DNA of 64,000 nt from Paenibacillus ferrarius (GTDB lineage Bacteria > Bacillota > Bacilli > Paenibacillales > NBRC-103111): the NCBI RefSeq assembly GCF_002027705.1, contig NZ_MBTG01000005.1, positions 124,001 through 188,000 of the forward strand, read 5' to 3'. Positions 1 through 64,000 of the stretch are shown here, one piece after another (within the stretch, counting starts at the first letter, position 1; every line of letters starts with the position of its first letter). The position numbers and the translations under genes were made by a program. The notes below the pieces were generated by a model that saw only the letters and a program-made list of their open reading frames with translations, was not told the DNA's origin and made no database searches.

Positions 1-505
1 AACTTTCAATAGCGCTCTGCACGCTTAACTGTTCTGTCCCTGTACCTTCGACAAGATCCAGCAGCAGCTTTTCTTTCCATAATGGCTGGGCGCTTGCCGA
101 TTGCTTCTCTTCCCTGTTGGGAGACGCCTCTTCTATGGCTTCCTTCACCTTCATCAAAGCTTGTTCGAAATCTCGCGGCATCATATCCGACTTGATTAAA
201 TATTCCGAAACCCCATAGCGGATCGCTTCCTTGGCATATTGAAAATCCTCCAAATTGCTGAGAATCAGGATTTTCATGTGGGGGCTAAATTTACGCACTT
301 CTGAAATTAAACCAATCCCGTCCATTATTGGCATTTTGATATCGGTAATCAGAATATCCGGCGGCTCCTGGCGGATGAACGCAAGGGCTTCTTGCCCGTT
401 GGCTGCTTCCCCAATAACGGTTAACCCCATCTTTTCCCACTCGATCATAGACCGAATCCCATACCTGACAATATATTCATCTTCGACAATCACGACGCTA
501 AACAT
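1..505 (-). CDS. Response regulator, YesN/AraC type (3' part cut off by window edge)
   Basis: The protein starts at an ATG at 505 preceded by an AGGTGGA ribosome binding site and runs off the left edge, so only about 168 N-terminal residues are visible. They form a receiver domain: the acidic pair in VIVEDEY near residue 10, the phospho-acceptor Asp in LITDIKMP near residue 55, and the conserved Lys in YLIKSD near residue 105. A C-terminal AraC-type DNA-binding domain is expected but lies outside the window. It begins 10 bases after the stop of the kinase gene, so it is co-transcribed with it. In this family the pair senses an extracellular sugar and activates the linked CUT1 transporter genes. 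The identity is secure; the inducer is unknown. Confidence 0.9.
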   Translation of the reverse strand, partial: MFSVVIVEDEYIVRYGIRSMIEWEKMGLTVIGEAANGQEALAFIRQEPPDILITDIKMPIMDGIGLISEVRKFSPHMKILILSNLEDFQYAKEAIRYGVSEYLIKSDMMPRDFEQALMKVKEAIEEASPNREEKQSASAQPLWKEKLLLDLVEGTGTEQLSVQSAIES

Positions 506-515
506 GAATCTCCAC

Positions 516-2360
516 CTACTCCATATAAGGAAGCCGAATACCGATTCGCGTACCGGTTCCAAGTTCACTTTGAATGTCTAAGCCATACATTTTACCACAG
601 ATCAGTTTGATGCGTTCATCCACATTCGATAAACCGATGCCACCGAGCTTTTCACCCGATGTCTCTTGATGTGTACGAAGGCTCTTTACAAGCGATGGCT
701 CCATCCCGCAGCCGTTATCCGCTACTTCAAACCTGATGCCGCCCCCGGGATGCAGGCTACAACGAATATGAATCTCACCGCCTGATTCCCGCTCGGTAAA
801 CGCATGGAGAATGGCATTCTCCACAATCGGCTGCAAAATCAGTTTCGGCGTTCGGAGTGTGCGAACATCTTCTTCCAGATATACGAACGTTTCAATATGG
901 AAGTTGAATCTGAATTTTTGAATGCCCAGATAACACTGTACATGTTCAATCTCTTCTTCAACCGTAACCGTCTCTTCGCCTTTGCCTAAACTGATACGGA
1001 GCAGTCTGGATAACAGACTAACCATTTCTGCGGCATTATTCGCTTTCTGCAACAAGGCTGTCCATTTAATAATATCCAGCGTGTTATATAGAAAATGAGG
1101 GTTGATTTGTGCCTGCAGTGCTTTCAACTCTGCTACGCGTTTATGGTTCTGTTCTTCATAGACCGCTTTAAGCAGCTCATCAATTCTGGCAACCATATAA
1201 TTAAAATTCTCGCCTAATATATCAAATTCATCATTGCGCCGTTTGGCCTTGAATCTAACGCTAAGATCTCCCGACATTACCTGGCGCATCAGACGGATCA
1301 TTTTCAAGATTGGATTAGAAATCGAATTCGCCAAAAATATGGCCGTTAAGATCGAAAACAGAATACAGATCAACGCAATAATCATAATAATTTGCAACAG
1401 ACGATTGGTATCTTTATACAACGATGATTCCGAGATGACATTGACCACAATCCAATCGTTCGTATGCAATTTCTTATAATTGACAATCAGCCGCTGACCG
1501 TCATGCTTGAGCGGAAAGGCCAACTCCTCCGAAGGCTTACGAAATATTTGGCTGTAACCGCTTTCTCCCAACACCTGTTTGACACTCTTGCCAAGCAGTT
1601 GGCTGTCTGGATAAGAAATAATTTGTCCGCTTCCGTCAATAACAAAGCTTTGGATATCCATGTTGCTCTTCGTCGTCTTATCACCGATTTCTTTGAGCAC
1701 ATCTTCGCGAATGTCCAACACGGCAATAATGCCTACCGGACTATCATCTGAAGTCTTATAAATTTGTTTGGCCAAAGAGAACACATGGACATTCTGTGAA
1801 TTCAAACTGTCTACATACGTACCCAGACGGGTTGGAAACCAGCGAAAATTGCTCCCGTCCTCCAACGTCCGAAGGAACGGTGAAACTTTCTCATTCGAGC
1901 GGTCGTTCCAGCGATAAATCCCTTTGATGTAATGCTTCGGAGACAGGAAGGAGATCGACTGCAAATCCTGATTAATCGCAATGATCGTTGAAAGCTTCGT
2001 CGTAAGTGAAAGAGAGTCCAAATCATACTGCGCAGCATCTGTTCGATCTAGGACTCGCAGCATCGAGACAATGTCGTTGTTGCCTACGACCTGCATCATC
2101 ATATCTTTGTATATCCCAAGTCGGGTGTCGATATTTTCGGCTGTTTGCCTCAATAATTGTTCCGAGTACTCCGTCACCTTCTTGTTAATCGTTGATTTGG
2201 AAATCGAAAATGACATAAAACCCATGGCGAGCAGCGGCGTTAAGGAAAACAGAAATAAAAGCAGCATCCATTTGTAGCGTATGCTGCTCGTCCATATATT
2301 CATCCATGAGATGTAGCGATTCCACTTCGATTTGTTAGTCTTCCCTGCTGTTGGGGTCAT
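516..2360 (-). CDS. Membrane sensor histidine kinase, YesM type
   Basis: This 614-residue two-component kinase has a transmembrane helix at about residues 31-51 and an extracytoplasmic sensing region of about 280 residues (dCACHE-like by position). A second helix follows at about 328-348, then a HAMP-like stretch, the His_kinase motif NPHFLYNTLD with the phospho-acceptor His, and an HATPase domain with ADNGCGM. This is the standard layout of YesM/LytS-like kinases. An AAAGGG site precedes the ATG. It follows the second permease gene by 35 bases and precedes its cognate regulator by 10 bases, so transport and sensing genes form one operon. The ligand is probably a sugar seen outside the cell, possibly through the binding protein, which is inference. 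Confidence 0.93.
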   Translation of the reverse strand: MTPTAGKTNKSKWNRYISWMNIWTSSIRYKWMLLLFLFSLTPLLAMGFMSFSISKSTINKKVTEYSEQLLRQTAENIDTRLGIYKDMMMQVVGNNDIVSMLRVLDRTDAAQYDLDSLSLTTKLSTIIAINQDLQSISFLSPKHYIKGIYRWNDRSNEKVSPFLRTLEDGSNFRWFPTRLGTYVDSLNSQNVHVFSLAKQIYKTSDDSPVGIIAVLDIREDVLKEIGDKTTKSNMDIQSFVIDGSGQIISYPDSQLLGKSVKQVLGESGYSQIFRKPSEELAFPLKHDGQRLIVNYKKLHTNDWIVVNVISESSLYKDTNRLLQIIMIIALICILFSILTAIFLANSISNPILKMIRLMRQVMSGDLSVRFKAKRRNDEFDILGENFNYMVARIDELLKAVYEEQNHKRVAELKALQAQINPHFLYNTLDIIKWTALLQKANNAAEMVSLLSRLLRISLGKGEETVTVEEEIEHVQCYLGIQKFRFNFHIETFVYLEEDVRTLRTPKLILQPIVENAILHAFTERESGGEIHIRCSLHPGGGIRFEVADNGCGMEPSLVKSLRTHQETSGEKLGGIGLSNVDERIKLICGKMYGLDIQSELGTGTRIGIRLPYME

Positions 2361-2395
2361 CGCAACAACCCTTTCTACGTTAGAGGATCTTTCCT

Positions 2396-3208
2396 TTACC
2401 CTTTAATTCCTGACATTGCCACACCTTGCACGATATGACGCTGCAAAAGCACGAAAACCAGAATAGTGGGTATCGCTGCAATCGCGCTGGCTGCCATAAT
2501 GAGATTCAAGGACATCGTATTATTCGACAAAAAGGTTGGCAGTCCTGCTGAGAGAATCATATTCTCTTGCGAGGTAATCGACAAATACGGCCACAGGAAA
2601 TTGTTCCACGATAAGATGAAGTAAAAAATACCCACAGAGACCATCGCCGATTTCGTAAGCGGTAAGCAAATCCGCGACCACAGCCCAAAATTCCTGCAGC
2701 CGTCAATTTGTGCTGCCTCTATGTAGTCCTTTGGAACGCCATCCATGAACTGCTTTAGCAGCAAAATACCTATGGGATTCGTCAATCCTGGGAGAATAAT
2801 CGCCCAGATGTTATCGATGAGTTTCAGATGCAGCGTCGTTTCATACAGCGGAATGAGGATCGCTTCCGTTGGAATAAGCAAGCCTGAAACAATGAGCAGA
2901 AAGAACAACCCTTTGGATTTAAATGCTAATTTGGAAAAGGAAAAGGCTGCCAATGAGCTGAAAAATAAGGAAAGAATCGTTGTTATCACGCCGATCGTGA
3001 AGCTGTTCCAAGTCCACCTCAATATTTGCGAATCTTTCAACACTTTAGCATAATTAGCCATATTTAGATCAGTGAATTTCAACCAGTCCTGAAGTGTGTA
3101 TACATAGACACCGTCCGGTTTAAGCGACACCAGCAGCATCCAGATCAGGGGAAAAATAAAGACAAGGGCAAGCACCACGGCGATGACGTTAAGTGCGATT
3201 GGTTTCAT
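2396..3208 (-). CDS. CUT1 sugar ABC transporter permease, MalG-like
   Basis: This is a 270-residue integral membrane protein with about six hydrophobic helices. The permease loop that contacts the ATPase shows as EAAQIDGCRNFGLWSRICLPL, near residues 159-180, matching the EAAxxDG pattern of binding-protein-dependent permeases. The C-terminus ends in VAMSGIKG, typical of MalG/LacG-like CUT1 subunits. The start has an excellent GGAGG site. It lies 13 bases after the MalF-like partner and before the sensor kinase. No ATPase gene is present in this operon, so the pair presumably uses a shared MsmX-type ATPase. Confidence 0.93.
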   Translation of the reverse strand: MKPIALNVIAVVLALVFIFPLIWMLLVSLKPDGVYVYTLQDWLKFTDLNMANYAKVLKDSQILRWTWNSFTIGVITTILSLFFSSLAAFSFSKLAFKSKGLFFLLIVSGLLIPTEAILIPLYETTLHLKLIDNIWAIILPGLTNPIGILLLKQFMDGVPKDYIEAAQIDGCRNFGLWSRICLPLTKSAMVSVGIFYFILSWNNFLWPYLSITSQENMILSAGLPTFLSNNTMSLNLIMAASAIAAIPTILVFVLLQRHIVQGVAMSGIKG

Positions 3209-3221
3209 TGTTCATCCTCCG

Positions 3222-4142
3222 TCAATCTTTACTCTCTGTTAATTTAAATTGAATAACGGCAATCAGCAGCATGATCACGCAAAATACGATCGACTGTGCG
3301 GAAGCTAGACCAAACATATCCTTTTTGAAACCCGTGACATAGATATATCGAATCATCGTATTCGTGGTGTCGCCTGGACCACCGCCAGTCATGATTTGTA
3401 CTTGCCCGAATAGCTTCAAGCAAGAAATAATTTGATAGAAAACTTGTATTTTCATGACTCTCGACAAGCCTGGCAGTGTAATATGCCGAAACTGCTTCCA
3501 AGCTCCCGCGCCATCTATTTTCGCAGCTTCATAATGATCCGTAGGTATTTCTTGTAATCCTGCCAGGAACAAAACCATGACGAACCCGACTGTCCACCAA
3601 TCGGTCGCAAGCGTGATTGCCCACCAGACAAAGTGTTTATCCGTAAGCCAGTGAATATCTCCGGGAAGCCCAATGACCTTCAGAAGCGCGTTAATCGGCC
3701 CATATTTGGAGTCGAACAGACGAAGCCAAATAAAGCTGATAACGGATACGGACAGCACGTAGGGCAGAAAAAACATAGAACGTATTGCCGTGCGAAACCG
3801 AATATTTTGATTAATGATAAGCGCCAAAATGAGTCCTAGCACGATGACCGTGGGTGCACAGATAAGAACAAAATAAAAGGAATGCCACACATACAAGTAA
3901 AAGTTTTGATCGGTGAAAATCTTCTTATAATTGGCGAAGCCGACATACTTCTGCATGCCCTGAATGCCCCACACATGCAAGCTCATCCAAGCTCCGCGAC
4001 ACACCGGCCAGAGATAAAATATGGCAAACGGAATGAGGAACGGCAGCAGATAAAGGATAGCTTTCAATTCAGTAACGAAACGTAATGAAAATGGTTTGCG
4101 GAGGATCAATGTCCTTTCGCGCTCTCTCACATTAATCTCCAT
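3222..4142 (-). CDS. CUT1 sugar ABC transporter permease, MalF-like
   Basis: This membrane protein of 306 residues has six hydrophobic segments and the EAAKIDGAGAWKQF loop near residue 205, the MalF-type contact site for the ATPase. A longer frame begins at a TTG at 4169, but the ATG at 4142 is chosen because AAGGAGA sits seven bases upstream, whereas the TTG has no visible ribosome binding site. It forms the translocation pore with the MalG-like subunit encoded 13 bases downstream and receives sugar from the lipoprotein encoded just upstream. Confidence 0.92.
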   Translation of the reverse strand: MEINVRERERTLILRKPFSLRFVTELKAILYLLPFLIPFAIFYLWPVCRGAWMSLHVWGIQGMQKYVGFANYKKIFTDQNFYLYVWHSFYFVLICAPTVIVLGLILALIINQNIRFRTAIRSMFFLPYVLSVSVISFIWLRLFDSKYGPINALLKVIGLPGDIHWLTDKHFVWWAITLATDWWTVGFVMVLFLAGLQEIPTDHYEAAKIDGAGAWKQFRHITLPGLSRVMKIQVFYQIISCLKLFGQVQIMTGGGPGDTTNTMIRYIYVTGFKKDMFGLASAQSIVFCVIMLLIAVIQFKLTESKD

Positions 4143-4239
4143 GGTTATTCTCCTTGTATCTTTATACAAAGCACGGGTGAAGCTGCCGTCTTCCTAAACC
4201 GGAAGCCGCACCCGCTTCTTGCTGATCTTGCTGATTAAC

Positions 4240-5553
4240 TTAATTCGCAATAATATCGTTGATTTGCTTCTCCATCAACTTCAGGCCTTCTTCAGGCGTT
4301 TGCTTGCTGAAAATAATATTTTGCAGCGACTCTGATACCGTCGTAATAATTGTCGTATATTTATCGGTTTTTGGCGCGAACTTCACCGTTTTTTGAGCTT
4401 CAATAAAGAAGTTGCGATACGGCAGTTTTTTGTACTCATCGCTGTTGGTAACCACGCTGTTGGCCGGTACATGTCCTGCTTGGCCCCACGTTTTTCCGCC
4501 AATTTCCGAGAAATACTTCATGAACTTCGCAGCAGCTTCTTGTTTCTCAGGCGTAACATAGGATGGAACGACGAGCAAATGAGAACTTGCCCAATGCGTC
4601 TGACTGCCAAAGATAGCCGGCAGCGGCATGGCGCCAATGTTGAGCGCTTTATCATTCAGCAAGAGTCCGGCTTCCCACACGCCGCCGAACCAGAAAGCCG
4701 CTTTCCCGCTGTGGAACGAATCCCAAGGGGTTTTGTCATTCAAATCACTGTATTTGTTGTTGTACAGATCCATATAAAATTTCAATACGTTAAGCGCTTT
4801 ATCATTGTTAATAGCTGCTTTATTTAAATCCGCATTCAACAAATCGCCGCCCGCTTCATAATACAAGTTCAGGAAAGGCTCTTGGAAATAAGGGGTATTC
4901 ACCGCAAGCGCCTGCACATCGGGTACTTTGGCATGAATTTGGGCCAATGTTTTCTTGAATCCATCCGGCGTAAGATCGCCCAGTTTAGGCGTTCCATCGT
5001 CGTTCAACAGCTCCGCTTTTTTCAACAAGTCCTTGTTGTAATAAAACATATGGAAATGTGTATCTAACGGCACGGCATAAGGTTTGCCATCATAAGAGAC
5101 ACTTTTGATATTGGAATCCGAAATCTGTTTCAAATCAAATCCGACCTTTGTCGCTAGTTGGTCGACCGGTACGATTTGCTTCGCTTTTACGAACGGAGAA
5201 ATGCGGTCAACGTGAGCCACGGCCACGTCAGGCCCTTTGGAGGAAGATAGAGCTGTGCTGAGCTTCGCATAATACTCATTGGATTCTAGGCGGAGCTGCT
5301 TGACAGTCACTTCCTTTTGAGAATCATTGTAGCCTTTAATAATTTGATCTACGAAATCACCTTCGCCACCGCCAAACATATTCCAAAATGTAATTTCAAC
5401 AGGACTGGTCGATTTGCTCTCTGCCGCTTTGGTTGTCTCTTTCGCTGAGGCACCCGTTGTATTGGTTGCGCTTTCTTTTGTGCTCGAGCAGCCTGAAACT
5501 ACCAACGCAAGCGCAACACTTGCCGTTAGCATACTAGTTAACTTTTTTTTCAT
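4240..5553 (-). CDS. Sugar-binding lipoprotein of CUT1 ABC transporter
   Basis: This 437-residue extracellular solute-binding protein of family 1 has a lipoprotein signal: a hydrophobic stretch at residues 8-20 ending in LVVSGC, with Cys22 as the lipidation site. A low-complexity Ser/Thr/Ala linker follows, then a mature domain with the family landmarks FWNMFGG, KLSTALSSSKGPDVAVAHVD and PYAVPLDTHFHMFYYNK. It is the first gene of the operon with two permeases and the kinase/regulator pair, so it probably captures an oligosaccharide released outside the cell. The sugar cannot be read from the sequence. A weak GAGAGGG site lies 11 bases before the ATG. Confidence 0.93.
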   Translation of the reverse strand: MKKKLTSMLTASVALALVVSGCSSTKESATNTTGASAKETTKAAESKSTSPVEITFWNMFGGGEGDFVDQIIKGYNDSQKEVTVKQLRLESNEYYAKLSTALSSSKGPDVAVAHVDRISPFVKAKQIVPVDQLATKVGFDLKQISDSNIKSVSYDGKPYAVPLDTHFHMFYYNKDLLKKAELLNDDGTPKLGDLTPDGFKKTLAQIHAKVPDVQALAVNTPYFQEPFLNLYYEAGGDLLNADLNKAAINNDKALNVLKFYMDLYNNKYSDLNDKTPWDSFHSGKAAFWFGGVWEAGLLLNDKALNIGAMPLPAIFGSQTHWASSHLLVVPSYVTPEKQEAAAKFMKYFSEIGGKTWGQAGHVPANSVVTNSDEYKKLPYRNFFIEAQKTVKFAPKTDKYTTIITTVSESLQNIIFSKQTPEEGLKLMEKQINDIIAN

Positions 5554-6043
5554 TGTCTTTACAACCCTCTCTCTTGCTGAATTATGATTTGCGAAAGCCT
5601 TTCCATAATCGTGTAAGGGCTTCCTTGGTTATTACTTTACATCGATTAGCGCTCTCCCTAAACCGATAAAAAGATTATCTTTGGGAACAAATTTAAGGTC
5701 TGTCCGAGACAAGCATGTGCCAAAAGTAGACGATCTTAAGATAAGGTGTCAAAAGTAAGATTAAGCAGATTTCAGGTTGCAAAGCATGTGGGTCCAACAT
5801 ACCTAGCAGCAGGACACGGGTATTCTTCTCATTGTAGTTTGTCCAATGAAATCAGCCCTCAAAGGGCTGGGTGCAAGCTTTCATTGGAATTCATGCAGTG
5901 GAAACTTCCATTAAACCTCAAAATGTCTGCTTTTTCAGATAATCCATTGGAGTTTTTCCAGTGAAACCGACTTTCAAGCTCTTCGAACTAGCTTGTATTG
6001 GAATTAATCCAGTGGAACGAGCTTTCACTTCGTCCTTTCTAAT
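5554..6043. other. Intergenic region with degenerate ATTGGA/CCAGTGGAA hairpins
   Basis: No gene is supported here. The part nearest the binding-protein gene should hold its promoter. The half-palindromic motif TGTAAGGGCTTCC at 5612-5624 resembles the one upstream of the propeller gene at 7838. Three diverged hairpins of repeat family A (see 14618-14869) lie at 5879-5904, 5941-5966 and 5995-6018. Their arms read approximately TTTCATTGGA/GCAGTGGAAA, ATCCATTGGA/TCCAGTGAAA and TATTGGA/TCCAGTGGAA. Confidence 0.5.
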
Positions 6044-6086
6044 AAAAAAAGACCGTCAGGGACTAATATGTCCTGACAGTCTTTTT
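6044..6086. terminator. Rho-independent terminator of the propeller gene
   Basis: The arms GACTGTCAGGAC and GTCCCTGACGGTC (minus-strand reading) enclose a six-base loop and are followed by seven Ts. The structure sits 18 bases after the stop of the 6104-7747 gene. The plus-strand side also ends in five Ts, so it could work in both directions. Confidence 0.85.
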
Positions 6087-6103
6087 GTATATTTCGGTAT
6101 GAA

Positions 6104-7747
6104 TCAATTCACTTTGATATTATCAAAGCTCACACTATTGCCGAAGCCGCCGCGAACTCCAATCGTGCCGCTTGCATAAGCAGCATCATTGAAGCTGATC
6201 TTCGCTGTTGTCATATCGCCAACATATACTTTGATATTCCCGTTGTTCACAACGACCTTCATATGATACCAGGTATTCGTCGCGATCGGGGTGTTGACCA
6301 AGCTTAGCTGCGTCCAGCTGTTGTTGAAGCGTCCCAACCAGACTGAGCCCGTTGAATCAATACCCGCTCCATATCCGAGCAGGCTGTCGGCTCCCGTTGA
6401 CGGATTCGTCACGTTGAAGATCAGGCTTCCCTGCCCGGCATTATTGAGCTTAATATCCCCTTCCAGCGTATAGTTGCGGCCAGACGGGTACGGCGTCAGA
6501 ATCGATTTATCTGCGCTGCTCGATGTCAGATTGTACGTTCCGCTGCCCACGTTCCATGTTCCGCCAAAGCGAACCCAACCGTTATCGTTCGCAGAAAAAT
6601 CGTTGGTGTACGCCGTAGTCAGTGCGCCAAATCTGATTTGCACATTGTGCCCGCCAACACTGCGGTCTACGGAATCAATAAAAGCAATTTCATTGGATGC
6701 CGTCTGATAGATGGCTCCCCATAACGTGTTGCCAAAGGCTGAGGGATCATTATTGTACCAAGTATTTCCATAATCATTGCTCATGGATATCACATTCGAA
6801 TTCGAACTAAGCACGAGCCTTCCGTCCGTTAAGGAAATAAGGTAAGGTCCGCCATGCTGATTCGTCGACACTTGCGTACCAATGCCGCTTGCCCATGTCT
6901 TGCCATCACTGCTTTTTTTGTAAAATATATTGCAGTTCTGCGTGCCGCACACTTCAAAAGATACGATGTACTGGCCATTGGCCATCTTCGTCCATACAGG
7001 CATGCCAGGGCGTGCACCAGCATTGCCAGGATCCCACGCCACATAAATTTCACTTCCCCAACTTGCGCCCCCGTTGGTAGAGATTTTCTCCGAAATAATT
7101 TGACTGTACGACGGATTCTCGGTTACGTGCTTCTCATTCGCATACATGACAGCCAATGAACCGTCATCTAATAATCCCATATGCGGTTCGTAGACCCCTT
7201 TGTCCGGATTGCCGAGAGAGCCTGGCGCACCGTTTTTTTCATCGATCGTGCTCAAGTAGCTCCAGTTGCTTCCTCCGTTCGTGCTTTTGTACACTTTCAG
7301 TTGGTACGACTCTTGCCAGCGAACAGAACGCATCGCAAGTAAAATATCGCCATTCGGCAGTTGGGCGAACTGGCCGTTATCCAAGTCCCGTCCATCCTCC
7401 CAAAGTGTGGCCGCTAAGCTCCATGTCCGGCAGTTGTCCGTACTGCGAAACACCTGCTGACGCGTACCTCCCCATGACACTTTGGTGTAGCCATTGTTAT
7501 CATAGATCGCCGCGACAGCAAGCCAGTCGCCATTAGCTAGTTTGATCATCCGCGGATATTCCGAGCCAAACGTACCAGGACTAATGCCCCTAGCATCCGT
7601 GCCACCATCGGTAAATGTGTTGATGTTCGTCACCGTTACTGTAGAACCCCAAGTAATCGGACCATTGGCGGCGAAGGCAGGAACTGCACCAATCATAATC
7701 ATGAGACATACCATTGCTAACAAGGCAGTTAAACTCTTTTTAAACAT
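6104..7747 (-). CDS. Secreted Asp-box (sialidase-fold) propeller protein with C-terminal LamG/CBM66-like domain
   Basis: The 547-residue protein begins with a signal peptide ending in AVPAFA-AN near residue 27, with no lipobox. Residues about 30-380 carry at least five Asp-box motifs (FRSTDNCRTW, YKSTNGGSNW, ISTNGGASW, KKSSDGKTW, MSNDYGNTW), the hallmark of six-bladed sialidase/BNR propellers such as GH33 and GH93. Residues about 385-547 form a jelly-roll of the LamG/CBM66 type (YTLEGDIKL, WYHMKVVVNNGNIKVYV, SFDNIKVN). The product is likely an extracellular exo-glycosidase or glycan-binding protein. I see no FRIP-type Arg motif that would fix it as a sialidase, so an exo-arabinanase-like or uncharacterised activity is equally possible. 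It appears monocistronic. Confidence 0.8.
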   Translation of the reverse strand: MFKKSLTALLAMVCLMIMIGAVPAFAANGPITWGSTVTVTNINTFTDGGTDARGISPGTFGSEYPRMIKLANGDWLAVAAIYDNNGYTKVSWGGTRQQVFRSTDNCRTWSLAATLWEDGRDLDNGQFAQLPNGDILLAMRSVRWQESYQLKVYKSTNGGSNWSYLSTIDEKNGAPGSLGNPDKGVYEPHMGLLDDGSLAVMYANEKHVTENPSYSQIISEKISTNGGASWGSEIYVAWDPGNAGARPGMPVWTKMANGQYIVSFEVCGTQNCNIFYKKSSDGKTWASGIGTQVSTNQHGGPYLISLTDGRLVLSSNSNVISMSNDYGNTWYNNDPSAFGNTLWGAIYQTASNEIAFIDSVDRSVGGHNVQIRFGALTTAYTNDFSANDNGWVRFGGTWNVGSGTYNLTSSSADKSILTPYPSGRNYTLEGDIKLNNAGQGSLIFNVTNPSTGADSLLGYGAGIDSTGSVWLGRFNNSWTQLSLVNTPIATNTWYHMKVVVNNGNIKVYVGDMTTAKISFNDAAYASGTIGVRGGFGNSVSFDNIKVN

Positions 7748-7837
7748 TCAAATTCCCTCCTAATGAACAAAATGTGTCCTACAAACTTGCTCCATTCAGC
7801 GGCCTCTGATCGTGTCCCTCCTTCTGGCAGAGATAAA

Positions 7838-7851
7838 TGTAAGGGCTTACT
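7838..7851. promoter_or_regulatory. Palindrome GTAAG-GG-CTTAC upstream of the propeller gene (cre-like)
   Basis: TGTAAGGGCTTACT has perfect 5-bp arms around GG and lies about 90 bases upstream of the start at 7747. It resembles the CcpA cre element (TGWAANCGNTNWCA) but lacks the central CG. A partial copy, TGTAAGGGCTTCC, lies upstream of the binding-protein gene at 5612-5624. A shared regulator is possible but unproven. Confidence 0.35.
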
Positions 7852-8020
7852 TTTTATATTGTAACGACCCTTCTTCCGTACCAAAACCTATAATCTGCAC
7901 ACATTTGGTGAACATTGTTACGATTTCCAGCCCCTTCAGTGCTTACTTTTGCAACTAGGTGGACAATTTTACGATCCTTACACAATGTTAAGGAAGACTT
8001 TGGATACAGAACACAAAGAA

Positions 8021-8049
8021 GAGCTCGACCTAATAATTAGGCCAAGCTC
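8021..8049 (-). terminator. Terminator-like hairpin after the FAD oxidoreductase gene
   Basis: In the minus-strand reading, GAGCTTGGCCTAAT pairs with ATTAGGTCGAGCTC around a very short loop and is followed by TTCTTT. It begins about 40 bases after the stop at 8090. The T-run is interrupted, so termination may be moderate. Confidence 0.6.
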
Positions 8050-8089
8050 CCTATTGATGATATTCTCTCACTTCCAGTTGGACGCCCAG

Positions 8090-9670
8090 TTACACGGCCC
8101 CAATCTTAGGCCATGCCAGTTCGATGCCGCTGGCCGTAAGCAAATTTTGAAGTTCTGCTAGCTTCGCAGCGTCAGCGCGAACCTCGCTGGGGGTCATGCC
8201 TTGGTTCAAACAGAAAGCAGCCGTATAACCTGCCGACTCCCCGATATTCCATTCCACCGGATGAAGCCTGTAGCAGCCATTGGTAATATGCGTGGTTCCT
8301 ATATTTTTGCAGGCAGCCAGCAAGTTCGTAACCTGTTTGGGAATCAGACTCCCTAATGGAATTTGAAAAGGCAACGAAGAGATATCGAGGAAATTCCGTC
8401 CCCTCATACTCGGATGCAAATCGATCCGGTAACATCCAATACCTACGCTGTCCGGGAACTCTTCAGCCCCTTGAGCGCCTCGTATCGCTGCGCTTACATG
8501 CTGTTCCAATACCGTGAATTCCGCTTTAATCCTGCGTGATTCGCGAATATACGGTGCCTGGGCCATGCCATCGACGGTCCCGACGACGTCCGGACGCAGC
8601 CTCAGTCCTGGATAACCAACTCCGCCGTCAGGCCGTGGAGCTTCCGTCTGCAGCCAGTACAACACAGAAAAGCTCAGTTGCTTGGCTTGATGCAGATGCT
8701 TCTCGGCTAGGTGCTCAGGCACATCGTAGATATTGCCAAGAAAGTAATCGTTCTGGGCCCAGTTGACTAACGAAATATCCGACGGGTATGTCCCGGCTGT
8801 GAAATTCGCTCGATCCGCAATCCGGCGATAAATAAACAAAGGATATTTATCCGTACCGGGAAAAAGCGTTTCTTCTGTCGGTTCCAACGTCTTAGGATCA
8901 GGCGATACCCAATTCAACTGGGGATTCGGCCAGAACGGTGCTTGAAAAGAACGCCAGAACTCGTAATCTACAGGTTTATCTATGACATGATTCTCGCCTT
9001 CGAAGTAATCCATCGCAAAACAGTAAGTAAAAGCCTGTATATCATGAGGATCAGCAGGCCCCTCCAAAGCATGGGGCTCATTTGTTTCTGATTTCGATTC
9101 TGCTCCGGTTACGTATTCGACTTCCGCAAGCGGCAATACATCCCCGCACTCCGTTGCATCAAGAAAATAAGGCGCGTGGACAGTCAGCTTCTCTCCGTTT
9201 TCGCTTTTGACAGTAACCGCTTGAATCTCGTTTCCATGTCTATGTGCTTTAATGACTTTAGTACGTGTATGGATGGTGAGTTTCCCGCTGTTAACGAACG
9301 GCGCGAGCATCTGCTGCAATACGGCATGCGTGACGCGCGGTTCGGCGCACAGCCGGCTTACCCCACCGTTGCCAGGATTCAAATAGTACGCCGATCGCCC
9401 ATATTCCGATAACGGATAGTGCTGACGGTAGTATTCTCTGACCTCGTCGCGGAACTTGCGATAGCTTCGCGTACAGCCGAACTGCTCAATCCATTTATGC
9501 TCATCTGGCGGCACCGCCTGACTCGTCAACTGACCGCCAATCCAGTCATATTCATCGGTCATGTATACGTTTTTCCCCATCCTACAGGCGGCAAGTGCGG
9601 CTGCGCACCCTCCTACCCCTCCACCTATAATGGAAATATCTGTGTGCAGATCTCTTGACATATTCTTCAT
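8090..9670 (-). CDS. FAD-dependent oxidoreductase (FAD_oxidored family)
   Basis: This 526-residue soluble protein starts with the dinucleotide-binding fingerprint DISIIGGGVGGCAAALAA at about residues 10-27 and then DEYDWIGGQLTSQ, typical of the FAD_oxidored family (PF12831) common in carbohydrate loci of Firmicutes. The acidic stretch YFLDATECGDVLPLAEVEYVTGAES near residues 165-190 is also family-typical, and a second FAD contact is seen in LLAACKNIGTTHITNG near the C-terminus. Members are often annotated xanthan lyase-like or hypothetical; the substrate is unknown. There is no signal peptide. The start at 9670 has a strong AAGGAGGGAG site. It is probably expressed alone, between a promoter region with a palindrome at 9698 and a downstream hairpin. 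Confidence 0.82.
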   Translation of the reverse strand: MKNMSRDLHTDISIIGGGVGGCAAALAACRMGKNVYMTDEYDWIGGQLTSQAVPPDEHKWIEQFGCTRSYRKFRDEVREYYRQHYPLSEYGRSAYYLNPGNGGVSRLCAEPRVTHAVLQQMLAPFVNSGKLTIHTRTKVIKAHRHGNEIQAVTVKSENGEKLTVHAPYFLDATECGDVLPLAEVEYVTGAESKSETNEPHALEGPADPHDIQAFTYCFAMDYFEGENHVIDKPVDYEFWRSFQAPFWPNPQLNWVSPDPKTLEPTEETLFPGTDKYPLFIYRRIADRANFTAGTYPSDISLVNWAQNDYFLGNIYDVPEHLAEKHLHQAKQLSFSVLYWLQTEAPRPDGGVGYPGLRLRPDVVGTVDGMAQAPYIRESRRIKAEFTVLEQHVSAAIRGAQGAEEFPDSVGIGCYRIDLHPSMRGRNFLDISSLPFQIPLGSLIPKQVTNLLAACKNIGTTHITNGCYRLHPVEWNIGESAGYTAAFCLNQGMTPSEVRADAAKLAELQNLLTASGIELAWPKIGAV

Positions 9671-9697
9671 AAGTTACTCCCTCCTTAATCCATATTT

Positions 9698-9709
9698 GTT
9701 TAATTAAAC
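9698..9709. promoter_or_regulatory. Perfect palindrome GTTTAATTAAAC before the FAD oxidoreductase
   Basis: A 12-bp perfect palindrome lies 28 bases upstream of the start codon at 9670, where a repressor would block transcription. The AT-rich core resembles GntR-type operators, but no cognate regulator is adjacent and chance occurrence is possible. Confidence 0.3.
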
Positions 9710-9784
9710 CTATTCAAATAGACGTAAGAAGTCTTCTTAAAGTTGCAAACCGGACTATCAATATCATTTCACCATTAATTTCCC

Positions 9785-9813
9785 TTGACTTTCCCCAACA
9801 CTTAAATTAAGAT
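9785..9813 (+). promoter_or_regulatory. Sigma-A-type promoter for the SsuB-like ATPase gene
   Basis: TTGACT at 9785-9790 and TAAGAT at 9808-9813 are separated by 17 bases, close to the vegetative consensus. They sit about 55 bases upstream of the ATG at 9868. Confidence 0.5.
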
Positions 9814-9867
9814 TTCAACTCATATAACTCCAATTGTTTAAGCTCCTACACACGAGGTGAAATCAGA

Positions 9868-10632
9868 ATGGCGAACGTGACATTTATGAATGTGAACAAA
9901 ACGTTTGTGTCGAAGGAAAGTACTGTCCAAGCACTGCGCAATGTGAATTTGGAATTAAAACAGGATGAGTTTGTAGCCATCATTGGTCCAAGCGGCTGTG
10001 GCAAAAGCACAATGTTGAAAATTGCCGCTGGACTGGACGTCAAATATGAAGGTTCTGTCCTCCTAGACGGTCAACCGGTAACCAAGCCAAGCATCGAAAA
10101 AGGATTCATCTTTCAAGAACATCGACTATTCCCTTGGTTAACGGTAGAGAAGAATATAGCAGCCAATCTGTCTTTAAAAGATCCGGCCGTCCGGCAGCAA
10201 GTAAATAAAGTGATTGAATTAGTCAAGTTGTCCGGTTTCGAGAAGGCTTTCCCCAAACAGCTCTCAGGCGGAATGTCCCAACGGGTGGCAATTGCGCGCG
10301 CACTCATGCATCAGCCGCAGCTTCTTCTACTGGATGAGCCCTTTGGAGCTCTCGATGCCTTTACCCGGAACCATATGCAGGAAGCACTGCTGGACATTTG
10401 GCGCGAGCACCGGATGACGATGCTGCTTGTCACTCACGATATTGACGAAGCCATCTTTTTGGCCGATCGCATTGTCGTCATGGAGGCCAAACCCGGAACA
10501 ATTAAGGAAATTATTCCGATTGAGCTGCAGCATCCTCGTACTCGCGTGTCCACCTCTTTCATGGATTATCGCAAACGCGTGCTGTACGCACTAGGCGGAC
10601 ATGAAGAGATGGAACCCGCTTACTCCATTTAA
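9868..10632 (+). CDS. ABC transporter ATP-binding protein, SsuB/TauB/NrtD family
   Basis: This 254-residue ATPase has Walker [10 protein letters not shown] near residue 40, Q-loop [10 protein letters not shown], signature [15 protein letters not shown] and Walker [13 protein letters not shown]. The H-loop is [14 protein letters not shown], whose DEA pattern is characteristic of the nitrate/sulfonate/taurine family. The start is supported by GAGGTGA. It energises the permease encoded at 13786 and works with the binding protein at 11690. It is separated from them by a LysR gene on the opposite strand, so the three subunits are not one operon. It has its own promoter and terminator. Confidence 0.9.
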
Positions 10633-10640
10633 ACCATACC

Positions 10641-10677
10641 GATTCGCCCCTGAGGCGGATCTTTTTTATTTTTCGAG
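10641..10677 (+). terminator. Rho-independent terminator of the SsuB-like gene
   Basis: GATTCGCC and GGCGGATC pair around CCTGA and are followed by TTTTTTATTTTT. The T-run overlaps the last codons of the convergent LysR gene. Confidence 0.8.
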
Positions 10678-11571
10678 CGAATGAATTTCGGTTAATAAAT
10701 ATTTCAAAAATACTTGGTGCGTTCTTGGGAAGTTCTGCTTCTTGGATCGTACGCAGCCAAAAGTTACGATATTGCTCTCATCGCTCACCAAAGGAATGGC
10801 TACAATTTCACCACTCGTTATAAGCGGATCCTTTTTAATGCTAAATTCAATGAAAATACCGATGGCTGCCCCCTCGGCGATCGTTCGCTTCAGCACCTCT
10901 TGATTGTTGGATGTAAAAATAATGTTGACCGGGCCATATTTCTCTTTAAATTGCTCCATGTAACGCTTTGAAAAACTCCCGTTTATGCTGACGAACGGTT
11001 GTGTAAGCAATTCTTTCCGGGTAACGCTGGTTTTGGAGGCGAGCCATGAATGCTTGCTTACGCAAACGACCACCCTCGATTCGAACATCTTCGTTAGCCA
11101 CAATTCTTCCGTAACTTTAGGCTCATGATTCAAATAAATCAAACCCATGTCCGTTTTGTTTTGCTTAATGTCCTCGATAATATCAATGGAATCTTTCTCC
11201 GTTATTTCTAAGCGAACATAGGGATAGTAATTTTTGAAAGAAACAATGGACTTCGGTAATACGGCCATGAAATTCGGGCTCACAGACAAGCGGACTTCGC
11301 CATCGATGTGGTCATTCTGCATGAGCACGGCATCCCTGACATCTTGAATTTTCAGCAGAGCCTCATTCGCTTTCTCAATGATGATTCTCCCTCGGTCGGT
11401 AGGCATCGTTCCTATTCGCGTGCGTTCAAACAGCTCAAATCCAATTTCACTCTCCAGCCTCGCCAATGATTTACTAATCCCAGCCTGAGAAACATGCATG
11501 ATTTCAGCGGTAGCAGATATCGATCCTGTCCTGGCAATATTAACAATATATTCTAGTTGCTCAATATTCAT
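10666..11571 (-). CDS. LysR-family transcriptional regulator
   Basis: This 301-residue regulator has an N-terminal winged helix-turn-helix (IEQLEYIVNIARTGSISATAEIMHVSQAGISKSLARLE, residues about 2-40) and a periplasmic-binding-like effector domain (residues about 90-295). A TTG at 11577 opens the frame, but the ATG at 11571 is preferred because AAAGGGG lies seven bases before it. It is divergent from the SsuA-like gene, and the space between holds several inverted repeats suited to LysR binding. It therefore probably controls the binding protein, dehydrogenase and permease operon and itself. By analogy with CysB/Cbl/SsuR-type regulators the effector may be a sulfur metabolite, which is inference. 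Confidence 0.9.
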   Translation of the reverse strand: MNIEQLEYIVNIARTGSISATAEIMHVSQAGISKSLARLESEIGFELFERTRIGTMPTDRGRIIIEKANEALLKIQDVRDAVLMQNDHIDGEVRLSVSPNFMAVLPKSIVSFKNYYPYVRLEITEKDSIDIIEDIKQNKTDMGLIYLNHEPKVTEELWLTKMFESRVVVCVSKHSWLASKTSVTRKELLTQPFVSINGSFSKRYMEQFKEKYGPVNIIFTSNNQEVLKRTIAEGAAIGIFIEFSIKKDPLITSGEIVAIPLVSDESNIVTFGCVRSKKQNFPRTHQVFLKYLLTEIHSLEK

Positions 11572-11590
11572 ATCCAAACCCCTTTTAGCT

Positions 11591-11654
11591 ATAACCTGAA
11601 GTTATCTTATCATAACACATAGTTAATATACTTGTTTACTCGGATATAGTAAAC
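11591..11654. promoter_or_regulatory. Clustered LysR-type operators between lysR and the SsuA-like gene
   Basis: Three dyads are visible: ATAAC-N5-GTTAT at 11591-11605, an overlapping GTTAT-N6-ATAAC at 11601-11616, and GTTTACT-N7-AGTAAAC at 11634-11654. The last has 7-bp perfect arms. Spacing of about 40 bases between dyads fits a LysR tetramer contacting a recognition site and an activation site. Confidence 0.6.
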
Positions 11655-11689
11655 TTTAACTACTTCAAGATTAGAAAGGGAGATTCCTT

Positions 11690-12736
11690 ATGAAATTATC
11701 CAAAATTGCCGTTCCCGCTTTGACACTAAGTCTTTTACTTGTTTTGTCCGCATGCGGCAGCAAGCCAAGCCCTACTGCATCCAGCAGCACTGCGCCAAGC
11801 CCTAGCTCAAGTTCACCGGCTTCGCAAAAAGAAGTTGTCGTGAACATCGGTGTTCAGCACGCCGTGGCTCCGCTAGTTCTAGCACAGCAAAAGAAATGGT
11901 TCGAAGAGGAATTTGCCAAACATAACGCAAAAGTAAACTGGCTCGAGGTGCAAGGCGGACCGCCCCAATTTGACGCCATCCTTACGAATCGCCTTGATTT
12001 GGCTGTAACGGGCAATACACCTGTTATTACTGCGCAAATGGCAGACATCCCGTTCAAAGAAATTGCCGTTGGCAGCACAGGTTCCAAAAACAATGCCTTG
12101 CTCGTTCAAAAAGGCAGCGCAATTAAAAGCGTGGAACAATTAAAAGGCAAAAAAATCGCCGTTGCCAAAGCAACCAGCGGCTACGATATGTTGTTCCGAT
12201 TGATCGATAAGGCGGGCTTGAAGCCTGGAGATATTCAAACTATTCAGCTTACTGCCGACGATGCGAAAGCGGCATTCATCAGTGGTTCCGTTGATGCTTG
12301 GGCCATTGGAGAGCCTTACCTGTCTACTTCCGTGGTCAACGACGGGGCTACCGTATTAGCTGACGGCTCTAACATTAACTACATTAGCCCAGCTTTCCAT
12401 GTGGCCCGTACCAAATTCGCTGAAGAGCATCCCGAGCTAGTTACAGCCTATTTAAAAGTACTGGAGAAAACCTTGCAGTGGCAAAATCAGAACTTCGATG
12501 AAGCTGTGAAAATTTACTCTGAAGGAACAAAACTCAATGCAGACGTCGTCAAATCTGTCATCAAAAATGTCAGCTTCGCAACTTTGCCGGTTTCTGATGA
12601 TTTCGTAAAAGGCCAGCAAGAACTCGCTCAATTCCTACTCAATGAAAAAGCGATCAACAAACTGGTTGACCCCTCCAAAGTCGTTGATAACACTTACATA
12701 AAACAAGCTTTGGAAGATATCAAAAACAACAAATAA
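11690..12736 (+). CDS. Sulfonate/nitrate/taurine-type ABC transporter substrate-binding lipoprotein, SsuA-like
   Basis: The 348-residue precursor has a lipoprotein signal with LLLVLSAC (Cys22) and a Ser/Pro linker. The NMT1/SsuA-type binding fold follows: VVVNIGVQHAVAPLVLAQQKKWFEEEF, LTNRLDLAVTGNTPVITAQ, LKGKKIAVAKATSGYDMLFRLI and GSVDAWAIGEPYLS. These motifs are typical of aliphatic sulfonate binding proteins, although the ligand cannot be assigned. An AAAGGGAGA site precedes the ATG. It is first in an operon with an Ldh2-type dehydrogenase and the permease, under the divergent LysR regulator. Confidence 0.9.
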   Translation: MKLSKIAVPALTLSLLLVLSACGSKPSPTASSSTAPSPSSSSPASQKEVVVNIGVQHAVAPLVLAQQKKWFEEEFAKHNAKVNWLEVQGGPPQFDAILTNRLDLAVTGNTPVITAQMADIPFKEIAVGSTGSKNNALLVQKGSAIKSVEQLKGKKIAVAKATSGYDMLFRLIDKAGLKPGDIQTIQLTADDAKAAFISGSVDAWAIGEPYLSTSVVNDGATVLADGSNINYISPAFHVARTKFAEEHPELVTAYLKVLEKTLQWQNQNFDEAVKIYSEGTKLNADVVKSVIKNVSFATLPVSDDFVKGQQELAQFLLNEKAINKLVDPSKVVDNTYIKQALEDIKNNK

Positions 12737-12762
12737 TCCATAAGGCAGGGTGACCCTACATC

Positions 12763-13755
12763 ATGAATACAGTAACTCTTCCTATTCAGGAGCTGAGAGA
12801 GCTTGGCAGACAAGTCCTCCTCAAACACGGAGCCACGAAGCGTGAAGCGGAAATCGTAACCGAAGACTATTTGGAAGCCCATCTAAGAGGCCGCTCCTCT
12901 CATGGCATTACCTTCTTCAGAAATGCTGTCGAGTCCTTCGAGGACAAGGGCACCTATCAAGTTGGTCCTTTCGACGGAGCTTACATGCATATCATCGGCA
13001 ATCGGGACATTGGGCATATCGTTGCCCGTGAAGCCATTGATCTGGCTATCCCCTTCCTAACAGACCGCAAAATGATTACGATTGGACTAACCGATATTAC
13101 CCGTTTTAATTGTTCAGGCACGATTGCCAGATATGGCGCCGAGCAAGGTGCGATCACACTCGTATTCGCTTATGGCGGGACAAGCGTAATGACTCCCCCG
13201 GGAGGAACAGCTGTTGCCGTGAACAACACGCCAATTGGTATAGCTTTTCCGCATACGGATCCATTATTTGTTCTGGATATGGCCACTTCCGAGCGTGCTT
13301 GGGGTCATGTGACATTAGCCAAATACAATGAGGAGCCCATCCCTGACACATGGGGTGTCGACCAACAAGGGTTGCCTACAACCAACCCTGCTGAAGTTAA
13401 ATATTTGTCTCCTTTTGGCGGCTACAAAGGCTTTGGACTTGCGTTGGCATTTGAAATGCTAAGCGGCGCACTTGTTAATGTTCCTATTGGCTCCAAAGGA
13501 CCCGGTAAGGGCAGAGGCGCGTTGATCCAGCTCATCGATCCTACCGCCTTCGGTCACACCGTGGAATCTTTCCGAGAACAAATCACTGGATTTTTGAGCG
13601 AGATTAACAACATCCCAACACTCGATCCAGACAAGTCCATCACTTATCCAGGCCAAGCCTCCGAGCAGCGCTACCGTGAGAGTCTGGCGTCCGGCGTTAT
13701 TACCGTCCATCAAACTGTTATTGAGTATCTTAACAATCAACTTCGAGATGAGTAA
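12763..13755 (+). CDS. Malate/L-lactate/sulfolactate dehydrogenase family (Ldh2/ComC type)
   Basis: This 330-residue NAD(P)-dependent 2-hydroxyacid dehydrogenase belongs to the Ldh2 superfamily. The catalytic His is in RGRSSHGITFF near residue 47. The fingerprints GTIARYGAEQGAITLVFA, PIGIAFPHTDPLFVLDMATSERAWG and LSPFGGYKGFGLALAFEML are present. The family includes malate, ureidoglycolate, 2,3-diketogulonate and (2R)-3-sulfolactate (ComC) dehydrogenases. Its position between the binding protein and permease of a sulfonate-type transporter makes oxidation of an imported hydroxy-acid, possibly sulfolactate, a reasonable guess. No sulfolactate sulfo-lyase or other desulfonating enzyme is seen nearby. 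An AGGGTGA site precedes the ATG. Confidence 0.87.
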   Translation: MNTVTLPIQELRELGRQVLLKHGATKREAEIVTEDYLEAHLRGRSSHGITFFRNAVESFEDKGTYQVGPFDGAYMHIIGNRDIGHIVAREAIDLAIPFLTDRKMITIGLTDITRFNCSGTIARYGAEQGAITLVFAYGGTSVMTPPGGTAVAVNNTPIGIAFPHTDPLFVLDMATSERAWGHVTLAKYNEEPIPDTWGVDQQGLPTTNPAEVKYLSPFGGYKGFGLALAFEMLSGALVNVPIGSKGPGKGRGALIQLIDPTAFGHTVESFREQITGFLSEINNIPTLDPDKSITYPGQASEQRYRESLASGVITVHQTVIEYLNNQLRDE

Positions 13756-13785
13756 CATCAGCCTACTACTTCAGAGGACCTTCTT

Positions 13786-14571
13786 ATGAAAACTCGCGAG
13801 AATTATAAGAAATATATGTATGGCCTCATTTTGCCTGTCATCATTTTGACCGTCTGGCAATTGGTCGGATCGCTGCACTTGGTGCCTCCCCAATTGCTTC
13901 CTACTCCCATCGCAATTATCGAAGCCTTCATCGGCTTAACGAGAGATGGTGTTTTATTCGATAACCTCTCTGTTAGTATGTATCGCGCCGTTATAGGCTT
14001 TATCATTGGCGGCGGTCTGGGTCTGCTATCAGGGCTGCTTGTAGGGTTTTTCCGCAAAACGGAGTACACCTTGGACCCCACTTTACAAATGATTAGAACT
14101 GTGCCTCATTTGGCTATCATGCCTCTATTCATTCTATGGTTCGGCTTCGGCGAATTTTCGAAAGTTTTATTAATTGCAAAAGGCGCCTTTTTCCCTCTCT
14201 ATCTCAACACCTTTCTAGGTATACGAGGCATTGATTCCAAGCTGTTCGAGGTTACCCGTGTGCTCGAATTCAGTCGATTCAAGCAGATTACCAAGCTGAT
14301 CTTGCCTTCCGCGATGCCCAACATTCTGCTTGGTCTGCGACTTTCGCTTGGTATGGCTTGGCTGAGCCTGATTGTCGCAGAATTGATGGGAGCCAACTCC
14401 GGCGTAGGCTACATGATCTCGGATGCGAGACAATTCGCCCAAACCGATGTTGTCTTCGTCGGAATCGTCATATTTGCTCTAGTGGGCAAGCTGACAGATT
14501 CCCTTGTCCGCAAGCTCGAGGATCGGCTGCTTCGCTGGAGAGATAATTATGATGGCGTGGATAGTAAGTAA
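13786..14571 (+). CDS. ABC transporter permease, SsuC/TauC family
   Basis: This 261-residue membrane protein has about six helices. The ATPase-contact loop FEVTRVLEFSRFKQITKLILPSAMPNILLGLRLSLGMAWLSLIVAELMG, residues about 150-205, is diagnostic of the SsuC/TauC/NrtB family. GAGGACC precedes the ATG. It follows the dehydrogenase by 30 bases and closes the operon; no T-rich terminator is obvious, and the first family A hairpin starts 46 bases after the stop. Confidence 0.92.
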   Translation: MKTRENYKKYMYGLILPVIILTVWQLVGSLHLVPPQLLPTPIAIIEAFIGLTRDGVLFDNLSVSMYRAVIGFIIGGGLGLLSGLLVGFFRKTEYTLDPTLQMIRTVPHLAIMPLFILWFGFGEFSKVLLIAKGAFFPLYLNTFLGIRGIDSKLFEVTRVLEFSRFKQITKLILPSAMPNILLGLRLSLGMAWLSLIVAELMGANSGVGYMISDARQFAQTDVVFVGIVIFALVGKLTDSLVRKLEDRLLRWRDNYDGVDSK

Positions 14572-14617
14572 GGCAACATGAGTTTCAGCTGATTATTAGG
14601 CCTCCCACCCAAAGCCG

Positions 14618-14869
14618 ATTCCACTGGAGTTATTCCAGTGGAATTTGGGTCGGTGCCTCTAGGAAGACGGCTTCTTGCCTTTCACTGGATATTCTCCAGT
14701 CAAAGTTGCATTTCCACCTCCCAAAACCGATTCCACTGGAGTTATTCCAGTGGAATTTGGATTTGAGGCCTCTAGGAGGACTGTTTCTTGCCTTTCACTG
14801 GATAATCTCCAGTCAAAGTAGCATTTCCACCTCTCAAAACCGATTCCACTGGAGTTATTCCAGTGGAAT
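14618..14869. repeat. Family A hairpin array: alternating TTCCACTGG and TTTCACTGG palindromes
   Basis: Three identical hairpins with arms ATTCCACTGG and CCAGTGGAAT lie at 14618-14644, 14730-14756 and 14843-14869. Two hairpins of a second form, arms TTTCACTGG and CCAGTCAAA, lie between them at about 14680-14705 and 14793-14817. The linkers are also conserved (CTCTAGGA, TTCTTGCCTTTC, GCATTTCCACCTC), giving an imperfect tandem repeat of about 112 bp. Diverged relatives occur at 5879-6018. No coding potential is evident. Confidence 0.85.
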
Positions 14870-15075
14870 TACGCAACAAGGTTGGGGTACCAGTTATATA
14901 GCTCCTGCTGATCGCGTGGATATTATCAACTGAACCTGGTTTTGCAGTACTCTACCCAGAAGTGAGGCTGTCACATAAGCCAAATTTAGTAGGTAAGCGT
15001 CGATCGATGATGGGGTTGATTACTTTCATGTGGAATGAAGGGGCTTCCAGATCAGATCAGTTCTCACCCGAGTGT

Positions 15076-15263
15076 AAAAGCCTGCAAAAATACAGGAATT
15101 TCCGAGCGAATTCGGTTAAAAAGTGGAAATGCCTGCAATTGTGCAGGTATTTTTGTCTTTTTCGGCCGCTCATCCAGAAAAAGCCTCAAAAGCCTGCACA
15201 AATGCAGGCTTTTGATAGTTAAGGCTACTCCAAGAGCAAAAAAGATGCATAATTGCAGGTTTA
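15076..15263. repeat. Family C hairpin array: AAAGCCTGCA...TGCAGGCTTTT
   Basis: Four short hairpins built on GCCTGCA and TGCAGGC sit about 52-60 bases apart, at about 15076-15102, 15128-15153, 15188-15213 and 15241-15263. Two of them are near-perfect with A-runs before and T-runs after, like small bidirectional terminators. The same family recurs at 43818-44065 and 45334-45580. Sequence from 15264 to 15512 shows nothing recognisable. Confidence 0.8.
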
Positions 15264-15512
15264 CAGAAAGCAGCTGGAGCTAAACAGAGAAAGTAGGCGG
15301 CTCATCAAGAGATTATCAGAACCCATAGCAGCTATAGTGAAATAGATCCGAACGCCATATTCATACGCATGAAAGAAGATCACACGCAGAACGGCCAGAA
15401 CAGCCAGTTTGTGTCAGGTATCATGTACAATTCCGAGCTGCCAGTAATCGAATAGTAAAAGTAAGTTTGGTATAGGCACGATCGAGCCTCTCCGAATCCC
15501 AATCAAAAAAGC

Positions 15513-15560
15513 AAAAAAGCTGTCCCTCAAGTAGGTTTATCTACTTATGGGACAGCCCCT
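15513..15560. terminator. Strong hairpin terminator downstream of the 934-residue protein gene
   Basis: In the minus-strand reading GCTGTCCC-ATAAGTAG pairs with CTACTTGA-GGGACAGC around ATAAAC, followed by TTTTTT. It is about 170 bases after the stop at 15729. The GGGACAGC arms also resemble the terminal sequences of degenerate transposon ends, but no transposase is present. Confidence 0.7.
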
Positions 15561-15728
15561 TATTCGTGGCAGTAGCGAACCTAGCCTAGCCTGCTGCTAG
15601 GTTCGCTAACTATAGCTTTATTTCCTTACCTACTTGGATCAAGCACGAACAATTAGCACGCCTACCTTGCTAATAGATTCAAAACAGCAGCTGCCTTATT
15701 CTTAGTGCCTATACGAGCACGAGCCTCC

Positions 15729-18533
15729 TTAATTATACACCTTGAATTCATAGGCCGAAGCACTTCCGCCACTGTAACTGGAGCCCGTTACGGTAATTCT
15801 GACATATCTGCAAGCAGCTGAAAACGCATCGGTGGTCAACCCTTGCGTCGTATTACTCGTCCTGTCAAGAATTGTCGTATAGGTGACATCGTCATTGCTG
15901 CCTTCTATTTTGTACTGGTATGACCTAGGATAGGTTGTGCTGTTGTACCAGTAGCTTTCAAGCTTCGAAATCGCCATACTGCTGCCAAGATCGACTTTCC
16001 ACCACTGCGGATACGTGTTAGTCACAGCTGCCCAGCGAGTAGAAGAAGTGTTGCCGTCATTGGCATTGCTAACGTCATTCCCTGTTTGTACGGAGCTTGC
16101 CGTAGCTGTCTTCCCTTGGGATACAATGCCCGTTGGGGTTGTCGCACTTACCAATGAACTCCATATGCTCGAGCCGGAGCTATTGCGGGCCCTTACCCCA
16201 TACGTATGGGTTGAGCCTGCAGTAAGTCCAGTATGTGAATAAGGACTGCTTACGTTAGTTGCCATCACGCCGTCAATCAGAAGATCATAGCCCGCAGCGC
16301 CTGTTGAGGCATTCCAACTGACGTTGATCTGGGACACGTTGACGGCAGTGGCGGTCAAACCAGTCGGGACAGACGGTAGGTTCGGGTTTGCCGCTGCTGG
16401 GGTGATCGTCATGACTTGCGGATTGCCTGCGCCTGCGCCAAATTTCATGCCTCGAATCGCCGCTTGACCGGAAGTAAACTCTACGGCAAGTGCGCTTGCC
16501 CGATTGACCAGTCGATAGGCCGTTACTCCACTTAAACTCGTGTTCGTTGCAGCCGCAATCGCAGAGGCCGAAGAAGATGGCGTGAGGTAGGCTGGTGTTG
16601 CATTCCCAACAGGCAAAAGATACCATTGGTCACTGCCGCTTGCAGTTCCGTTGCCGCCATTTCCACTTGGGTTGGCATTGGCATCCGCTGCGCCGGAAAT
16701 AACAGTTGCCCCCATCGCCCGTGTTGCTGCCGCTGTTGATCCAGCTACCTTCAGATATTTCCCTGTGGATGTGTTCTGCAATCGGTAGAAACCGCTATTT
16801 TGGGAACCATCAAATTCATCAGGAACCGGAACAAATTGCCATTGATTCGCTGCGCCATCCTGAAGAGAGTTTCCACCTATTGAGATAGTATAAGCTGCGG
16901 ACGGCGAAATTGCCGTTCCGTTTTGGTCCTTCGGCGGATTGTAGGCCGAATAGTACGTCTGCCCAGCGCCAGGAGCAGCGGTAGAATAATTTTTCTGTGA
17001 TCCCGATAAATCGGAGATCGTTCTAAAGGAGTAACCGCTGACTTGTTGATTCGTCAAACTGCCTGTGTCGATTTGCGACAAATAGCTGCCTACTGTAGCT
17101 GGAAGTTTGCCAACGACTTTAAACGTATCCGGAGCGCCTAAATCATCCGTCTCGTAAATGTACCCGTCATAACCTACGGATCGGTACTTGCCACTATATG
17201 CATTATAGGAAAAGGCATTCTCATATTGCGTATTGACCGGAAGGAACAACCTTTGTGTCGCCGTATTTTTGAAAACCGGGGTGCTGCCGCCTTGTTTAAC
17301 TGACGTCAAATAGCCAGTCGCGTTGTTTTCTTGGCTGATCCAGATCTGACTGTTTTGGATGTAGACGGTAATCGTAGCATCCAGTGCCGGATCAGAGTAA
17401 GAGACGGATGGAATACTTGTGCCGCTGGCATTTTTTAGCGTACCGCTGACCGTATTCGCTGTGTATGTGCTGCCTGCGGGATCTTTGAAGATGAAATCTC
17501 CACTGCTTGGCACCTTCGTGTAGCCGATGTTCAGGGATGAGCCATCCATTCCTGTTCCGGTTAAGGTAAGACTATCCGTGACCGGCGTGTAGTTTACGCT
17601 CAGATTATGATCGCTGCCAGCCCCCATAGGGCTGCCGATCCAACCTGCATTCCCTTTAAGTGCGGATCGGGACCATGTCCCGTTATACCAAACATCCCAT
17701 GAACCTTCGGCCATCTTGGCGCTGATTGGAGAACGGGCAAGACTAAAGTAGGTGAGTATGTTGCTATAACCAGGTTTCCAATTAATGTGATTGTTGTAAA
17801 GCGCATAGAAATAACCGTTTGCATTATCGACAAAAAGCCTTGTGCCGGCAACCCCATACGACCAAGTGGTACCTGGGAAATTCGTATTCGTCGCTGCTTC
17901 ATTGCTGTCATTCCATGGTGAAGTGGCCACCTGCCCAATCAACTGCCAGGTAGCTCCTTTATCTGTTGAGTAGGTAGCCAGAACACGATTGTTATGAACA
18001 CCTGTGGCAATTCGCTCATTGGTAGTCGGATTGTTCGTTGCAAAAGGAGAAAATTGATATTCGTCATTGGTTAATGCATACCAGTAACCTGTATCAGGAT
18101 CAATCCAGACGCCGATTCCATCGTTGTGGTCATCCTGGTAGGGAGTTGGAATACCGTAGGTTTGATCAAGCTTATAATTGAATGTTCCAGGCCTATTCCA
18201 GTAAGAATTGTAGACGGTTGCCGCGCCCCAGTTCGTGTTGAGTGTACCCAAGTCCTTATTGATATTGAACTTGATCCAAGATCCGCCGTTATCCGCCTGC
18301 TCGTAGTTGGCTACCGAATACATCCAGTGAAACTCTCCTTCCTTGTCGACGAATGCAGAGCCGGCAATATCAGCGGTTCCTGTCGTGAGGCTTGGGACCG
18401 TTGCTTGTTGTACATAAGTCGGAAATTTCTCTGCTGCTGCCGAAGCTGTCTGTAGCCCGCCCAATGCTTGCCCGGTGAGGAATGTCAGAATAGCAAGTGA
18501 TCCTGTCCATTTCGCTCTCTTTGTAATACGCAT
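15729..18533 (-). CDS. Secreted multidomain protein: propeller-like N-terminus, ricin-like, fibronectin III and F5/8C (CBM32-like) domains
   Basis: This 934-residue secreted protein has a signal peptide ending near QTASAAA (about residue 34). Residues about 35-500 form a WD/BNR-like region with one clear Asp-box (YSTDKGATWQL) and repeated aromatic strands; I do not recognise a catalytic family. About 520-690 looks like a ricin-type beta-trefoil (NQWQFVPVPD, GFYRLQNTSTGKYLKV, DQWYLLPVG). About 710-795 is a fibronectin III domain (PTGLTATAVNVSQINVSWN). The end, about 798-934, is an F5/8 type C discoidin domain (ATASSVQTGNDVSNANDGN, WWKVDLGSS, RYVRITVTG), a common galactose/uronate-binding CBM32-like module. 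An ideal GGAGGTAA site precedes the ATG. It lies 88 bases downstream of the GH95-like gene, with no hairpin between, so it is probably last in that operon. Confidence 0.8.
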   Translation of the reverse strand: MRITKRAKWTGSLAILTFLTGQALGGLQTASAAAEKFPTYVQQATVPSLTTGTADIAGSAFVDKEGEFHWMYSVANYEQADNGGSWIKFNINKDLGTLNTNWGAATVYNSYWNRPGTFNYKLDQTYGIPTPYQDDHNDGIGVWIDPDTGYWYALTNDEYQFSPFATNNPTTNERIATGVHNNRVLATYSTDKGATWQLIGQVATSPWNDSNEAATNTNFPGTTWSYGVAGTRLFVDNANGYFYALYNNHINWKPGYSNILTYFSLARSPISAKMAEGSWDVWYNGTWSRSALKGNAGWIGSPMGAGSDHNLSVNYTPVTDSLTLTGTGMDGSSLNIGYTKVPSSGDFIFKDPAGSTYTANTVSGTLKNASGTSIPSVSYSDPALDATITVYIQNSQIWISQENNATGYLTSVKQGGSTPVFKNTATQRLFLPVNTQYENAFSYNAYSGKYRSVGYDGYIYETDDLGAPDTFKVVGKLPATVGSYLSQIDTGSLTNQQVSGYSFRTISDLSGSQKNYSTAAPGAGQTYYSAYNPPKDQNGTAISPSAAYTISIGGNSLQDGAANQWQFVPVPDEFDGSQNSGFYRLQNTSTGKYLKVAGSTAAATRAMGATVISGAADANANPSGNGGNGTASGSDQWYLLPVGNATPAYLTPSSSASAIAAATNTSLSGVTAYRLVNRASALAVEFTSGQAAIRGMKFGAGAGNPQVMTITPAAANPNLPSVPTGLTATAVNVSQINVSWNASTGAAGYDLLIDGVMATNVSSPYSHTGLTAGSTHTYGVRARNSSGSSIWSSLVSATTPTGIVSQGKTATASSVQTGNDVSNANDGNTSSTRWAAVTNTYPQWWKVDLGSSMAISKLESYWYNSTTYPRSYQYKIEGSNDDVTYTTILDRTSNTTQGLTTDAFSAACRYVRITVTGSSYSGGSASAYEFKVYN

Positions 18534-18621
18534 ACGATTACCTCCATGTTTTGTATTTGTTGAAATCCCTCCACCTACCTTGTTCTCTACCTACAAACTC
18601 ACCCCCCTTCCATGGATTCGT

Positions 18622-21600
18622 CTATAAATACGTATAGTTTTTATTGATAATCAGCGCATTCACTCGCCACTGAGAGCCTTTGAACGTGCTGAATCGGATT
18701 CTCACATATCCGTCCTTCCTCTGCGTTACTGGCAGCATTTCCGTTGCAAATTGGCCAGACTTCAACATTCCCTCAGGTTTCCAAGCGCTCTGCCCTACAA
18801 TCTCAACTGCCGTGTAGGACGTTTCCTCTTGATCTCCTGTTATGAAAAGCAAATCGTACCTCCCCTTCGGCAGCTCTACCATTAACGTCGCATCACGTTT
18901 TCCACCGATAAAATCCCTGCGCAGCTCGTCAGGCTCTCCACGGTCTTCCGCAACAAGACCTTCCACGCTTTCCCATCCGATACCTGAATACGGTTTGAAC
19001 AACGTCTCAAGTGTTATTGGGCGAAAAGTTTGACCAAGGACACCTTCCGTATGCACCTGTCTTGGCAGCACTTTGTCATAATTTTTAGCTAGCATATCCG
19101 ACATCAAGCCAAAATCGAACCGGTAGACAGCCAGTCTCGATTCACGGGAATTGCCGGCATAATAGTCGAATGTGAAATGGTCGAGCGTCCTGAAATGCTG
19201 TGTATCCTGGTTTTTGCCTAGGAATACGCGCCGATGTGTATGGGCTTCATGAACAAGTGGATACGCCCTTTGCACGGGGGTGGGATTAGGTTTGAACTGA
19301 AAAAACTCCGGCAGTACCGATTCTGTATGGGGATAAATCGCGTATTCCCCGTTTTTCTCGGTATCAAACGACATACATCCATTCTCCTGAACATAATTCA
19401 CTTGGCTCCAGGAATGGCCGGTCTTCTTGGCAACTAACACAGTTTGACTGCAATGAAACGGGTTGCGAATTACAGCCTTTGAACCTGCCTTGCTTCGGAT
19501 ATAGACCCAAGTTGTGCCGCCATTCTTCAACTCAGCACTAATCTCGAAAGCACCTACAGCCAGCAAACCTTGAAACGAACAATCGCTCCATTTCTCATAT
19601 GTCTTTACTTTGTTCTTCACCTCATGCTCGTACAGCCCAATCGAACGTTCCTGCTCAGATTCACCTGACGGAAGCGCCGGAAATACATGGATCACGCCAT
19701 CATAGCTTTGCAGCAGCATTTCGTTTACCGCAGCGACCATTTCTCCGGAAGCTTCCATCATGCATGGATGGTACAACGGTTCATTCGTGATGTTGCAGTA
19801 GTTCATCCAGCGTTCCGTTTCTTCTGCAAACAAGCCATTGCATCTGAGCGATAGGTCTATGCCTTGCTCATACAACAGTCTAATCGCGGTGTTGCCCTTC
19901 CCCAGTCTTGAGGCGGCACAGGAAAGCCAACCGAATTGAAACATCCCGAATTCCGTCTCATTCGCAGCATAACGAAGCGTATTCTCTGCCCTTTGCCTCC
20001 ATAAGGGATCACTATATTTATCAATTTCTCCAATCGGATAAATCGGCATAAGCAGCGAAGGATGCCGCAAATGCAAGTCGGCAGGCGCCCATTCCGAATC
20101 CAGCAGGATTTCACCGTATCGTTTGGACATTGCGGTTGGATATGCTGCCAAGTTTTTCACGATTTGCATCCATTTGCGCTGATCAGCCTCCGCTTCGCCA
20201 AGCCGTTGGCCCGCTTCTATGGCTATCTTGAACAAATATTTAATGGAGCCAAGGCTGCAAGTGGAGTTACGAGTCAAAGGCCCCTGTTCCGGTGAAATAT
20301 CCGGGAATACATCATATCGTCCTGTTTCAGCATTTACCTGCAAATAGCCTTCGAAAAATGTTGCGATCTGCTTAAACAGCGGATAAGCCTTCTCCCGTAA
20401 GAACTCAAGGTCCATACTGTAGCGATAATAGTCCCAAAGGAATTGCGCGCACCAAGGCCAAATGCTTACATACAACGCATGCGGATAATCCCCTCCAATG
20501 CCATCCAAACCATGAAATTGCTTCGACATTTGCTCGGCAAGCTGAACGTAGGAGAGCAGCCCCTCATTGAACACTTCCGCAGTTTCAAGGTAATTAGCCG
20601 TATAAAGCGGCCAAAATGCAGCTTGAATATTAACGTCCCAATACCACATGCTGCCCCACTTGGTTGGCTGTTTAATATCCCACAAGCCGTTCAATCCGCA
20701 CGCTTGCTCGCGCATTGTTCCGCCTTGACCACTGCAGCAGGCGATTGCGTATAAATTGATGTACCAAAGCTCTTCAAGCATTGCATCCGGCAAGGTGATG
20801 GAGGAACGAGACCAGAAGCTTTTCCAATGGGCTTGATGATGCGCAACCATGTTATTGACATGCGTGAAGGGCCTATTCAATCTCATCAAAGCGGTATGAA
20901 GCAGTTCCTTGGTTTCCTCCTCCGTCACCACGGTTGTAAGCAGCGTCATGTGCGCATCCGTATCCTGGAGGGCAATTTGAAGGCGATCATTGGAATCGGC
21001 AACCATGCTTCCTTTGGCTCCGATGATCCTCATCATCACAATGAACGAAAACGGATCGTATTGCTCCTTATCTTCACCATCAGGATAGAAGGCTCCTTGG
21101 TAATAAAACGTCATGTCATCCAATTGATGATACGCCACCTGCATATCTACATATCTACCTATGGGAACAGACATCGCTACTGCTTGCAACAAGGACGCAT
21201 TGGTCTGATTAATTTCCGTAATGACATAATCGCCATCTTGGGCAATCAACGTGCTCACGGCAAGCTGATCCTTCCCTTTTTCCACACGCAACTGGACAAT
21301 GGCTTTTTCAATATCCAGCTCTAGGGAATAATCATCTGGTTCTGTGAGCTGCTCCGAAGGAAATAGGTGAATTTCGCCAGTTGGATAATGGGAGGCTCCG
21401 CCGGAGGATTTGCCATATTTCCTGTACATACTGCTTGTGGATAACACGTCGCCATATAGAAATATAGGGTTTTGCTCGGGATTACGGTACCGCTCTACCG
21501 CCAACTTCCTCAATTCGTCTAACGTTCGTCCATATTGAAGCGAGAAATGACCGTCTTCCCCATTCCGATACTTCTTGCTGTAACGATGAAGCTTCTGATA

Positions 21601-21735
21601 ATAAACTTCATAATGATTGAGCGCTAGCGTCAGCTTGTTATCCTCGAAATATGCCATGCCCCCAAAATGTCCATTTCCGAGCGGCAAAGCCTCATTCCAA
21701 CTGCTCGGAGCATTCTCGAATGTAACACCTCGCAT
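18622..21735 (-). CDS. GH95-like glycoside hydrolase (alpha-L-fucosidase/galactosidase superfamily), cytoplasmic
   Basis: This 1037-residue protein has no signal peptide. The N-terminus ENAPSSWNEALPLGNGHFGGMAYF is the GH95 signature, followed by an (alpha/alpha)6-barrel with GLNGLWDIKQPTKWGSMWYWDVNIQ and DISPEQGPLTRNST (position of the GH95 SPEN acid). LRHPSLLMPIYPIGEID corresponds to the HRHLSHLYGLYPG block. The family NINxE motif, whose two Asn residues position the water in the bifidobacterial enzyme, reads DVNIQ here, so the first Asn is Asp. Beyond about residue 800 there is an extra C-terminal region ending in a beta-rich domain (WRVNALIINKN). It may act on alpha-L-fucosides, alpha-L-galactosides or something new. 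It is 12 bases downstream of the permease gene. Confidence 0.8.
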   Translation of the reverse strand: MRGVTFENAPSSWNEALPLGNGHFGGMAYFEDNKLTLALNHYEVYYQKLHRYSKKYRNGEDGHFSLQYGRTLDELRKLAVERYRNPEQNPIFLYGDVLSTSSMYRKYGKSSGGASHYPTGEIHLFPSEQLTEPDDYSLELDIEKAIVQLRVEKGKDQLAVSTLIAQDGDYVITEINQTNASLLQAVAMSVPIGRYVDMQVAYHQLDDMTFYYQGAFYPDGEDKEQYDPFSFIVMMRIIGAKGSMVADSNDRLQIALQDTDAHMTLLTTVVTEEETKELLHTALMRLNRPFTHVNNMVAHHQAHWKSFWSRSSITLPDAMLEELWYINLYAIACCSGQGGTMREQACGLNGLWDIKQPTKWGSMWYWDVNIQAAFWPLYTANYLETAEVFNEGLLSYVQLAEQMSKQFHGLDGIGGDYPHALYVSIWPWCAQFLWDYYRYSMDLEFLREKAYPLFKQIATFFEGYLQVNAETGRYDVFPDISPEQGPLTRNSTCSLGSIKYLFKIAIEAGQRLGEAEADQRKWMQIVKNLAAYPTAMSKRYGEILLDSEWAPADLHLRHPSLLMPIYPIGEIDKYSDPLWRQRAENTLRYAANETEFGMFQFGWLSCAASRLGKGNTAIRLLYEQGIDLSLRCNGLFAEETERWMNYCNITNEPLYHPCMMEASGEMVAAVNEMLLQSYDGVIHVFPALPSGESEQERSIGLYEHEVKNKVKTYEKWSDCSFQGLLAVGAFEISAELKNGGTTWVYIRSKAGSKAVIRNPFHCSQTVLVAKKTGHSWSQVNYVQENGCMSFDTEKNGEYAIYPHTESVLPEFFQFKPNPTPVQRAYPLVHEAHTHRRVFLGKNQDTQHFRTLDHFTFDYYAGNSRESRLAVYRFDFGLMSDMLAKNYDKVLPRQVHTEGVLGQTFRPITLETLFKPYSGIGWESVEGLVAEDRGEPDELRRDFIGGKRDATLMVELPKGRYDLLFITGDQEETSYTAVEIVGQSAWKPEGMLKSGQFATEMLPVTQRKDGYVRIRFSTFKGSQWRVNALIINKNYTYL

Positions 21736-21747
21736 AGGTATCTCTCC

Positions 21748-22620
21748 TTATTCCTTAATAGCCCCAATCAACACGCCTTGGACAAAATACTTCTGAAGGA
21801 ACGGATACAGACAAATGATAGGCAGCGTCGAGACCATAATCGCCGCATACTTAATCGTTTCTCCGAAGGCATATTTGTCGTCGCCCCCGCCTGCCATCAT
21901 CGAATCCGTATTGTTCGAGATCAGAATTTCACGGAGCACAAGCTGGAGAGGATAGGCTTCACGATTCCGCAAATAAACTAGCGCATTAAAATAGGAATTC
22001 CAATGCCCTACTGCATACCACAAAATCATGACGGCCATAACTGGCATTGAAAGGGGAATGACGATGCGAAATAGTATTTTCCAATCGCCTGCGCCATCCA
22101 TTCTGGCTGATTCCTCCAAGCTGACTGGGATCCCTTGAAAGGAAGTACGCATGATAATCATATTGAACGTATTGATCGCACCTGGAATGAGAATAGCCCA
22201 CATCGTATTCATCATACCGAGGTTGTTCACGAGCAGATAACTCGGAATGAGTCCACCGTGGAACACCATTGTCACAACGATAACGAACATAATGATATTT
22301 TTAAAATAAAGATTCGGCCTGGATAATACATAAGCACCTATAGCTGTCATGAACAGGTTGATTGTTGTGCCCAGCACGACGTAGACAAGTGTATTTTGAT
22401 ACCCTTTCATGATCATCGGGTTCTCAAACACGGCTTTGTAGGCACCGAGATTAAAGCCTGCCGGTCTGAGCATTAGCCCACGATGCTGCAGCAATGACGT
22501 CGCATCACTTATCGAAGCGAGTGCCACGTACAAGAACGGGTAAAGGGTTATCGCGCAAAGGACAAGCATCAACAGCATATTGAAGTAGCCAAATGTTCGC
22601 TCTCCACGGGTTAGTTTCAT
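21748..22620 (-). CDS. CUT1 sugar ABC transporter permease, YtcP/LplC-like
   Basis: This 290-residue membrane protein has six hydrophobic segments and the ATPase-contact loop EESARMDGAGDWKILFRIVIPLSMPVMAV near residues 175-205. The C-terminal FVQGVLIGAIKE is typical of the YtcP/LplC subgroup that transports acidic or pectin-type oligosaccharides. A TTG at 22626 opens the frame, but the ATG at 22620 has AAGGAG eight bases upstream and is preferred. It is paired with the YteP/LplB-like gene 12 bases upstream. Confidence 0.92.
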   Translation of the reverse strand: MKLTRGERTFGYFNMLLMLVLCAITLYPFLYVALASISDATSLLQHRGLMLRPAGFNLGAYKAVFENPMIMKGYQNTLVYVVLGTTINLFMTAIGAYVLSRPNLYFKNIIMFVIVVTMVFHGGLIPSYLLVNNLGMMNTMWAILIPGAINTFNMIIMRTSFQGIPVSLEESARMDGAGDWKILFRIVIPLSMPVMAVMILWYAVGHWNSYFNALVYLRNREAYPLQLVLREILISNNTDSMMAGGGDDKYAFGETIKYAAIMVSTLPIICLYPFLQKYFVQGVLIGAIKE

Positions 22621-22632
22621 GTGCAAATCTCC

Positions 22633-23610
22633 TTACCACAGTTTTTTCTCGCTGATCCGTTTGACAAAGCTATTGGCCGCTACGATCAGAACAAAGCTGA
22701 TCACCGAGTTGAATAGCCCAACAGCTGCTGTGAAGCTGTAGCTTGCCTCTAATACCCCTTTACGATAAACATAAGTTGAAATAACGTCCGCAGTTCCGTA
22801 AGTAAGCGGATTGTACAGCAGCAGAACCTTTTCACTGCCGACCGTCAGCATATTGCCCATTTGCAAGATAAACAAGATAACGATTGTTGGCATAATGCCT
22901 GGAATCGTAATATGCAGCGTTTGCTTCCAGCGGTTTGCGCCATCCATTCGAGCCGCCTCATACAGCGTCGGATCGATGGTCGCCATCGCAGCCAAATAAA
23001 CAATCGAGCCCCAGCCGATGCCTTGCCATATGCCAGACGAAACGAATAGAAAACGGAACCAGCCTTCCTTTTGCAAAAAGTCAATCGGTTCGATATGAAA
23101 GGTACCCAGGATTTGATTAATGAGACCATTACGGCTTAAGAAATCAATCATCATCCCAGCCACAACCACGATCGATATGAAATGCGGCAAATAGGAGATG
23201 GACTGTACGACCCGTTTAAACACGCTCTGGCGAATTTCATTAAGCAGCAGCGCGAGAATAATAGCGGCTGGGAAGCCAAACAGCAGATCGTAGAGGTTGA
23301 TCAAAATCGTATTTTTGATTAATCGCCAGAAGTAAATACCATTAAAAAAGCTTTGGAAATGTTTAAATCCGACCCATGAACTGCCCAGAATTCCTTTCGC
23401 TGGCGAGAAATCCTTAAAAGCAATTTGCAATCCGTACATCGGTCCATAATGGAAAATAAGGTAATACGCAATAACGGGAATAGCCATCACATAAATGGAC
23501 CAATGCCGTTTCATATCAGCTCGTATGGTTTGCAGGACTGTCGGATTGCGATAAGTTTGCGTTGTCGTCACGGCATGTTCAGCTATATTATTTGCAGTAC
23601 TTTGCCTCAT
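22633..23610 (-). CDS. CUT1 sugar ABC transporter permease, YteP/LplB-like
   Basis: This protein of 325 residues shows IPVIAYYLIFHYGPMYGLQIAFKDFSPAKGILGSSWVGFKHF, the conserved N-terminal block of YteP/LplB permeases, and the loop EAARMDGANRWKQTLHITIPGIMPTI. The frame opens at a TTG at 23640 without a ribosome binding site. The ATG at 23610 with an AGGGAG just upstream is the better start, though its spacing is short. A stable hairpin separates it from the binding-protein gene upstream and may set the ratio of binding protein to permease. Confidence 0.9.
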   Translation of the reverse strand: MRQSTANNIAEHAVTTTQTYRNPTVLQTIRADMKRHWSIYVMAIPVIAYYLIFHYGPMYGLQIAFKDFSPAKGILGSSWVGFKHFQSFFNGIYFWRLIKNTILINLYDLLFGFPAAIILALLLNEIRQSVFKRVVQSISYLPHFISIVVVAGMMIDFLSRNGLINQILGTFHIEPIDFLQKEGWFRFLFVSSGIWQGIGWGSIVYLAAMATIDPTLYEAARMDGANRWKQTLHITIPGIMPTIVILFILQMGNMLTVGSEKVLLLYNPLTYGTADVISTYVYRKGVLEASYSFTAAVGLFNSVISFVLIVAANSFVKRISEKKLW

Positions 23611-23645
23611 ATTCTCCCTAGCCTCTCTCTCTAGTTTCAAAAAGA

Positions 23646-23682
23646 AATCAGGGGATAAACCTGATTCATCCCCTGATTCAAC
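23646..23682 (-). terminator. Leaky terminator or mRNA-stabilising hairpin inside the CUT1 operon
   Basis: In the minus-strand reading AATCAGGGGAT pairs perfectly with ATCCCCTGATT around an 11-base loop, followed by TCTTTTT. It lies between the binding-protein stop and the YteP-like start, a usual position for a processing or attenuation hairpin that raises binding-protein expression over the permeases. Confidence 0.7.
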
Positions 23683-23688
23683 TCTTTC

Positions 23689-25329
23689 TTAACGCTTATT
23701 GAAACGTTCGAGTGCTCCCTGCTGGATTTTAATCGCTTCGTCGATTCCCATTCCCTGAATCTTTTTCACATACAGATCAAAGTTGTCGAGTGGTTCAACG
23801 CCCATGATAAACTTCAAGAGCATCTCATCTTGATAGGTCTGGATGTCGGTCACAATGGAAGCGAATTTACTGCTTTCATCCTGCGTCGGAGATACAAGCG
23901 GGATTTTACGCTCAGCCGTTGGCTTCGACCAGATTTCCAAAGCTTTCTTCTGCTGCGGCAAAGCAAGATATTGCATTTGGAAATTGTCGCTTAGGACAAA
24001 AGGAGCACTCCATGTTGCGCGATTGTATTTGGCAATGGATTGTTGGATGCTGGTTCCTGCTGGAGGATTTAAAATTTCTGGCAGGAAGGTCGCTTTACCG
24101 TTCTCCATTTTGTAGCTAACGCCTTCTACCCCATAGTTGAACAGCAGGTCGCCTTTTTCCCCATACGCATAATCAAGCCATTTTACCGTTTCGATCGGGT
24201 TTTTGTTGGCTGCCGAGATCGCTGCTCCAACACCGTTATAAGCAAAATCCTTTTGTCCCCAAATCGCTTTGTCGCCAGCCTTCAAGACAGGGTACGGAGC
24301 AGCTTCCAGATCGAATTTAGGCTCCTTATCCTTCATAAGGCCAGCAAATTTGCCAATCCCTCCTCCATTGAATGAAGCCGTTGCACCCACGAGATCGGTG
24401 GTCATTTTGTTATCGAATAATTTATCGTTAGGCGCTGCAAAATCCTTATCCAGCAAGCCTTCCTTGTACCATTTATTCATGGTTGCGAGGAATTCTTTGT
24501 ATTCAGGCTGAATCGGGCCGTATTTCACCTTGCCTCCATCTTGATAGAAGCTGTAGTTGATGCCCCAAGCTCCGAGGAAAGGCGCATCGGTTGCAAACAG
24601 ATTTTTGTCCAAATAAATAGGAATCTCATCCGCTTTGCCGTTGCCATTGGGATCCTTTTCTTTAAAAGCTTTCAATACCGTGTACCATTCGTCGATAGTT
24701 GTCGGCATCTTCAACCCCAGCTTATCCAGCCAATCCTGGCGAATGGATGGACCGAAGAATACCCTGACCTTGTCATCACCGCGCAGGAAGGGGAACGCAT
24801 AGATGCTTCCTTCATCCGTTGAAATTTGCTTCTTCCAGTCTGGATGTGCCGCAAGCAGCTTCGTAAGGTTCGGTGCATACTTGTCGATAAGATCATTAAG
24901 CTTAATGATTTTCTTATCTAAAATCGCCTTCTCCGGTCCGCCAGGGTACCGAATAACCGCGCCGCTTGTCGCTCCCCAACTTGCTTCAATGACATCCGGA
25001 AGTTCGTTGGTAGCAATCATTAAGTTGAATTGCTCTTGCGCTTGGGGAACCTCGAGCGGAGGATGCTGGAATTCAACCTTCACCCCGGTTGCTTTCTCAA
25101 GCTCCTTGTACATGCCCATTTCAGCATACGTTTTCATTTGAGATGAGGCTGCTGAGTGATTCGGTACCCAATACGTTAATTTCGTCAATTTGGGCGGCTG
25201 TGCGTCATTGCTTGACTGCGGCGCTGCCGATGAACTACTGCTTCCCGGATTATCGCCGCAAGCGGTTACCGAAATCGCCAGCGCAGATATCAATACAACA
25301 GAGCCTGCTTGCTTCAAACTTCTCTTCAT
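23689..25329 (-). CDS. Sugar-binding lipoprotein, LipO/YtcQ type
   Basis: The 546-residue precursor has lipobox ISVTAC (Cys24) and a Ser-rich linker. The large solute-binding domain carries the LipO/YtcQ signatures YGGPEKAILDKKIIKLNDLIDKYAPN and IRQDWLDKLGLKMPTTIDEWYTVLKAFKEKDPNGNGKADEIP. The NGNGKADEIP segment is a calcium-binding-like loop seen in alginate and GAG oligosaccharide binding proteins. The C-terminal YVKKIQGMGIDEAIKIQQGALERF is also family-typical. It begins the operon with two permeases, the GH95-like enzyme and the secreted lectin-like protein. GGGAGG precedes the ATG. Confidence 0.93.
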   Translation of the reverse strand: MKRSLKQAGSVVLISALAISVTACGDNPGSSSSSAAPQSSNDAQPPKLTKLTYWVPNHSAASSQMKTYAEMGMYKELEKATGVKVEFQHPPLEVPQAQEQFNLMIATNELPDVIEASWGATSGAVIRYPGGPEKAILDKKIIKLNDLIDKYAPNLTKLLAAHPDWKKQISTDEGSIYAFPFLRGDDKVRVFFGPSIRQDWLDKLGLKMPTTIDEWYTVLKAFKEKDPNGNGKADEIPIYLDKNLFATDAPFLGAWGINYSFYQDGGKVKYGPIQPEYKEFLATMNKWYKEGLLDKDFAAPNDKLFDNKMTTDLVGATASFNGGGIGKFAGLMKDKEPKFDLEAAPYPVLKAGDKAIWGQKDFAYNGVGAAISAANKNPIETVKWLDYAYGEKGDLLFNYGVEGVSYKMENGKATFLPEILNPPAGTSIQQSIAKYNRATWSAPFVLSDNFQMQYLALPQQKKALEIWSKPTAERKIPLVSPTQDESSKFASIVTDIQTYQDEMLLKFIMGVEPLDNFDLYVKKIQGMGIDEAIKIQQGALERFNKR

Positions 25330-25582
25330 GTTTCTTGCCTCCCTTTATATGAGTAACCCAATTTGGCACCGATGACTGTCATCCAGCACCTGTTCCCAAG
25401 TATGCTTATCTCGCGCCGGCATGCCTACTGCCTAGTTCTCATTTCCGTTGTATTTTACTAAGAAATCCAGGCAAGAAGAGAAATAATCAGTCCGTATTAG
25501 AAATCGTCAGTAGCCGCTGCGAATTAAGAAAAACGGCTTCGCCGCCCTGAGAGATCAGCCTCTTCGTAGCGACAAAAACCCG

Positions 25583-25810
25583 TTAAGGGAACTAGAGGAC
25601 GCTATATAGGCAAATAGCAGGGATGCTGAGGTATTAGCGGAACTACAGGGTCTTATTTTCACGAAAACCGCTGAATTTGCCTTGAAACAGCAAAATAGCG
25701 GACTGTAGTTCCCTAACCCCCGCGATATGGATACTTTTGGCTAGAATAGCGGACTGTAGTTCCCTCCCTCTCGCACAAGGCGGCTGGAGTAACTCCGCGT
25801 TCACTCCAAA
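25583..25810. repeat. Family D intergenic repeat (AGGGAACT ... GACTGTAGTTCCCT ... CACTCCAAA), copy 1
   Basis: The block starts with AGGGAACT, contains GCGGAACTACAGGG, and carries two forward copies of TAGCGGACTGTAGTTCCCT at about 25696-25714 and 25747-25765. These can pair with the opposing AGGGAACT and GGAACTACAGGG. It ends with GCGTTCACTCCAAA. A second copy in the same orientation is at 32771-33177. From 25330 to 25582 lies the presumed promoter of the binding-protein gene, with nothing else recognised. Confidence 0.8.
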
Positions 25811-25824
25811 ACATATAAACTCTT

Positions 25825-25858
25825 ATATTTAAATAAAGCAGCCCCAAGAGGCTGCTTT
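25825..25858 (-). terminator. Rho-independent terminator of the membrane AraC regulator gene
   Basis: AAAGCAGCC and GGCTGCTTT pair around a six-base loop and are followed by ATTTAAAT. The stem abuts the stop codon at 25858. Confidence 0.75.
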
Positions 25859-28221
25859 CACTTATCTGCGCCGGTAATTTCCGGCAGCATAGTCTCCCGG
25901 TATTTGCCCGGCGTTACACCCTCGAGCTTCTTGAACGCTCGGATGAAAACGACATCATTATTGTAGCCGATCTTCTTGGCGATCTGTACGATCGTCAATT
26001 CTTTGTTTTCCATTAACTGCTTCGCTTGTTGAATCCGTTTATGTGTAATGTAATCCAGCAAGTTTTGCCCTTGGTGCTTTTTGAAAAACGTGGAGAGATA
26101 TTGCGGTGTCATCTGAATACGTTCAGCAATTTGGGCAACACCAAGATTGGAGTCATCTAAGTTGTCATGGACTATGCAAACGATCTCCTGAAGTCTCTGA
26201 ACACTGTGGTCGGATCGTTCCAAATTAAACGAGCGGGTCAGCGTCTCGTAAAACTCTTTTGTCTTGGTATACATCCCTTGCGCAGTTGGATAACTGAACA
26301 CTTCCTTGATGGGATCGAAACCCGCGCCAAGCACCTCATCTTGATTGGTATTGGTGGAATTAATAATTTTCAAGAGCGTGCTTGTCACATTGAAAAATAG
26401 GCATCGGCCCAGCTCTGGCGTGATATGGCTGGAATCGAAGTTCATCGAATAAATTTTGTCCAACAGCTTTTCCACGTTCTCCGTATCCCCGCCGCGAACA
26501 AAGTTAATGAGCTGTATCTCAACTTCAAGCGGATAATAATAGTGCTGCTTCACTTCGAGGATATCTTGGAAATGAATCGTCGTATGTTTCCCTAGAATCA
26601 ACCTATATTCAAGGGCTGCCAGTGCTTCGGGATAAGAATCGCGAATGGCTTTAGGCCCCGAATGAATCCCGCCTACGGCGATCGTCATGCCGATTTGGAA
26701 TCTTTGCGAGATGATTCTGAAGAGCGAGTCAGCGATTTCCCGGATATCCGATTCGGCGAATTTCTCCCGATTGGCTGTCAAGTTAATGAGAAGTGCAATG
26801 CGATCTCGGTCGAGTTCCACGGAAAACCCTTTATGGTTGGCTGCAATCAGATCCGTACCAATATTCGAAATAATGAACCTTGCATGTGCCCATTGCTGTT
26901 CATCTTCTTCCACTAAGGCATAGCCATCCTCAATTTTGACAATTAGGACTGCAAAGCAATCGCTTATGAATGTCAAATTCATAAACTGCAGGGATTCTCC
27001 ATTTTCAATCGATATGTCCACATCCATGCGACCATTCAGAAGACGTGACAAGTAGTTGGCTCGGATAAACGGGATTTGCTGCGTTAAGGCCGTGCGCAGG
27101 TTCTTCTCTTCATGAATGGAGCCTTCCATCGTTTGCCGGATAAACTCGTATTCATTCGAGGAAGGACGTTTGATCATTTCTTTTCCGCGCATAATGGCGT
27201 TTACCGTTTTCTGCAGAGGCTTATACGTGCGGTAGGCGCCGATACTGACAGCCACTAAACCGCAAATCAAGCAGAGGATGAACAGGCCGATTGACCAGCT
27301 TTGAATTTGATTAACCTGCTGCATAAAAACATCGTTGGGCATGATCGATACATATTTCCAGCCTGCTTTTTGGGAAGATGTGACGGAAACGACTTGATCC
27401 ACACTCCCGAGCCGGTAATCGAACGGACCTGATCTACCTTGAATGCGCCCTAACAAATCGGAAGGAAAGGGGGCTTCGCTGTTGCTCATAATGGTATTGC
27501 CTGCGTTGTCAATAATATAAACGGAGCTATGGCTGGCTGACTCCAGCTGCGCGAACAATTGCTTAACTTGGTCGACGTCAATCAATACTGTGAAATTGCC
27601 GAGATTTTGGGATTGTGAATGAATGGGAAGTGTTTGTATATAAGTGATAACATCCTTCGGTGCCTGATCTGCCCCGCTGGATAGGGACGCTACCGGCAGG
27701 TAAGACATGTTATGCTCCTTATCCATCAACTGGCGCCATCCCTCATAGGCCATATTCTTATAGGCGTAATAGATCGAGTAAAAGGTCCGCGAGTCCGTTA
27801 CCACATCCGATTTCACAATCGTATCGCTGCTTGCGAAATATACGTAGTAATCGAGGATAAAATTGCTGGTCATGCTGTGATACTTACTCATCTTGTCCCG
27901 CATGAATTGGATAAACTCATATTTGTCAGAATCATTCGAGTTGGCCGGGATTCGCAGCATATAATCCAGCTTCGGATCAAATACAACCTGCCGCATCAGC
28001 GTATCCACTTCCGACAATTTGTTATCGAGGGATAGTTTCAACTGCTCCAGCATGGCCGCATTGGACTTTGTCGTGCTTCGCTCAAGGCTTTGTTCTACTT
28101 TTGCGTACAGAAAAAGCCCCATTGCAAGCGGTATCAAAAGAATAAATAAATTGGAGGCGATTATCGTCGAAAGTGCACTTTTGCGACTGCCGACAAGGCG
28201 TAAAATAAAAGGCATTTTCAA
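25858..28221 (-). CDS. Membrane-bound AraC-family transcriptional regulator, YtdP type
   Basis: This 787-residue one-component sensor-regulator has helix one at about residues 20-42, an extracellular dCACHE-like domain to about 300 and helix two at about 305-328. A cytoplasmic HAMP-like region follows. The C-terminal double helix-turn-helix (LGVAQIAERIQMTPQYLSTFFKKHQGQ ... IVQIAKKIGYNNDVVFIRAFKKLEGVTPGKYRE) occupies about 690-780. The start is a TTG at 28221 with AAGGTGAT at good distance; an ATG two codons later is the alternative. It lies between the LipO operon and the lyase operon and probably activates one or both in response to extracellular sugar. Confidence 0.9.
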   Translation of the reverse strand: MKMPFILRLVGSRKSALSTIIASNLFILLIPLAMGLFLYAKVEQSLERSTTKSNAAMLEQLKLSLDNKLSEVDTLMRQVVFDPKLDYMLRIPANSNDSDKYEFIQFMRDKMSKYHSMTSNFILDYYVYFASSDTIVKSDVVTDSRTFYSIYYAYKNMAYEGWRQLMDKEHNMSYLPVASLSSGADQAPKDVITYIQTLPIHSQSQNLGNFTVLIDVDQVKQLFAQLESASHSSVYIIDNAGNTIMSNSEAPFPSDLLGRIQGRSGPFDYRLGSVDQVVSVTSSQKAGWKYVSIMPNDVFMQQVNQIQSWSIGLFILCLICGLVAVSIGAYRTYKPLQKTVNAIMRGKEMIKRPSSNEYEFIRQTMEGSIHEEKNLRTALTQQIPFIRANYLSRLLNGRMDVDISIENGESLQFMNLTFISDCFAVLIVKIEDGYALVEEDEQQWAHARFIISNIGTDLIAANHKGFSVELDRDRIALLINLTANREKFAESDIREIADSLFRIISQRFQIGMTIAVGGIHSGPKAIRDSYPEALAALEYRLILGKHTTIHFQDILEVKQHYYYPLEVEIQLINFVRGGDTENVEKLLDKIYSMNFDSSHITPELGRCLFFNVTSTLLKIINSTNTNQDEVLGAGFDPIKEVFSYPTAQGMYTKTKEFYETLTRSFNLERSDHSVQRLQEIVCIVHDNLDDSNLGVAQIAERIQMTPQYLSTFFKKHQGQNLLDYITHKRIQQAKQLMENKELTIVQIAKKIGYNNDVVFIRAFKKLEGVTPGKYRETMLPEITGADK

Positions 28222-28308
28222 AAAAAGATCACCTTCCCTTCCGCGTAATCGAATTTACTAGAAATTGTATCTTCTCTTCATCAAAGTTGCAATACCTGTA
28301 CGCAAAGC

Positions 28309-28344
28309 AAAAAGGACCTTCCGCTGGCAGCGAAGATCCTTTCG
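28309..28344 (-). terminator. Rho-independent terminator of the esterase-lyase operon
   Basis: In the minus-strand reading AAAGGATCTTCGCT pairs with AGCGGAAGGTCCTTT around GCC and ends in five Ts. It lies 10 bases after the alginate-lyase-family stop. Confidence 0.85.
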
Positions 28345-28353
28345 GTGATACTA

Positions 28354-29478
28354 TCATACCCACAGCAGGGGCTGGCGGATCGCGATGTTGCGACGAACTT
28401 CCATGTCCGAAGGGTCCGAATCAAGGCTGTTCCATAGTTCCATATACGCCTTACTGTCAAGCGCCAGCCCAGAGAATAACAGGGATGAAACCTTAGCCGG
28501 CCAACCTTCGAAATGCTCTACGTCCGGAGGATACGGCCAAGTGGATTTATCCTGCAAATAAGGGAACAGATAGGACAGGCCTTTGCGGATTCCACGACCA
28601 TCAGGCAGCTCGAAGTTCCACAAATTATGTTCCGGCGTCGAAAGAATGTGACACAGTGTCACCATATTATCCAGCACGAAAATCGCGTAGCCATACGGTT
28701 TCGTGCGTGCTAACTCACGCGGGAAGCTGCCGTCTGGGGCCATTTGGTCAGGGAGCAGCGATTCTTTGTACCTTTGCCTGCAAAAGCGAAGCATTTCTTC
28801 GTTATTCGTAAACCAGGCAAATGCAGCCGCCTGCACAAACCAGCAAACCCCATGGTTATTAGGCGCATTCATTTCTTCGATGCCATTCTCATGTGTGCTC
28901 ATCCATGTTAAATAGTCGGCAAACCATCTCTGAAGTCCCTGATACATTTCGGCGGTCATAGGAGATGAGGCTTTCAGAGCTTCAATAGCAACCGGCACAT
29001 CGATCAAATGCAGGGTATCAATAATACCGATGCCTCTGCCGGAGCAAATACCGGGTATAGCTTGCGCATAGAGGAGATGCGGATTCATCTTCGTTGCTTC
29101 ATCCAGGAAAAACTCCTGTAAAAACGTTACCGCTTTCTCTGCGTAAGCCTCGTTTCCAGTCACCGAATACCCAGCGGCCAAGTTCGCCACATGGGTTCTC
29201 ATGCTTCGCAATAACAGCCGATGGCTGTCGAAATTATCGGGATTGCTTTCGCCATCCAGGCGTACATAAGGCAGTCCGTCTGCGGTATCGGGGTTTGGCC
29301 ACCAGTAATCACCGTTCGAATAATAATCGTTCAAGCCGCCTTCGCTTTTGGCAGCTCTGGCACTCGTAATAGAAATGAGGTTTTCCTTCATCGACGCATC
29401 AGCTTGCCTGATAATCCACTTCGTGTCAAATAAGGAGAAGCGTTCATTCTGCTCGCTTGCTTTTGCTAGATTCATCAT
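28354..29478 (-). CDS. Alginate-lyase-family polysaccharide lyase (PL5/PL38-like), cytoplasmic
   Basis: This 374-residue alpha-helical protein has no signal peptide. It carries the Alginate_lyase (PF05426) hallmarks: DYYSNGDYWWPNPDTADGLPYVRLDGESNPDNFD at residues 51-84, the catalytic block APNNHGVCW with Asn207/Asn208 and His209, and FPRELARTKPYGYAIF with Arg258 and Tyr262. These residues neutralise the uronate carboxylate and abstract the C5 proton in beta-elimination. Family members cut alginate, glucuronan or unsaturated GAG-type oligosaccharides. It is last in an operon with an SGNH esterase, a dehydrogenase and GH88, starting 25 bases after GH88. The cytoplasmic location suggests action on imported oligosaccharides. 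Confidence 0.85.
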   Translation of the reverse strand: MMNLAKASEQNERFSLFDTKWIIRQADASMKENLISITSARAAKSEGGLNDYYSNGDYWWPNPDTADGLPYVRLDGESNPDNFDSHRLLLRSMRTHVANLAAGYSVTGNEAYAEKAVTFLQEFFLDEATKMNPHLLYAQAIPGICSGRGIGIIDTLHLIDVPVAIEALKASSPMTAEMYQGLQRWFADYLTWMSTHENGIEEMNAPNNHGVCWFVQAAAFAWFTNNEEMLRFCRQRYKESLLPDQMAPDGSFPRELARTKPYGYAIFVLDNMVTLCHILSTPEHNLWNFELPDGRGIRKGLSYLFPYLQDKSTWPYPPDVEHFEGWPAKVSSLLFSGLALDSKAYMELWNSLDSDPSDMEVRRNIAIRQPLLWV

Positions 29479-29503
29479 AGTCTATACCCGCTCCTTGCAC
29501 TGT

Positions 29504-30652
29504 TTAAAATATATCATTGTCCCAGCCCATCAGCTTAGCCATCGCTTCCAAGTAGTAATAATCACCGTAAATCAACGATACGTTGACATCCTTATTGACG
29601 GGCTTGTTGCCTGTAGCTTCAAGTAAAATGCCTTCGAATTCAGGCCGGTCCAGTGTGCTGTAATTTTGCGACAATGATTGCATGATCGATTCTGCGGCTT
29701 TACGGTACACCTTTCCTTCTTCCGGGGGCAGCTGCTCTGCAATTGTCAGAAGACCGGAGGCCCCGATGCTTGCGGCTGACGTATCTCTTGGCTCACCGGT
29801 TACATCCGGCACACGGAAATCCCAATAGGCGACGCAATCATCGGGAAGACAGCTAAGATAATAATTCGCCGTACGCTTGGCGGCGTCCAAATATTTGCTG
29901 TCCCCCGTATACTTGTACGTATTGGCCATGCCATACAATGCCCAAGCCTGCCCCCGGCTCCAAGAGGAGGTCGGCGAATACCCTTGACCTCCCAAGTATT
30001 CCTTCACATCACCTGTATTCGCATCGAACACGGTAATGTGATGCGATGAACCGTCTTCGCGGAGCGTATGCCGAAGCACCGTATCCGCGTGTGCACGCGC
30101 GATTTGAGCAAATCTCGGATCGCCCGACTCCTGCGATGCCCAAAACAAGATCGACAGGTTCATCATCGTATCGATGATTGAACCTCCGGGACGGTCTGCC
30201 TGATTTTGCGCCCTTAAGAATCCTCCGGCCAAGTTAAAGCGGCCAGCTAATAGGTTCGCAGCCTGCAGCCCTCTGCGCCTGGCGTCAGTGTCACCCGTCA
30301 GCTTATATTTAATCACAGCCGTGCTTAGAAATTGAAAACCTACATCATGATGAAACCGATTCTCCCGCAAAAAACACTGTTCGATCCGCTCATCCCATGA
30401 CCATGCAGTTTGACGATACGATTCTTTGCCCGTCATATCATATAAGATCCACATCATGCCTGGCCAAAAACCGGAAGTCCACCAGTCTAGGATCACATCG
30501 TCATAAACACCAGACACGGACGCATGCGGGCATTTCTCCCCCATTTGTTCCATCATCCGATCCACTTTCGCTTGAAGCTGAATCCACCATCCAGACCATG
30601 GTTCTTCCTGCATACCTGTAAAGTTAGCCATCGATCTTCGATCCCTCGTCAT
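29504..30652 (-). CDS. GH88 unsaturated glucuronyl hydrolase
   Basis: This 382-residue (alpha/alpha)6-barrel enzyme has the two catalytic Asp residues in HHDVGF (Asp103, matching Asp88 of Bacillus UGL) and IIDTMMNL (Asp161, matching Asp149). SWSRGQAWALYGMA and SAASIGASGLL are further family landmarks. It removes the 4,5-unsaturated uronic acid left by polysaccharide lyases, by hydration of the enol ether, in the cytoplasm. The start codon overlaps the stop of the dehydrogenase gene as ATGA, so translation is coupled; an ATG seven codons later is an alternative. Its presence implies that lyase products are the operon's substrate. Confidence 0.93.
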   Translation of the reverse strand: MTRDRRSMANFTGMQEEPWSGWWIQLQAKVDRMMEQMGEKCPHASVSGVYDDVILDWWTSGFWPGMMWILYDMTGKESYRQTAWSWDERIEQCFLRENRFHHDVGFQFLSTAVIKYKLTGDTDARRRGLQAANLLAGRFNLAGGFLRAQNQADRPGGSIIDTMMNLSILFWASQESGDPRFAQIARAHADTVLRHTLREDGSSHHITVFDANTGDVKEYLGGQGYSPTSSWSRGQAWALYGMANTYKYTGDSKYLDAAKRTANYYLSCLPDDCVAYWDFRVPDVTGEPRDTSAASIGASGLLTIAEQLPPEEGKVYRKAAESIMQSLSQNYSTLDRPEFEGILLEATGNKPVNKDVNVSLIYGDYYYLEAMAKLMGWDNDIF

Positions 30653-31683
30653 ACGTTCGTTTCACAATCAATCATGACATGAATCGTGTCGCCTTTATGC
30701 TCATTACGCAGCTTAAACGCTTCGGCAATGTTGCTTAAGTGGACCACATGCGTGATCATTTCCTCCGTATTGACAAGTCCATCCAGCACCAGCTGCAAGC
30801 CTTTGTCGAAATAATGGCGATTATCGATATCCCGCTTCGGTTCCGTTGAGAAAATGTCGAGCCTCTTCTTATGAATTTTGAAGAAATCGACAGGCTTATG
30901 GCAAGTCCCAATGCACCCGTACATGACGATGCGTCCATTCTGGGAAGCAACATCAATCGCATCAACCATCCCGTCTCCCTCCAGCAAGCAGGGAATGACC
31001 ACATCGAAGCCATCCGGGAAATCTTTGCCCACAATGTCCATCGTATTCGCGTCTGGCGACGGCATCTTATAGGTATGGGTCGCCCCGTACTTGCGGGCCA
31101 GCTCCAGCTTTTCATCGAACAAATCCGTTACCACAAGGTTCCGCGGACTATACAAGCTAACTACCTGCGTCATCACCAAGCCGCTGACGCCTTGTCCGGT
31201 GATCAGCACATTTTTGTGAGGCGAAATATCGCCAAGCTCTGCCGCATGAATAATGCCGGGAAGCACCTCAATCAGCGAACCTTCAATGAGAGGAAGCGCC
31301 TGCGGAAGAACTTTGACAGAAAAAGGGGTACAGCAAACATATTCAGCGAAGGCTCCCCAAATATAGCGAAGCGCTACAGGATCTCCCACCTTAAGACCGA
31401 TGACATTGGGTCCTACTTTATCGATAACGCCAGCCACTTCATGCCCAAGCCGTGTCGGATACGAGACAAACTCGGGCTCGCGAGCCCCGCGAAATACTTC
31501 CACATCACTGCCGCATATCCCTACCCATTTCACCTTTACCCTTACTTCGCCTTCAGCAGGTTCGGGAATTAGCGCCCTTTTTAACGTAATAGACCCAATT
31601 TCCTCCACAACGGCGCACAACTGCGTACCCTCACCATCATAATCGACCAACTGCATGGGTGGAACAGACATTTTTCTAACCAT
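30649..31683 (-). CDS. Zinc-dependent medium-chain dehydrogenase (MDR/sorbitol dehydrogenase-like)
   Basis: The 344-residue protein shows the catalytic zinc site in VGICGSDVEVFRG (Cys57) and RLGHEVAG (His81, Glu82). The nucleotide-binding Rossmann motif is VLITGQGVSGLVM near residue 165. The four-Cys structural zinc loop that usually follows the GDPV segment is absent: the sequence goes from GDPVALRYIWG straight to AFAEYVCC. It likely oxidises or reduces a sugar, polyol or keto-acid from the lyase/GH88 products, with the exact substrate unknown. It overlaps the esterase gene upstream by 8 bases and GH88 downstream by 4. Confidence 0.88.
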   Translation of the reverse strand: MVRKMSVPPMQLVDYDGEGTQLCAVVEEIGSITLKRALIPEPAEGEVRVKVKWVGICGSDVEVFRGAREPEFVSYPTRLGHEVAGVIDKVGPNVIGLKVGDPVALRYIWGAFAEYVCCTPFSVKVLPQALPLIEGSLIEVLPGIIHAAELGDISPHKNVLITGQGVSGLVMTQVVSLYSPRNLVVTDLFDEKLELARKYGATHTYKMPSPDANTMDIVGKDFPDGFDVVIPCLLEGDGMVDAIDVASQNGRIVMYGCIGTCHKPVDFFKIHKKRLDIFSTEPKRDIDNRHYFDKGLQLVLDGLVNTEEMITHVVHLSNIAEAFKLRNEHKGDTIHVMIDCETNV

Positions 31684-32665
31684 TCTTATTAACCCCTATC
31701 CATTTATCCAGTATATGATTTGCCATTATTTTATTGCCTTCCGTGTTCGGATGCAGGTGGTCTGGCAGCATGCCAACATAAGCTTCTCCAAGAATATCCA
31801 GACCGTTTATATAAGTAAGATTGGAATCCCCGTAAGAAGCTAAAATAGTCACCGCTTCCTCGATTTCTTGCCTCATTGCAACCAAGTTCATCCCTACTAT
31901 GTTTTCATCCGTTTCCCTGTGAGGGCAATAAATAGGCGAAAATATAAATAGGGGCGTGTTGCGATGCTTTTCCCGAATGATCGACACCATGCCAATAATA
32001 GCCGAACGAAACGTCCGGATATTTAAACTATTGCCTCCCATCACATTAATGCCGAGGCACAAGGAAATAACGTCAGCGGGAAGGTCACGGATGACGCGAG
32101 CAACCATCGGTTCCAAATGGCATTGTCCAGCAAATCCCAAACAGGTCAGATCCCAACCTTTGCTGCGTGCTACGATTGCCGGCCAAGTCAGAGCTGGACT
32201 TGCAGCTGAGCTGCACTGCGTAATCGAGCTGCCATAGGCAACCCAGCGGGGCTGATTCTTTGGCAAGGGATCGGCCGATGCCCCTTCATCGACTTTTAGT
32301 GCTTTCACAATGACGGCAGCTTCTTGTGACAAATAAATGTCAACTCTCTTCATGCTGCCTGGCAAGTTTGTAAATAAACAAATTTCTTCTCCAGCAAGAA
32401 GCGATTTGGTTGCGACTAATTCATCTTCAATCACGATGTCAAATCGTAGATCTTTATCCATTCTAGCGACATGCAGCTCCACTGAAGTCGAATCGCTTAT
32501 AAAAGCAACTCGAACACCCGCTGCTTCCCCTGCCTTCTCCACCAATTTAGAGGCGTACAAGCTGAGCTGATCATGCGGCAATCGCCATGGCCGGAGTCCA
32601 GCATCCGTCGTTTCGATGGAAACGGCCCCTCGGAACCACTCTTTATTTAGTTCAATCGTTTGCAT
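31676..32665 (-). CDS. SGNH/GDSL-family hydrolase (carbohydrate esterase-like), cytoplasmic
   Basis: The protein has 329 residues from the ATG at 32665, chosen because GAGGTG lies nine bases upstream; an ATG four codons earlier abuts that site. Counted from the earlier ATG, an N-terminal beta-sandwich (about 1-135) is followed by an SGNH catalytic domain. That domain has YGSSITQ (Ser151), GFAGQCH (Gly), GINVMGG (Asn211) and PDHLHPN (Asp306, His309). This GxDLY-plus-SGNH type layout is typical of sugar acetyl esterases. It would remove acyl groups from imported oligosaccharides before the dehydrogenase, GH88 and lyase encoded downstream act. First gene of the operon. Confidence 0.85.
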   Translation of the reverse strand: MQTIELNKEWFRGAVSIETTDAGLRPWRLPHDQLSLYASKLVEKAGEAAGVRVAFISDSTSVELHVARMDKDLRFDIVIEDELVATKSLLAGEEICLFTNLPGSMKRVDIYLSQEAAVIVKALKVDEGASADPLPKNQPRWVAYGSSITQCSSAASPALTWPAIVARSKGWDLTCLGFAGQCHLEPMVARVIRDLPADVISLCLGINVMGGNSLNIRTFRSAIIGMVSIIREKHRNTPLFIFSPIYCPHRETDENIVGMNLVAMRQEIEEAVTILASYGDSNLTYINGLDILGEAYVGMLPDHLHPNTEGNKIMANHILDKWIGVNKNG

Positions 32666-32770
32666 GCTTCCATTCACCTCTTTGTAAAATAGGCAAGCTA
32701 GGAAGTCCTATTCTGCCAATGCGGGACATTTTGTAATATGTGCGTTCAACTGCCTTATTCTCTCTATATA

Positions 32771-33177
32771 AGGGAACTGTAGGACGCTATTTAGGCAAAA
32801 AGTAGAGATTCCAGAGGGTTAGCGGAACTACAGGGCCTTATTTCCGCGAAAAGCGCTGAAATTTCCCATCAAACAGCAAAATAGCGTACCGCAGTTCCCT
32901 CAACCTCGCGATATTGACGCTTTTGACTGAAATAGCGTACTGTAGTTCCCTTTCGCGCAAGGCTGATGGGTTGCTCTGCGCAAGGCAGCTGGTTCCCTCT
33001 CGCGCGAGGCAACTGGGTTGCTCTGCGCAAGGCAGCTAGTTCCCTCTCGCGCGAGGCAACTGGGTTGCTCTCGTAAGGCAGCTAGTTCCCTCTCGCGCGA
33101 GGCAACTGGGTTGCTCTGCGCAAGGCTGCCGGATAGCTCCGCGCGAAACAGCCGAATAACTCCTGCTCACTCCAAAT
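32771..33177. repeat. Family D intergenic repeat, copy 2, with an internal 46-47 bp tandem array
   Basis: The block begins AGGGAACTGTAGGACGCTAT, parallel to copy 1 at 25583, with GCGGAACTACAGGGCCTTAT and two AGTTCCCT ends at about 32885-32900 and 32934-32951. It then has about four tandem units of 46-47 bp built from GTTCCCTCTCGCGCGAGG, CAACTGGGTTGCTCTGCG and CAAGGCAGCT at roughly 32945-33130. It ends TGCTCACTCCAAA like copy 1. It separates the esterase operon promoter from the sulfatase terminator, and no gene is present. Confidence 0.85.
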
Positions 33178-33187
33178 GTTAAATTAA

Positions 33188-33213
33188 AATAAAAAGCCGC
33201 GATTTCCGCGACT
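33188..33213 (-). terminator. Rho-independent terminator of the sulfatase operon
   Basis: In the minus-strand reading AGTCGCG pairs with CGCGGCT around a five-base loop, followed by TTTTTATTTT. It starts 15 bases after the sulfatase stop. Confidence 0.8.
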
Positions 33214-33227
33214 CTTTATGATATGGC

Positions 33228-34679
33228 TCAAGCCAAGGGTGCAGCAGGAATCACCGGCTTATCCTGCATGATATCGCCGCTAACTTGCATCCATGAAGCC
33301 AATTCGGAGGCAAGCCGTTCGATGACCCCGGCATTTGCCGGTTCTGCCGACAAATCTTGCATTTCCCAAGGATCGCTCAGCAGATCGAACAACTGGATTC
33401 GTTCCGTTCCTGTGTTCGTTTCTGGCGAGCGATAATATCGGATCAGCTTCCATCTTCCGTCCGTGACCATCCGCTGGACATCTCGATAAACCGAGCCCAC
33501 GACAGCGCGAACGCTACCAATTTCCCCAGCAAAAATGGGACATAGACTCATGCCTTCCGTCTCCTCCGGCAGTTCGACGCCGCATAACCCGGCAACGGTA
33601 GGAAAAATATCGATATTGCTGGCCAGCGCAAGCTCCTGCTTGCCCTGAGGCACGCCTGGCCCACGGAAGATAAGCGGTATGCGCACGCTATGCTCGTAAA
33701 GGTTCTGTTTGCCCATCAGTCCGTGCTGCCCGACCGCCAAGCCATGATCCGCCGTATATACGATAAGCGTATCGTCATAGATGCCCTTAGCCTTCAGCGC
33801 TTCGATGACTCTACCGATTTGCGCGTCCATATGGCTTATCATCGCATAGTAATCGGCTATATGCCCACGAATTTCGTCTTCGTCCCTCGGCCATCTTGCA
33901 AGCTTCTCGTCCCTAACCGTCATATCGCCGGTATCGAATGGATGCTCCCGCACAAAGTTCGGTGGCAGCGGAATACCCGATTTGTCGTACATGCTTGCAT
34001 ACGGCTCTGGCGCGGTTCGGGGATCATGCGGCGCAGTATAAGCCACATACAGGAAAAACGGCCGATCTTCCTCGTAATCCTCGATAAAGTTAACGGCGGC
34101 GTCCGTAAACAACTCCGTCGAGAATGTATGTTCCACATACTCCTGTTCCTTCGGATAAGCACCGGTTACGTCAAAGTCGTGCACAGGCACCTGCGTATGC
34201 TCGCTCATTCCGCGAAAAGCCAGCTTATCTCCTCCCTCGAAACTTCGGGCGAAGCTTGCCTTGTCGTTATGCCATTTGCCGATCGCATGCGTCAGGTAAC
34301 CGGCACTCTGCATCGTTTGCGGCATGAGTCGAACATCCGGCCGAATAACGCTCGAATGCTCCCGGTTCATCATGTCTTTGCCGATCATCGCCCGGAAGAT
34401 CGGGATGCCCGTATGGACGCACGCTCTGCTCGGCGCGCAAACCGCTCCGCTTAGACCGCCGAATATATGCGTGTTGCGGCAAGATGTCCCGCTGGCAGCC
34501 AGCGAATCCAATACCGGCGTCTGCACCGTTTCATCGCCGAACGCGCCAATGGCTTCACCACGATGATCGTCCGCAATGAAAAACAACACATTAGGTTTAC
34601 TGGGTGAAGCCTTACTGGGTAAAGGTTTACCGAGTGAAGGTCTTCCGTGCGAAAGCTTCTTCGTGTGCTTTTCTTTCAT
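33228..34679 (-). CDS. Type I sulfatase (formylglycine-dependent), cytoplasmic
   Basis: This 483-residue alkaline-phosphatase-fold sulfatase has metal ligands in FFIADDHRGE (Asp37, Asp38). The formylglycine motif CAPSR places the modified Cys at residue 81. YTADHGLAVGQHGLMGKQNLYEHSVRIPL supplies the Asp/His metal site and the Lys that contacts sulfate. It resembles iduronate- or choline-sulfatase-like S1 enzymes. There is no signal peptide, so desulfation would occur inside the cell. The first 30 residues are a Lys/Ser/Pro-rich extension. It is last in the regulator, kinase, permease and binding-protein operon, which implies sulfated oligosaccharides as cargo. A formylglycine-generating enzyme must be encoded elsewhere. 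Confidence 0.92.
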   Translation of the reverse strand: MKEKHTKKLSHGRPSLGKPLPSKASPSKPNVLFFIADDHRGEAIGAFGDETVQTPVLDSLAASGTSCRNTHIFGGLSGAVCAPSRACVHTGIPIFRAMIGKDMMNREHSSVIRPDVRLMPQTMQSAGYLTHAIGKWHNDKASFARSFEGGDKLAFRGMSEHTQVPVHDFDVTGAYPKEQEYVEHTFSTELFTDAAVNFIEDYEEDRPFFLYVAYTAPHDPRTAPEPYASMYDKSGIPLPPNFVREHPFDTGDMTVRDEKLARWPRDEDEIRGHIADYYAMISHMDAQIGRVIEALKAKGIYDDTLIVYTADHGLAVGQHGLMGKQNLYEHSVRIPLIFRGPGVPQGKQELALASNIDIFPTVAGLCGVELPEETEGMSLCPIFAGEIGSVRAVVGSVYRDVQRMVTDGRWKLIRYYRSPETNTGTERIQLFDLLSDPWEMQDLSAEPANAGVIERLASELASWMQVSGDIMQDKPVIPAAPLA

Positions 34680-34723
34680 CTTCTACCTCACTCTCACGAG
34701 ACAGGATTGCTCTTAGGATGCGG

Positions 34724-36367
34724 CTACTTTTTTGATTTATACTGGGTATAGGCTTGCTGATAAATTTCCAGATAGCGTTTGATGTTCATTTTGTCCAGAG
34801 TGCTCAAATAGTTGTTCCACTCCTTGTCAATGTCCAGCGATCCTGTAACCGTCTTCGCAAAAAATTCAGTGCGGTAGTCCGTAAGCGTCTTCTCGAGCGT
34901 AGAAAGCTCCTCCGCTTGTTCGTTGGTGAAGAACAATGGCGGCACAATTTTGCTCGGGTCGGTTGCGTAAGGCTCGTATTTTTTGGTTTCATTATACAAA
35001 ATAAGTTCAAGCGAATTTTTCGGATCCGCTACCACGCTTAATCGCAAATCGTTGGTTCGCAGCGACGGCCCCGCCTGTGCCCAGTGGATGTTCTGCAGCT
35101 TGCCAAATGTGGCAATCGGTTTCCACTTCGCTTGCTTGCCGTTAACGCCTAGCTCACCTTGCGCCGGACGCACCCACTCCTGATCAGGACGGCCCTGCGT
35201 GCTGCGCAGCGTCGCTTCTTCTGAAAGCAGCAAGTCAGCCATACGGAATGCGGCAGCGGGATTTTTCGCCTTATTGGTAATGACGTATTGTCCTGTAGAT
35301 ACCGCATATGGATTGTACGCAGTTGAGCGTATGCCAGACGGTCCTTTGAGTGGCGGCACGGATACATAGTCTTTGAATCTCGGGTTATCCGCATCGACAA
35401 ATACCGTTTGGTTTTGGGAGGCGATAGCTCCTGCGATCGGGATCTCCGGGTTCATGCCCATTTGTTTCAACTGGTTTCTATCCTGTGTAAACGATTGCGG
35501 AGATATTAAACCTTCAGCAAACAGCTTATGAATATACTTCAAAGATTCCTTCCACTCCGGTTGATTATAGGCAACTTGAATCTTGCCGTCCTTAACAAAT
35601 TTCAAGTTGAAATCCTTCTCGATAAAAGCGCTGGTCAGAAACAGTTCCAGTGTCGAGGAAGGGCCGTTGGTAGCGCCGACAAGCGGGATTTCATCTGCCT
35701 TGCCGTTTCCGTTAGGATCTTTTTCTTTGAAAGCTTTGAGTACTTGATAAAACTCGTCCGTCGTTTCCGGCATTTTTAATCCGAGCTTGTCTAGCCATGT
35801 TTGATTAATCCACATCTTTTGACCAAGCGAGCAGTGGTAGCAATCATTCACCTGAGGGACCGAATAAATTTTGCCGTCAGGCATCGTAATCAAATCTTTG
35901 ACATAGGAAACCTGCTCGAACATTTTTTTCATTTCCACGCCGTATTTATCAATATATGGGTTCAACGGAATAAATACGCCATCTTTGCCGTAAATCGACT
36001 GCTGAACCGGCGTTACGTTCATATTAAGCAGCACGTCCGGATAGTCACCGCTTGCGAGTGAAACGTTAAGCTTCTCTGCAAATGTTTTTTCCGGAGCGAC
36101 TTCCCAATCGATGTGAATGTTCGTTTTCTCCTCCAGCCACTTGGTGAACTCGTTCGTTGCAAAGTTTTCGACGATGCTCGAGCCTTTGACCATGACCTTT
36201 AGCGTCGTCTTTTCTTTCGTGATCGGGAATACACCTGCTGCGGTTACTTGATCGTCACCGCCTGCTTCCGTCTTAGGAGCTGCCCCCTTTTGTCCACTGT
36301 CCGCACATGCACTTAGAAGCGCTAGAGAAGCCGTAATCGCTACTAAAACTGTTAACCCCTTTTTCAT
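34724..36367 (-). CDS. Sugar-binding lipoprotein, LipO/YtcQ type (sulfatase operon)
   Basis: This 547-residue precursor begins at the ATG at 36367, which has AAAGGGGG seven bases upstream; an ATG 11 codons earlier overlaps the permease gene. The lipobox is ALLSAC. The mature protein has WLDKLGLKMPETTDEFYQVLKAFKEKDPNGNGKADEIPLV, the same calcium-loop-containing block as in the 23689 protein. The end LDKMNIKRYLEIYQQAYTQYKSKK is family-typical. Linked to a cytoplasmic sulfatase 44 bases downstream, it likely binds a sulfated oligosaccharide, which is inferred. Confidence 0.92.
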   Translation of the reverse strand: MKKGLTVLVAITASLALLSACADSGQKGAAPKTEAGGDDQVTAAGVFPITKEKTTLKVMVKGSSIVENFATNEFTKWLEEKTNIHIDWEVAPEKTFAEKLNVSLASGDYPDVLLNMNVTPVQQSIYGKDGVFIPLNPYIDKYGVEMKKMFEQVSYVKDLITMPDGKIYSVPQVNDCYHCSLGQKMWINQTWLDKLGLKMPETTDEFYQVLKAFKEKDPNGNGKADEIPLVGATNGPSSTLELFLTSAFIEKDFNLKFVKDGKIQVAYNQPEWKESLKYIHKLFAEGLISPQSFTQDRNQLKQMGMNPEIPIAGAIASQNQTVFVDADNPRFKDYVSVPPLKGPSGIRSTAYNPYAVSTGQYVITNKAKNPAAAFRMADLLLSEEATLRSTQGRPDQEWVRPAQGELGVNGKQAKWKPIATFGKLQNIHWAQAGPSLRTNDLRLSVVADPKNSLELILYNETKKYEPYATDPSKIVPPLFFTNEQAEELSTLEKTLTDYRTEFFAKTVTGSLDIDKEWNNYLSTLDKMNIKRYLEIYQQAYTQYKSKK

Positions 36368-36380
36368 GTAAAAACCCCCT

Positions 36381-37274
36381 TTAGCCTTTGAGTGATCCAA
36401 TCATCATGCCTTTGACAAAATGCCTTTGTATGAATGGATAGATGATGAGCACGGGCAGCGTAGACACGACGATAAGGGAAAACTTCAAAAGCTCCCGCAG
36501 GCCATCCCTTGCTGCTTGATCTGCAACGTCGGTGATCATCGACGCATCGACCTCGTTTTGCACCAAAATATCCCGTAATACCAATTGAATCGGGTACAAC
36601 TCCTGATGTTTTAAATAAAGCAGTGCGTTAAAATATTGGTTCCAATGTCCGACTGCGTAAAACAAGGAGATGACAGCTATGATTGGACCTGACAAAGGAA
36701 GCACGATTTTCCGTACAAACGTAAAATCACTGCATCCATCCATATGAGCGGCTTCAAGCAATTCATCTGGAATGGTCGTTTGGAAATACGTGCGGGCAAT
36801 GATCATATTCATAACAGCAAGCGCCCCCGGAATAATTAAAGACCACCTTGTGTCAATCATTCCGAGCTCTTTCACAACCAAGTAAGACGGGATCAATCCG
36901 CCTGAGAACATCATTGTGAATACGAACAAAGCCATAATGGCATTGCGTGGCATAAAATCTTTCCTGGACAGCGGATAAGCCGCAATGAGCGTAAAAAGCA
37001 CATTGATCGTCGTGCCCACTACGGTATAAAAGACTGAATTCAAAAAGCTCGACATAATTAAACGATGCTTAAATACCGCTTCATAACCCGCTAGCGTCGG
37101 CTCTACCGGATACAACCAGACTTTGCCGGAAATAACCGCTGTGGATGAGCTGAAGGAAGCACTGACAATGTAAACCAGAGGATACAGAATCGTAATCGTA
37201 AAAATGAATAGGATGATGTAATTCAGAATTGTAAAAAGCCTGTCATCCGCACTTTCTCTAATGCTTCCCGTCAT
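36381..37274 (-). CDS. CUT1 sugar ABC transporter permease, YtcP/LplC-like (sulfatase operon)
   Basis: This 297-residue membrane protein has six hydrophobic segments and the loop LEAAHMDGCSDFTFVRKIVLPLSGPIIAV near residues 180-208. The C-terminus is HFVKGMMIGSLKG. It forms the pore with the LplB-like protein encoded 15 bases upstream and precedes the binding-protein gene by 13 bases. Confidence 0.92.
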   Translation of the reverse strand: MTGSIRESADDRLFTILNYIILFIFTITILYPLVYIVSASFSSSTAVISGKVWLYPVEPTLAGYEAVFKHRLIMSSFLNSVFYTVVGTTINVLFTLIAAYPLSRKDFMPRNAIMALFVFTMMFSGGLIPSYLVVKELGMIDTRWSLIIPGALAVMNMIIARTYFQTTIPDELLEAAHMDGCSDFTFVRKIVLPLSGPIIAVISLFYAVGHWNQYFNALLYLKHQELYPIQLVLRDILVQNEVDASMITDVADQAARDGLRELLKFSLIVVSTLPVLIIYPFIQRHFVKGMMIGSLKG

Positions 37275-37289
37275 AGACGTGCCTCCTTA

Positions 37290-38264
37290 TTACCACAGAC
37301 TGGTTTGCCCCAACTTTCTGGCTATCCGATTGACGAGAACCAGCAGGACCAGATTAATGACTGATTTAAACAATCCAATGGCAGACGAATAGGAATAGTT
37401 GATGGCTGTTGATGCCAAGCCGACTTTGTACACAAAAGTATCAATGACCTCAGATGAGCTCATATTCAGCGGATTCTGCATCAGCAATACCTTCTCGAAG
37501 CCTATGTCCAGCACATGGCCAGTGTTCATGATCAGCAAGATAACGGCAACCGGCATAATACCCGGCAAGTCAACATGCCACATTCGCTGCACTTTATTTG
37601 CTCCATCCACAACAGCTGCCTCATGGAGCGAAGGATCGACTGCTGCAAGCGCTGCCAAATAGATGATGCAGGAAAAACCAACGTTTTGCCAAATACCGGA
37701 CCAGACAAAAACGTGTGAAAACCATTCAGGTATACCCATGAAATTGATTGTCGGCAAGCCGAAATATTTCATAATCGTTTGAACGAGGCCAACTCGTGGG
37801 TCCATCATTTGCAGAATGATGCCTACCATCACGACGACAGAAATAAAATGCGGCGCGTAAGTGATCATTTGCACGGTTTTCTTAAAGAACCGAGCGTTGA
37901 CGTAATTCAAGGATAGCGCAAGAATGATTGGGAACGGAAACCCTGCAAACAAACTATAAATGCTGAGCAGGATCGTATTTTTCATAATCCGCACAAACTC
38001 ATACGAATGGAAAAAACGATCAAAATGCTTCAGACCTACCCATTCGCTGCCCCAAACCCCTTTGGTCGGAAGATAATTTTTGAACGCAATCAAAGCCCCA
38101 TACATCGGCACGTACTTGAATATGAGCAAATAAATAATCGGCAGCAGCATAAACAGATAGAGCTGCCAATGGCTGGATGCGTTTTTCTTCAGTCTAGACA
38201 AGTAATTTTCCTTTTTACCGACAGTTGCAGACAAGATATTGCTCTTGCTAGCCGAAACTTCCAT
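37290..38264 (-). CDS. CUT1 sugar ABC transporter permease, YteP/LplB-like (sulfatase operon)
   Basis: This protein of 324 residues starts at the ATG at 38264, which has GGGAGGGA six bases upstream; the longer frame from 38351 lacks such a site. It shows YLLIFKYVPMYGALIAFKNYLPTKGVWGSEWVGLKHFDRF and the loop HEAAVVDGANKVQRMWHVDLPGIMPVA, the YteP/LplB signatures. About 97 bases separate it from the kinase gene, enough for a secondary promoter, though none is obvious. Confidence 0.92.
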   Translation of the reverse strand: MEVSASKSNILSATVGKKENYLSRLKKNASSHWQLYLFMLLPIIYLLIFKYVPMYGALIAFKNYLPTKGVWGSEWVGLKHFDRFFHSYEFVRIMKNTILLSIYSLFAGFPFPIILALSLNYVNARFFKKTVQMITYAPHFISVVVMVGIILQMMDPRVGLVQTIMKYFGLPTINFMGIPEWFSHVFVWSGIWQNVGFSCIIYLAALAAVDPSLHEAAVVDGANKVQRMWHVDLPGIMPVAVILLIMNTGHVLDIGFEKVLLMQNPLNMSSSEVIDTFVYKVGLASTAINYSYSSAIGLFKSVINLVLLVLVNRIARKLGQTSLW

Positions 38265-38360
38265 AAATCCCTCCCTCTCTCGATGTCCATGACTCGGTAT
38301 GTTTGATGTCTTTCTATATGTAGCATACAAAAAATAGGGACAACCGAGCATTGTGCTGTT

Positions 38361-40166
38361 TTACACCGGCATGACTTTTTTTGCGCTGGACGACGGCATG
38401 CGAATCGTAACCTTCGTGCCTACGCCCAGGTCGCTTTGTATCGAAAGCCCATACTGCTCTCCGAACACCATCTGAATGCGATTATGCACATTGAGCAGCC
38501 CGATGCTGCCTTCGGATGTGGGTGGTGTATCCAGCAGCCTATCCACCCGGCTGTTCTGGAAACGCGTATTTAATTGCAGCAGGGATTCCGTTTCAATACC
38601 GCAGCCGTTATCTTCCACGGTGACATAAAAATCCGCTTCATCCTTCCATGCGTCAATAATAATCGTGTGAGTATCCTCGATCCCATAAGGAAACGCATGC
38701 TTAAACACATTTTCGACCAAGGGCTGCAGCGTCAAGCGAACCATGCTGTCCAGCAAATAATCCGTACTGATGCGAACATCAATTTCAAATTCGCGCTGGT
38801 TGCGGTATTTCATAATAGACATAAAATACAGAATGTGTTTAAGCTCGTTGGCTACCGTAATTTCTTCCAAATCGGTGCGTATGGAATAGCGCAGCATATA
38901 CGACAGAGAACGAACGATGTCTTTGATTTCGCTTGATTTCTGGATAACCGCGTAACAAATAATAATTTCCAGCGTGTTGTACAAGAAGTGCGGATTAATC
39001 TGCAATTGCAGCGCTTGAAATTCGGCCAGCTGCCGTTTCATTAAATTGTCCTGATTGCGCAGCTCGGTTTCATAAACCCGCTCCACAAGCTCTTCCAGCC
39101 GGGTGACCATCGTATTGTAGCTGGTAATAAGCTGATCCATTTCATCACGGCTTCCAGTCAGAGGTACTCGGGTCCATTGGCCTTTGGCCGTCTGACGCAT
39201 CCCATTTTCTAAGAGCCGCACTGGACGAACGATAGATTGACCGAAACGATAAGCTAGAAATAAGGCCAAAATCAATGTGAAGATACCTACGAGCAGCGTT
39301 GTTTGCCGCAAGTCTGAAATCGGCTTGCTCTGTTCAGCAACCGACATGCTGGCCACCAGCGTCCATCCGGAGTAATCAGACTTTCGACTAAAGAAAACCC
39401 GCCCCGGTTCCCCAGGCAGTTCAAATATTTGGTCTTTATTGGCTTCAACCGTATTGAAATGCATGCCATCAAGCTGTTTGCCGATCCGGCTCTGATCTGG
39501 ATGATATAAGATTCTTCCACGATCGTTGACGATAAAAAAATACCCGGATTTTCCGAGTTTTATGCCCTTCCAGAGCGTGTTCAACTCCCCAATCTTGAGT
39601 TCGAAGCCCATAATGCCTTTAAATGATTTCGATGAGGTTCGGTCCGCCAATTTGCGAATGAGTGTGAGATGACCGTCCAGAAATCCCGACTCCTGAATCG
39701 TCAGATTCCCGTTAATATCATCGTCTTCCTTCATCTGTTCGATATATTCTTCAAAACCTTTGTAATTAAAAGGAACAATATGGATATTGAAATCCGTTGC
39801 CTTAAAACCGTTATACCCGACAATGTACGTCATGGATATTTCCGGATTGTTGATGAGAACCGGTTGAAAGACCCCCTTCATAGCATTTTCGGATGTATAA
39901 AAGCCAGTAGTCGAGTTGCTCGGAAGATCAAGAGCCTCTTTCACGACAGGAGAGATCAGAATAGAAACCGTAGCCCGCTCGTAGCTTTTCAGAAATAAAT
40001 CGGTTTCATGCAAAACATTATCAACGATTTGAGTCAGCAGCCCTTCATACTGATTCTCCAATTCGTTGGACGACCGCCAATAACCGGTAACCCCCACCGT
40101 CACCAAGGTCAGCGCAATAATAATGACAAAGTAAAGGTAAACCTTGCGTACTAAGCTGTTTTTCAT
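38361..40166 (-). CDS. Membrane sensor histidine kinase, YesM type (sulfatase operon)
   Basis: This 601-residue kinase has transmembrane helices at about residues 8-28 and 283-302 flanking an extracytoplasmic dCACHE-like domain (GYFFIVNDRGRILYHPDQSRIGKQL). A HAMP region follows, then INPHFLYNTLEIIICY with the phospho-acceptor His and VEDNGCGIE in the HATPase domain. Its ATG overlaps the stop of the response regulator by one base (TAATG), so the two are translationally coupled. Confidence 0.93.
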   Translation of the reverse strand: MKNSLVRKVYLYFVIIIALTLVTVGVTGYWRSSNELENQYEGLLTQIVDNVLHETDLFLKSYERATVSILISPVVKEALDLPSNSTTGFYTSENAMKGVFQPVLINNPEISMTYIVGYNGFKATDFNIHIVPFNYKGFEEYIEQMKEDDDINGNLTIQESGFLDGHLTLIRKLADRTSSKSFKGIMGFELKIGELNTLWKGIKLGKSGYFFIVNDRGRILYHPDQSRIGKQLDGMHFNTVEANKDQIFELPGEPGRVFFSRKSDYSGWTLVASMSVAEQSKPISDLRQTTLLVGIFTLILALFLAYRFGQSIVRPVRLLENGMRQTAKGQWTRVPLTGSRDEMDQLITSYNTMVTRLEELVERVYETELRNQDNLMKRQLAEFQALQLQINPHFLYNTLEIIICYAVIQKSSEIKDIVRSLSYMLRYSIRTDLEEITVANELKHILYFMSIMKYRNQREFEIDVRISTDYLLDSMVRLTLQPLVENVFKHAFPYGIEDTHTIIIDAWKDEADFYVTVEDNGCGIETESLLQLNTRFQNSRVDRLLDTPPTSEGSIGLLNVHNRIQMVFGEQYGLSIQSDLGVGTKVTIRMPSSSAKKVMPV

Positions 40167-41188
40167 TACTTGATCCCGAGCAGCCCGCGATATTCGGTAG
40201 GGGAATAGCCTGTTGCCTTTTTGAAAACTCTGGAAAAGTGGGGGTAGCTTTCGTAACCGACCTCGGCTACAATGTCGATGATTTTGTAGTGCGGAACGGC
40301 AAGCAGTTGTTTGGCTTTATCGATTCGTTTGCGCATCCGGTATTGCACGAAAGTCTCGTTCGTATTTTTCTTAAAATAATGGCTGAAATAGGTCGGCGTA
40401 ACACCTAGCTTGCCAGCAACCATGTCCAGTGAAAGCTCCTCCTCAAAAAGATGCTCATCGATGTACTGAATAGCCGCCTCCAAAACATTGATTCTTTCAT
40501 GCTTGCGATACTCGCTCAGTCGCTGCATCCATATGCCAATTTCGGCCTGAAACCATTCATACGTAATCGTGATGACCGTGCTCTCCTCAATAAGCGGCTT
40601 TACCTCCAACCTGTACGCCCCTCTGGCATTCAGTTTCTTGCGAAGCAGCCTGACAGCGTCATATACCCGCTGGTACTGCTGAGTGTCCGTATCAACGGCG
40701 AACAACTCTCTCTTTCCTTCCTCAAGCAGTTCACTTGCCCGAACCTTGTCCAACATCCAAACCGCTTCCTCCAATTGATCGATCCACTGTTCAAAAAGGG
40801 TGAAGGAAATAAGCGCCGTTTCCCGCATGGCGAGCATTTTATCCAGCACTGGAAAAAGCTCGATTTCTGTAATAGGCTTCAGCAAATATTCCTGTACGCC
40901 GTACGACATGCATTTTTGCGCATAGGCAAAATCCCCGTAACCCGAAAGCACAACGACTTTGGTGAAGAGCTTTAGCTGCTGAATATGTCGGCAGAGCTCC
41001 AGACCGTCCATCCGTGGCATCCGAATATCCGTCAACACAACGTCAGGAGGGTTAGCCATGATGCTCGACAACGCTGACTCACCGTCTGTGAACGTGTCGA
41101 TCTCACTAAACCGTTTATATTCCCAAATTAACGTTTTGAGGCCAATCCCGATAATCGGTTCATCGTCAACAATAAAGATTCTGGCCAT
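40166..41188 (-). CDS. Response regulator, YesN/AraC type (sulfatase operon)
   Basis: This 340-residue regulator starts at the ATG at 41188, supported by AGGGGGG seven bases upstream; the frame opens at 41221. The receiver domain shows IVDDEP near residue 6, VVLTDIRMPRMDG with the phospho-Asp near 54 and YLLKPITE near 104. The C-terminal AraC double helix-turn-helix is LSLDMVAGKLGVTPTYFSHYFKKNTNETFVQYRMRKRI ... IIDIVAEVGYESYPHFSRVFKKATGYSPTEYR. It is the first gene of a six-gene operon that ends with the sulfatase, so the operon is probably autoregulated. Confidence 0.93.
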   Translation of the reverse strand: MARIFIVDDEPIIGIGLKTLIWEYKRFSEIDTFTDGESALSSIMANPPDVVLTDIRMPRMDGLELCRHIQQLKLFTKVVVLSGYGDFAYAQKCMSYGVQEYLLKPITEIELFPVLDKMLAMRETALISFTLFEQWIDQLEEAVWMLDKVRASELLEEGKRELFAVDTDTQQYQRVYDAVRLLRKKLNARGAYRLEVKPLIEESTVITITYEWFQAEIGIWMQRLSEYRKHERINVLEAAIQYIDEHLFEEELSLDMVAGKLGVTPTYFSHYFKKNTNETFVQYRMRKRIDKAKQLLAVPHYKIIDIVAEVGYESYPHFSRVFKKATGYSPTEYRGLLGIK

Positions 41189-41332
41189 TCGCTTGCCCCC
41201 CTGTTTAAAAAGGTTAACCACCTTTATTATTTTACATTTCCGGTTCGCCTGGATACCCCTTAAAACCTGAACAGAGTCATCAAAATCATAAATCCCCTAA
41301 GTTAATAATCCAAATGGGCATGCAAAATGAAG

Positions 41333-41366
41333 ACAGACCATTCGGCAAGCCTGCCGAGCGGTCTGT
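41333..41366 (-). terminator. Terminator-like hairpin after the second GH95-like gene
   Basis: ACAGACC-TCGGCA and TGCCGA-GGTCTGT arms pair around GGCT with one internal mismatch, followed by a weak TCTTCATTTT. It lies about 35 bases after the stop at 41400. Confidence 0.55.
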
Positions 41367-41399
41367 ACAACTTCGTGAGCTATGGCTAATATCAGCTCT

Positions 41400-43607
41400 T
41401 TATTGAATTGGCAGCCCATATAGACGCCATGGTTTGCGTCCTCCAAAATATCCGCACAAATGGCTCTCCGCCGGTACAGGCTGAATTTCCCATGAATGTG
41501 CAGCGGTATGGTTGGCGCTATAGAGCACAGCTTCTTCACCCTGCGCCAGCTCAAGCTCGTAGACGCCGCCACCCAGAGAATGAAGCTGCACCGCCGAGCT
41601 TGCGGACACACGAATGTCTCCCAGCATGTCCGTTTTAATGCGGCATGGCTGTCCGGCCAAGCTTTTGACCCTGATCCATGCCGTAGCTCCTTCGGATCGA
41701 GTCGCGCTGACCACAAATGCGCCCTCGGCTCGTAAATCATGGAACACAACTTCCTTCCATTCGGAAGGAACGGCAGGGAATACCCTGATCTCTTCTCCCC
41801 AGCTTTGCAGCAGCATATCGTGGATCGCTTCCGCGCCGGCGAGCGGCGACTCGATGACTGGACCCGCCTCCTTGTACATCGTGTTCGGTTTCAGAAGATG
41901 CATCAGCGTCTTCAAATACTTAAGCGCTTCGTCACCTTCTCCCACTGCGGCAGCGATGGAAGCGGCGCCGGTAAACGTGAAACCGCGCAAGTCTCCCTCT
42001 CTCGATAACCAATGGCGAAGCGAGCGTACGATAAGCTCTCGTTCCTCCGGCGCATCGCCACTCATCAAATGCAGCGGGAAGACAGCCATCAAATGGCTGA
42101 AATGCCGATGCCCGAATTCCAGCGGCTGGCCACCGCCAACCATAAATCCAGTCTCATCGACAGGCAGCGGCGTTAATTGCTCCAGGGTCTCTTCCCAGCG
42201 GGGCCGGCCAGGGTCCTCTAAGCCAAGGATGCTGCAAATACGCAGCAAAGTTTGGCAGCCCCAGCGCAGCAATGCCAAGTCATAGTGTGTATCTGGTACA
42301 GCTAACTGCAGGAACGAGCCATACTCGGGCGAAATCATCGGAGGCAGATGCAATTTCCCGTCATCGCCCTCTTCCAGCAGGTGCAAATAGTACTGCACAC
42401 TTCGCTTCAACAGCGGAAAGAGCAGCTCCTTGAGCATAGGCGTGTCCATCGCGTGGCGGTAATGCCTCCATAAGTTATGGCATACCCACGTCAAGTTGCC
42501 TACTTCTGTGCCGACAGGGCCCACCAAATCATAGCTCATACTGCGGCCCAGCCCTGCCGAATCTTCACGGTACTGCTCAGGTACGTTGCGGATTAACTGC
42601 TCCATATTGTCGCGAAAAGCACGAACGAGCGATTCGCCCAGTTCCAGGCGGCCTGATGTATAGACAGGTGAATAGCTCATTTGCACATTCATGTTAAACC
42701 AGACACCTGCCCATGGTGTCGTCGTGAGCCATGGTCCTTGGTTGTCCATGATCATTCCGTCGGAACGGGTTGCGGAAGCCAGCTTGTACATTTGCACCCA
42801 ATAAAAGCCTTCCAGCATCGTATCGGGGATGGAAACAAAGCTTTGGGGATAGTAATCATGCCACCAACTCCGGTGCGCTTCCACCCAAGCCATCCACGGC
42901 TGCGTTGCCGCCTTCCGAACGTTCGTTTCCGTATTTTGCTGTACCTGATCACTGAAACCGTTCCCTATCGAAAGCCATAACCGGCGCAGGTTTGCCCCCT
43001 CATCTGCCTGCGCTTCCATCCATGCCGTCGTACAACCTCCATCATATTCGAACCTTTGCACGCCAACCGTCAATCCATCCTCCTTGGCCTGCCTGGTAAC
43101 TTCTGCCTTTGGGATAAATTGATTCAGGTTGCTGCCATCGGCGTTCTTGAGCACTGGGTCCACTTCACTGTGGGCGTACCACTCCATTCGAGCATCTTTC
43201 TCGCCTTCGCTCGTTTCCAGCTCCACTGCCAGCACCCTATCCTGGCTGTGGACGAAAGCGCGGACCTTCACCGTGCCTACCGTCGTTGTAATATCCGCCC
43301 GCAGCTCCGCATTCCACAAATCAACCCGAATGCTTGACGGTTGATAATACCACCCAGCCAGCTCAAGGTGCAGCTCGCCAACCGGCACGCGAGGCGGGAA
43401 TCCGCCTCCAGGTTTATGCGCCGTGACGTCTGTGCAGCCGAGCACAAAACGCAGCACATTGCGTTTATCGCGATGCTCCTCACTATATATCATGGCCCCG
43501 ATCACTCCGTTGCCGATAAAAGCCCCCTCGTCCCACGAAACTGGCTTAACAGACCAAGTCATATCATGTCTCGCCATAAATGATGGCCAGTCCACCGTTG
43601 TCTTCAT
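41400..43607 (-). CDS. GH95-like glycoside hydrolase, cytoplasmic
   Basis: This enzyme of about 735 residues carries the GH95 landmarks WDEGAFIGNGVIGAMIY near the N-terminus, WFNMNVQMSYSP (matching the NINxE block with both Asn residues kept), MISPEYGSF and GHRHFSHLMAVFPLHLMSG. There is no signal peptide. The start is uncertain: AAAGGG lies before a TTG, a TTG and this ATG; the ATG at 43607 is chosen although its spacing is long. It is distinct from the GH95-like enzyme at 18622, with little visible similarity outside the motifs. The activity is probably on alpha-L-fucose, alpha-L-galactose or a related side-chain sugar. It sits alone upstream of the sulfatase operon. Confidence 0.83.
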   Translation of the reverse strand: MKTTVDWPSFMARHDMTWSVKPVSWDEGAFIGNGVIGAMIYSEEHRDKRNVLRFVLGCTDVTAHKPGGGFPPRVPVGELHLELAGWYYQPSSIRVDLWNAELRADITTTVGTVKVRAFVHSQDRVLAVELETSEGEKDARMEWYAHSEVDPVLKNADGSNLNQFIPKAEVTRQAKEDGLTVGVQRFEYDGGCTTAWMEAQADEGANLRRLWLSIGNGFSDQVQQNTETNVRKAATQPWMAWVEAHRSWWHDYYPQSFVSIPDTMLEGFYWVQMYKLASATRSDGMIMDNQGPWLTTTPWAGVWFNMNVQMSYSPVYTSGRLELGESLVRAFRDNMEQLIRNVPEQYREDSAGLGRSMSYDLVGPVGTEVGNLTWVCHNLWRHYRHAMDTPMLKELLFPLLKRSVQYYLHLLEEGDDGKLHLPPMISPEYGSFLQLAVPDTHYDLALLRWGCQTLLRICSILGLEDPGRPRWEETLEQLTPLPVDETGFMVGGGQPLEFGHRHFSHLMAVFPLHLMSGDAPEERELIVRSLRHWLSREGDLRGFTFTGAASIAAAVGEGDEALKYLKTLMHLLKPNTMYKEAGPVIESPLAGAEAIHDMLLQSWGEEIRVFPAVPSEWKEVVFHDLRAEGAFVVSATRSEGATAWIRVKSLAGQPCRIKTDMLGDIRVSASSAVQLHSLGGGVYELELAQGEEAVLYSANHTAAHSWEIQPVPAESHLCGYFGGRKPWRLYGLPIQ

Positions 43608-43817
43608 CAACAAAAATCCACACCCTTTCTGCAAGCAAATTATTGTTTTGTACGAATGATTGATTTATGATTGATTGATTGATCATAAGGATGCGCTGTT
43701 TGGTCGCACCTCGCTCAATGTAAATATACCTCCGCACATATGGACTATCATTGTGTTTATTTGCTGCGATATGACTTTTTTTGCTTTTTTTACTGGCCAG
43801 CAGCCTCCTTCTGCTCA

Positions 43818-44065
43818 TGCTGGCAGATTGGCCTCAGGTCCGCCCGCATCCTGAGCAAAATTCCTGCGATTATGCATCCTTTTTGTCACGGAATGAGGGA
43901 AATCGCGAAAAGCCTGCGATTATACATCCTTTTGAGACCTTTTTTCGATTTCGGGAAGGAAATGCTTAAAAAGCCTGCACAATCGCAGGCTTTCTCATGT
44001 TTTCACCCGATTTGGTCGAAAAAGCCTGCACTTCCGCAGGCTTTTCAAAATAGGTAAGCCGCGGA
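43818..44065. repeat. Family C hairpin block, left copy flanking the minisatellite
   Basis: The block contains four CCTGC-based hairpins: TTCCTGCGATTATGCATCC, GCCTGCGATTATACATCC, AAAGCCTGCAC/CGCAGGCTTT and AAAGCCTGCAC/CCGCAGGCTTTT, with conserved linkers such as TTTTTCGATTTCGGGAAG and TTTCACCCGATTTGGTCGA. It is a near-identical direct repeat of 45334-45580. The sequence between 43608 and 43817 is the GH95-like promoter region with a short GATT tandem at about 43660-43683. Confidence 0.88.
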
Positions 44066-44195
44066 TGGTAGTTTTGGAGGTATTTTGTAATGTTAGTTGG
44101 GACGCGTTCAGTGCATATGCGGATACACCTGTGGGATAGTCCCACCGCCACCTCTATCTCCACTACCACTAGCAGCATCAGTAGCAACAGCACCG

Positions 44196-45233
44196 TCATC
44201 ATCATCATCATCATCATCACCATCACCACCACCACCACTAACCACTAACCACTAACTAGCAACCATTAAACACCAACCACTAAACACTAACCACTAAACA
44301 CCAACCATCAACCACCAACCACCAACCACCAACCACTAACCATCAACCACCAACCACCAACCACTAACCACTAACCATCAACCACCAACCACTAACCACC
44401 AACCACTAACCACTAACCACTAAACACCAACCACTAAACACCAACCACTAAACACCAACCACTAAACACCAACCACTAACCACCAACCACTAAACACCAA
44501 CCACTAACCACTAACCACCAATCACCATCACCAACCACCAGCCACTAACCACCAACACCTTCACCATCACCATCACCAATCACCAACCACCAACCACTAA
44601 ACACCAATCACAAACCACCAATCACCAATCACCAACCACCAGCCACCAACCACCAACCACTAACCACCAGCCACTAACCATCAACCACCAAGCGCCAACC
44701 ATCAACACCATCACCAACCAGCAGCCACTAACCACCAACACCATCACCAATCACCAATCACCAACCACTAACCACCAACCACTAACCACCAATCACCAAC
44801 CACCATCACCATCACCATCACCATCACCATCACCAACCAGCAGCCACTAACCACCAACACCTTCACCATCACCAATCACCAATCACCAACCACCAGCAAC
44901 CAACCACTAACCACCAACCACTAAACACCAACCACTAAACACCAACCACTAAACACCAATCACCAACCACCATCACCATCACCAACCAGCAGCCACTAAC
45001 CACCAACACCTTCACCATCACCAATCACCAATCACCAACCACTAACCACCAACCACTAACCACTAACCACTAACCACTAACCACTAACCACCAATCACCA
45101 ACCACCAACCATCAACCACTAACCATCAACCACTAGCCACCAACCACTAACCACTAACCACTAACCACTAACCACCAATCACCAATCACCAATCACCAAT
45201 CACCAATCACCATACCACCAACCATCAACACCA
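44196..45233. repeat. About 1 kb heptanucleotide minisatellite (ACCACTA/ACCACCA units)
   Basis: After an ATC trinucleotide run (44196-44225) the sequence is almost wholly 7-base units of the form A-A/C-C-A-C/T-C/T-A, such as ACCACTA, ACCACCA, AACACCA, ACCATCA and AATCACC. Short CACCAT runs interrupt it. Roughly 130-140 units cover about 1 kb. The plus strand has almost no G, so the minus strand is strongly G-rich (TGGTTAG, TGGTTGG). Open frames through it are low-complexity artefacts. Confidence 0.9.
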
Positions 45234-45333
45234 CTCGGAAACACAGCTGGCAGCAGGGTTATACCTATTTTTCTGTTTATGCACACTTTCATGGTAGGCT
45301 GGCTTGAGTCGCTTGATTGGTTTGAGTCTGCTA

Positions 45334-45580
45334 ATGCTGGCAGATTGCCTTGAGCTCGTCCGCATATCGCATAATTCCTGCAATTATGCATCCTTTTCGT
45401 CTTGGAAATGGGGGAAATCGGGAAAAGCCTGCGATTATGCATCCTTTCGTGAGCGTTTTTCGATTTCGGGAAGAAAATGCTAAAAAAGCCTGCACAATCG
45501 CAGGCTTTCTCATGCTTTCACCCGATTTGATCGAAAAAGCCTGCACTTCCGCAGGCTTTTCAAAATCGTTAACCGCGGCT
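45334..45580. repeat. Family C hairpin block, right copy flanking the minisatellite
   Basis: This direct repeat of 43818-44065 has the same order of four CCTGC hairpins and the same linkers, starting ATGCTGGCAGATTG and ending CCGCAGGCTTTTCAAAA. By eye about nine in ten bases match. From 45581 to 45742 there is no gene; no clear terminator for cydDC was found there. Confidence 0.88.
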
Positions 45581-45742
45581 TTCTCTTATATGATGGCGCA
45601 TTCGCTAATGATGGCTTTGGGCCAGCCACATTCAATCCCGCCGTCAACTTTTCCACAAGTAGAAGCCCCAAAGGCCACTTAATCTACTGAAATGCGAGCA
45701 TCTGTCGGAACTGCTTGAGCAATACCGTCCATGTCACTTCAT

Positions 45743-48700
45743 TCATACCCTCGCATGAACCTCATGAGGTTCATTCACATGAATGTGCTGCCAATCCTTT
45801 TCCTGCTCAAGCTGCCAGAGACGATAGTAATAGCCCTGGCGATGGAGAAGTTCCAAGTGTGTCCCCCGTTCTTGGACACACCCCTCATGCATGACGATGA
45901 TTTCATTCATGCGTTCCAGACCTGTCAGTTTATGCGTGATCCAAAGCACCGCTTTGTCCTTCAGCAGCGTATCCAAATTGCTCCAAATCGCCTTTTCTGT
46001 CAACGCATCGAGCCCTGTTGCCGGTTCATCGAACAACACCGCTGGACTTTTGCGGAGCAGCGCACGTGCCAATGCCAGTCGCTGCCGCTCGCCACCAGAC
46101 AATAAACTGCCCATTTCGCCAATCATAGTCTCATATCCGTTCGGGAACTGCTCGATCGTATCGTCAATCTGCGCCAAGCGTGTCGCCTCTCGCAGCTCAT
46201 CTTCGGTCGCTTCGGGACAGCTTAACCGCAAGTTTGCATTCACAGATGCGTTAAACAAGTGAACGTTCTGCGAGACAACGGCAAATTCCGAGCGGACGAA
46301 AGCCGCTGGCAAATCACGAAGCTCAGTACCATTCATCGTAACGGAACCCTCGGTATAAGGACGCAGCTTTAATAGCAGATGCAGCAGTGTACTTTTCCCA
46401 GCTCCGCTCTCACCGACAATGGCGGTCATCGTTCCACGTTTCAACGTCATCGAAAGGTTTCTAATGGCATAAGGCTCCTCAGGGCCGTACTGGAACGAGA
46501 GCCCACGAATGGAAGTCGTCCAGTCATCTTTGAGAGAGCCGTTCCCTTCACGAGCTGCAGCGGGCTCAGACAAGCTAATTTCTCTTGTTTTGTGGTTTTT
46601 CTTGTCAATCTGCTTTTTCTCGTAAATCAGGCTTTTCTCGTCAATCTGCTTTTTCTCATCAATTCTCTTTTTCTCGCCAATCTGCTTTTTCTCACCAATC
46701 TGATTTTCCTCATCACGATTCTCGTCTGCCAATCGAAACAGTCTATCTGCGGATGTAAGTGTAAGACCCATAGACTGAAATGCGTTCGGCAGCGGCATGA
46801 CTGCTTCAAAGCTAGCTAGCGTAACCATAACTAAAGCTGGAATCGCGATACCCTCTAGCTGGCCGCGGCTGACGAAATACACCGAGGCCGCAAGGACCAA
46901 CCACATCGCCAAATGCGCAGCCGCCAGCATGCTCCCACTTGCGTAGGCTGCGACCTTATGCTGACTCGTTTGATACACATTCGAACGAGCTTGTATCTCA
47001 TCAATTCGAAGAACACGCTCGTTGACACGACCGTATACGATCAAATCTTTGATCCCAGCGATGAGATCCGCTGTTTCGGCATACATGGCTGCTCGCGCTT
47101 GCACGATAGCCTCGCCATGAGATTTAGCGCATCGAGCGCTAAGCCAAGGGATGCCTATGCCAGCCAACCCCAACATACAAGCAAGGAGAATCGCCAATTC
47201 AACTTGATGCGCAGCCATCACGATACAGCCTAGAAGTCCTGTGAGCACAGCAACAAGCGGGGGCGCAAGAACGCGTAAATACACATTTTGCAATTGCTCC
47301 ACATCGCCAATGACCGCATGAAGCAGTTCTCCGCTTCGTCCTTTTTCTAGCAGCTTAACTCCATTTGGTTCCAAACGTTCGTATAACCATACGCGTATTC
47401 GATGCAAGATTCGGAACGTCAGATCATGAGAAACAAGCCGCTCGAAATACCGAAACACGCCTCTGGAAAGGCCGAAAAATCGGACTCCCACAATCGGAAT
47501 CCATAGCATTAGCACAGATTCGGGGCGCAGCGCCGCTTGAGCAATAAGGTAGCCTGAGGTCCCCATCAGTCCCATATTAGCGCCGATGGTCAAGCAGCCG
47601 AGCAGCACTGCCAAAGCTGTCCGTCCTTTGTAAGGGCGAACGAACTCAAGCATCCGTAAGAACGTCCCGCTCCGATGGCTAGTTCGTTCTCGCTCATTTG
47701 AAGCAGGGCGGGATGCAGGGCGTCTAACCGATTCAGTCTCCGTGTCTTCGGAAGATCCATGAACTTCAGCCCCGTTTAGGAACGCCTCTGAGTGGGCTGA
47801 GCTGTTAGCTTCCATCATGCGGGCATACAGCCCACCAGCGGCTAAAAGACCATCTGGCGTTCCGATTTCCGCAATCCGCCCGTTCTCCATCACAATGATG
47901 CGATCCGCGTTTTGTACCGTTTCAAGACGATGCGCCACTGTTATTGACATCCGATCTTGCAACTGCTCATTCAGTCCCTGTCGCACGACAGCTTCATGAA
48001 GGAGATCTAGCCCTGAGGTTGGCTCGTCGAGCAGCAGAATTGGCGCTTGCTTAAGCAGTGCGCGTGCAATAGCAATACGCTGCACTTGACCGCCTGAAAG
48101 ACGGACAGACTCCCCCATCATCGTCTGATCGCCTTGCGGAAGCCTGTCGATGAAATCGACGCCTGATGCGAGAAGCGAAGCAGCCATATCTGTTTCTGTA
48201 ACATCACCGCAGCCCATGATCAAATTTTCTTTCAAAGTGCCATGATAAAGCCTTGGATTCTGATTGACGGTGGATAGCTGATCGCGCCACCACGTCATCG
48301 ACAGCTCGGACAACTCGATGCCATCGACTAGAATTCGTCCTTCCGTTGGCCGAATGAAACCCTGAAGAACATCTAAGAGCGAGCTCTTGCCAGAGCCCGA
48401 TGGCCCAATTACGGCCACTCGCTCTCCAGGTTCAAGCGTGAGCGATACGTTTGAAATTGCAGCTCTATTTTCCCCAGGGTAAGTAAGGCCGATCTCTTGA
48501 AATTCGATTCTGTACCCCTTCGTATTCCAAAGCGGGTGCCGACTATCCTCCCGTTCCGTCCAGCCTGGGGATTCTGTTTCCAGAATATCCATGATGCGGG
48601 CAGCAGCAGCCATGCCATTCGTGCTCGCATGAAACTGGGTCCCTAGCGCGCGCACAGGCACATAAAATTCTGGCGTCAAGAGAAGCACTAGAAAGGCATG

Positions 48701-49516
48701 TTCAAACCCAATTTCTCCAGCAACCAGCCGCAATCCTAGAAATACAGCAACGATGGCCGTACTAAGTGTAGCGAACAACTCCATAACAAACGCCGACAAA
48801 AAAGCTAAACGCAAGGTCCCCATCGTCGTTTTGCGGTATTCTTCACTAATCCGGGAAATAATTTCAATTTGCGCGCGACTGCGGTTGAAAATTTGCAGTG
48901 TCGGTAAACCGCGCAGGATATCGAGAAAGTGGCCGCCTAATCGTCCGAGCGTTTTAAACTGCTTTTGTGCCTTCGCTTTAGCGGCCATGCCAACGAGAAT
49001 CATAAAAAGAATGAGCAGCGGGAATGTGACAGCGAGCACTAGGGCTGACAGCCAATCCAAGCCTGACACAAAACAAAATACGGCAGCAGGAATGAGCATG
49101 GACAAGGCCATCTGCGGCAAATAGCGGGCCAAGTATGTCTCCAATTGTTCAACGCCTTCGTATACAGTGCTGATTAATTCTCCGCTGCGCTCGCCTTTGG
49201 CGTAGTTCGGTCCTAAATCGGCGATTTTTTGCAGCAGCCTTATACGAAGATCGCTCTTAATGCGCAGCGCCATACGGGACGATACATAGTCACTCGCTGT
49301 TTGAATTGCCGCTCTCAGGCCAATCCATCCGAGAAGCACAACCAACACTGGAAACAGCGCAGCAAGCCCAAGCCCTTTCATAAACGCCCCGTTAACAATT
49401 TGAGCCAAATAGGAAGCTTCTACGATAATGAGAGCTCCCCCGGCTAGGCCAAGCCCAATACAGATGGCAAACAGTTGCATCGTCCCCGGCACTTTCAGTA
49501 ATAGCTTCTTCATCAT
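45743..49516 (-). CDS. cydDC: Fused CydD-CydC thiol-reductant ABC exporter
   Basis: This single 1257-residue protein contains two complete ABC half-transporters. The CydD half has six helices in about residues 15-330 and an NBD with GPSGSGKSS (about 372), LSGGQVQRIAIARAL and ILLLDEPTSGLD. The CydC half has six helices in about 640-900 and an NBD with GESGAGKST (about 1032), LSGGERQRLALARAL and AVLFDEPATGLD. The heterodimer normally exports cysteine/glutathione-type thiols needed to assemble cytochrome bd. An unusual charged insert of six hexapeptide repeats lies at about residues 936-971, between the last helix and the second NBD. The start codon directly follows the cydB stop. Confidence 0.93.
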   Translation of the reverse strand: MMKKLLLKVPGTMQLFAICIGLGLAGGALIIVEASYLAQIVNGAFMKGLGLAALFPVLVVLLGWIGLRAAIQTASDYVSSRMALRIKSDLRIRLLQKIADLGPNYAKGERSGELISTVYEGVEQLETYLARYLPQMALSMLIPAAVFCFVSGLDWLSALVLAVTFPLLILFMILVGMAAKAKAQKQFKTLGRLGGHFLDILRGLPTLQIFNRSRAQIEIISRISEEYRKTTMGTLRLAFLSAFVMELFATLSTAIVAVFLGLRLVAGEIGFEHAFLVLLLTPEFYVPVRALGTQFHASTNGMAAAARIMDILETESPGWTEREDSRHPLWNTKGYRIEFQEIGLTYPGENRAAISNVSLTLEPGERVAVIGPSGSGKSSLLDVLQGFIRPTEGRILVDGIELSELSMTWWRDQLSTVNQNPRLYHGTLKENLIMGCGDVTETDMAASLLASGVDFIDRLPQGDQTMMGESVRLSGGQVQRIAIARALLKQAPILLLDEPTSGLDLLHEAVVRQGLNEQLQDRMSITVAHRLETVQNADRIIVMENGRIAEIGTPDGLLAAGGLYARMMEANSSAHSEAFLNGAEVHGSSEDTETESVRRPASRPASNERERTSHRSGTFLRMLEFVRPYKGRTALAVLLGCLTIGANMGLMGTSGYLIAQAALRPESVLMLWIPIVGVRFFGLSRGVFRYFERLVSHDLTFRILHRIRVWLYERLEPNGVKLLEKGRSGELLHAVIGDVEQLQNVYLRVLAPPLVAVLTGLLGCIVMAAHQVELAILLACMLGLAGIGIPWLSARCAKSHGEAIVQARAAMYAETADLIAGIKDLIVYGRVNERVLRIDEIQARSNVYQTSQHKVAAYASGSMLAAAHLAMWLVLAASVYFVSRGQLEGIAIPALVMVTLASFEAVMPLPNAFQSMGLTLTSADRLFRLADENRDEENQIGEKKQIGEKKRIDEKKQIDEKSLIYEKKQIDKKNHKTREISLSEPAAAREGNGSLKDDWTTSIRGLSFQYGPEEPYAIRNLSMTLKRGTMTAIVGESGAGKSTLLHLLLKLRPYTEGSVTMNGTELRDLPAAFVRSEFAVVSQNVHLFNASVNANLRLSCPEATEDELREATRLAQIDDTIEQFPNGYETMIGEMGSLLSGGERQRLALARALLRKSPAVLFDEPATGLDALTEKAIWSNLDTLLKDKAVLWITHKLTGLERMNEIIVMHEGCVQERGTHLELLHRQGYYYRLWQLEQEKDWQHIHVNEPHEVHARV
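46603..46710 (-). repeat. Six 18-bp coding repeats within cydDC encoding QIGEKK-like hexapeptides
   Basis: Six consecutive 18-base units (consensus on the plus strand CGTCAATCTGCTTTTTCT) encode QIGEKK, QIGEKK, RIDEKK, QIDEKS, LIYEKK and QIDKKN. The period is exactly two turns of six codons with no frame disruption. It occupies the linker before the second nucleotide-binding domain. Confidence 0.9.
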
Positions 49517-49517
49517 A

Positions 49518-50528
49518 CTAGTATTCCAAGTGATCTTTCACACTGATCCGTTTGCGGAATACCCAATACGTCCATGCCTGATAAGCGATGACCAAAGGCA
49601 CGGTTGTTAAAGCAATGATCGTCATCACTTTAAGCGTATACGTATTAGAAGCCGTGTTATATATCGTAAGTGTCCATTCGGGATTCAGCGAAGAAATCAT
49701 CACTCTTGGAAACAGCGACATGAACACCATGATGGTGGACAGCGTGATCGTTAATCCCGTCATGATGAATCCCCAACCGTCACGACCTGCCTTAAGGAAG
49801 AAATGGACGGACAGTAAAGCCATTCCCGCCGTAAGTGGAACCATTCCCGGGATAATGCCGTCACGGGTAAACATGTCTGTCTGGAAGTAACACAGCAGAA
49901 CGAAGAGCAGAAGCACTGCGCTAGCCCACGCTCCAAAGCGTTTGGCAGCTTGGCGAGCTCGTTCACGGAGTTCTCCTTCTGTTTTGAGCGCAAGATAGAG
50001 CGCGCCATGTAGTAAAAACAACAGTACGATGCTAATCCCAGCCATAACCGAGAAAGGTGAAATCAAATCCCAAAACGTACCGACGTAATTCGTCTTGGCA
50101 TCAATCGGCACCCCTTTCATCAAATTCGCCAACGCAACACCCCATAGCAGCGGAGGCAGCAAGCTGCCGAAAAAGATGATCCAATCCCAAGTTTGGCGCC
50201 ATTTGGTATTCGGCAATTTGCTCCGAAACTCGAACGCCACACCTCTTCCGATCAGGGCAATGAGCATAAGAAACAAAGCCATATAAAATCCACTGAATAA
50301 AGTCGCGTACCAACCTGGAAATGCGGCAAACATGGCACCTCCCGCTGTAATGAACCACACTTCGTTGCCATCCCAGACGGGTCCAATCGCATTGATAAGA
50401 ACACGTCTTTCTGTATCCGTCTTGCCAAGGAAAGGCGTCAGCATGCCCACGCCGAAATCAAATCCTTCCAGAAAGAAAAAGCCGACAAACAACACCGTGA
50501 TCAGTACAAACCATAAGGTTTCAAGCAT
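49518..50528 (-). CDS. cydB: Cytochrome bd quinol oxidase subunit II
   Basis: This 336-residue membrane protein has about eight helices. The N-terminus FFLEGFDFGVGMLTPFLGKTDTERRVLINAIGPVWDGNEVWFITAGGAMFAAFPGWYATLFSGFY is an unmistakable CydB signature, including the acidic residues of the proton path in helix one. GAGGGG precedes the ATG. It forms the oxidase with CydA encoded 45 bases upstream, reducing oxygen to water with quinol under low oxygen. The length is usual for Firmicutes. Confidence 0.96.
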   Translation of the reverse strand: MLETLWFVLITVLFVGFFFLEGFDFGVGMLTPFLGKTDTERRVLINAIGPVWDGNEVWFITAGGAMFAAFPGWYATLFSGFYMALFLMLIALIGRGVAFEFRSKLPNTKWRQTWDWIIFFGSLLPPLLWGVALANLMKGVPIDAKTNYVGTFWDLISPFSVMAGISIVLLFLLHGALYLALKTEGELRERARQAAKRFGAWASAVLLLFVLLCYFQTDMFTRDGIIPGMVPLTAGMALLSVHFFLKAGRDGWGFIMTGLTITLSTIMVFMSLFPRVMISSLNPEWTLTIYNTASNTYTLKVMTIIALTTVPLVIAYQAWTYWVFRKRISVKDHLEY

Positions 50529-50572
50529 AGGTGATTTCCCCTCACTTTCTTATTAGTCATCAGCTCCCTGTC

Positions 50573-51967
50573 TTACAGCAGGGTTGCCATGGTTTCCTCA
50601 CGTTCATCCCGATCATGAAGACCGTGTCCTTCCTCCTCGACTCCCTTGCGTACAAAATGGACGATAAGGTACACAAACACGACGGCCAAAATGCCATAAA
50701 CAAGCATAAAGCCGATTAACGAGGTGGCTACCATGGAGGAGGAAACGAGAGGTGACACCCCTACCTCTGTCTTATGCAATCCGAACACAGTCCAAGGCTG
50801 CCTACCGACTTCTGTCATGATCCAGCCCGCTGAGTTCGCAATAAATGGAAGACTAATGGCAGGTATCATCCATTTCAAATAATGACGATACCCTTCCAAG
50901 CGATTGCGCAATGCGGCGTAAGTTCCTAACAGACTTAGCAGAATCATAAGCACGCCAGCCGCTACCATGATGCGGAAGCTCCAGAAGGTCGTCTTCACTG
51001 GCGGAATATAGTTGCCAGGACCGTATTTCACCTCGTACTCAGCTTGCAGCTGATTCATACCAGGCACACTGCCTGTAAGCTTGTTATACGAAAGAATGCT
51101 TAACGCATAGGGAATTTCTAGTTGAGACTTGTTCTCCTGCTTCTTGACATCAATTCGGGCAAATACGGTCCACGGGGCGCTGTCTCCCGTTGTATTCCAT
51201 AGTGCTTCTGATGCAGCCATCTTCATCGGCTGAGATTTCATCAAATGCTGCGCTTGCTCATGTCCAGCTACAGCTGTCATCAAGCTTGCCGCGAGCGCGA
51301 TTGCGATCCCTATTGTAAAAGAGGCTTTAAATAAATCCACCCTGTGTTTGCGTAAAATTTGATAAGCGCTGATGCCTGTTACGAACAATGATCCTGTAGC
51401 CAGTGCCCCATAAATAACATGCGGGAACTCAACCCATAGCTGTGTGTTGCCTAGCAGCGCGAAGAAATTCGTCATCTCCGCACGCCCATTCTGAATCGTA
51501 TAGCCAACGGGCTCTTGCATGAATGAGTTCGCGCTCAGAATCCAGAGTGCAGATAACGTTGCTCCAATCGCTACTATCCATATACATGCCAAATGCACCT
51601 TTTTCGGAAGTCGATCCCAACCGAAGATCCATAACCCTAGGAACGTAGATTCCAAGAAAAAAGAAACTAAAGCTTCTACGGCAAGAGGTCCCCCAAACAC
51701 AGCGCCCACAAACCGAGAATAATCCGCCCAGTTCATGCCGAACTGGAACTCTTGCATAATCCCTGTCACAACACCTACTGCAAAATTAAGGAGAAACAAT
51801 TTCCCCCAGAATTGTGCCATTGCTTTGTATTTGTCATCCTTCTTGACCACATACATCGTTTGCATACAAGCAATCAGATAAGCGAGACCGATAGATAAAG
51901 GTACGAAAAAAAAGTGGTAAACTGTTGTTATTCCAAACTGCCACCGACTCAAGTCTAATGCTTCCAA
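50573..51967 (-). CDS. cydA: Cytochrome bd quinol oxidase subunit I
   Basis: This 464-residue haem-bearing subunit has WQFGITTVYHFFFVPLSIG with the haem b595 ligand His18 (His19 in E. coli). EFQFGMNWADYSRFVGAVFGGPLAVEALVSFFLESTFLG, SANSFMQEPVGYTIQNGRAEM and EFPHVIYGALATG (haem b558 His) are also present. It is shorter than E. coli CydA (522), consistent with the short Q-loop form of Firmicutes. The start is a TTG at 51967, fixed by GGGAGG eight bases upstream; there is no nearby in-frame ATG. It is first gene of cydA-cydB-cydDC, behind an Fnr-type box. Confidence 0.96.
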   Translation of the reverse strand: MEALDLSRWQFGITTVYHFFFVPLSIGLAYLIACMQTMYVVKKDDKYKAMAQFWGKLFLLNFAVGVVTGIMQEFQFGMNWADYSRFVGAVFGGPLAVEALVSFFLESTFLGLWIFGWDRLPKKVHLACIWIVAIGATLSALWILSANSFMQEPVGYTIQNGRAEMTNFFALLGNTQLWVEFPHVIYGALATGSLFVTGISAYQILRKHRVDLFKASFTIGIAIALAASLMTAVAGHEQAQHLMKSQPMKMAASEALWNTTGDSAPWTVFARIDVKKQENKSQLEIPYALSILSYNKLTGSVPGMNQLQAEYEVKYGPGNYIPPVKTTFWSFRIMVAAGVLMILLSLLGTYAALRNRLEGYRHYLKWMIPAISLPFIANSAGWIMTEVGRQPWTVFGLHKTEVGVSPLVSSSMVATSLIGFMLVYGILAVVFVYLIVHFVRKGVEEEGHGLHDRDEREETMATLL

Positions 51968-51995
51968 AAATAGCGCCTCCCTTCTTTTCGTTGTA

Positions 51996-52038
51996 AGTAT
52001 AAATCGTGGCGAATTGTTTGCATGTGAGGAATATCACA
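51996..52038 (-). promoter_or_regulatory. cydA promoter with a perfect Fnr/CRP-type box
   Basis: TGTGAGGAATATCACA at 52023-52038 matches TGTGA-N6-TCACA exactly, the box bound by Bacillus Fnr and also the CRP-type consensus. A TATACT -10 element lies at 51996-52001 on the minus strand. With initiation about seven bases beyond it (near 51989), the box centre falls at about -41.5, the canonical class II activator position. Confidence 0.7.
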
Positions 52039-52074
52039 GCCGCGGCAATTTCTTTTGAACAAAGTTTGAACGCA

Positions 52075-52104
52075 GAAAAAGCGACCTAAGCGGTCGCTTT
52101 TTCT
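52075..52104. terminator. Bidirectional terminator after the GNAT gene
   Basis: AAAAAGCGACC and GGTCGCTTTTT pair around TAAGC with A and T runs on both sides. It sits 30 bases after the acetyltransferase stop and just upstream of the cydA promoter, insulating it. Confidence 0.85.
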
Positions 52105-52132
52105 GTCTTTTCCTATTTGCCAGACCTATTAT

Positions 52133-52675
52133 CTAGACATCACCGGACGGATTGATAAGAGCCAGAACCTGATGATCCTCCCACACTCCGTTAATCTTCA
52201 CGTTGCTCCGCGAGATGCCTTCTTTGTGAAAGCCGGCATTCTCCAGCACGCGCATAGATCCCGGATTGTGGGGAGAGACTTCTCCGATGATCCGGTGAAA
52301 CTTCAGCTCCTCGAAAGCATAGCGCACTACCTGCTTCAGTGCCTCTGTCATATAACCCTTGCCGTTTTCAGCCTGGTCTAGGCTGTATCCGATCATGCAG
52401 CTCTGAAGCGATCCCCGCGCTACAAAGAACAGCCCTATGTTGCCAATAATCCGGTCGTCCTTCTTGTGGCATATCACAAAGTTATATTTCCGATCCTCTT
52501 CCTTATCGGCCTTGCTCTTAATAATCGCTTGAAGCTGGTGCTCCTCCGTAAAGTACTCCTCCGTGTTGCTTGGCGAAAACTTCTCAAAGAACTCCCGATT
52601 ACGCTTGTACATGGCTGCCAATGCTTTGGCGTCTGCTTCCTCAGGGAACCGAACGTACACTTGCTGCTCTGACAT
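52133..52675 (-). CDS. GNAT-family N-acetyltransferase, RimJ/RimL type
   Basis: This protein of 180 residues starts at the ATG at 52675, with AAGGG nine bases upstream; an ATG three codons earlier lies too close to that site. The acetyl-CoA-binding segment QAENGKGYMTEALKQVVRYAFEELKFHRI near residues 100-128, then EVSPHNPGSMRVLENAGFHKEGISR, identify the ribosomal-protein Ser/Ala acetyltransferase subgroup. The actual target is unknown. It appears monocistronic and unrelated to the sugar genes. Confidence 0.88.
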   Translation of the reverse strand: MSEQQVYVRFPEEADAKALAAMYKRNREFFEKFSPSNTEEYFTEEHQLQAIIKSKADKEEDRKYNFVICHKKDDRIIGNIGLFFVARGSLQSCMIGYSLDQAENGKGYMTEALKQVVRYAFEELKFHRIIGEVSPHNPGSMRVLENAGFHKEGISRSNVKINGVWEDHQVLALINPSGDV

Positions 52676-52752
52676 CTGCCTCATCCCTTCAAACTTTAAT
52701 AATAAATAATTATATCACAGGATAATAGGTTCCGATAATGATTCCGTTAACG

Positions 52753-52785
52753 CAAAAAAGACAGCCATTGATATTGGCTGCCTCG
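52753..52785 (-). terminator. Rho-independent terminator of the small secreted protein gene
   Basis: In the minus-strand reading GGCAGCCA pairs with TGGCTGTC around ATATCAA, followed by six Ts. It lies about 40 bases after the stop at 52824. Confidence 0.82.
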
Positions 52786-52823
52786 TTGTTGCTATTAAGC
52801 TATCGAGATTACTGAGGTTGCAA

Positions 52824-53186
52824 TCAGAATCCGACACTCGTAATCGTTATGCTTGAAAGTGGACCGCCGTAGGAATATCTGACGACGTACGTGTCTTGTG
52901 ATAATCCATTGATACTAATGTTAAAATTAGCTGTGCGAGGACCGCCGCTGATAACATTTGAACCTCTGGCAACATGCTGTTCTGTACCGTTTACTACACG
53001 GTAAACATCAGCAAATACCGCTCCGGATCCGCTGCTTTTAACATACAAATAGCCAGAAATATTCAGTGTCCCTTGACCTGTAACGGTATCTGTTCGGCTT
53101 ATTATAGTATTAGCGCTGGCGGTGACCGAAAATAAGAAGAGCAACATGGCAGTTAGCATTAATATTGTTAACCTCTTCGCTTTCAT
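52824..53186 (-). CDS. Small secreted protein of unknown function
   Basis: This 120-residue precursor starts at the ATG at 53186, nine bases after AAAGG; the frame opens much earlier but without signals. A signal peptide (RLTILMLTAMLLFLFSVTASA) covers about residues 5-25. The mature part of about 95 residues is rich in Ser, Thr, Gly and Val with alternating hydrophobic residues, so probably a single beta-sandwich (TLNISGYLYVKSSGSG, ANFNISINGLSQDTYVVRYSYGG). I recognise no family. It has its own terminator and looks monocistronic. Confidence 0.75.
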   Translation of the reverse strand: MKAKRLTILMLTAMLLFLFSVTASANTIISRTDTVTGQGTLNISGYLYVKSSGSGAVFADVYRVVNGTEQHVARGSNVISGGPRTANFNISINGLSQDTYVVRYSYGGPLSSITITSVGF

Positions 53187-53348
53187 TACATCCATCCTTT
53201 CATATGTGAGACTAGTAGAAGGAGTCTCTAAGGTGTGAATGCTGGCCAGCTTTCTATTGTATGTGCATAAGCCTTCTATCAACCACTATATCATAATGCG
53301 GTCAAGTGAACACTAAATATTTGAATTTTAGTAAATTACAGTAAACCC

Positions 53349-54215
53349 TTAAAGCTTCTTCAAAAGCAATCCCAGCCTGTCTAAATTTTGTTCATTAGCT
53401 TCTTCACACATGGGTTTTAGCTTTTTATAATCTTCCTCTGTTTCGAAAGTCTGCCGGAACGTAATTTCTGTCTTACCGCCAACGTCCTCGAATGTAGAAG
53501 TCAGGGTAAAGCGGGGGGTGGAGTCGTGCCGCAGCACAATACATTCTGGTCCGATTTCTTGAAAAACGTTGCGGTTCGGATAGTCAGCTCCACCCGGGCC
53601 ATGCATCGTAAATTCCCAGACTCCTCCGGGCTTTAAGTCGAATGCGTGGAACGTGTTAGTAAAACCGTTAGGTCCCCACCACTGGGCAAGCAGCTCCGGT
53701 TCCGTCCAAGCCCGGTAGACCAAATTCCGCGGGGCATCCAGCTTTCGACGGGACACAAGTTCAAAGTTTTCTGCGTTGCTTTCCCCAAGGGATTGCCCGA
53801 GAAGATCCAGCATTTCATTCGTTCCATGCTCACGTTGTTCCGGTGTATCCAGGCCGTCGAAAAACGCTCCTTGTTCTGTAAACACCACTTTAGTGCCATC
53901 GATCGTTGGGATCAATTCAATGGTTGCGATGGAAACCGACATCCGGGTATCTCCTTGGTCCAGGCTGTAAGTGTACACTAGTCGCTCATTAGGCACGATT
54001 TCTTGATAATAAGCGTCAAAGGTAAAAACAGGTCCTCCTGCAGGGCCACCTTGACATAATTCTCGCCCTCCAACTTGAAAGTCAAACACCTCGGCAGGCT
54101 GAAACCAGCGCTCTTTGGCGCTACGGTTCGACCATGCTGCGAATACGCGTTCAGGAGCGGCACGGTAAATGCGCTCAATTTGGAATGTAGAGTGGGTTGT
54201 ATATCGTTGTTTCAT
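53349..54215 (-). CDS. Tandem SRPBCC/AHSA1-domain protein
   Basis: The 288-residue protein holds two START-like SRPBCC (AHSA1) domains. The first is at about residues 7-140 (IYRAAPERVFAAWSNRSAKERWFQPAEVFDFQVGG). The second is at about 148-288 (LDAPRNLVYRAWTEPELLAQWWGPNGFTNTFHAFDLKPGGVWEFTMHGP). Each usually exists alone; here they are fused, apparently by duplication or gene fusion. Such proteins bind hydrophobic ligands, but the function is unknown. GGAGGAAGGAG precedes the ATG. It follows a MerR-type regulator by 29 bases, so it is likely its main target. Confidence 0.88.
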   Translation of the reverse strand: MKQRYTTHSTFQIERIYRAAPERVFAAWSNRSAKERWFQPAEVFDFQVGGRELCQGGPAGGPVFTFDAYYQEIVPNERLVYTYSLDQGDTRMSVSIATIELIPTIDGTKVVFTEQGAFFDGLDTPEQREHGTNEMLDLLGQSLGESNAENFELVSRRKLDAPRNLVYRAWTEPELLAQWWGPNGFTNTFHAFDLKPGGVWEFTMHGPGGADYPNRNVFQEIGPECIVLRHDSTPRFTLTSTFEDVGGKTEITFRQTFETEEDYKKLKPMCEEANEQNLDRLGLLLKKL

Positions 54216-54244
54216 AAAGTAACTCCTTCCTCCCTATAGGGAAA

Positions 54245-54724
54245 TCATGTCTCATTATCGTTCAGGAAATCACCAAGCAGATCCAAACGGCGTTCCCAGT
54301 TCAACCTGCGCTCAATAATATGTTTTTCGTGGCTTAACTTCATCGTTTCCAGCAATGATATAAATGCCTCAACGGAAGGCGGTTCCTGCTTGTTCATTCG
54401 TTCAGCAACGCGTTCGAGTTCTGCGAGAAGTTTCTGTTGGGCTTTCACATTTTTCCGCACCCGTTCAATCTGAATCTCGACAATGTCAGACGGGGTATAG
54501 GTATGTTCTTTAAGTATTGACTGAATTTCCTCTAGTGATAAGCCCAAGTCTTTGAGAGATACAATTTGGTGCAGCCGTTTGATATCGGCTTCGTTATACA
54601 ACCGATGACCGGTATCGGAATGCCCTGACGGCGAAAATAAGCCAATCTGATCGTAAAACCGCAGGGTGCGAACTGTAAGTCCGGTCAATTTGGCAAGATC
54701 CCCCACCTTCCAATACTGCTGCAT
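54245..54724 (-). CDS. MerR-family transcriptional regulator (TipA-like DNA-binding domain)
   Basis: This 159-residue regulator has an N-terminal MerR winged helix, YWKVGDLAKLTGLTVRTLRFYDQIGLFSPSGHSDTGHRLYNEADIKRLHQIVSLKDLGLSLEEIQSIL, residues 4-70. A coiled-coil dimerisation helix follows (about 80-115) with a short C-terminal part lacking metal-binding Cys pairs. The sensed ligand is therefore probably organic. AAGGAG precedes the ATG. It is first gene of a two-gene operon, behind a promoter with the 19-base spacer characteristic of MerR activation. Confidence 0.9.
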   Translation of the reverse strand: MQQYWKVGDLAKLTGLTVRTLRFYDQIGLFSPSGHSDTGHRLYNEADIKRLHQIVSLKDLGLSLEEIQSILKEHTYTPSDIVEIQIERVRKNVKAQQKLLAELERVAERMNKQEPPSVEAFISLLETMKLSHEKHIIERRLNWERRLDLLGDFLNDNET

Positions 54725-54767
54725 AACCCACTCCTTTCTTTGGTGCTAGCTGTTTACCGGTGTCTTT

Positions 54768-54798
54768 AGTATAAAACATGACGTAACGTAAGGTGCAA
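54768..54798 (-). promoter_or_regulatory. MerR-type promoter with 19-bp spacer
   Basis: On the minus strand TTGCAC (54793-54798) and TATACT (54768-54773) are separated by 19 bases, longer than the optimal 17. The spacer holds an imperfect dyad T-N-ACGT-T-ACGT-N-A. Overlong spacers with a central dyad are the hallmark of MerR-regulated promoters, so the regulator likely controls itself and the SRPBCC gene. Confidence 0.75.
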
Positions 54799-54948
54799 GA
54801 GTTTGTTACTATTTTTTTCGTATGGAAAACAGCAGCGTCGCCAGAGTCCGGTTTTTCGAGCTAGCCTCACCGTAGCGTATTTCCGTCGATACAGCCATCC
54901 TATGAGGTTGTGAACACGAAGCAACGTAGCTTAGCTGCTCGATAGCGG

Positions 54949-54992
54949 AAAAAAGGCAGCCGAGCTCGCGGCTGCCTTTTTCTTTGTTTTTG
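54949..54992. terminator. Bidirectional terminator after the PL8 gene
   Basis: AAAAAAGGCAGCCG and CGGCTGCCTTTTT pair around AGCTCG, with A and T runs on both sides, about 75 bases after the PL8 stop. The remaining intergenic sequence (54800-54945) shows nothing recognisable. Confidence 0.85.
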
Positions 54993-55058
54993 TAGTGCTC
55001 TCAATTCTCCTTACACAGCTTACAAGAAATTCGAAGTTCTCCATTTGGAGTAAGTTAC

Positions 55059-58000
55059 CTATTTCTTCATAAGAAAGTTATATAACGCTTCAGCGGTTTC
55101 CATTCGTAAAGCCGTGGAAGAAGGAGAGAAGCGCTCGTTTGATAGGCCCGAGAGAATACCTAGCTCGATCGCCTTGTTCACATCTTCTAAAGCCCATGTG
55201 GAAATTTCTCTTTGATCTGTATAGCTTTCAAGTTTACGATGGATTGACGTATAGCTGCCATTCAAATACTCATAAGCTCTGACTAGTAGGATCGCCATCT
55301 GTTCACGAGTCATTTCCGCATTTGGATCGAATGTCTGTTCCGTGACTCCCGAGACCAAACCGGTTTGACTCGCTGCAGCAACATCTTGGGCATACCAGGC
55401 ATCTTGCTGAACATCTTCGAAATTCGAAGTCCATGTTGCCTGCTTCTTTAAATGCAAGGAACGTACCAACAACGCAGTAAACTGCGCTCTAGTGGTTATC
55501 CCATTGGGGTTAAACTCACCCGAAGTAATGCCTTCAATGATATGCTTCGCAGTCAATACCTGTACCCCACGAAAAGCCCAGTGCGTTTCAGGCACATCTT
55601 CAAACTTTTTATGAAACTCTAACATAGCGTAAATGCCCGGTTGGTCCGGCGTGAATGTAACTTCTTTAGACGATAGGTCAATCTTTCCACCTACGTATTC
55701 CCATTTCCCGCTCGCTTTATCATAACAATATACGCCAAGCAGTGCCGGATCCTTGCCTGTAGGATCAAACGGCAGAACAAGTTGAACGCTTGATTGAAGT
55801 TCTTTTGCTAACCAAATCTTACCTTCATCCGAACGTAAGCTGAGTGAAAATTCAATGGCAGGACTTGCTAGATATACATCAACAGTTGGATCTTTTACAC
55901 CATTATGCGTAAGGTATGACTCCAAGATTGGCCGCGCTATAATATCTAGTATTGTTTGACTACCATCGCCACCTGCTTTCTCCTTAAGCACTTTAAGAAT
56001 TTCAGGAAGAATTGTAATCTGAGCGGTTTCTAGGTGAACTTCCAGAGGGAGACTCGGAATCTGCGCAGTTGGCACAGAGACGGCATTCGTTCCTTGTTCA
56101 ACATCAACCTTAGCTTTACCGTCCTTCACTATGACTTTAGCTGGCTGAGCCGTTGGTTCAGACTCTGTTTGTTTAGGATCAGCGGGGCTAGATCCTGTTT
56201 CTTCTTCCGGCTCAGCAGGTTTATTTAATGTGCGCACCGTTACGACAAGTGATTCTGCACTCCAATTTCCAGCTAAATCTTTCGCTTTTACATGGAATGT
56301 ATACAAGTGATTTGGCAGTAAACCTTCAATTTGTTGATTATGCCTTTGGCCTGAAACCAAGAGAGACTGCTCATCTTCCCATTGAATTTGATATTCTGTA
56401 ACCTCGATATCATCAACCGCTGGAGTCCAATTCAATGTCACTTTGGATGAGGTCACATCCGATATTGTCATCTGAGCTGCATGCCCCCAGGTCGGTGCTG
56501 CCGTATCAGGCTCAGGTACCATTTGCATCGATACCAGCTGAGATTTACCCATTGTATCTTTTACATTTACTTTCAATTTCAATTTAGGGCTTAGCTGTAG
56601 AATCTCTATTCGATCATCCTTGCTAATCACGTTTTGGGCTGACTTATCCAACTCAAGTTCAATATAACCCTTATTCTCCAAAGTAGGATCAGCAACTGCT
56701 ATCTCATAAGCTCCTGTATATTTGTTCCCTTTCATCATGACGGATGCTTTGCTATTTGAAGTCAAGCCATCTAGGGTAGTAACTTTATCCTTCCAGAAAT
56801 TGAAGCCTGTTATTCCCAGCTTATTCTCACGAACAGCTTGAACGTCCTGTGAATTGGCCAAAACTGTATAATCTGGAGACGAGGCATACACAGAGCTTTC
56901 AGACTTGCTTGCATTAGGCAGGATGGCATATTGATAGGTATCATGGCTTGGATTAGAACCATGATCGAACCACATCGTCAAAAAATTATTTTTCAAAAGC
57001 TCTGAAGGAACCGTTGAAGATGGCGGATTACTAAGGCTCGTATCTGAATATCTACCCTCTTGTTCTGTGCGCATAAATTGAAGTGATTGTGTACCAGGAA
57101 ATACGTAGCCAACATCCGCTCCAGCCACATTTCCTTGCAAATGTACCCACTCAGGATGCTCCAGGGTTTCCTCTTCAAAGAATCCGTTCTTCAACTCCCC
57201 ATTTACATAAAGTTCATTCGCATTATTTTCTTTAAGCTTACGCTGTTCTACGATTGTCTCTACGTTCTTATTATCTGTACTCGAAATGTCAGAACCTAAT
57301 GCAACAATTTCATTATCAAAAGTAAACCACGACTTATTCGCTTTCATCTGTGTGCCGTTTTGGATTAAATTCATTCCTGTAACACCATATTGACCCAATA
57401 CGGCACCACCCGCCCAGGAGTTCGCAGGAGCCGTTTCCCCATCTCCATACTGGTACTGGTCTGAAGCTCTAGGTCTCACAACGACAGTCGTACCTGGCAA
57501 GCGATACCAATTAATGGTTTGCCAATAATGATCTGTGTATTGAGATAAATCGTTATTGTACAGATAGGTCATGCCATCACCGGTATACCAGCCTTTCGCA
57601 TTTTCACCATTCGTCAATTCATAGGTTGCTATTCTCTTAGAACTCTTACTAACTCCAAACAGATAGCCATCGCTGGCATGTACGCTGCGAGCCATCGCAT
57701 TCATTTCGAAGTGTTCCGGTAGTTCATCTATAGGTTGAATAGTTGGGTCTTCCATCCATCCTTTTATCGTGTCTCCCAAGTCCAAAGGAAGTTGATCGTA
57801 TGACAAACCTCTAGCCAAAAGAAACTGGACATGATATTTAATAAAGCTTTTTAAATAGGCAGCCCTCTCCTCTGAAGCTGTTTGCGCAATACGGGAAATA
57901 CCAATTAATATATTTTTGGCCGAACCATAGGCATCCAAACCTTCCCTAACGATCGCACGTCCACGAGTCATATCCAGTATCTGCCCTTTGTACATGACCG

Positions 58001-60332
58001 GAGCATATCCTTCTTTGATCCATCGATAAACATGCTCTACCTCAGGAACAACTGGCTGCCAAGTGCTCCCGTTCAATAACAGAAGCAAATTGCCCATGCC
58101 ATTAATTAGAACTTCGCCATAACTTCCTGTATAAGGAACCGTACCGTGCTGAATAAATGAACCATCCTCATAGAAACCATCGCCAGTTGTCACATAATCA
58201 AAAAGTGGCGTCAGTCCATCACGTGCATGAATAAGACGATCATAATTTTTCTCAACGAGACCCATTCTCGTTTCAATCAGCATAATATCTGAACGGTTTG
58301 CTCCCTGCTGTGTAAACGTAGGCAAGCTCACATCTCCAATGAAATGATCAATGCTTGCCGTGTTTTTTAAAATCTGTTCTGGCGTCAACTCGTCATACAT
58401 GAAGATGAGAATATCCGCCAGCCGCGTAGGTGTACCGATATCCCAGTTCCACCAATTTCCAAACTCAATCCCTGTATTCGTGTATAAATGATCTAACATC
58501 CAATTCATAGCTTGAAGAATGTCTGCCTTTAAATCAGGGTTATTATACAGAGATGTTCCCTTCGTTGCGAATGATTGTGCCATAGCTTTCAAACGTGTAT
58601 AGTGATCCACAACATAAGTTGAATCCGTAGTGGAACTCGGTAAATCTGCCCATAGTGTCGTACGGGTGCCACTAATTTGCATGCTGTCCCAATACATTTG
58701 TGCTTTCGCTGCGTTGGCCTCAATTCTGTTTCTAACCTCTCTGTTGTCAAGGTCCAATGAATCTTTGCCTGTTAATGTTTCCTTCCAGCGAATTCTAATT
58801 TTATCGTATTCTTGCGGATCTTTCAGTTCGGGAGCTTTAACCTCAATCGTCGCAGATGCTTGCTTACTATTCGACGATGTTGCTGTTATAGTTGCCACGC
58901 CTAATTTCAAAGCCCTTAAACTTCCATTCTCATCAACACGGATAACACCAGGATTATTGGATTGCCATGTCAGTAGCTTGTCGGTTGCATTAGCCGGCTC
59001 CACGAAGGCCTCCAATTGAAAGGTATCGTAGTTGGTCATTTGTAATGGCGCATTCGTGAAACTTACACTTGTTAGAGGAACGAACCGAGTTACGGTAACC
59101 GAAGTATGGCTTGTTATTGTCGCATCCAGGTCAGATGTAGCCGTAATCATCGTATTTCCTTCAGCAAGTCCCGTTACTACCCCACTCGCATTAACAGTTG
59201 CGATATTCGTATCGGACGAATGCCAGTTGAGCTTTGTATTCGTCGCGTTTTCAGGTTGGAATATAACGGGCAACGAAAGCGATTTCCCTTCTACTAAAGA
59301 AGCTTGGTTGGGTAAGGCAATGTTTTCTAAAAGGATTGGTTTGACGACAGTTATCGGAATTATTTTCGCGTAAGCGCCTCCATAAGTACTCACAGTAACG
59401 GTCGTGTTGCCTTCCTTCACTGCGCTAATCCTGCCATAGGTGACGGTAGCAACGGTTGGATCGTCAATACTCCATAATAGACGTTGATCAGATGCATCTG
59501 TGGGTACGGTTAATGCCGTAATGGTAGAACTGGTCGTCTCTGATAATTCAAGTGCATCAGGAGAGACTTTTATCCCTGTCACTGGGACATAATCAGAGAG
59601 CTTCAAATCGTCCACATACCACTCGCCCTGAACCCCGGCCTTAAAATATTGATACAGGTAGATGTGTCTTATATTTAACCAAGCTGCGGGAAGCGAACAT
59701 TCTCCGAGATATTGATCATTAACAAAATAGGTTACCTTCCTGGCAGCGTTGTCAACGAATAGTTTCAAACGGTACCATGAATTAGCCTCATAATTGGCCA
59801 ACACTTGATTATTCGCATCCTTTATCTTACCCGTGTTATCAAATGAGATGACAGACACATTCGTAGTTGTCGTGGCGGGAACTGGTGCGTTTAAGCTTCT
59901 GAATTGAATGTCCCTGCGATGCTGGGTACTATTCATGTTTACGGAAGCCTCGAACACAAGATTCCCCGAAATTCCGGTACTCCCTGTTGTTGCTCCACCC
60001 AAATTGTTTCTTCCCGTATTTATGTTTGTCGCATTGGAAACAATCTTGAGACTGTAGTCACTACGTAAGGGGGCTTGTTCCATCATGAGATAATCTGTAT
60101 TCGCAGCGGAACTATAAATACCCCACGCGCCCCCGATAGTACCGTTGTAGGTTGTCCCACTGTAAAGCTTCGTGTTTTTAGCCGTCGTACTTTCATCATA
60201 ATTCACATGAACGTGCACGGTTGCAGCCGCTTTTGCGACTGACAAGCCCCCATGACTTGGACTTATCCACAATGAGAAGAAAATCATAAGAACCAGTACG
60301 CCTGCCAAACATTTCCTGATCAAGAGTCTCAT
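55059..60332 (-). CDS. Surface-anchored PL8 polysaccharide lyase (hyaluronate/chondroitin AC/xanthan lyase family) with Big2, FN3 and SLH domains
   Basis: The protein has 1757 residues from the ATG at 60332, chosen for the GAGGGGGG site six bases upstream. Order: signal peptide to about residue 36, a LamG-like domain (about 40-250), three Big2 Ig-like domains (about 250-500) and the PL8 catalytic (alpha/alpha) barrel and beta-sandwich (about 515-1280). An FN3 domain follows (about 1290-1390), then a Pro/Glu linker and three SLH repeats (about 1550-1757) for cell-wall attachment. Catalytic residues match pneumococcal hyaluronate lyase: Trp627/Trp628 patch (NWWNWDIGTP), Asn679 (GANRSD), His729 and Tyr738 (SFIQHGTVPYTGSYG). 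It cleaves a uronate-containing polymer at the cell surface. It lies 20 bases downstream of the second PL8 gene. Confidence 0.93.
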   Translation of the reverse strand: MRLLIRKCLAGVLVLMIFFSLWISPSHGGLSVAKAAATVHVHVNYDESTTAKNTKLYSGTTYNGTIGGAWGIYSSAANTDYLMMEQAPLRSDYSLKIVSNATNINTGRNNLGGATTGSTGISGNLVFEASVNMNSTQHRRDIQFRSLNAPVPATTTTNVSVISFDNTGKIKDANNQVLANYEANSWYRLKLFVDNAARKVTYFVNDQYLGECSLPAAWLNIRHIYLYQYFKAGVQGEWYVDDLKLSDYVPVTGIKVSPDALELSETTSSTITALTVPTDASDQRLLWSIDDPTVATVTYGRISAVKEGNTTVTVSTYGGAYAKIIPITVVKPILLENIALPNQASLVEGKSLSLPVIFQPENATNTKLNWHSSDTNIATVNASGVVTGLAEGNTMITATSDLDATITSHTSVTVTRFVPLTSVSFTNAPLQMTNYDTFQLEAFVEPANATDKLLTWQSNNPGVIRVDENGSLRALKLGVATITATSSNSKQASATIEVKAPELKDPQEYDKIRIRWKETLTGKDSLDLDNREVRNRIEANAAKAQMYWDSMQISGTRTTLWADLPSSTTDSTYVVDHYTRLKAMAQSFATKGTSLYNNPDLKADILQAMNWMLDHLYTNTGIEFGNWWNWDIGTPTRLADILIFMYDELTPEQILKNTASIDHFIGDVSLPTFTQQGANRSDIMLIETRMGLVEKNYDRLIHARDGLTPLFDYVTTGDGFYEDGSFIQHGTVPYTGSYGEVLINGMGNLLLLLNGSTWQPVVPEVEHVYRWIKEGYAPVMYKGQILDMTRGRAIVREGLDAYGSAKNILIGISRIAQTASEERAAYLKSFIKYHVQFLLARGLSYDQLPLDLGDTIKGWMEDPTIQPIDELPEHFEMNAMARSVHASDGYLFGVSKSSKRIATYELTNGENAKGWYTGDGMTYLYNNDLSQYTDHYWQTINWYRLPGTTVVVRPRASDQYQYGDGETAPANSWAGGAVLGQYGVTGMNLIQNGTQMKANKSWFTFDNEIVALGSDISSTDNKNVETIVEQRKLKENNANELYVNGELKNGFFEEETLEHPEWVHLQGNVAGADVGYVFPGTQSLQFMRTEQEGRYSDTSLSNPPSSTVPSELLKNNFLTMWFDHGSNPSHDTYQYAILPNASKSESSVYASSPDYTVLANSQDVQAVRENKLGITGFNFWKDKVTTLDGLTSNSKASVMMKGNKYTGAYEIAVADPTLENKGYIELELDKSAQNVISKDDRIEILQLSPKLKLKVNVKDTMGKSQLVSMQMVPEPDTAAPTWGHAAQMTISDVTSSKVTLNWTPAVDDIEVTEYQIQWEDEQSLLVSGQRHNQQIEGLLPNHLYTFHVKAKDLAGNWSAESLVVTVRTLNKPAEPEEETGSSPADPKQTESEPTAQPAKVIVKDGKAKVDVEQGTNAVSVPTAQIPSLPLEVHLETAQITILPEILKVLKEKAGGDGSQTILDIIARPILESYLTHNGVKDPTVDVYLASPAIEFSLSLRSDEGKIWLAKELQSSVQLVLPFDPTGKDPALLGVYCYDKASGKWEYVGGKIDLSSKEVTFTPDQPGIYAMLEFHKKFEDVPETHWAFRGVQVLTAKHIIEGITSGEFNPNGITTRAQFTALLVRSLHLKKQATWTSNFEDVQQDAWYAQDVAAASQTGLVSGVTEQTFDPNAEMTREQMAILLVRAYEYLNGSYTSIHRKLESYTDQREISTWALEDVNKAIELGILSGLSNERFSPSSTALRMETAEALYNFLMKK

Positions 60333-60351
60333 ACTACGCCCCCCTCGTTTT

Positions 60352-63300
60352 TCAAATTTCCATCTGCAAAACAAACTCCCGTGGCATTGCGTCCTTACAC
60401 ACTATTTCGATTACTGTCGTATGGTCATCTCTATTTTCTGCGAGTCGACATCCCAAGAAGTCTCCTTTCATGATCCAACTTCCCTTCAAGACGATACGTA
60501 TCGTGGATGGCATACTTTCAGCATGGATCCACTTTCGAGAATAAACGCTTACTTCTACTTGATTTCCAGCCTCATCATATTGATCTGATTCCTTGCCATC
60601 ATATAATCGTAAATCAGGATCGACAGCGCTTACGATGAGTTCATCGCCTGCTTCCCGAATCATGATCATCGCAGGTGTGTCAACAGCAAGAACCCATCCT
60701 GTTCTGACGTCTGCATTTGCTTCGAACAACGCATAGGCCGTCGTTTGGTTAACATGATCCTTCACGATGTGTGCGCTATGATCTTTGCGAAGCACTCTAT
60801 ATGCCGCGGATTCCAAACTTCGCATGTTCTTGCAAAATGCTTCAATATTAGCGCGATTCGTTTTCACAAGTATCGTATATTCATAGCTGCCTTGTTTAGG
60901 TGCACATCCATGCCCCAATATGGCAGTAGCAAAACTGCCCTGCGTATCCGCATCCGTAGCTTGATGCTTGGAATGCTGAACACTTTTAGACAACGAGAGC
61001 ATTTGTCCTTCTGGGATGTAATAACCATTCTCCAAATGATCCAGAAGCCATATAGGTTCGTCCAATACACGCTCATATGCATATGGAAACTCACAAATAG
61101 AGTTGTTGTCATTCACCCAGATTGGACTTCCTAGATCAGCAAGGTGATTCTGAAACAGTGTCGTTTCGGTAGGATAGACTAAGTTCGTATTCTCAATATC
61201 CGAACCAAGACAAATAATTCGGTTATCAAAAAAGAAGACGGATTTGCGTGCACGGTGGCTTCCTTCATATTTCGGATGCTCGTGCAGCTTCATCGCGAAC
61301 ATACCGTTCCGTCCTTCCAAATTCAATCCTCCGGCATACGTTTCATCCGAAAGCAGCATCTCTTCGAAGCCGCTAAAGGTATCCACGTTCCGAACATTCG
61401 AGCGCAGATCGGCTATCGGTTTATGCACGGTCGTTGTCCCTGGCCAGCGGTTCCAATCCCAGCCGTCGTGATGATAACCGCTGTCCGTATGATTTATGGG
61501 CTCACCTTGGCTCATGATTTGCAAATGGCCATGCGAAATGTACCGACCATATAGGTTGGCGCTTACGTACGTTTCGTTCGCCCACAAATACCTGCTGTGC
61601 CCTCTTGCGCCTGCAAGCCAAGAATCTCGGCGATGAATCGCCAGCGCTGCAAAATTCATCGTCCAATGTCCGTCTGGATCCGCTTCCGGTGCAATGCGCA
61701 TAGTTAAAAACTGCTCAGCTGCTTCGGATTCCTCCTTGTGAGGGAGCAGCCGTAAATAGGCGGCCGCCACCTCTTCGTCAACCGGTTTCGATCCATCCGG
61801 GGTACCCGATAACGCCATATATTTGTAGGGTTCTACTTCCAATGCTCCCTTACCTGTAGGATGACGGGCCGAAAGACTAAGCAGCCATTCGTATTTGTTG
61901 GCATATAATCGCATTGCTAGCAGCGCCTTGCGAATAGATGCGTGGGCTCGTTCATCAATTCGATAGACGGTACCGCTTATCAGATAGATGACTGGCGTAA
62001 CCCCCAGAAAGCCCCCTATTGCATACGCTGGGTAATGATTAACATGATGGTAGGCAGAACCGTCTGATTTGTAGGCGGATCTTAGGCCGGGTGCGGGTAT
62101 AAGAGATTGGCTGAGCCATTCTCTGAACGAAGACAGCTCGCGCACTTTCGTGAGCGTGTCGTACATAATCAGAAGACTTGCTAGAATGCCATGCAGCGTG
62201 GTGTTGAAAATATCGATATTTCCTTCAATATCTTCAAGCGGTGAATGTATTCGTCCAGCGCCGCTAAACCAATACATCGTTTTCTGTGTTCGTTCAAGTC
62301 GCCCCGCTTGTTCAAGCTCAGCTCGCATCAAAAAAACAGCCGGATAATAATGACGGAAATTGTAACCGAAATGATGGACCGTCCCTTGGGAGCTACCATA
62401 CGCCCACCCTTGCTCATCCAAATGATCCAGTAAATCAATAAAGATAACTTGCAATTCTTGTTTCCAACTCGAACGTCCTGCAGAACGATAGTGCAAAGCA
62501 ATTTCCAGCATGAAATCTGTGTAGGAAGATAGCTGTATACTGTTCGCGAGCTTCTTCAAGCGTTCTTTGTCCGACTTTGGAAAATGGTCGAAGAATGGAA
62601 GATCGATGGGCCTTCCAGAGATTACATCTCCGTTTCGTGAAATTCCGAAGGTGGAAAAAATCTCCCTTATTCGTTTGATGTCCTCAAGGGCGACGAATCG
62701 ATCTTGTAGGATCAGCTTCTCGAAACGCTCATTGATCATGCCATGCGTCCCTTGCTGCTCGGATGCACCGACTTCGGGCACCGAATTCCTGTGCTCCAGC
62801 TCAGCAAAAGCATACAAGCTGAGCCAGTGTGCGTTAGCATTTTTATCTGCCTCTAGATTAACGAATGGCACTTGCTTATCCCGTGTATGAAAGCGAGGAT
62901 CAATCGGTGTATTTAGCATAAGCTGATTGATGTACAACTTCCCCATGCCAATTCTTCTCGGTGCGAGAATGATCAGCGTGTCCATTTCGGGATGCGGGTC
63001 CCCTTGCATATCTCGCTCATAAGCAACCCAGGCCGTACGCCACCCGCGAAAATTGAGGTGAAACACAAACTGGCAATCCACCTCTTTGTTTCGTCCAAAT
63101 TGAAACGTAAGCACATCTTCTAATGGTTCTGGGTTATAGATCCATACAACGAATGAATCGCGTTCCTGACTGATCGAGCCCTCTTGAAAAGGACGGTAAA
63201 AAATGGGTTCATTCACTTCCAAATAGGAATTTGAGGTATATTCCCATTGCAAACTATGCGTACCATATTTGTATTGCTGATCGCTTAGAGATAAGTGTGA

Positions 63301-63357
63301 GCTGTGATCACACGAGAATTGCGGGGGGATTTCATTTTCAAATGAAAATATCTTCAT
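60352..63357 (-). CDS. Chondroitinase ABC-like lyase (PL8 subfamily), no signal peptide
   Basis: This 1001-residue protein aligns by eye along its length with Proteus chondroitin ABC lyase I. It has an N-terminal jelly-roll (about 1-155), a helical catalytic domain and C-terminal beta-sandwiches. The four catalytic residues are conserved: His438 and Tyr445 in SDGSAYHHVNHYPAYAIGGF, Arg498 in SARHPTGKG, and Glu681 in LEGRNGMFA. GRYISHGHLQIMSQG and DGWDWNRWPGTTTVHKP are further matches. Unlike the exported homologue, the N-terminus MKIFSFENEIPPQFS has no signal peptide, so it probably acts in the cytoplasm on imported oligosaccharides. AGGAGCG precedes the ATG. It lies between a binding-protein gene and the surface PL8. 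Confidence 0.92.
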   Translation of the reverse strand: MKIFSFENEIPPQFSCDHSSHLSLSDQQYKYGTHSLQWEYTSNSYLEVNEPIFYRPFQEGSISQERDSFVVWIYNPEPLEDVLTFQFGRNKEVDCQFVFHLNFRGWRTAWVAYERDMQGDPHPEMDTLIILAPRRIGMGKLYINQLMLNTPIDPRFHTRDKQVPFVNLEADKNANAHWLSLYAFAELEHRNSVPEVGASEQQGTHGMINERFEKLILQDRFVALEDIKRIREIFSTFGISRNGDVISGRPIDLPFFDHFPKSDKERLKKLANSIQLSSYTDFMLEIALHYRSAGRSSWKQELQVIFIDLLDHLDEQGWAYGSSQGTVHHFGYNFRHYYPAVFLMRAELEQAGRLERTQKTMYWFSGAGRIHSPLEDIEGNIDIFNTTLHGILASLLIMYDTLTKVRELSSFREWLSQSLIPAPGLRSAYKSDGSAYHHVNHYPAYAIGGFLGVTPVIYLISGTVYRIDERAHASIRKALLAMRLYANKYEWLLSLSARHPTGKGALEVEPYKYMALSGTPDGSKPVDEEVAAAYLRLLPHKEESEAAEQFLTMRIAPEADPDGHWTMNFAALAIHRRDSWLAGARGHSRYLWANETYVSANLYGRYISHGHLQIMSQGEPINHTDSGYHHDGWDWNRWPGTTTVHKPIADLRSNVRNVDTFSGFEEMLLSDETYAGGLNLEGRNGMFAMKLHEHPKYEGSHRARKSVFFFDNRIICLGSDIENTNLVYPTETTLFQNHLADLGSPIWVNDNNSICEFPYAYERVLDEPIWLLDHLENGYYIPEGQMLSLSKSVQHSKHQATDADTQGSFATAILGHGCAPKQGSYEYTILVKTNRANIEAFCKNMRSLESAAYRVLRKDHSAHIVKDHVNQTTAYALFEANADVRTGWVLAVDTPAMIMIREAGDELIVSAVDPDLRLYDGKESDQYDEAGNQVEVSVYSRKWIHAESMPSTIRIVLKGSWIMKGDFLGCRLAENRDDHTTVIEIVCKDAMPREFVLQMEI

Positions 63358-63406
63358 ACTTACGCTCCTATTAACTACCGACTATGCATGCCATTTGTAG
63401 ACGTCC

Positions 63407-64000
63407 TTATTTCGTGGCCTGATAACGGTCATACACTGTTTGATAAATCTTAATCATTTTATCCAGACCCATTTCATTCAGCTTCTTCACATAGTCTTCC
63501 CATTCTTTGTCGATGCCGCCGGACATCATCCATTTGGCATACATCTTGCTAACGTAGGCATCCACATCCGTCAAATAACGTGAAATTTGATCGTTTTCTT
63601 CCGCTGTGAAATAAGCTTTGGGAAATGAATCATTGACAAGAAATGGCGCATAAACGTTGTCGATATCGACTTTGGACCTTTTTCCTGATGCTGCTGCTAT
63701 AGCCATGTCACCTACCGACTTCGTGGTAGCCCAAACAGAATAAGCAGTTGGAGGCACTTGTTTGAAATCATCCTCATTAGCCCCTTGGGGAAGATTCACG
63801 GTTTCATACTTGCCATCTGAGCGTCCTTTTAAGCTTTGTCCACCAATCACACCTTTGCTAAGCTGCAAGGAGTTTGTCGGATCATACATGTTATCAATCC
63901 AGCGAATGGTGGCTTCGGGATGCTTGTTAACATTCGTAATCGCGAACGAACCTCTCAGCAGAATTCCTGCAGGATACTCCGCCCACACCTGCTTCTGTCC
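63407..64000 (-). CDS. Sugar-binding lipoprotein, LipO/YtcQ type (5' part beyond window edge)
   Basis: Only the C-terminal 197 residues are visible; the frame stays open to the right edge. WIDNMYDPTNSLQLSKGVIGGQ, followed by the C-terminal helices YLTDVDAYVSKMYAKWMMSGGIDKEWEDYVKKLNEMGLDKMIKIYQTVYDRYQATK, are typical of LipO-like solute-binding proteins and parallel the ends of the 23689 and 34724 proteins. It lies 49 bases upstream of the chondroitinase-like gene, so binding protein and lyases are probably co-transcribed. It is the fourth such binding protein in the window. Confidence 0.88.
   Translation of the reverse strand, partial: GQKQVWAEYPAGILLRGSFAITNVNKHPEATIRWIDNMYDPTNSLQLSKGVIGGQSLKGRSDGKYETVNLPQGANEDDFKQVPPTAYSVWATTKSVGDMAIAAASGKRSKVDIDNVYAPFLVNDSFPKAYFTAEENDQISRYLTDVDAYVSKMYAKWMMSGGIDKEWEDYVKKLNEMGLDKMIKIYQTVYDRYQATK

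Follow-up and report, generated by a model that had tools for sequence, protein, structure and literature searches.

The intergenic stretch between a GH95-family glycoside hydrolase gene (41400-43634, - strand) and a fused ABC transporter gene (45743-49516, - strand) of Paenibacillus ferrarius carries a long tandem array of 7-bp units between two clusters of CCTGC hairpins (blocks A and B). The question raised by this locus is whether the array is a conserved telomere- or quadruplex-like device or non-coding DNA that is being rewritten. The analysis covered a window of 64,000 nucleotides, i.e., the whole stretch of DNA under study, the rest of the 9.18 Mb genome, the sister species Paenibacillus alba and further relatives. 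The features of the locus are collected in Table 1. Two cytochrome bd oxidase subunit genes adjoin the fused ABC transporter gene, which, based on this gene order, we take to be cydDC. Within the transporter frame, an 18-bp repeat of 6.7 copies was found at 46596-46715, about 1 kb from block B.

Table 1. Coordinates of the array, its flanking segments and the hairpin blocks in the window.
Feature	Position	Strand	Basis
Hairpin block A, a copy of the dispersed repeat with four CCTGC units of ~50 bp, units 1 and 2 in inverted orientation to unit 3	43810..44054	+	sequence searches, inverted/direct-repeat search
Leader, conserved segment of ~110 bp that contains the GTGGGATAGTCCCAC hairpin and separates block A from the array	44055..44165	+	
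Transition zone at the array edge, CAT/CAC triplets	44191..44231	+	TRF rows, period 3 and 9
Heptanucleotide minisatellite, CACCAAC/CACTAAC with CACCAT islands, + strand almost without G	44224..45233	+	TRF, pattern search, composition
Tail, conserved segment of ~86 bp between the array and block B	45237..45322	+	
Hairpin block B, the other direct copy, lying downstream of the ABC transporter gene and carrying a terminator-like hairpin on the - strand	45323..45569	+	
Third hairpin block copy in the window, more diverged	15068..15266	-	

The sequence-only reading had described a 7-bp array between two hairpin blocks of the same orientation, and this arrangement is real. TRF scores the array at 975, with 147.7 copies of period 7, a consensus of CACCAAC and 80% matches, and the autocorrelation peaks at 7, 14 and 21. 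The array is impure, its 7-bp register being interrupted by 6-mer islands (CACCAT). The + strand contains 42% A, 47% C, 9.5% T and 1.4% G, with a maximal G-free run of 281. Blocks A and B, which lie about 1515 bp from each other, form direct repeats with matching segments of 166 nt (92%) and 48 nt (81%); with 87.6% identity over 242 aligned positions they are similar rather than, as had been stated, nearly identical. Nor is the array immediately sandwiched by them, since a leader and a tail intervene, both of which are conserved in other copies. A search for the same array elsewhere in the genome, which had been proposed as a check, led back to this single locus: a degenerate pattern of three perfect heptamers gave 24 matches genome-wide, 24 of them inside this array. 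The same pattern read backwards gave 14 matches in the genome, counted without their places. The view that long 7-bp arrays are rare in bacteria holds in part. According to the portion of PMC4679880 used here, a survey (Mrazek et al. 2007) found that, in most genomes, heptanucleotides are more abundant than any other category of long simple repeats, which speaks against rarity, whereas long simple repeats taken together are sporadic among bacteria.

In P. alba LMG 31323, the same place has the order block-leader-array-tail-block, within an 11.5-kb alignment of 93.7% identity. The P. alba contig stops just past block B, and the comparison there covers the hydrolase side, not the ABC transporter gene. 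The P. alba array (locus L034) consists of 820 bp of CACTAT, CACCAT and CACTCAT units, i.e., 6- and 7-mers. Its best local alignment with the window array scores 253, and this score was reached by 58 of 400 unit-shuffled P. alba arrays (range 203-286; 2 of 30 in the first run). Since shuffled copies reach the same score, the two arrays have a common composition but no detectable common order. The leader and the tail are 82.7% and 82.6% identical between the two genomes, respectively, and the gap to the hydrolase gene shows 90.2% identity over 183 positions. Between the same flanks, the array has thus changed strongly from one sister species to the other. Because the sister species carries a different repeat at this place, the array reads as rapidly rewritten non-coding DNA and not as a conserved telomere or quadruplex device.

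The same comparison bears on the reliability of the array itself. The window was taken from a draft assembly in 73 contigs, and repeats are easily misassembled, which would make an assembly artefact conceivable. We regard this as highly improbable, because the independent P. alba assembly shows the same layout with a similarly long, different array between the same blocks; in addition, the unit variants are heterogeneous enough for assembly. The blocks also differ between the species. Two sites in blocks A and B group the orthologues, five group the within-genome copies and four are crossed; at these small numbers, the lack of an orthology signal would fit gene conversion between neighbouring blocks. 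In P. alba, block B (L034, about 320-375) has one additional hairpin unit of ~50 bp, and therefore the block too varies in unit number.

When 28 loci of the P. ferrarius genome, the window among them, were compared with 23 loci of P. alba, 17 block loci proved to be orthologous. An array lies near the block in at least one species at 9 of the 17, and in neither genome at the other 8 (thresholds: TRF score 60, 45 bp, 300 bp). Array length is unequal in all nine array-bearing pairs, amounting to 1010/820, 781/468, 130+209/539, 444/392, 244/374, 50/140, 398/305, 170/83 and 70/97 bp in P. ferrarius/P. alba; the 244/374 pair has an additional 214-bp array in P. alba only. The unit consensus is clearly different in three of the nine pairs (window/L034, L041/L042 and L073/L098), the last of which keeps a 9-bp period with different letters. 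The pair L077/L095 has a 24-bp unit, and this repeat may be coding. As expected of a VNTR, the array at a fixed site thus differs between close relatives, in length at all 9 of the array-bearing pairs. The comparison covers two species, each represented by one genome, and the arrays may also be unstable at present. Block number is also unequal at two orthologous loci (two vs. one at L041/L042, three vs. one at L043/L091); therefore, whole element units are gained or lost too.

The leader was found at five places across the two genomes, and the tail is also present beside further blocks. Leader and/or tail with an adjoining array occur at this locus, at a second place in the P. ferrarius genome (C2, L041) and at the two matching P. 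alba loci. At the second place, the order on one strand is leader-array-tail-block-leader-array-block, i.e., two tandem units. The array units are not the same across the leader-linked copies and comprise CACCAAC; CACCAT/CACTAT/CACTCAT; a 9-bp CACCAGCAC-like unit; and TCATCACCA. By eye, the tail holds an imperfect 9-mer triplet (GGCTTGAGT/CGCTTGATT/GGTTTGAGT), and several other blocks have arrays of this 9-mer class on their tail side. It is the intervening array that is rewritten, with locus-specific units, whereas leader, tail and block are conserved. Despite the differing units, the leader strand is rich in C and poor in G in all five leader-linked arrays, a bias that could reflect selection or only seed inheritance. 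The leader-block stretch folds somewhat better than its shuffles (z -2.6), as its hairpins would lead one to expect.

The minus strand had been likened to a telomere, with GG doublets that could form two-tier G-quadruplexes. In the window array, 33 two-tier motifs cover 69% of the - strand; coverage is 21% in the P. alba orthologue and 3%, 0% and 26% in three other leader-linked arrays, and a three-tier motif is present in none of the five. The G-tract spacing that would characterise a quadruplex- or telomere-like array is not conserved in the orthologue or the paralogues. The telomere-likeness is therefore superficial, and a telomere or G-quadruplex function is rejected because the property is not conserved. 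A less specific version of this idea is that the array is selected for the physics of its strands (a G-poor single strand and a GG-doublet strand capable of quadruplexes or R-loops) and not for its letters. The common strand bias of the five leader-linked arrays and the high motif coverage in the window are in its favour. Nevertheless, such selection appears unlikely to us, given the drop in coverage outside the window, the absence of three-tier motifs, the tail-side arrays that are often G-rich on the block strand, and a G-rich strand without consistent direction relative to neighbouring open frames in 15 arrays. Over the same 15 arrays, an R-loop model that requires the G-rich strand to be co-directional with the neighbouring genes in every case was rejected, as no consistent pattern was found.

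It was also considered whether the leader and the array encode a product, either a small protein starting at a leader ATG or a structured RNA. An ATG is present at the same leader position in three of five copies, a GGAG-type stretch precedes it in the window and in P. alba, and one frame of the P. alba array runs for 193 codons without a stop. However, the frame in the window stops after 52 codons, at the first array repeats, in two of the five leaders ATA or CTG takes the place of the ATG, and a 1-nt length change is present in one of the three ATG leaders. Long open frames are to be expected in the array, because an almost G-free strand allows only TAA stops. As for an RNA, no Rfam family reached the gathering score anywhere in the window (eight weak matches fell below the threshold), and the block alignment shows compensatory change in only 2 of 19 pairs, with a covariation term of +0.14. 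With a reading frame that is not conserved and no Rfam match at the gathering score in the whole window, a protein or RNA product was rejected as very improbable. Two terminator-like hairpins were found, in both blocks, which is not above chance (mean of 1.6 in shuffles of the region), and a promoter scan at the locus stayed near the chance level. Judging by the shape of a hairpin followed by a T-run, the blocks may, quite tentatively, serve as bidirectional intrinsic terminators between genes.

The duplicated flanks, which had suggested that the array arose or expanded between two repeats, are not private to this locus; both copies are members of a dispersed family, and several arrays adjoin a single block. 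With block A as the query, the P. ferrarius genome gave 56 matches on both strands (best 40 of 230 candidates scored). A fixed-spacing sample of 1.2 Mb of the genome contains 25 blocks of at least 40 bits, from which roughly 190 blocks per genome are extrapolated. A model of the last 141 block positions, built from 20 copies, matched 150 of 150 scored candidates in each genome (best 150 of 5302 in P. ferrarius and best 150 of 5047 in P. alba); these 300 matches are not a block count, because one block can match on both strands. By hand count among the matches listed, the P. ferrarius genome has at least about 72 distinct block places, all of at least 116 bits. The block matched 9 of the 60 genomes searched, P. 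ferrarius included. Strong matches were obtained only in P. ferrarius and P. alba, and the other seven genomes gave weak ones, i.e., low-identity relatives (G004, G016, G018, G020, G028, G039 and G041). The blocks are therefore a dispersed family common to two species. A plasmid origin of the block was rejected, as the plasmid collection gave no match at the sensitivity used. In addition, a 113-bp repeat of 2.3 copies (14608-14870) lies 198 bp from the older third block of the window, and a 112-bp repeat with similar words is present elsewhere in the genome (L058, 16142-16361). This suggests another dispersed repeat family.

Short-unit arrays in the sampled DNA concentrate beside blocks. Such arrays were defined by a unit of at most 20 bp and a length of at least 150 bp, and were regarded as near when within 300 bp of a block. 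In block-centred loci with 62 blocks of at least 40 bits, 14 short-unit arrays are near (in 46.6 kb of block and flank) and none lies in the other ~257 kb; as several are orthologues, the 14 correspond to 10 independent loci. The best-scoring blocks were chosen for this set, and four loci (L034, L035, L041 and L042) were fetched with an array or leader already known or suspected; without them, the counts are 10 near and 0 far. The fixed-spacing 1.2 Mb, in which block flanks make up less than 2% (about 20 kb), contains four short-unit arrays of at least 150 bp, one near (48 bp from a block) and three far. When arrays of at least 100 bp are counted, two of eight are near blocks (48 and 54 bp away), and 2 of the 25 blocks of this sample, which are lower-scoring (at most 152 bits), have such an array nearby. 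Two of the far arrays are located in stop-free stretches of 240 and 681 codons and the third in one of 134, while the near array is in one of 163; since all lie in stop-free stretches, coding status does not separate near and far arrays cleanly. The 681-codon stretch contains a 950-bp array of a 9-mer (ACAGGAGCA; L201, 12431-13380) and perhaps encodes a collagen-like protein.

The fraction of bases in tandem repeats is 8.9% in block flanks, 4.4% in other non-ORF DNA and 1.0% in ORFs, based on 464 kb (20 fixed-spacing stretches and the window, whose own array is counted). For the block-centred sets, the corresponding values are 11.3% and 15.0% in flanks vs. 2.3% and 2.6% elsewhere outside ORFs. 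Short-unit arrays are thus strongly enriched at blocks and tandem repeats as a whole modestly so, and the enrichment seems to be greatest at the best-conserved blocks. Hairpins alone are insufficient to produce arrays, because 33 of 60 blocks of at least 70 bits in the block-centred loci have no tandem repeat within 300 bp.

Beyond P. alba, nine diverged block loci from five congeners were compared, and six of them are without a tandem repeat. A 51-bp repeat lies inside the block at L023 (G018) and L027 (G028), and an 81-bp repeat is situated about 40 bp from the block at L029 (G018). In the more distant congener G028, a 353-bp array of the G-rich 14-mer TAGGGTTTTGGTTG (L027, 2019-2371) is about 350 bp from the diverged block, which fits the array-block association in another species, just beyond the 300-bp limit. 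Among GH95 relatives, 12 of 76 loci were inspected, P. alba included. No heptamer array is present at the other 11, and a block was matched in one of them (L116), weakly at 22.7 bits and about 1.3 kb past the far end of the gene. The gene neighbourhood differs at these 11 loci, since the ABC transporter gene is present in none. One of them, from P. marchantiophytorum (GH95 protein 94% identical), has a different tandem repeat of 213 bp upstream of the gene (L113, 5397-5890) and no block in its 14-kb locus.

The order block-leader-array-tail-block indicates the possibility of a mobile element with direct terminal repeats and an array interior, as in the BrickBuilt MITE. The repetition of leader-array-tail-block as two tandem units at the second place (L041) and the dispersal of the family, with 25 blocks in 1.2 Mb, would agree with it. 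We nevertheless consider this improbable. All inverted pairs of at least 14 nt in 43790-45620 are among the block hairpins, leaving no terminal inverted repeat of this length at the outer ends, and the leader has only five matches in two genomes. Blocks are common to P. alba at 17 of the 28 compared P. ferrarius loci, and for 2 of the 11 unmatched loci the corresponding flank was located in P. alba, each time with a block next to it; thus, no recent movement is seen. Likewise, with these 2 of 11 looked up, no locus with and without the element (empty site) was identified between the two genomes. A Y1-type transposase (PF01797) is absent from the P. ferrarius genome, while the control search was positive in 5 of 14 named genomes. 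The candidate of a REP driven by RAYT was rejected, as the genome has no PF01797 gene.

Several known systems resemble parts of this locus. The STRR repeats are tandem heptamer arrays of cyanobacteria, REP/BIME palindromes are used as terminators or protein-binding sites, and SVA is a dispersed animal element carrying a variable tandem array. BrickBuilt of Porphyromonas gingivalis, as presented in the sections of PMC4596501 used here, is a MITE containing a minisatellite of one 23-nt unit, with a leader, a tail and small inverted-repeat ends; its repeat number varies between strains, and its ends are sometimes truncated. The same sections also mention 464/PgRS elements with 41-nt tandem repeats. 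BrickBuilt is a close known analogue, being likewise intergenic and present in multiple copies, with its minisatellite enclosed by leader and tail. Unlike its fixed 23-nt unit, the Paenibacillus units differ by copy and between orthologues, and in place of inverted-repeat ends the flanks are direct multi-hairpin blocks, where no terminal inverted repeat was found.

With REP/BIME, as described in the part of PMC2817692 consulted, the blocks have in common that they are high-copy interspersed palindromic repeats, whereas the Paenibacillus unit is a ~200-250-bp set of four hairpins in a genome without a PF01797 gene. Heptamer arrays are known from cyanobacteria, Beggiatoaceae and Bacteroidetes, and among them the TAACTGA repeats (PMC4679880, same portion) reuse one heptamer at many loci. 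Like STRR arrays they are tandem 7-bp repeats, and the known ones are scattered taxonomically; in contrast, the Paenibacillus heptamer pattern occurs at a single locus, and other element loci have other units. In carnivores, according to the excerpt of PMC1634856 used, a SINE carries or seeds a variable microsatellite array; the SINE-linked arrays and SVA belong to eukaryotic retroelements, whereas the Paenibacillus family is bacterial. A survey of E. coli found that the majority of minisatellites corresponded to palindromic units, as reported in the passage of PMC2884548 at hand. Among the open-licence papers listed on Paenibacillus elements and on minisatellites beside bacterial interspersed repeats, no description of the family was found, which does not prove its absence. 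Heptamer arrays and leader/tail minisatellites are already known; what sets this family apart is arrays that change their unit at copies of one element.

Based on the above results, we consider it probable that the array is a non-coding hypermutable minisatellite, grown from the C/A-rich end of the leader within an interspersed hairpin element (tail, CCTGC block, leader). The array would be seeded at this end and would then expand, contract and homogenise via replication slippage and unequal exchange. The hairpin blocks may assist through fork stalling or breakage, as may recombination between neighbouring blocks, which lack an orthology signal. Similarly, the 9-mer of the tail would be the seed from which arrays of its class expanded at other copies. 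Most likely, the array itself serves no function that depends on its sequence. A bolder proposal, to which we give only tentative credence, is that leader and tail repeatedly spawn arrays with a locus-specific unit and the same strand bias, the unit sequence being wholly replaced between sister species, and that their growth is driven by the hairpin blocks and not by chance slippage alone. If true, this repeated generation of arrays would give bacteria an equivalent of the VNTRs that elements such as SVA carry.

To our knowledge, the birth of a minisatellite is rarely caught in the act. Here, one element family provides many parallel trials in two sister genomes, with similar flanks and seeds and different arrays, which makes it possible to test whether hairpin clusters induce the birth of arrays and the replacement of their units. 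In addition, the arrays could serve as fast typing markers for this Paenibacillus group. The locus is also a warning that conspicuous telomere- or quadruplex-like arrays can be transient states. Its main interest is that, in two sister species, arrays beside copies of one element switch their units in parallel.
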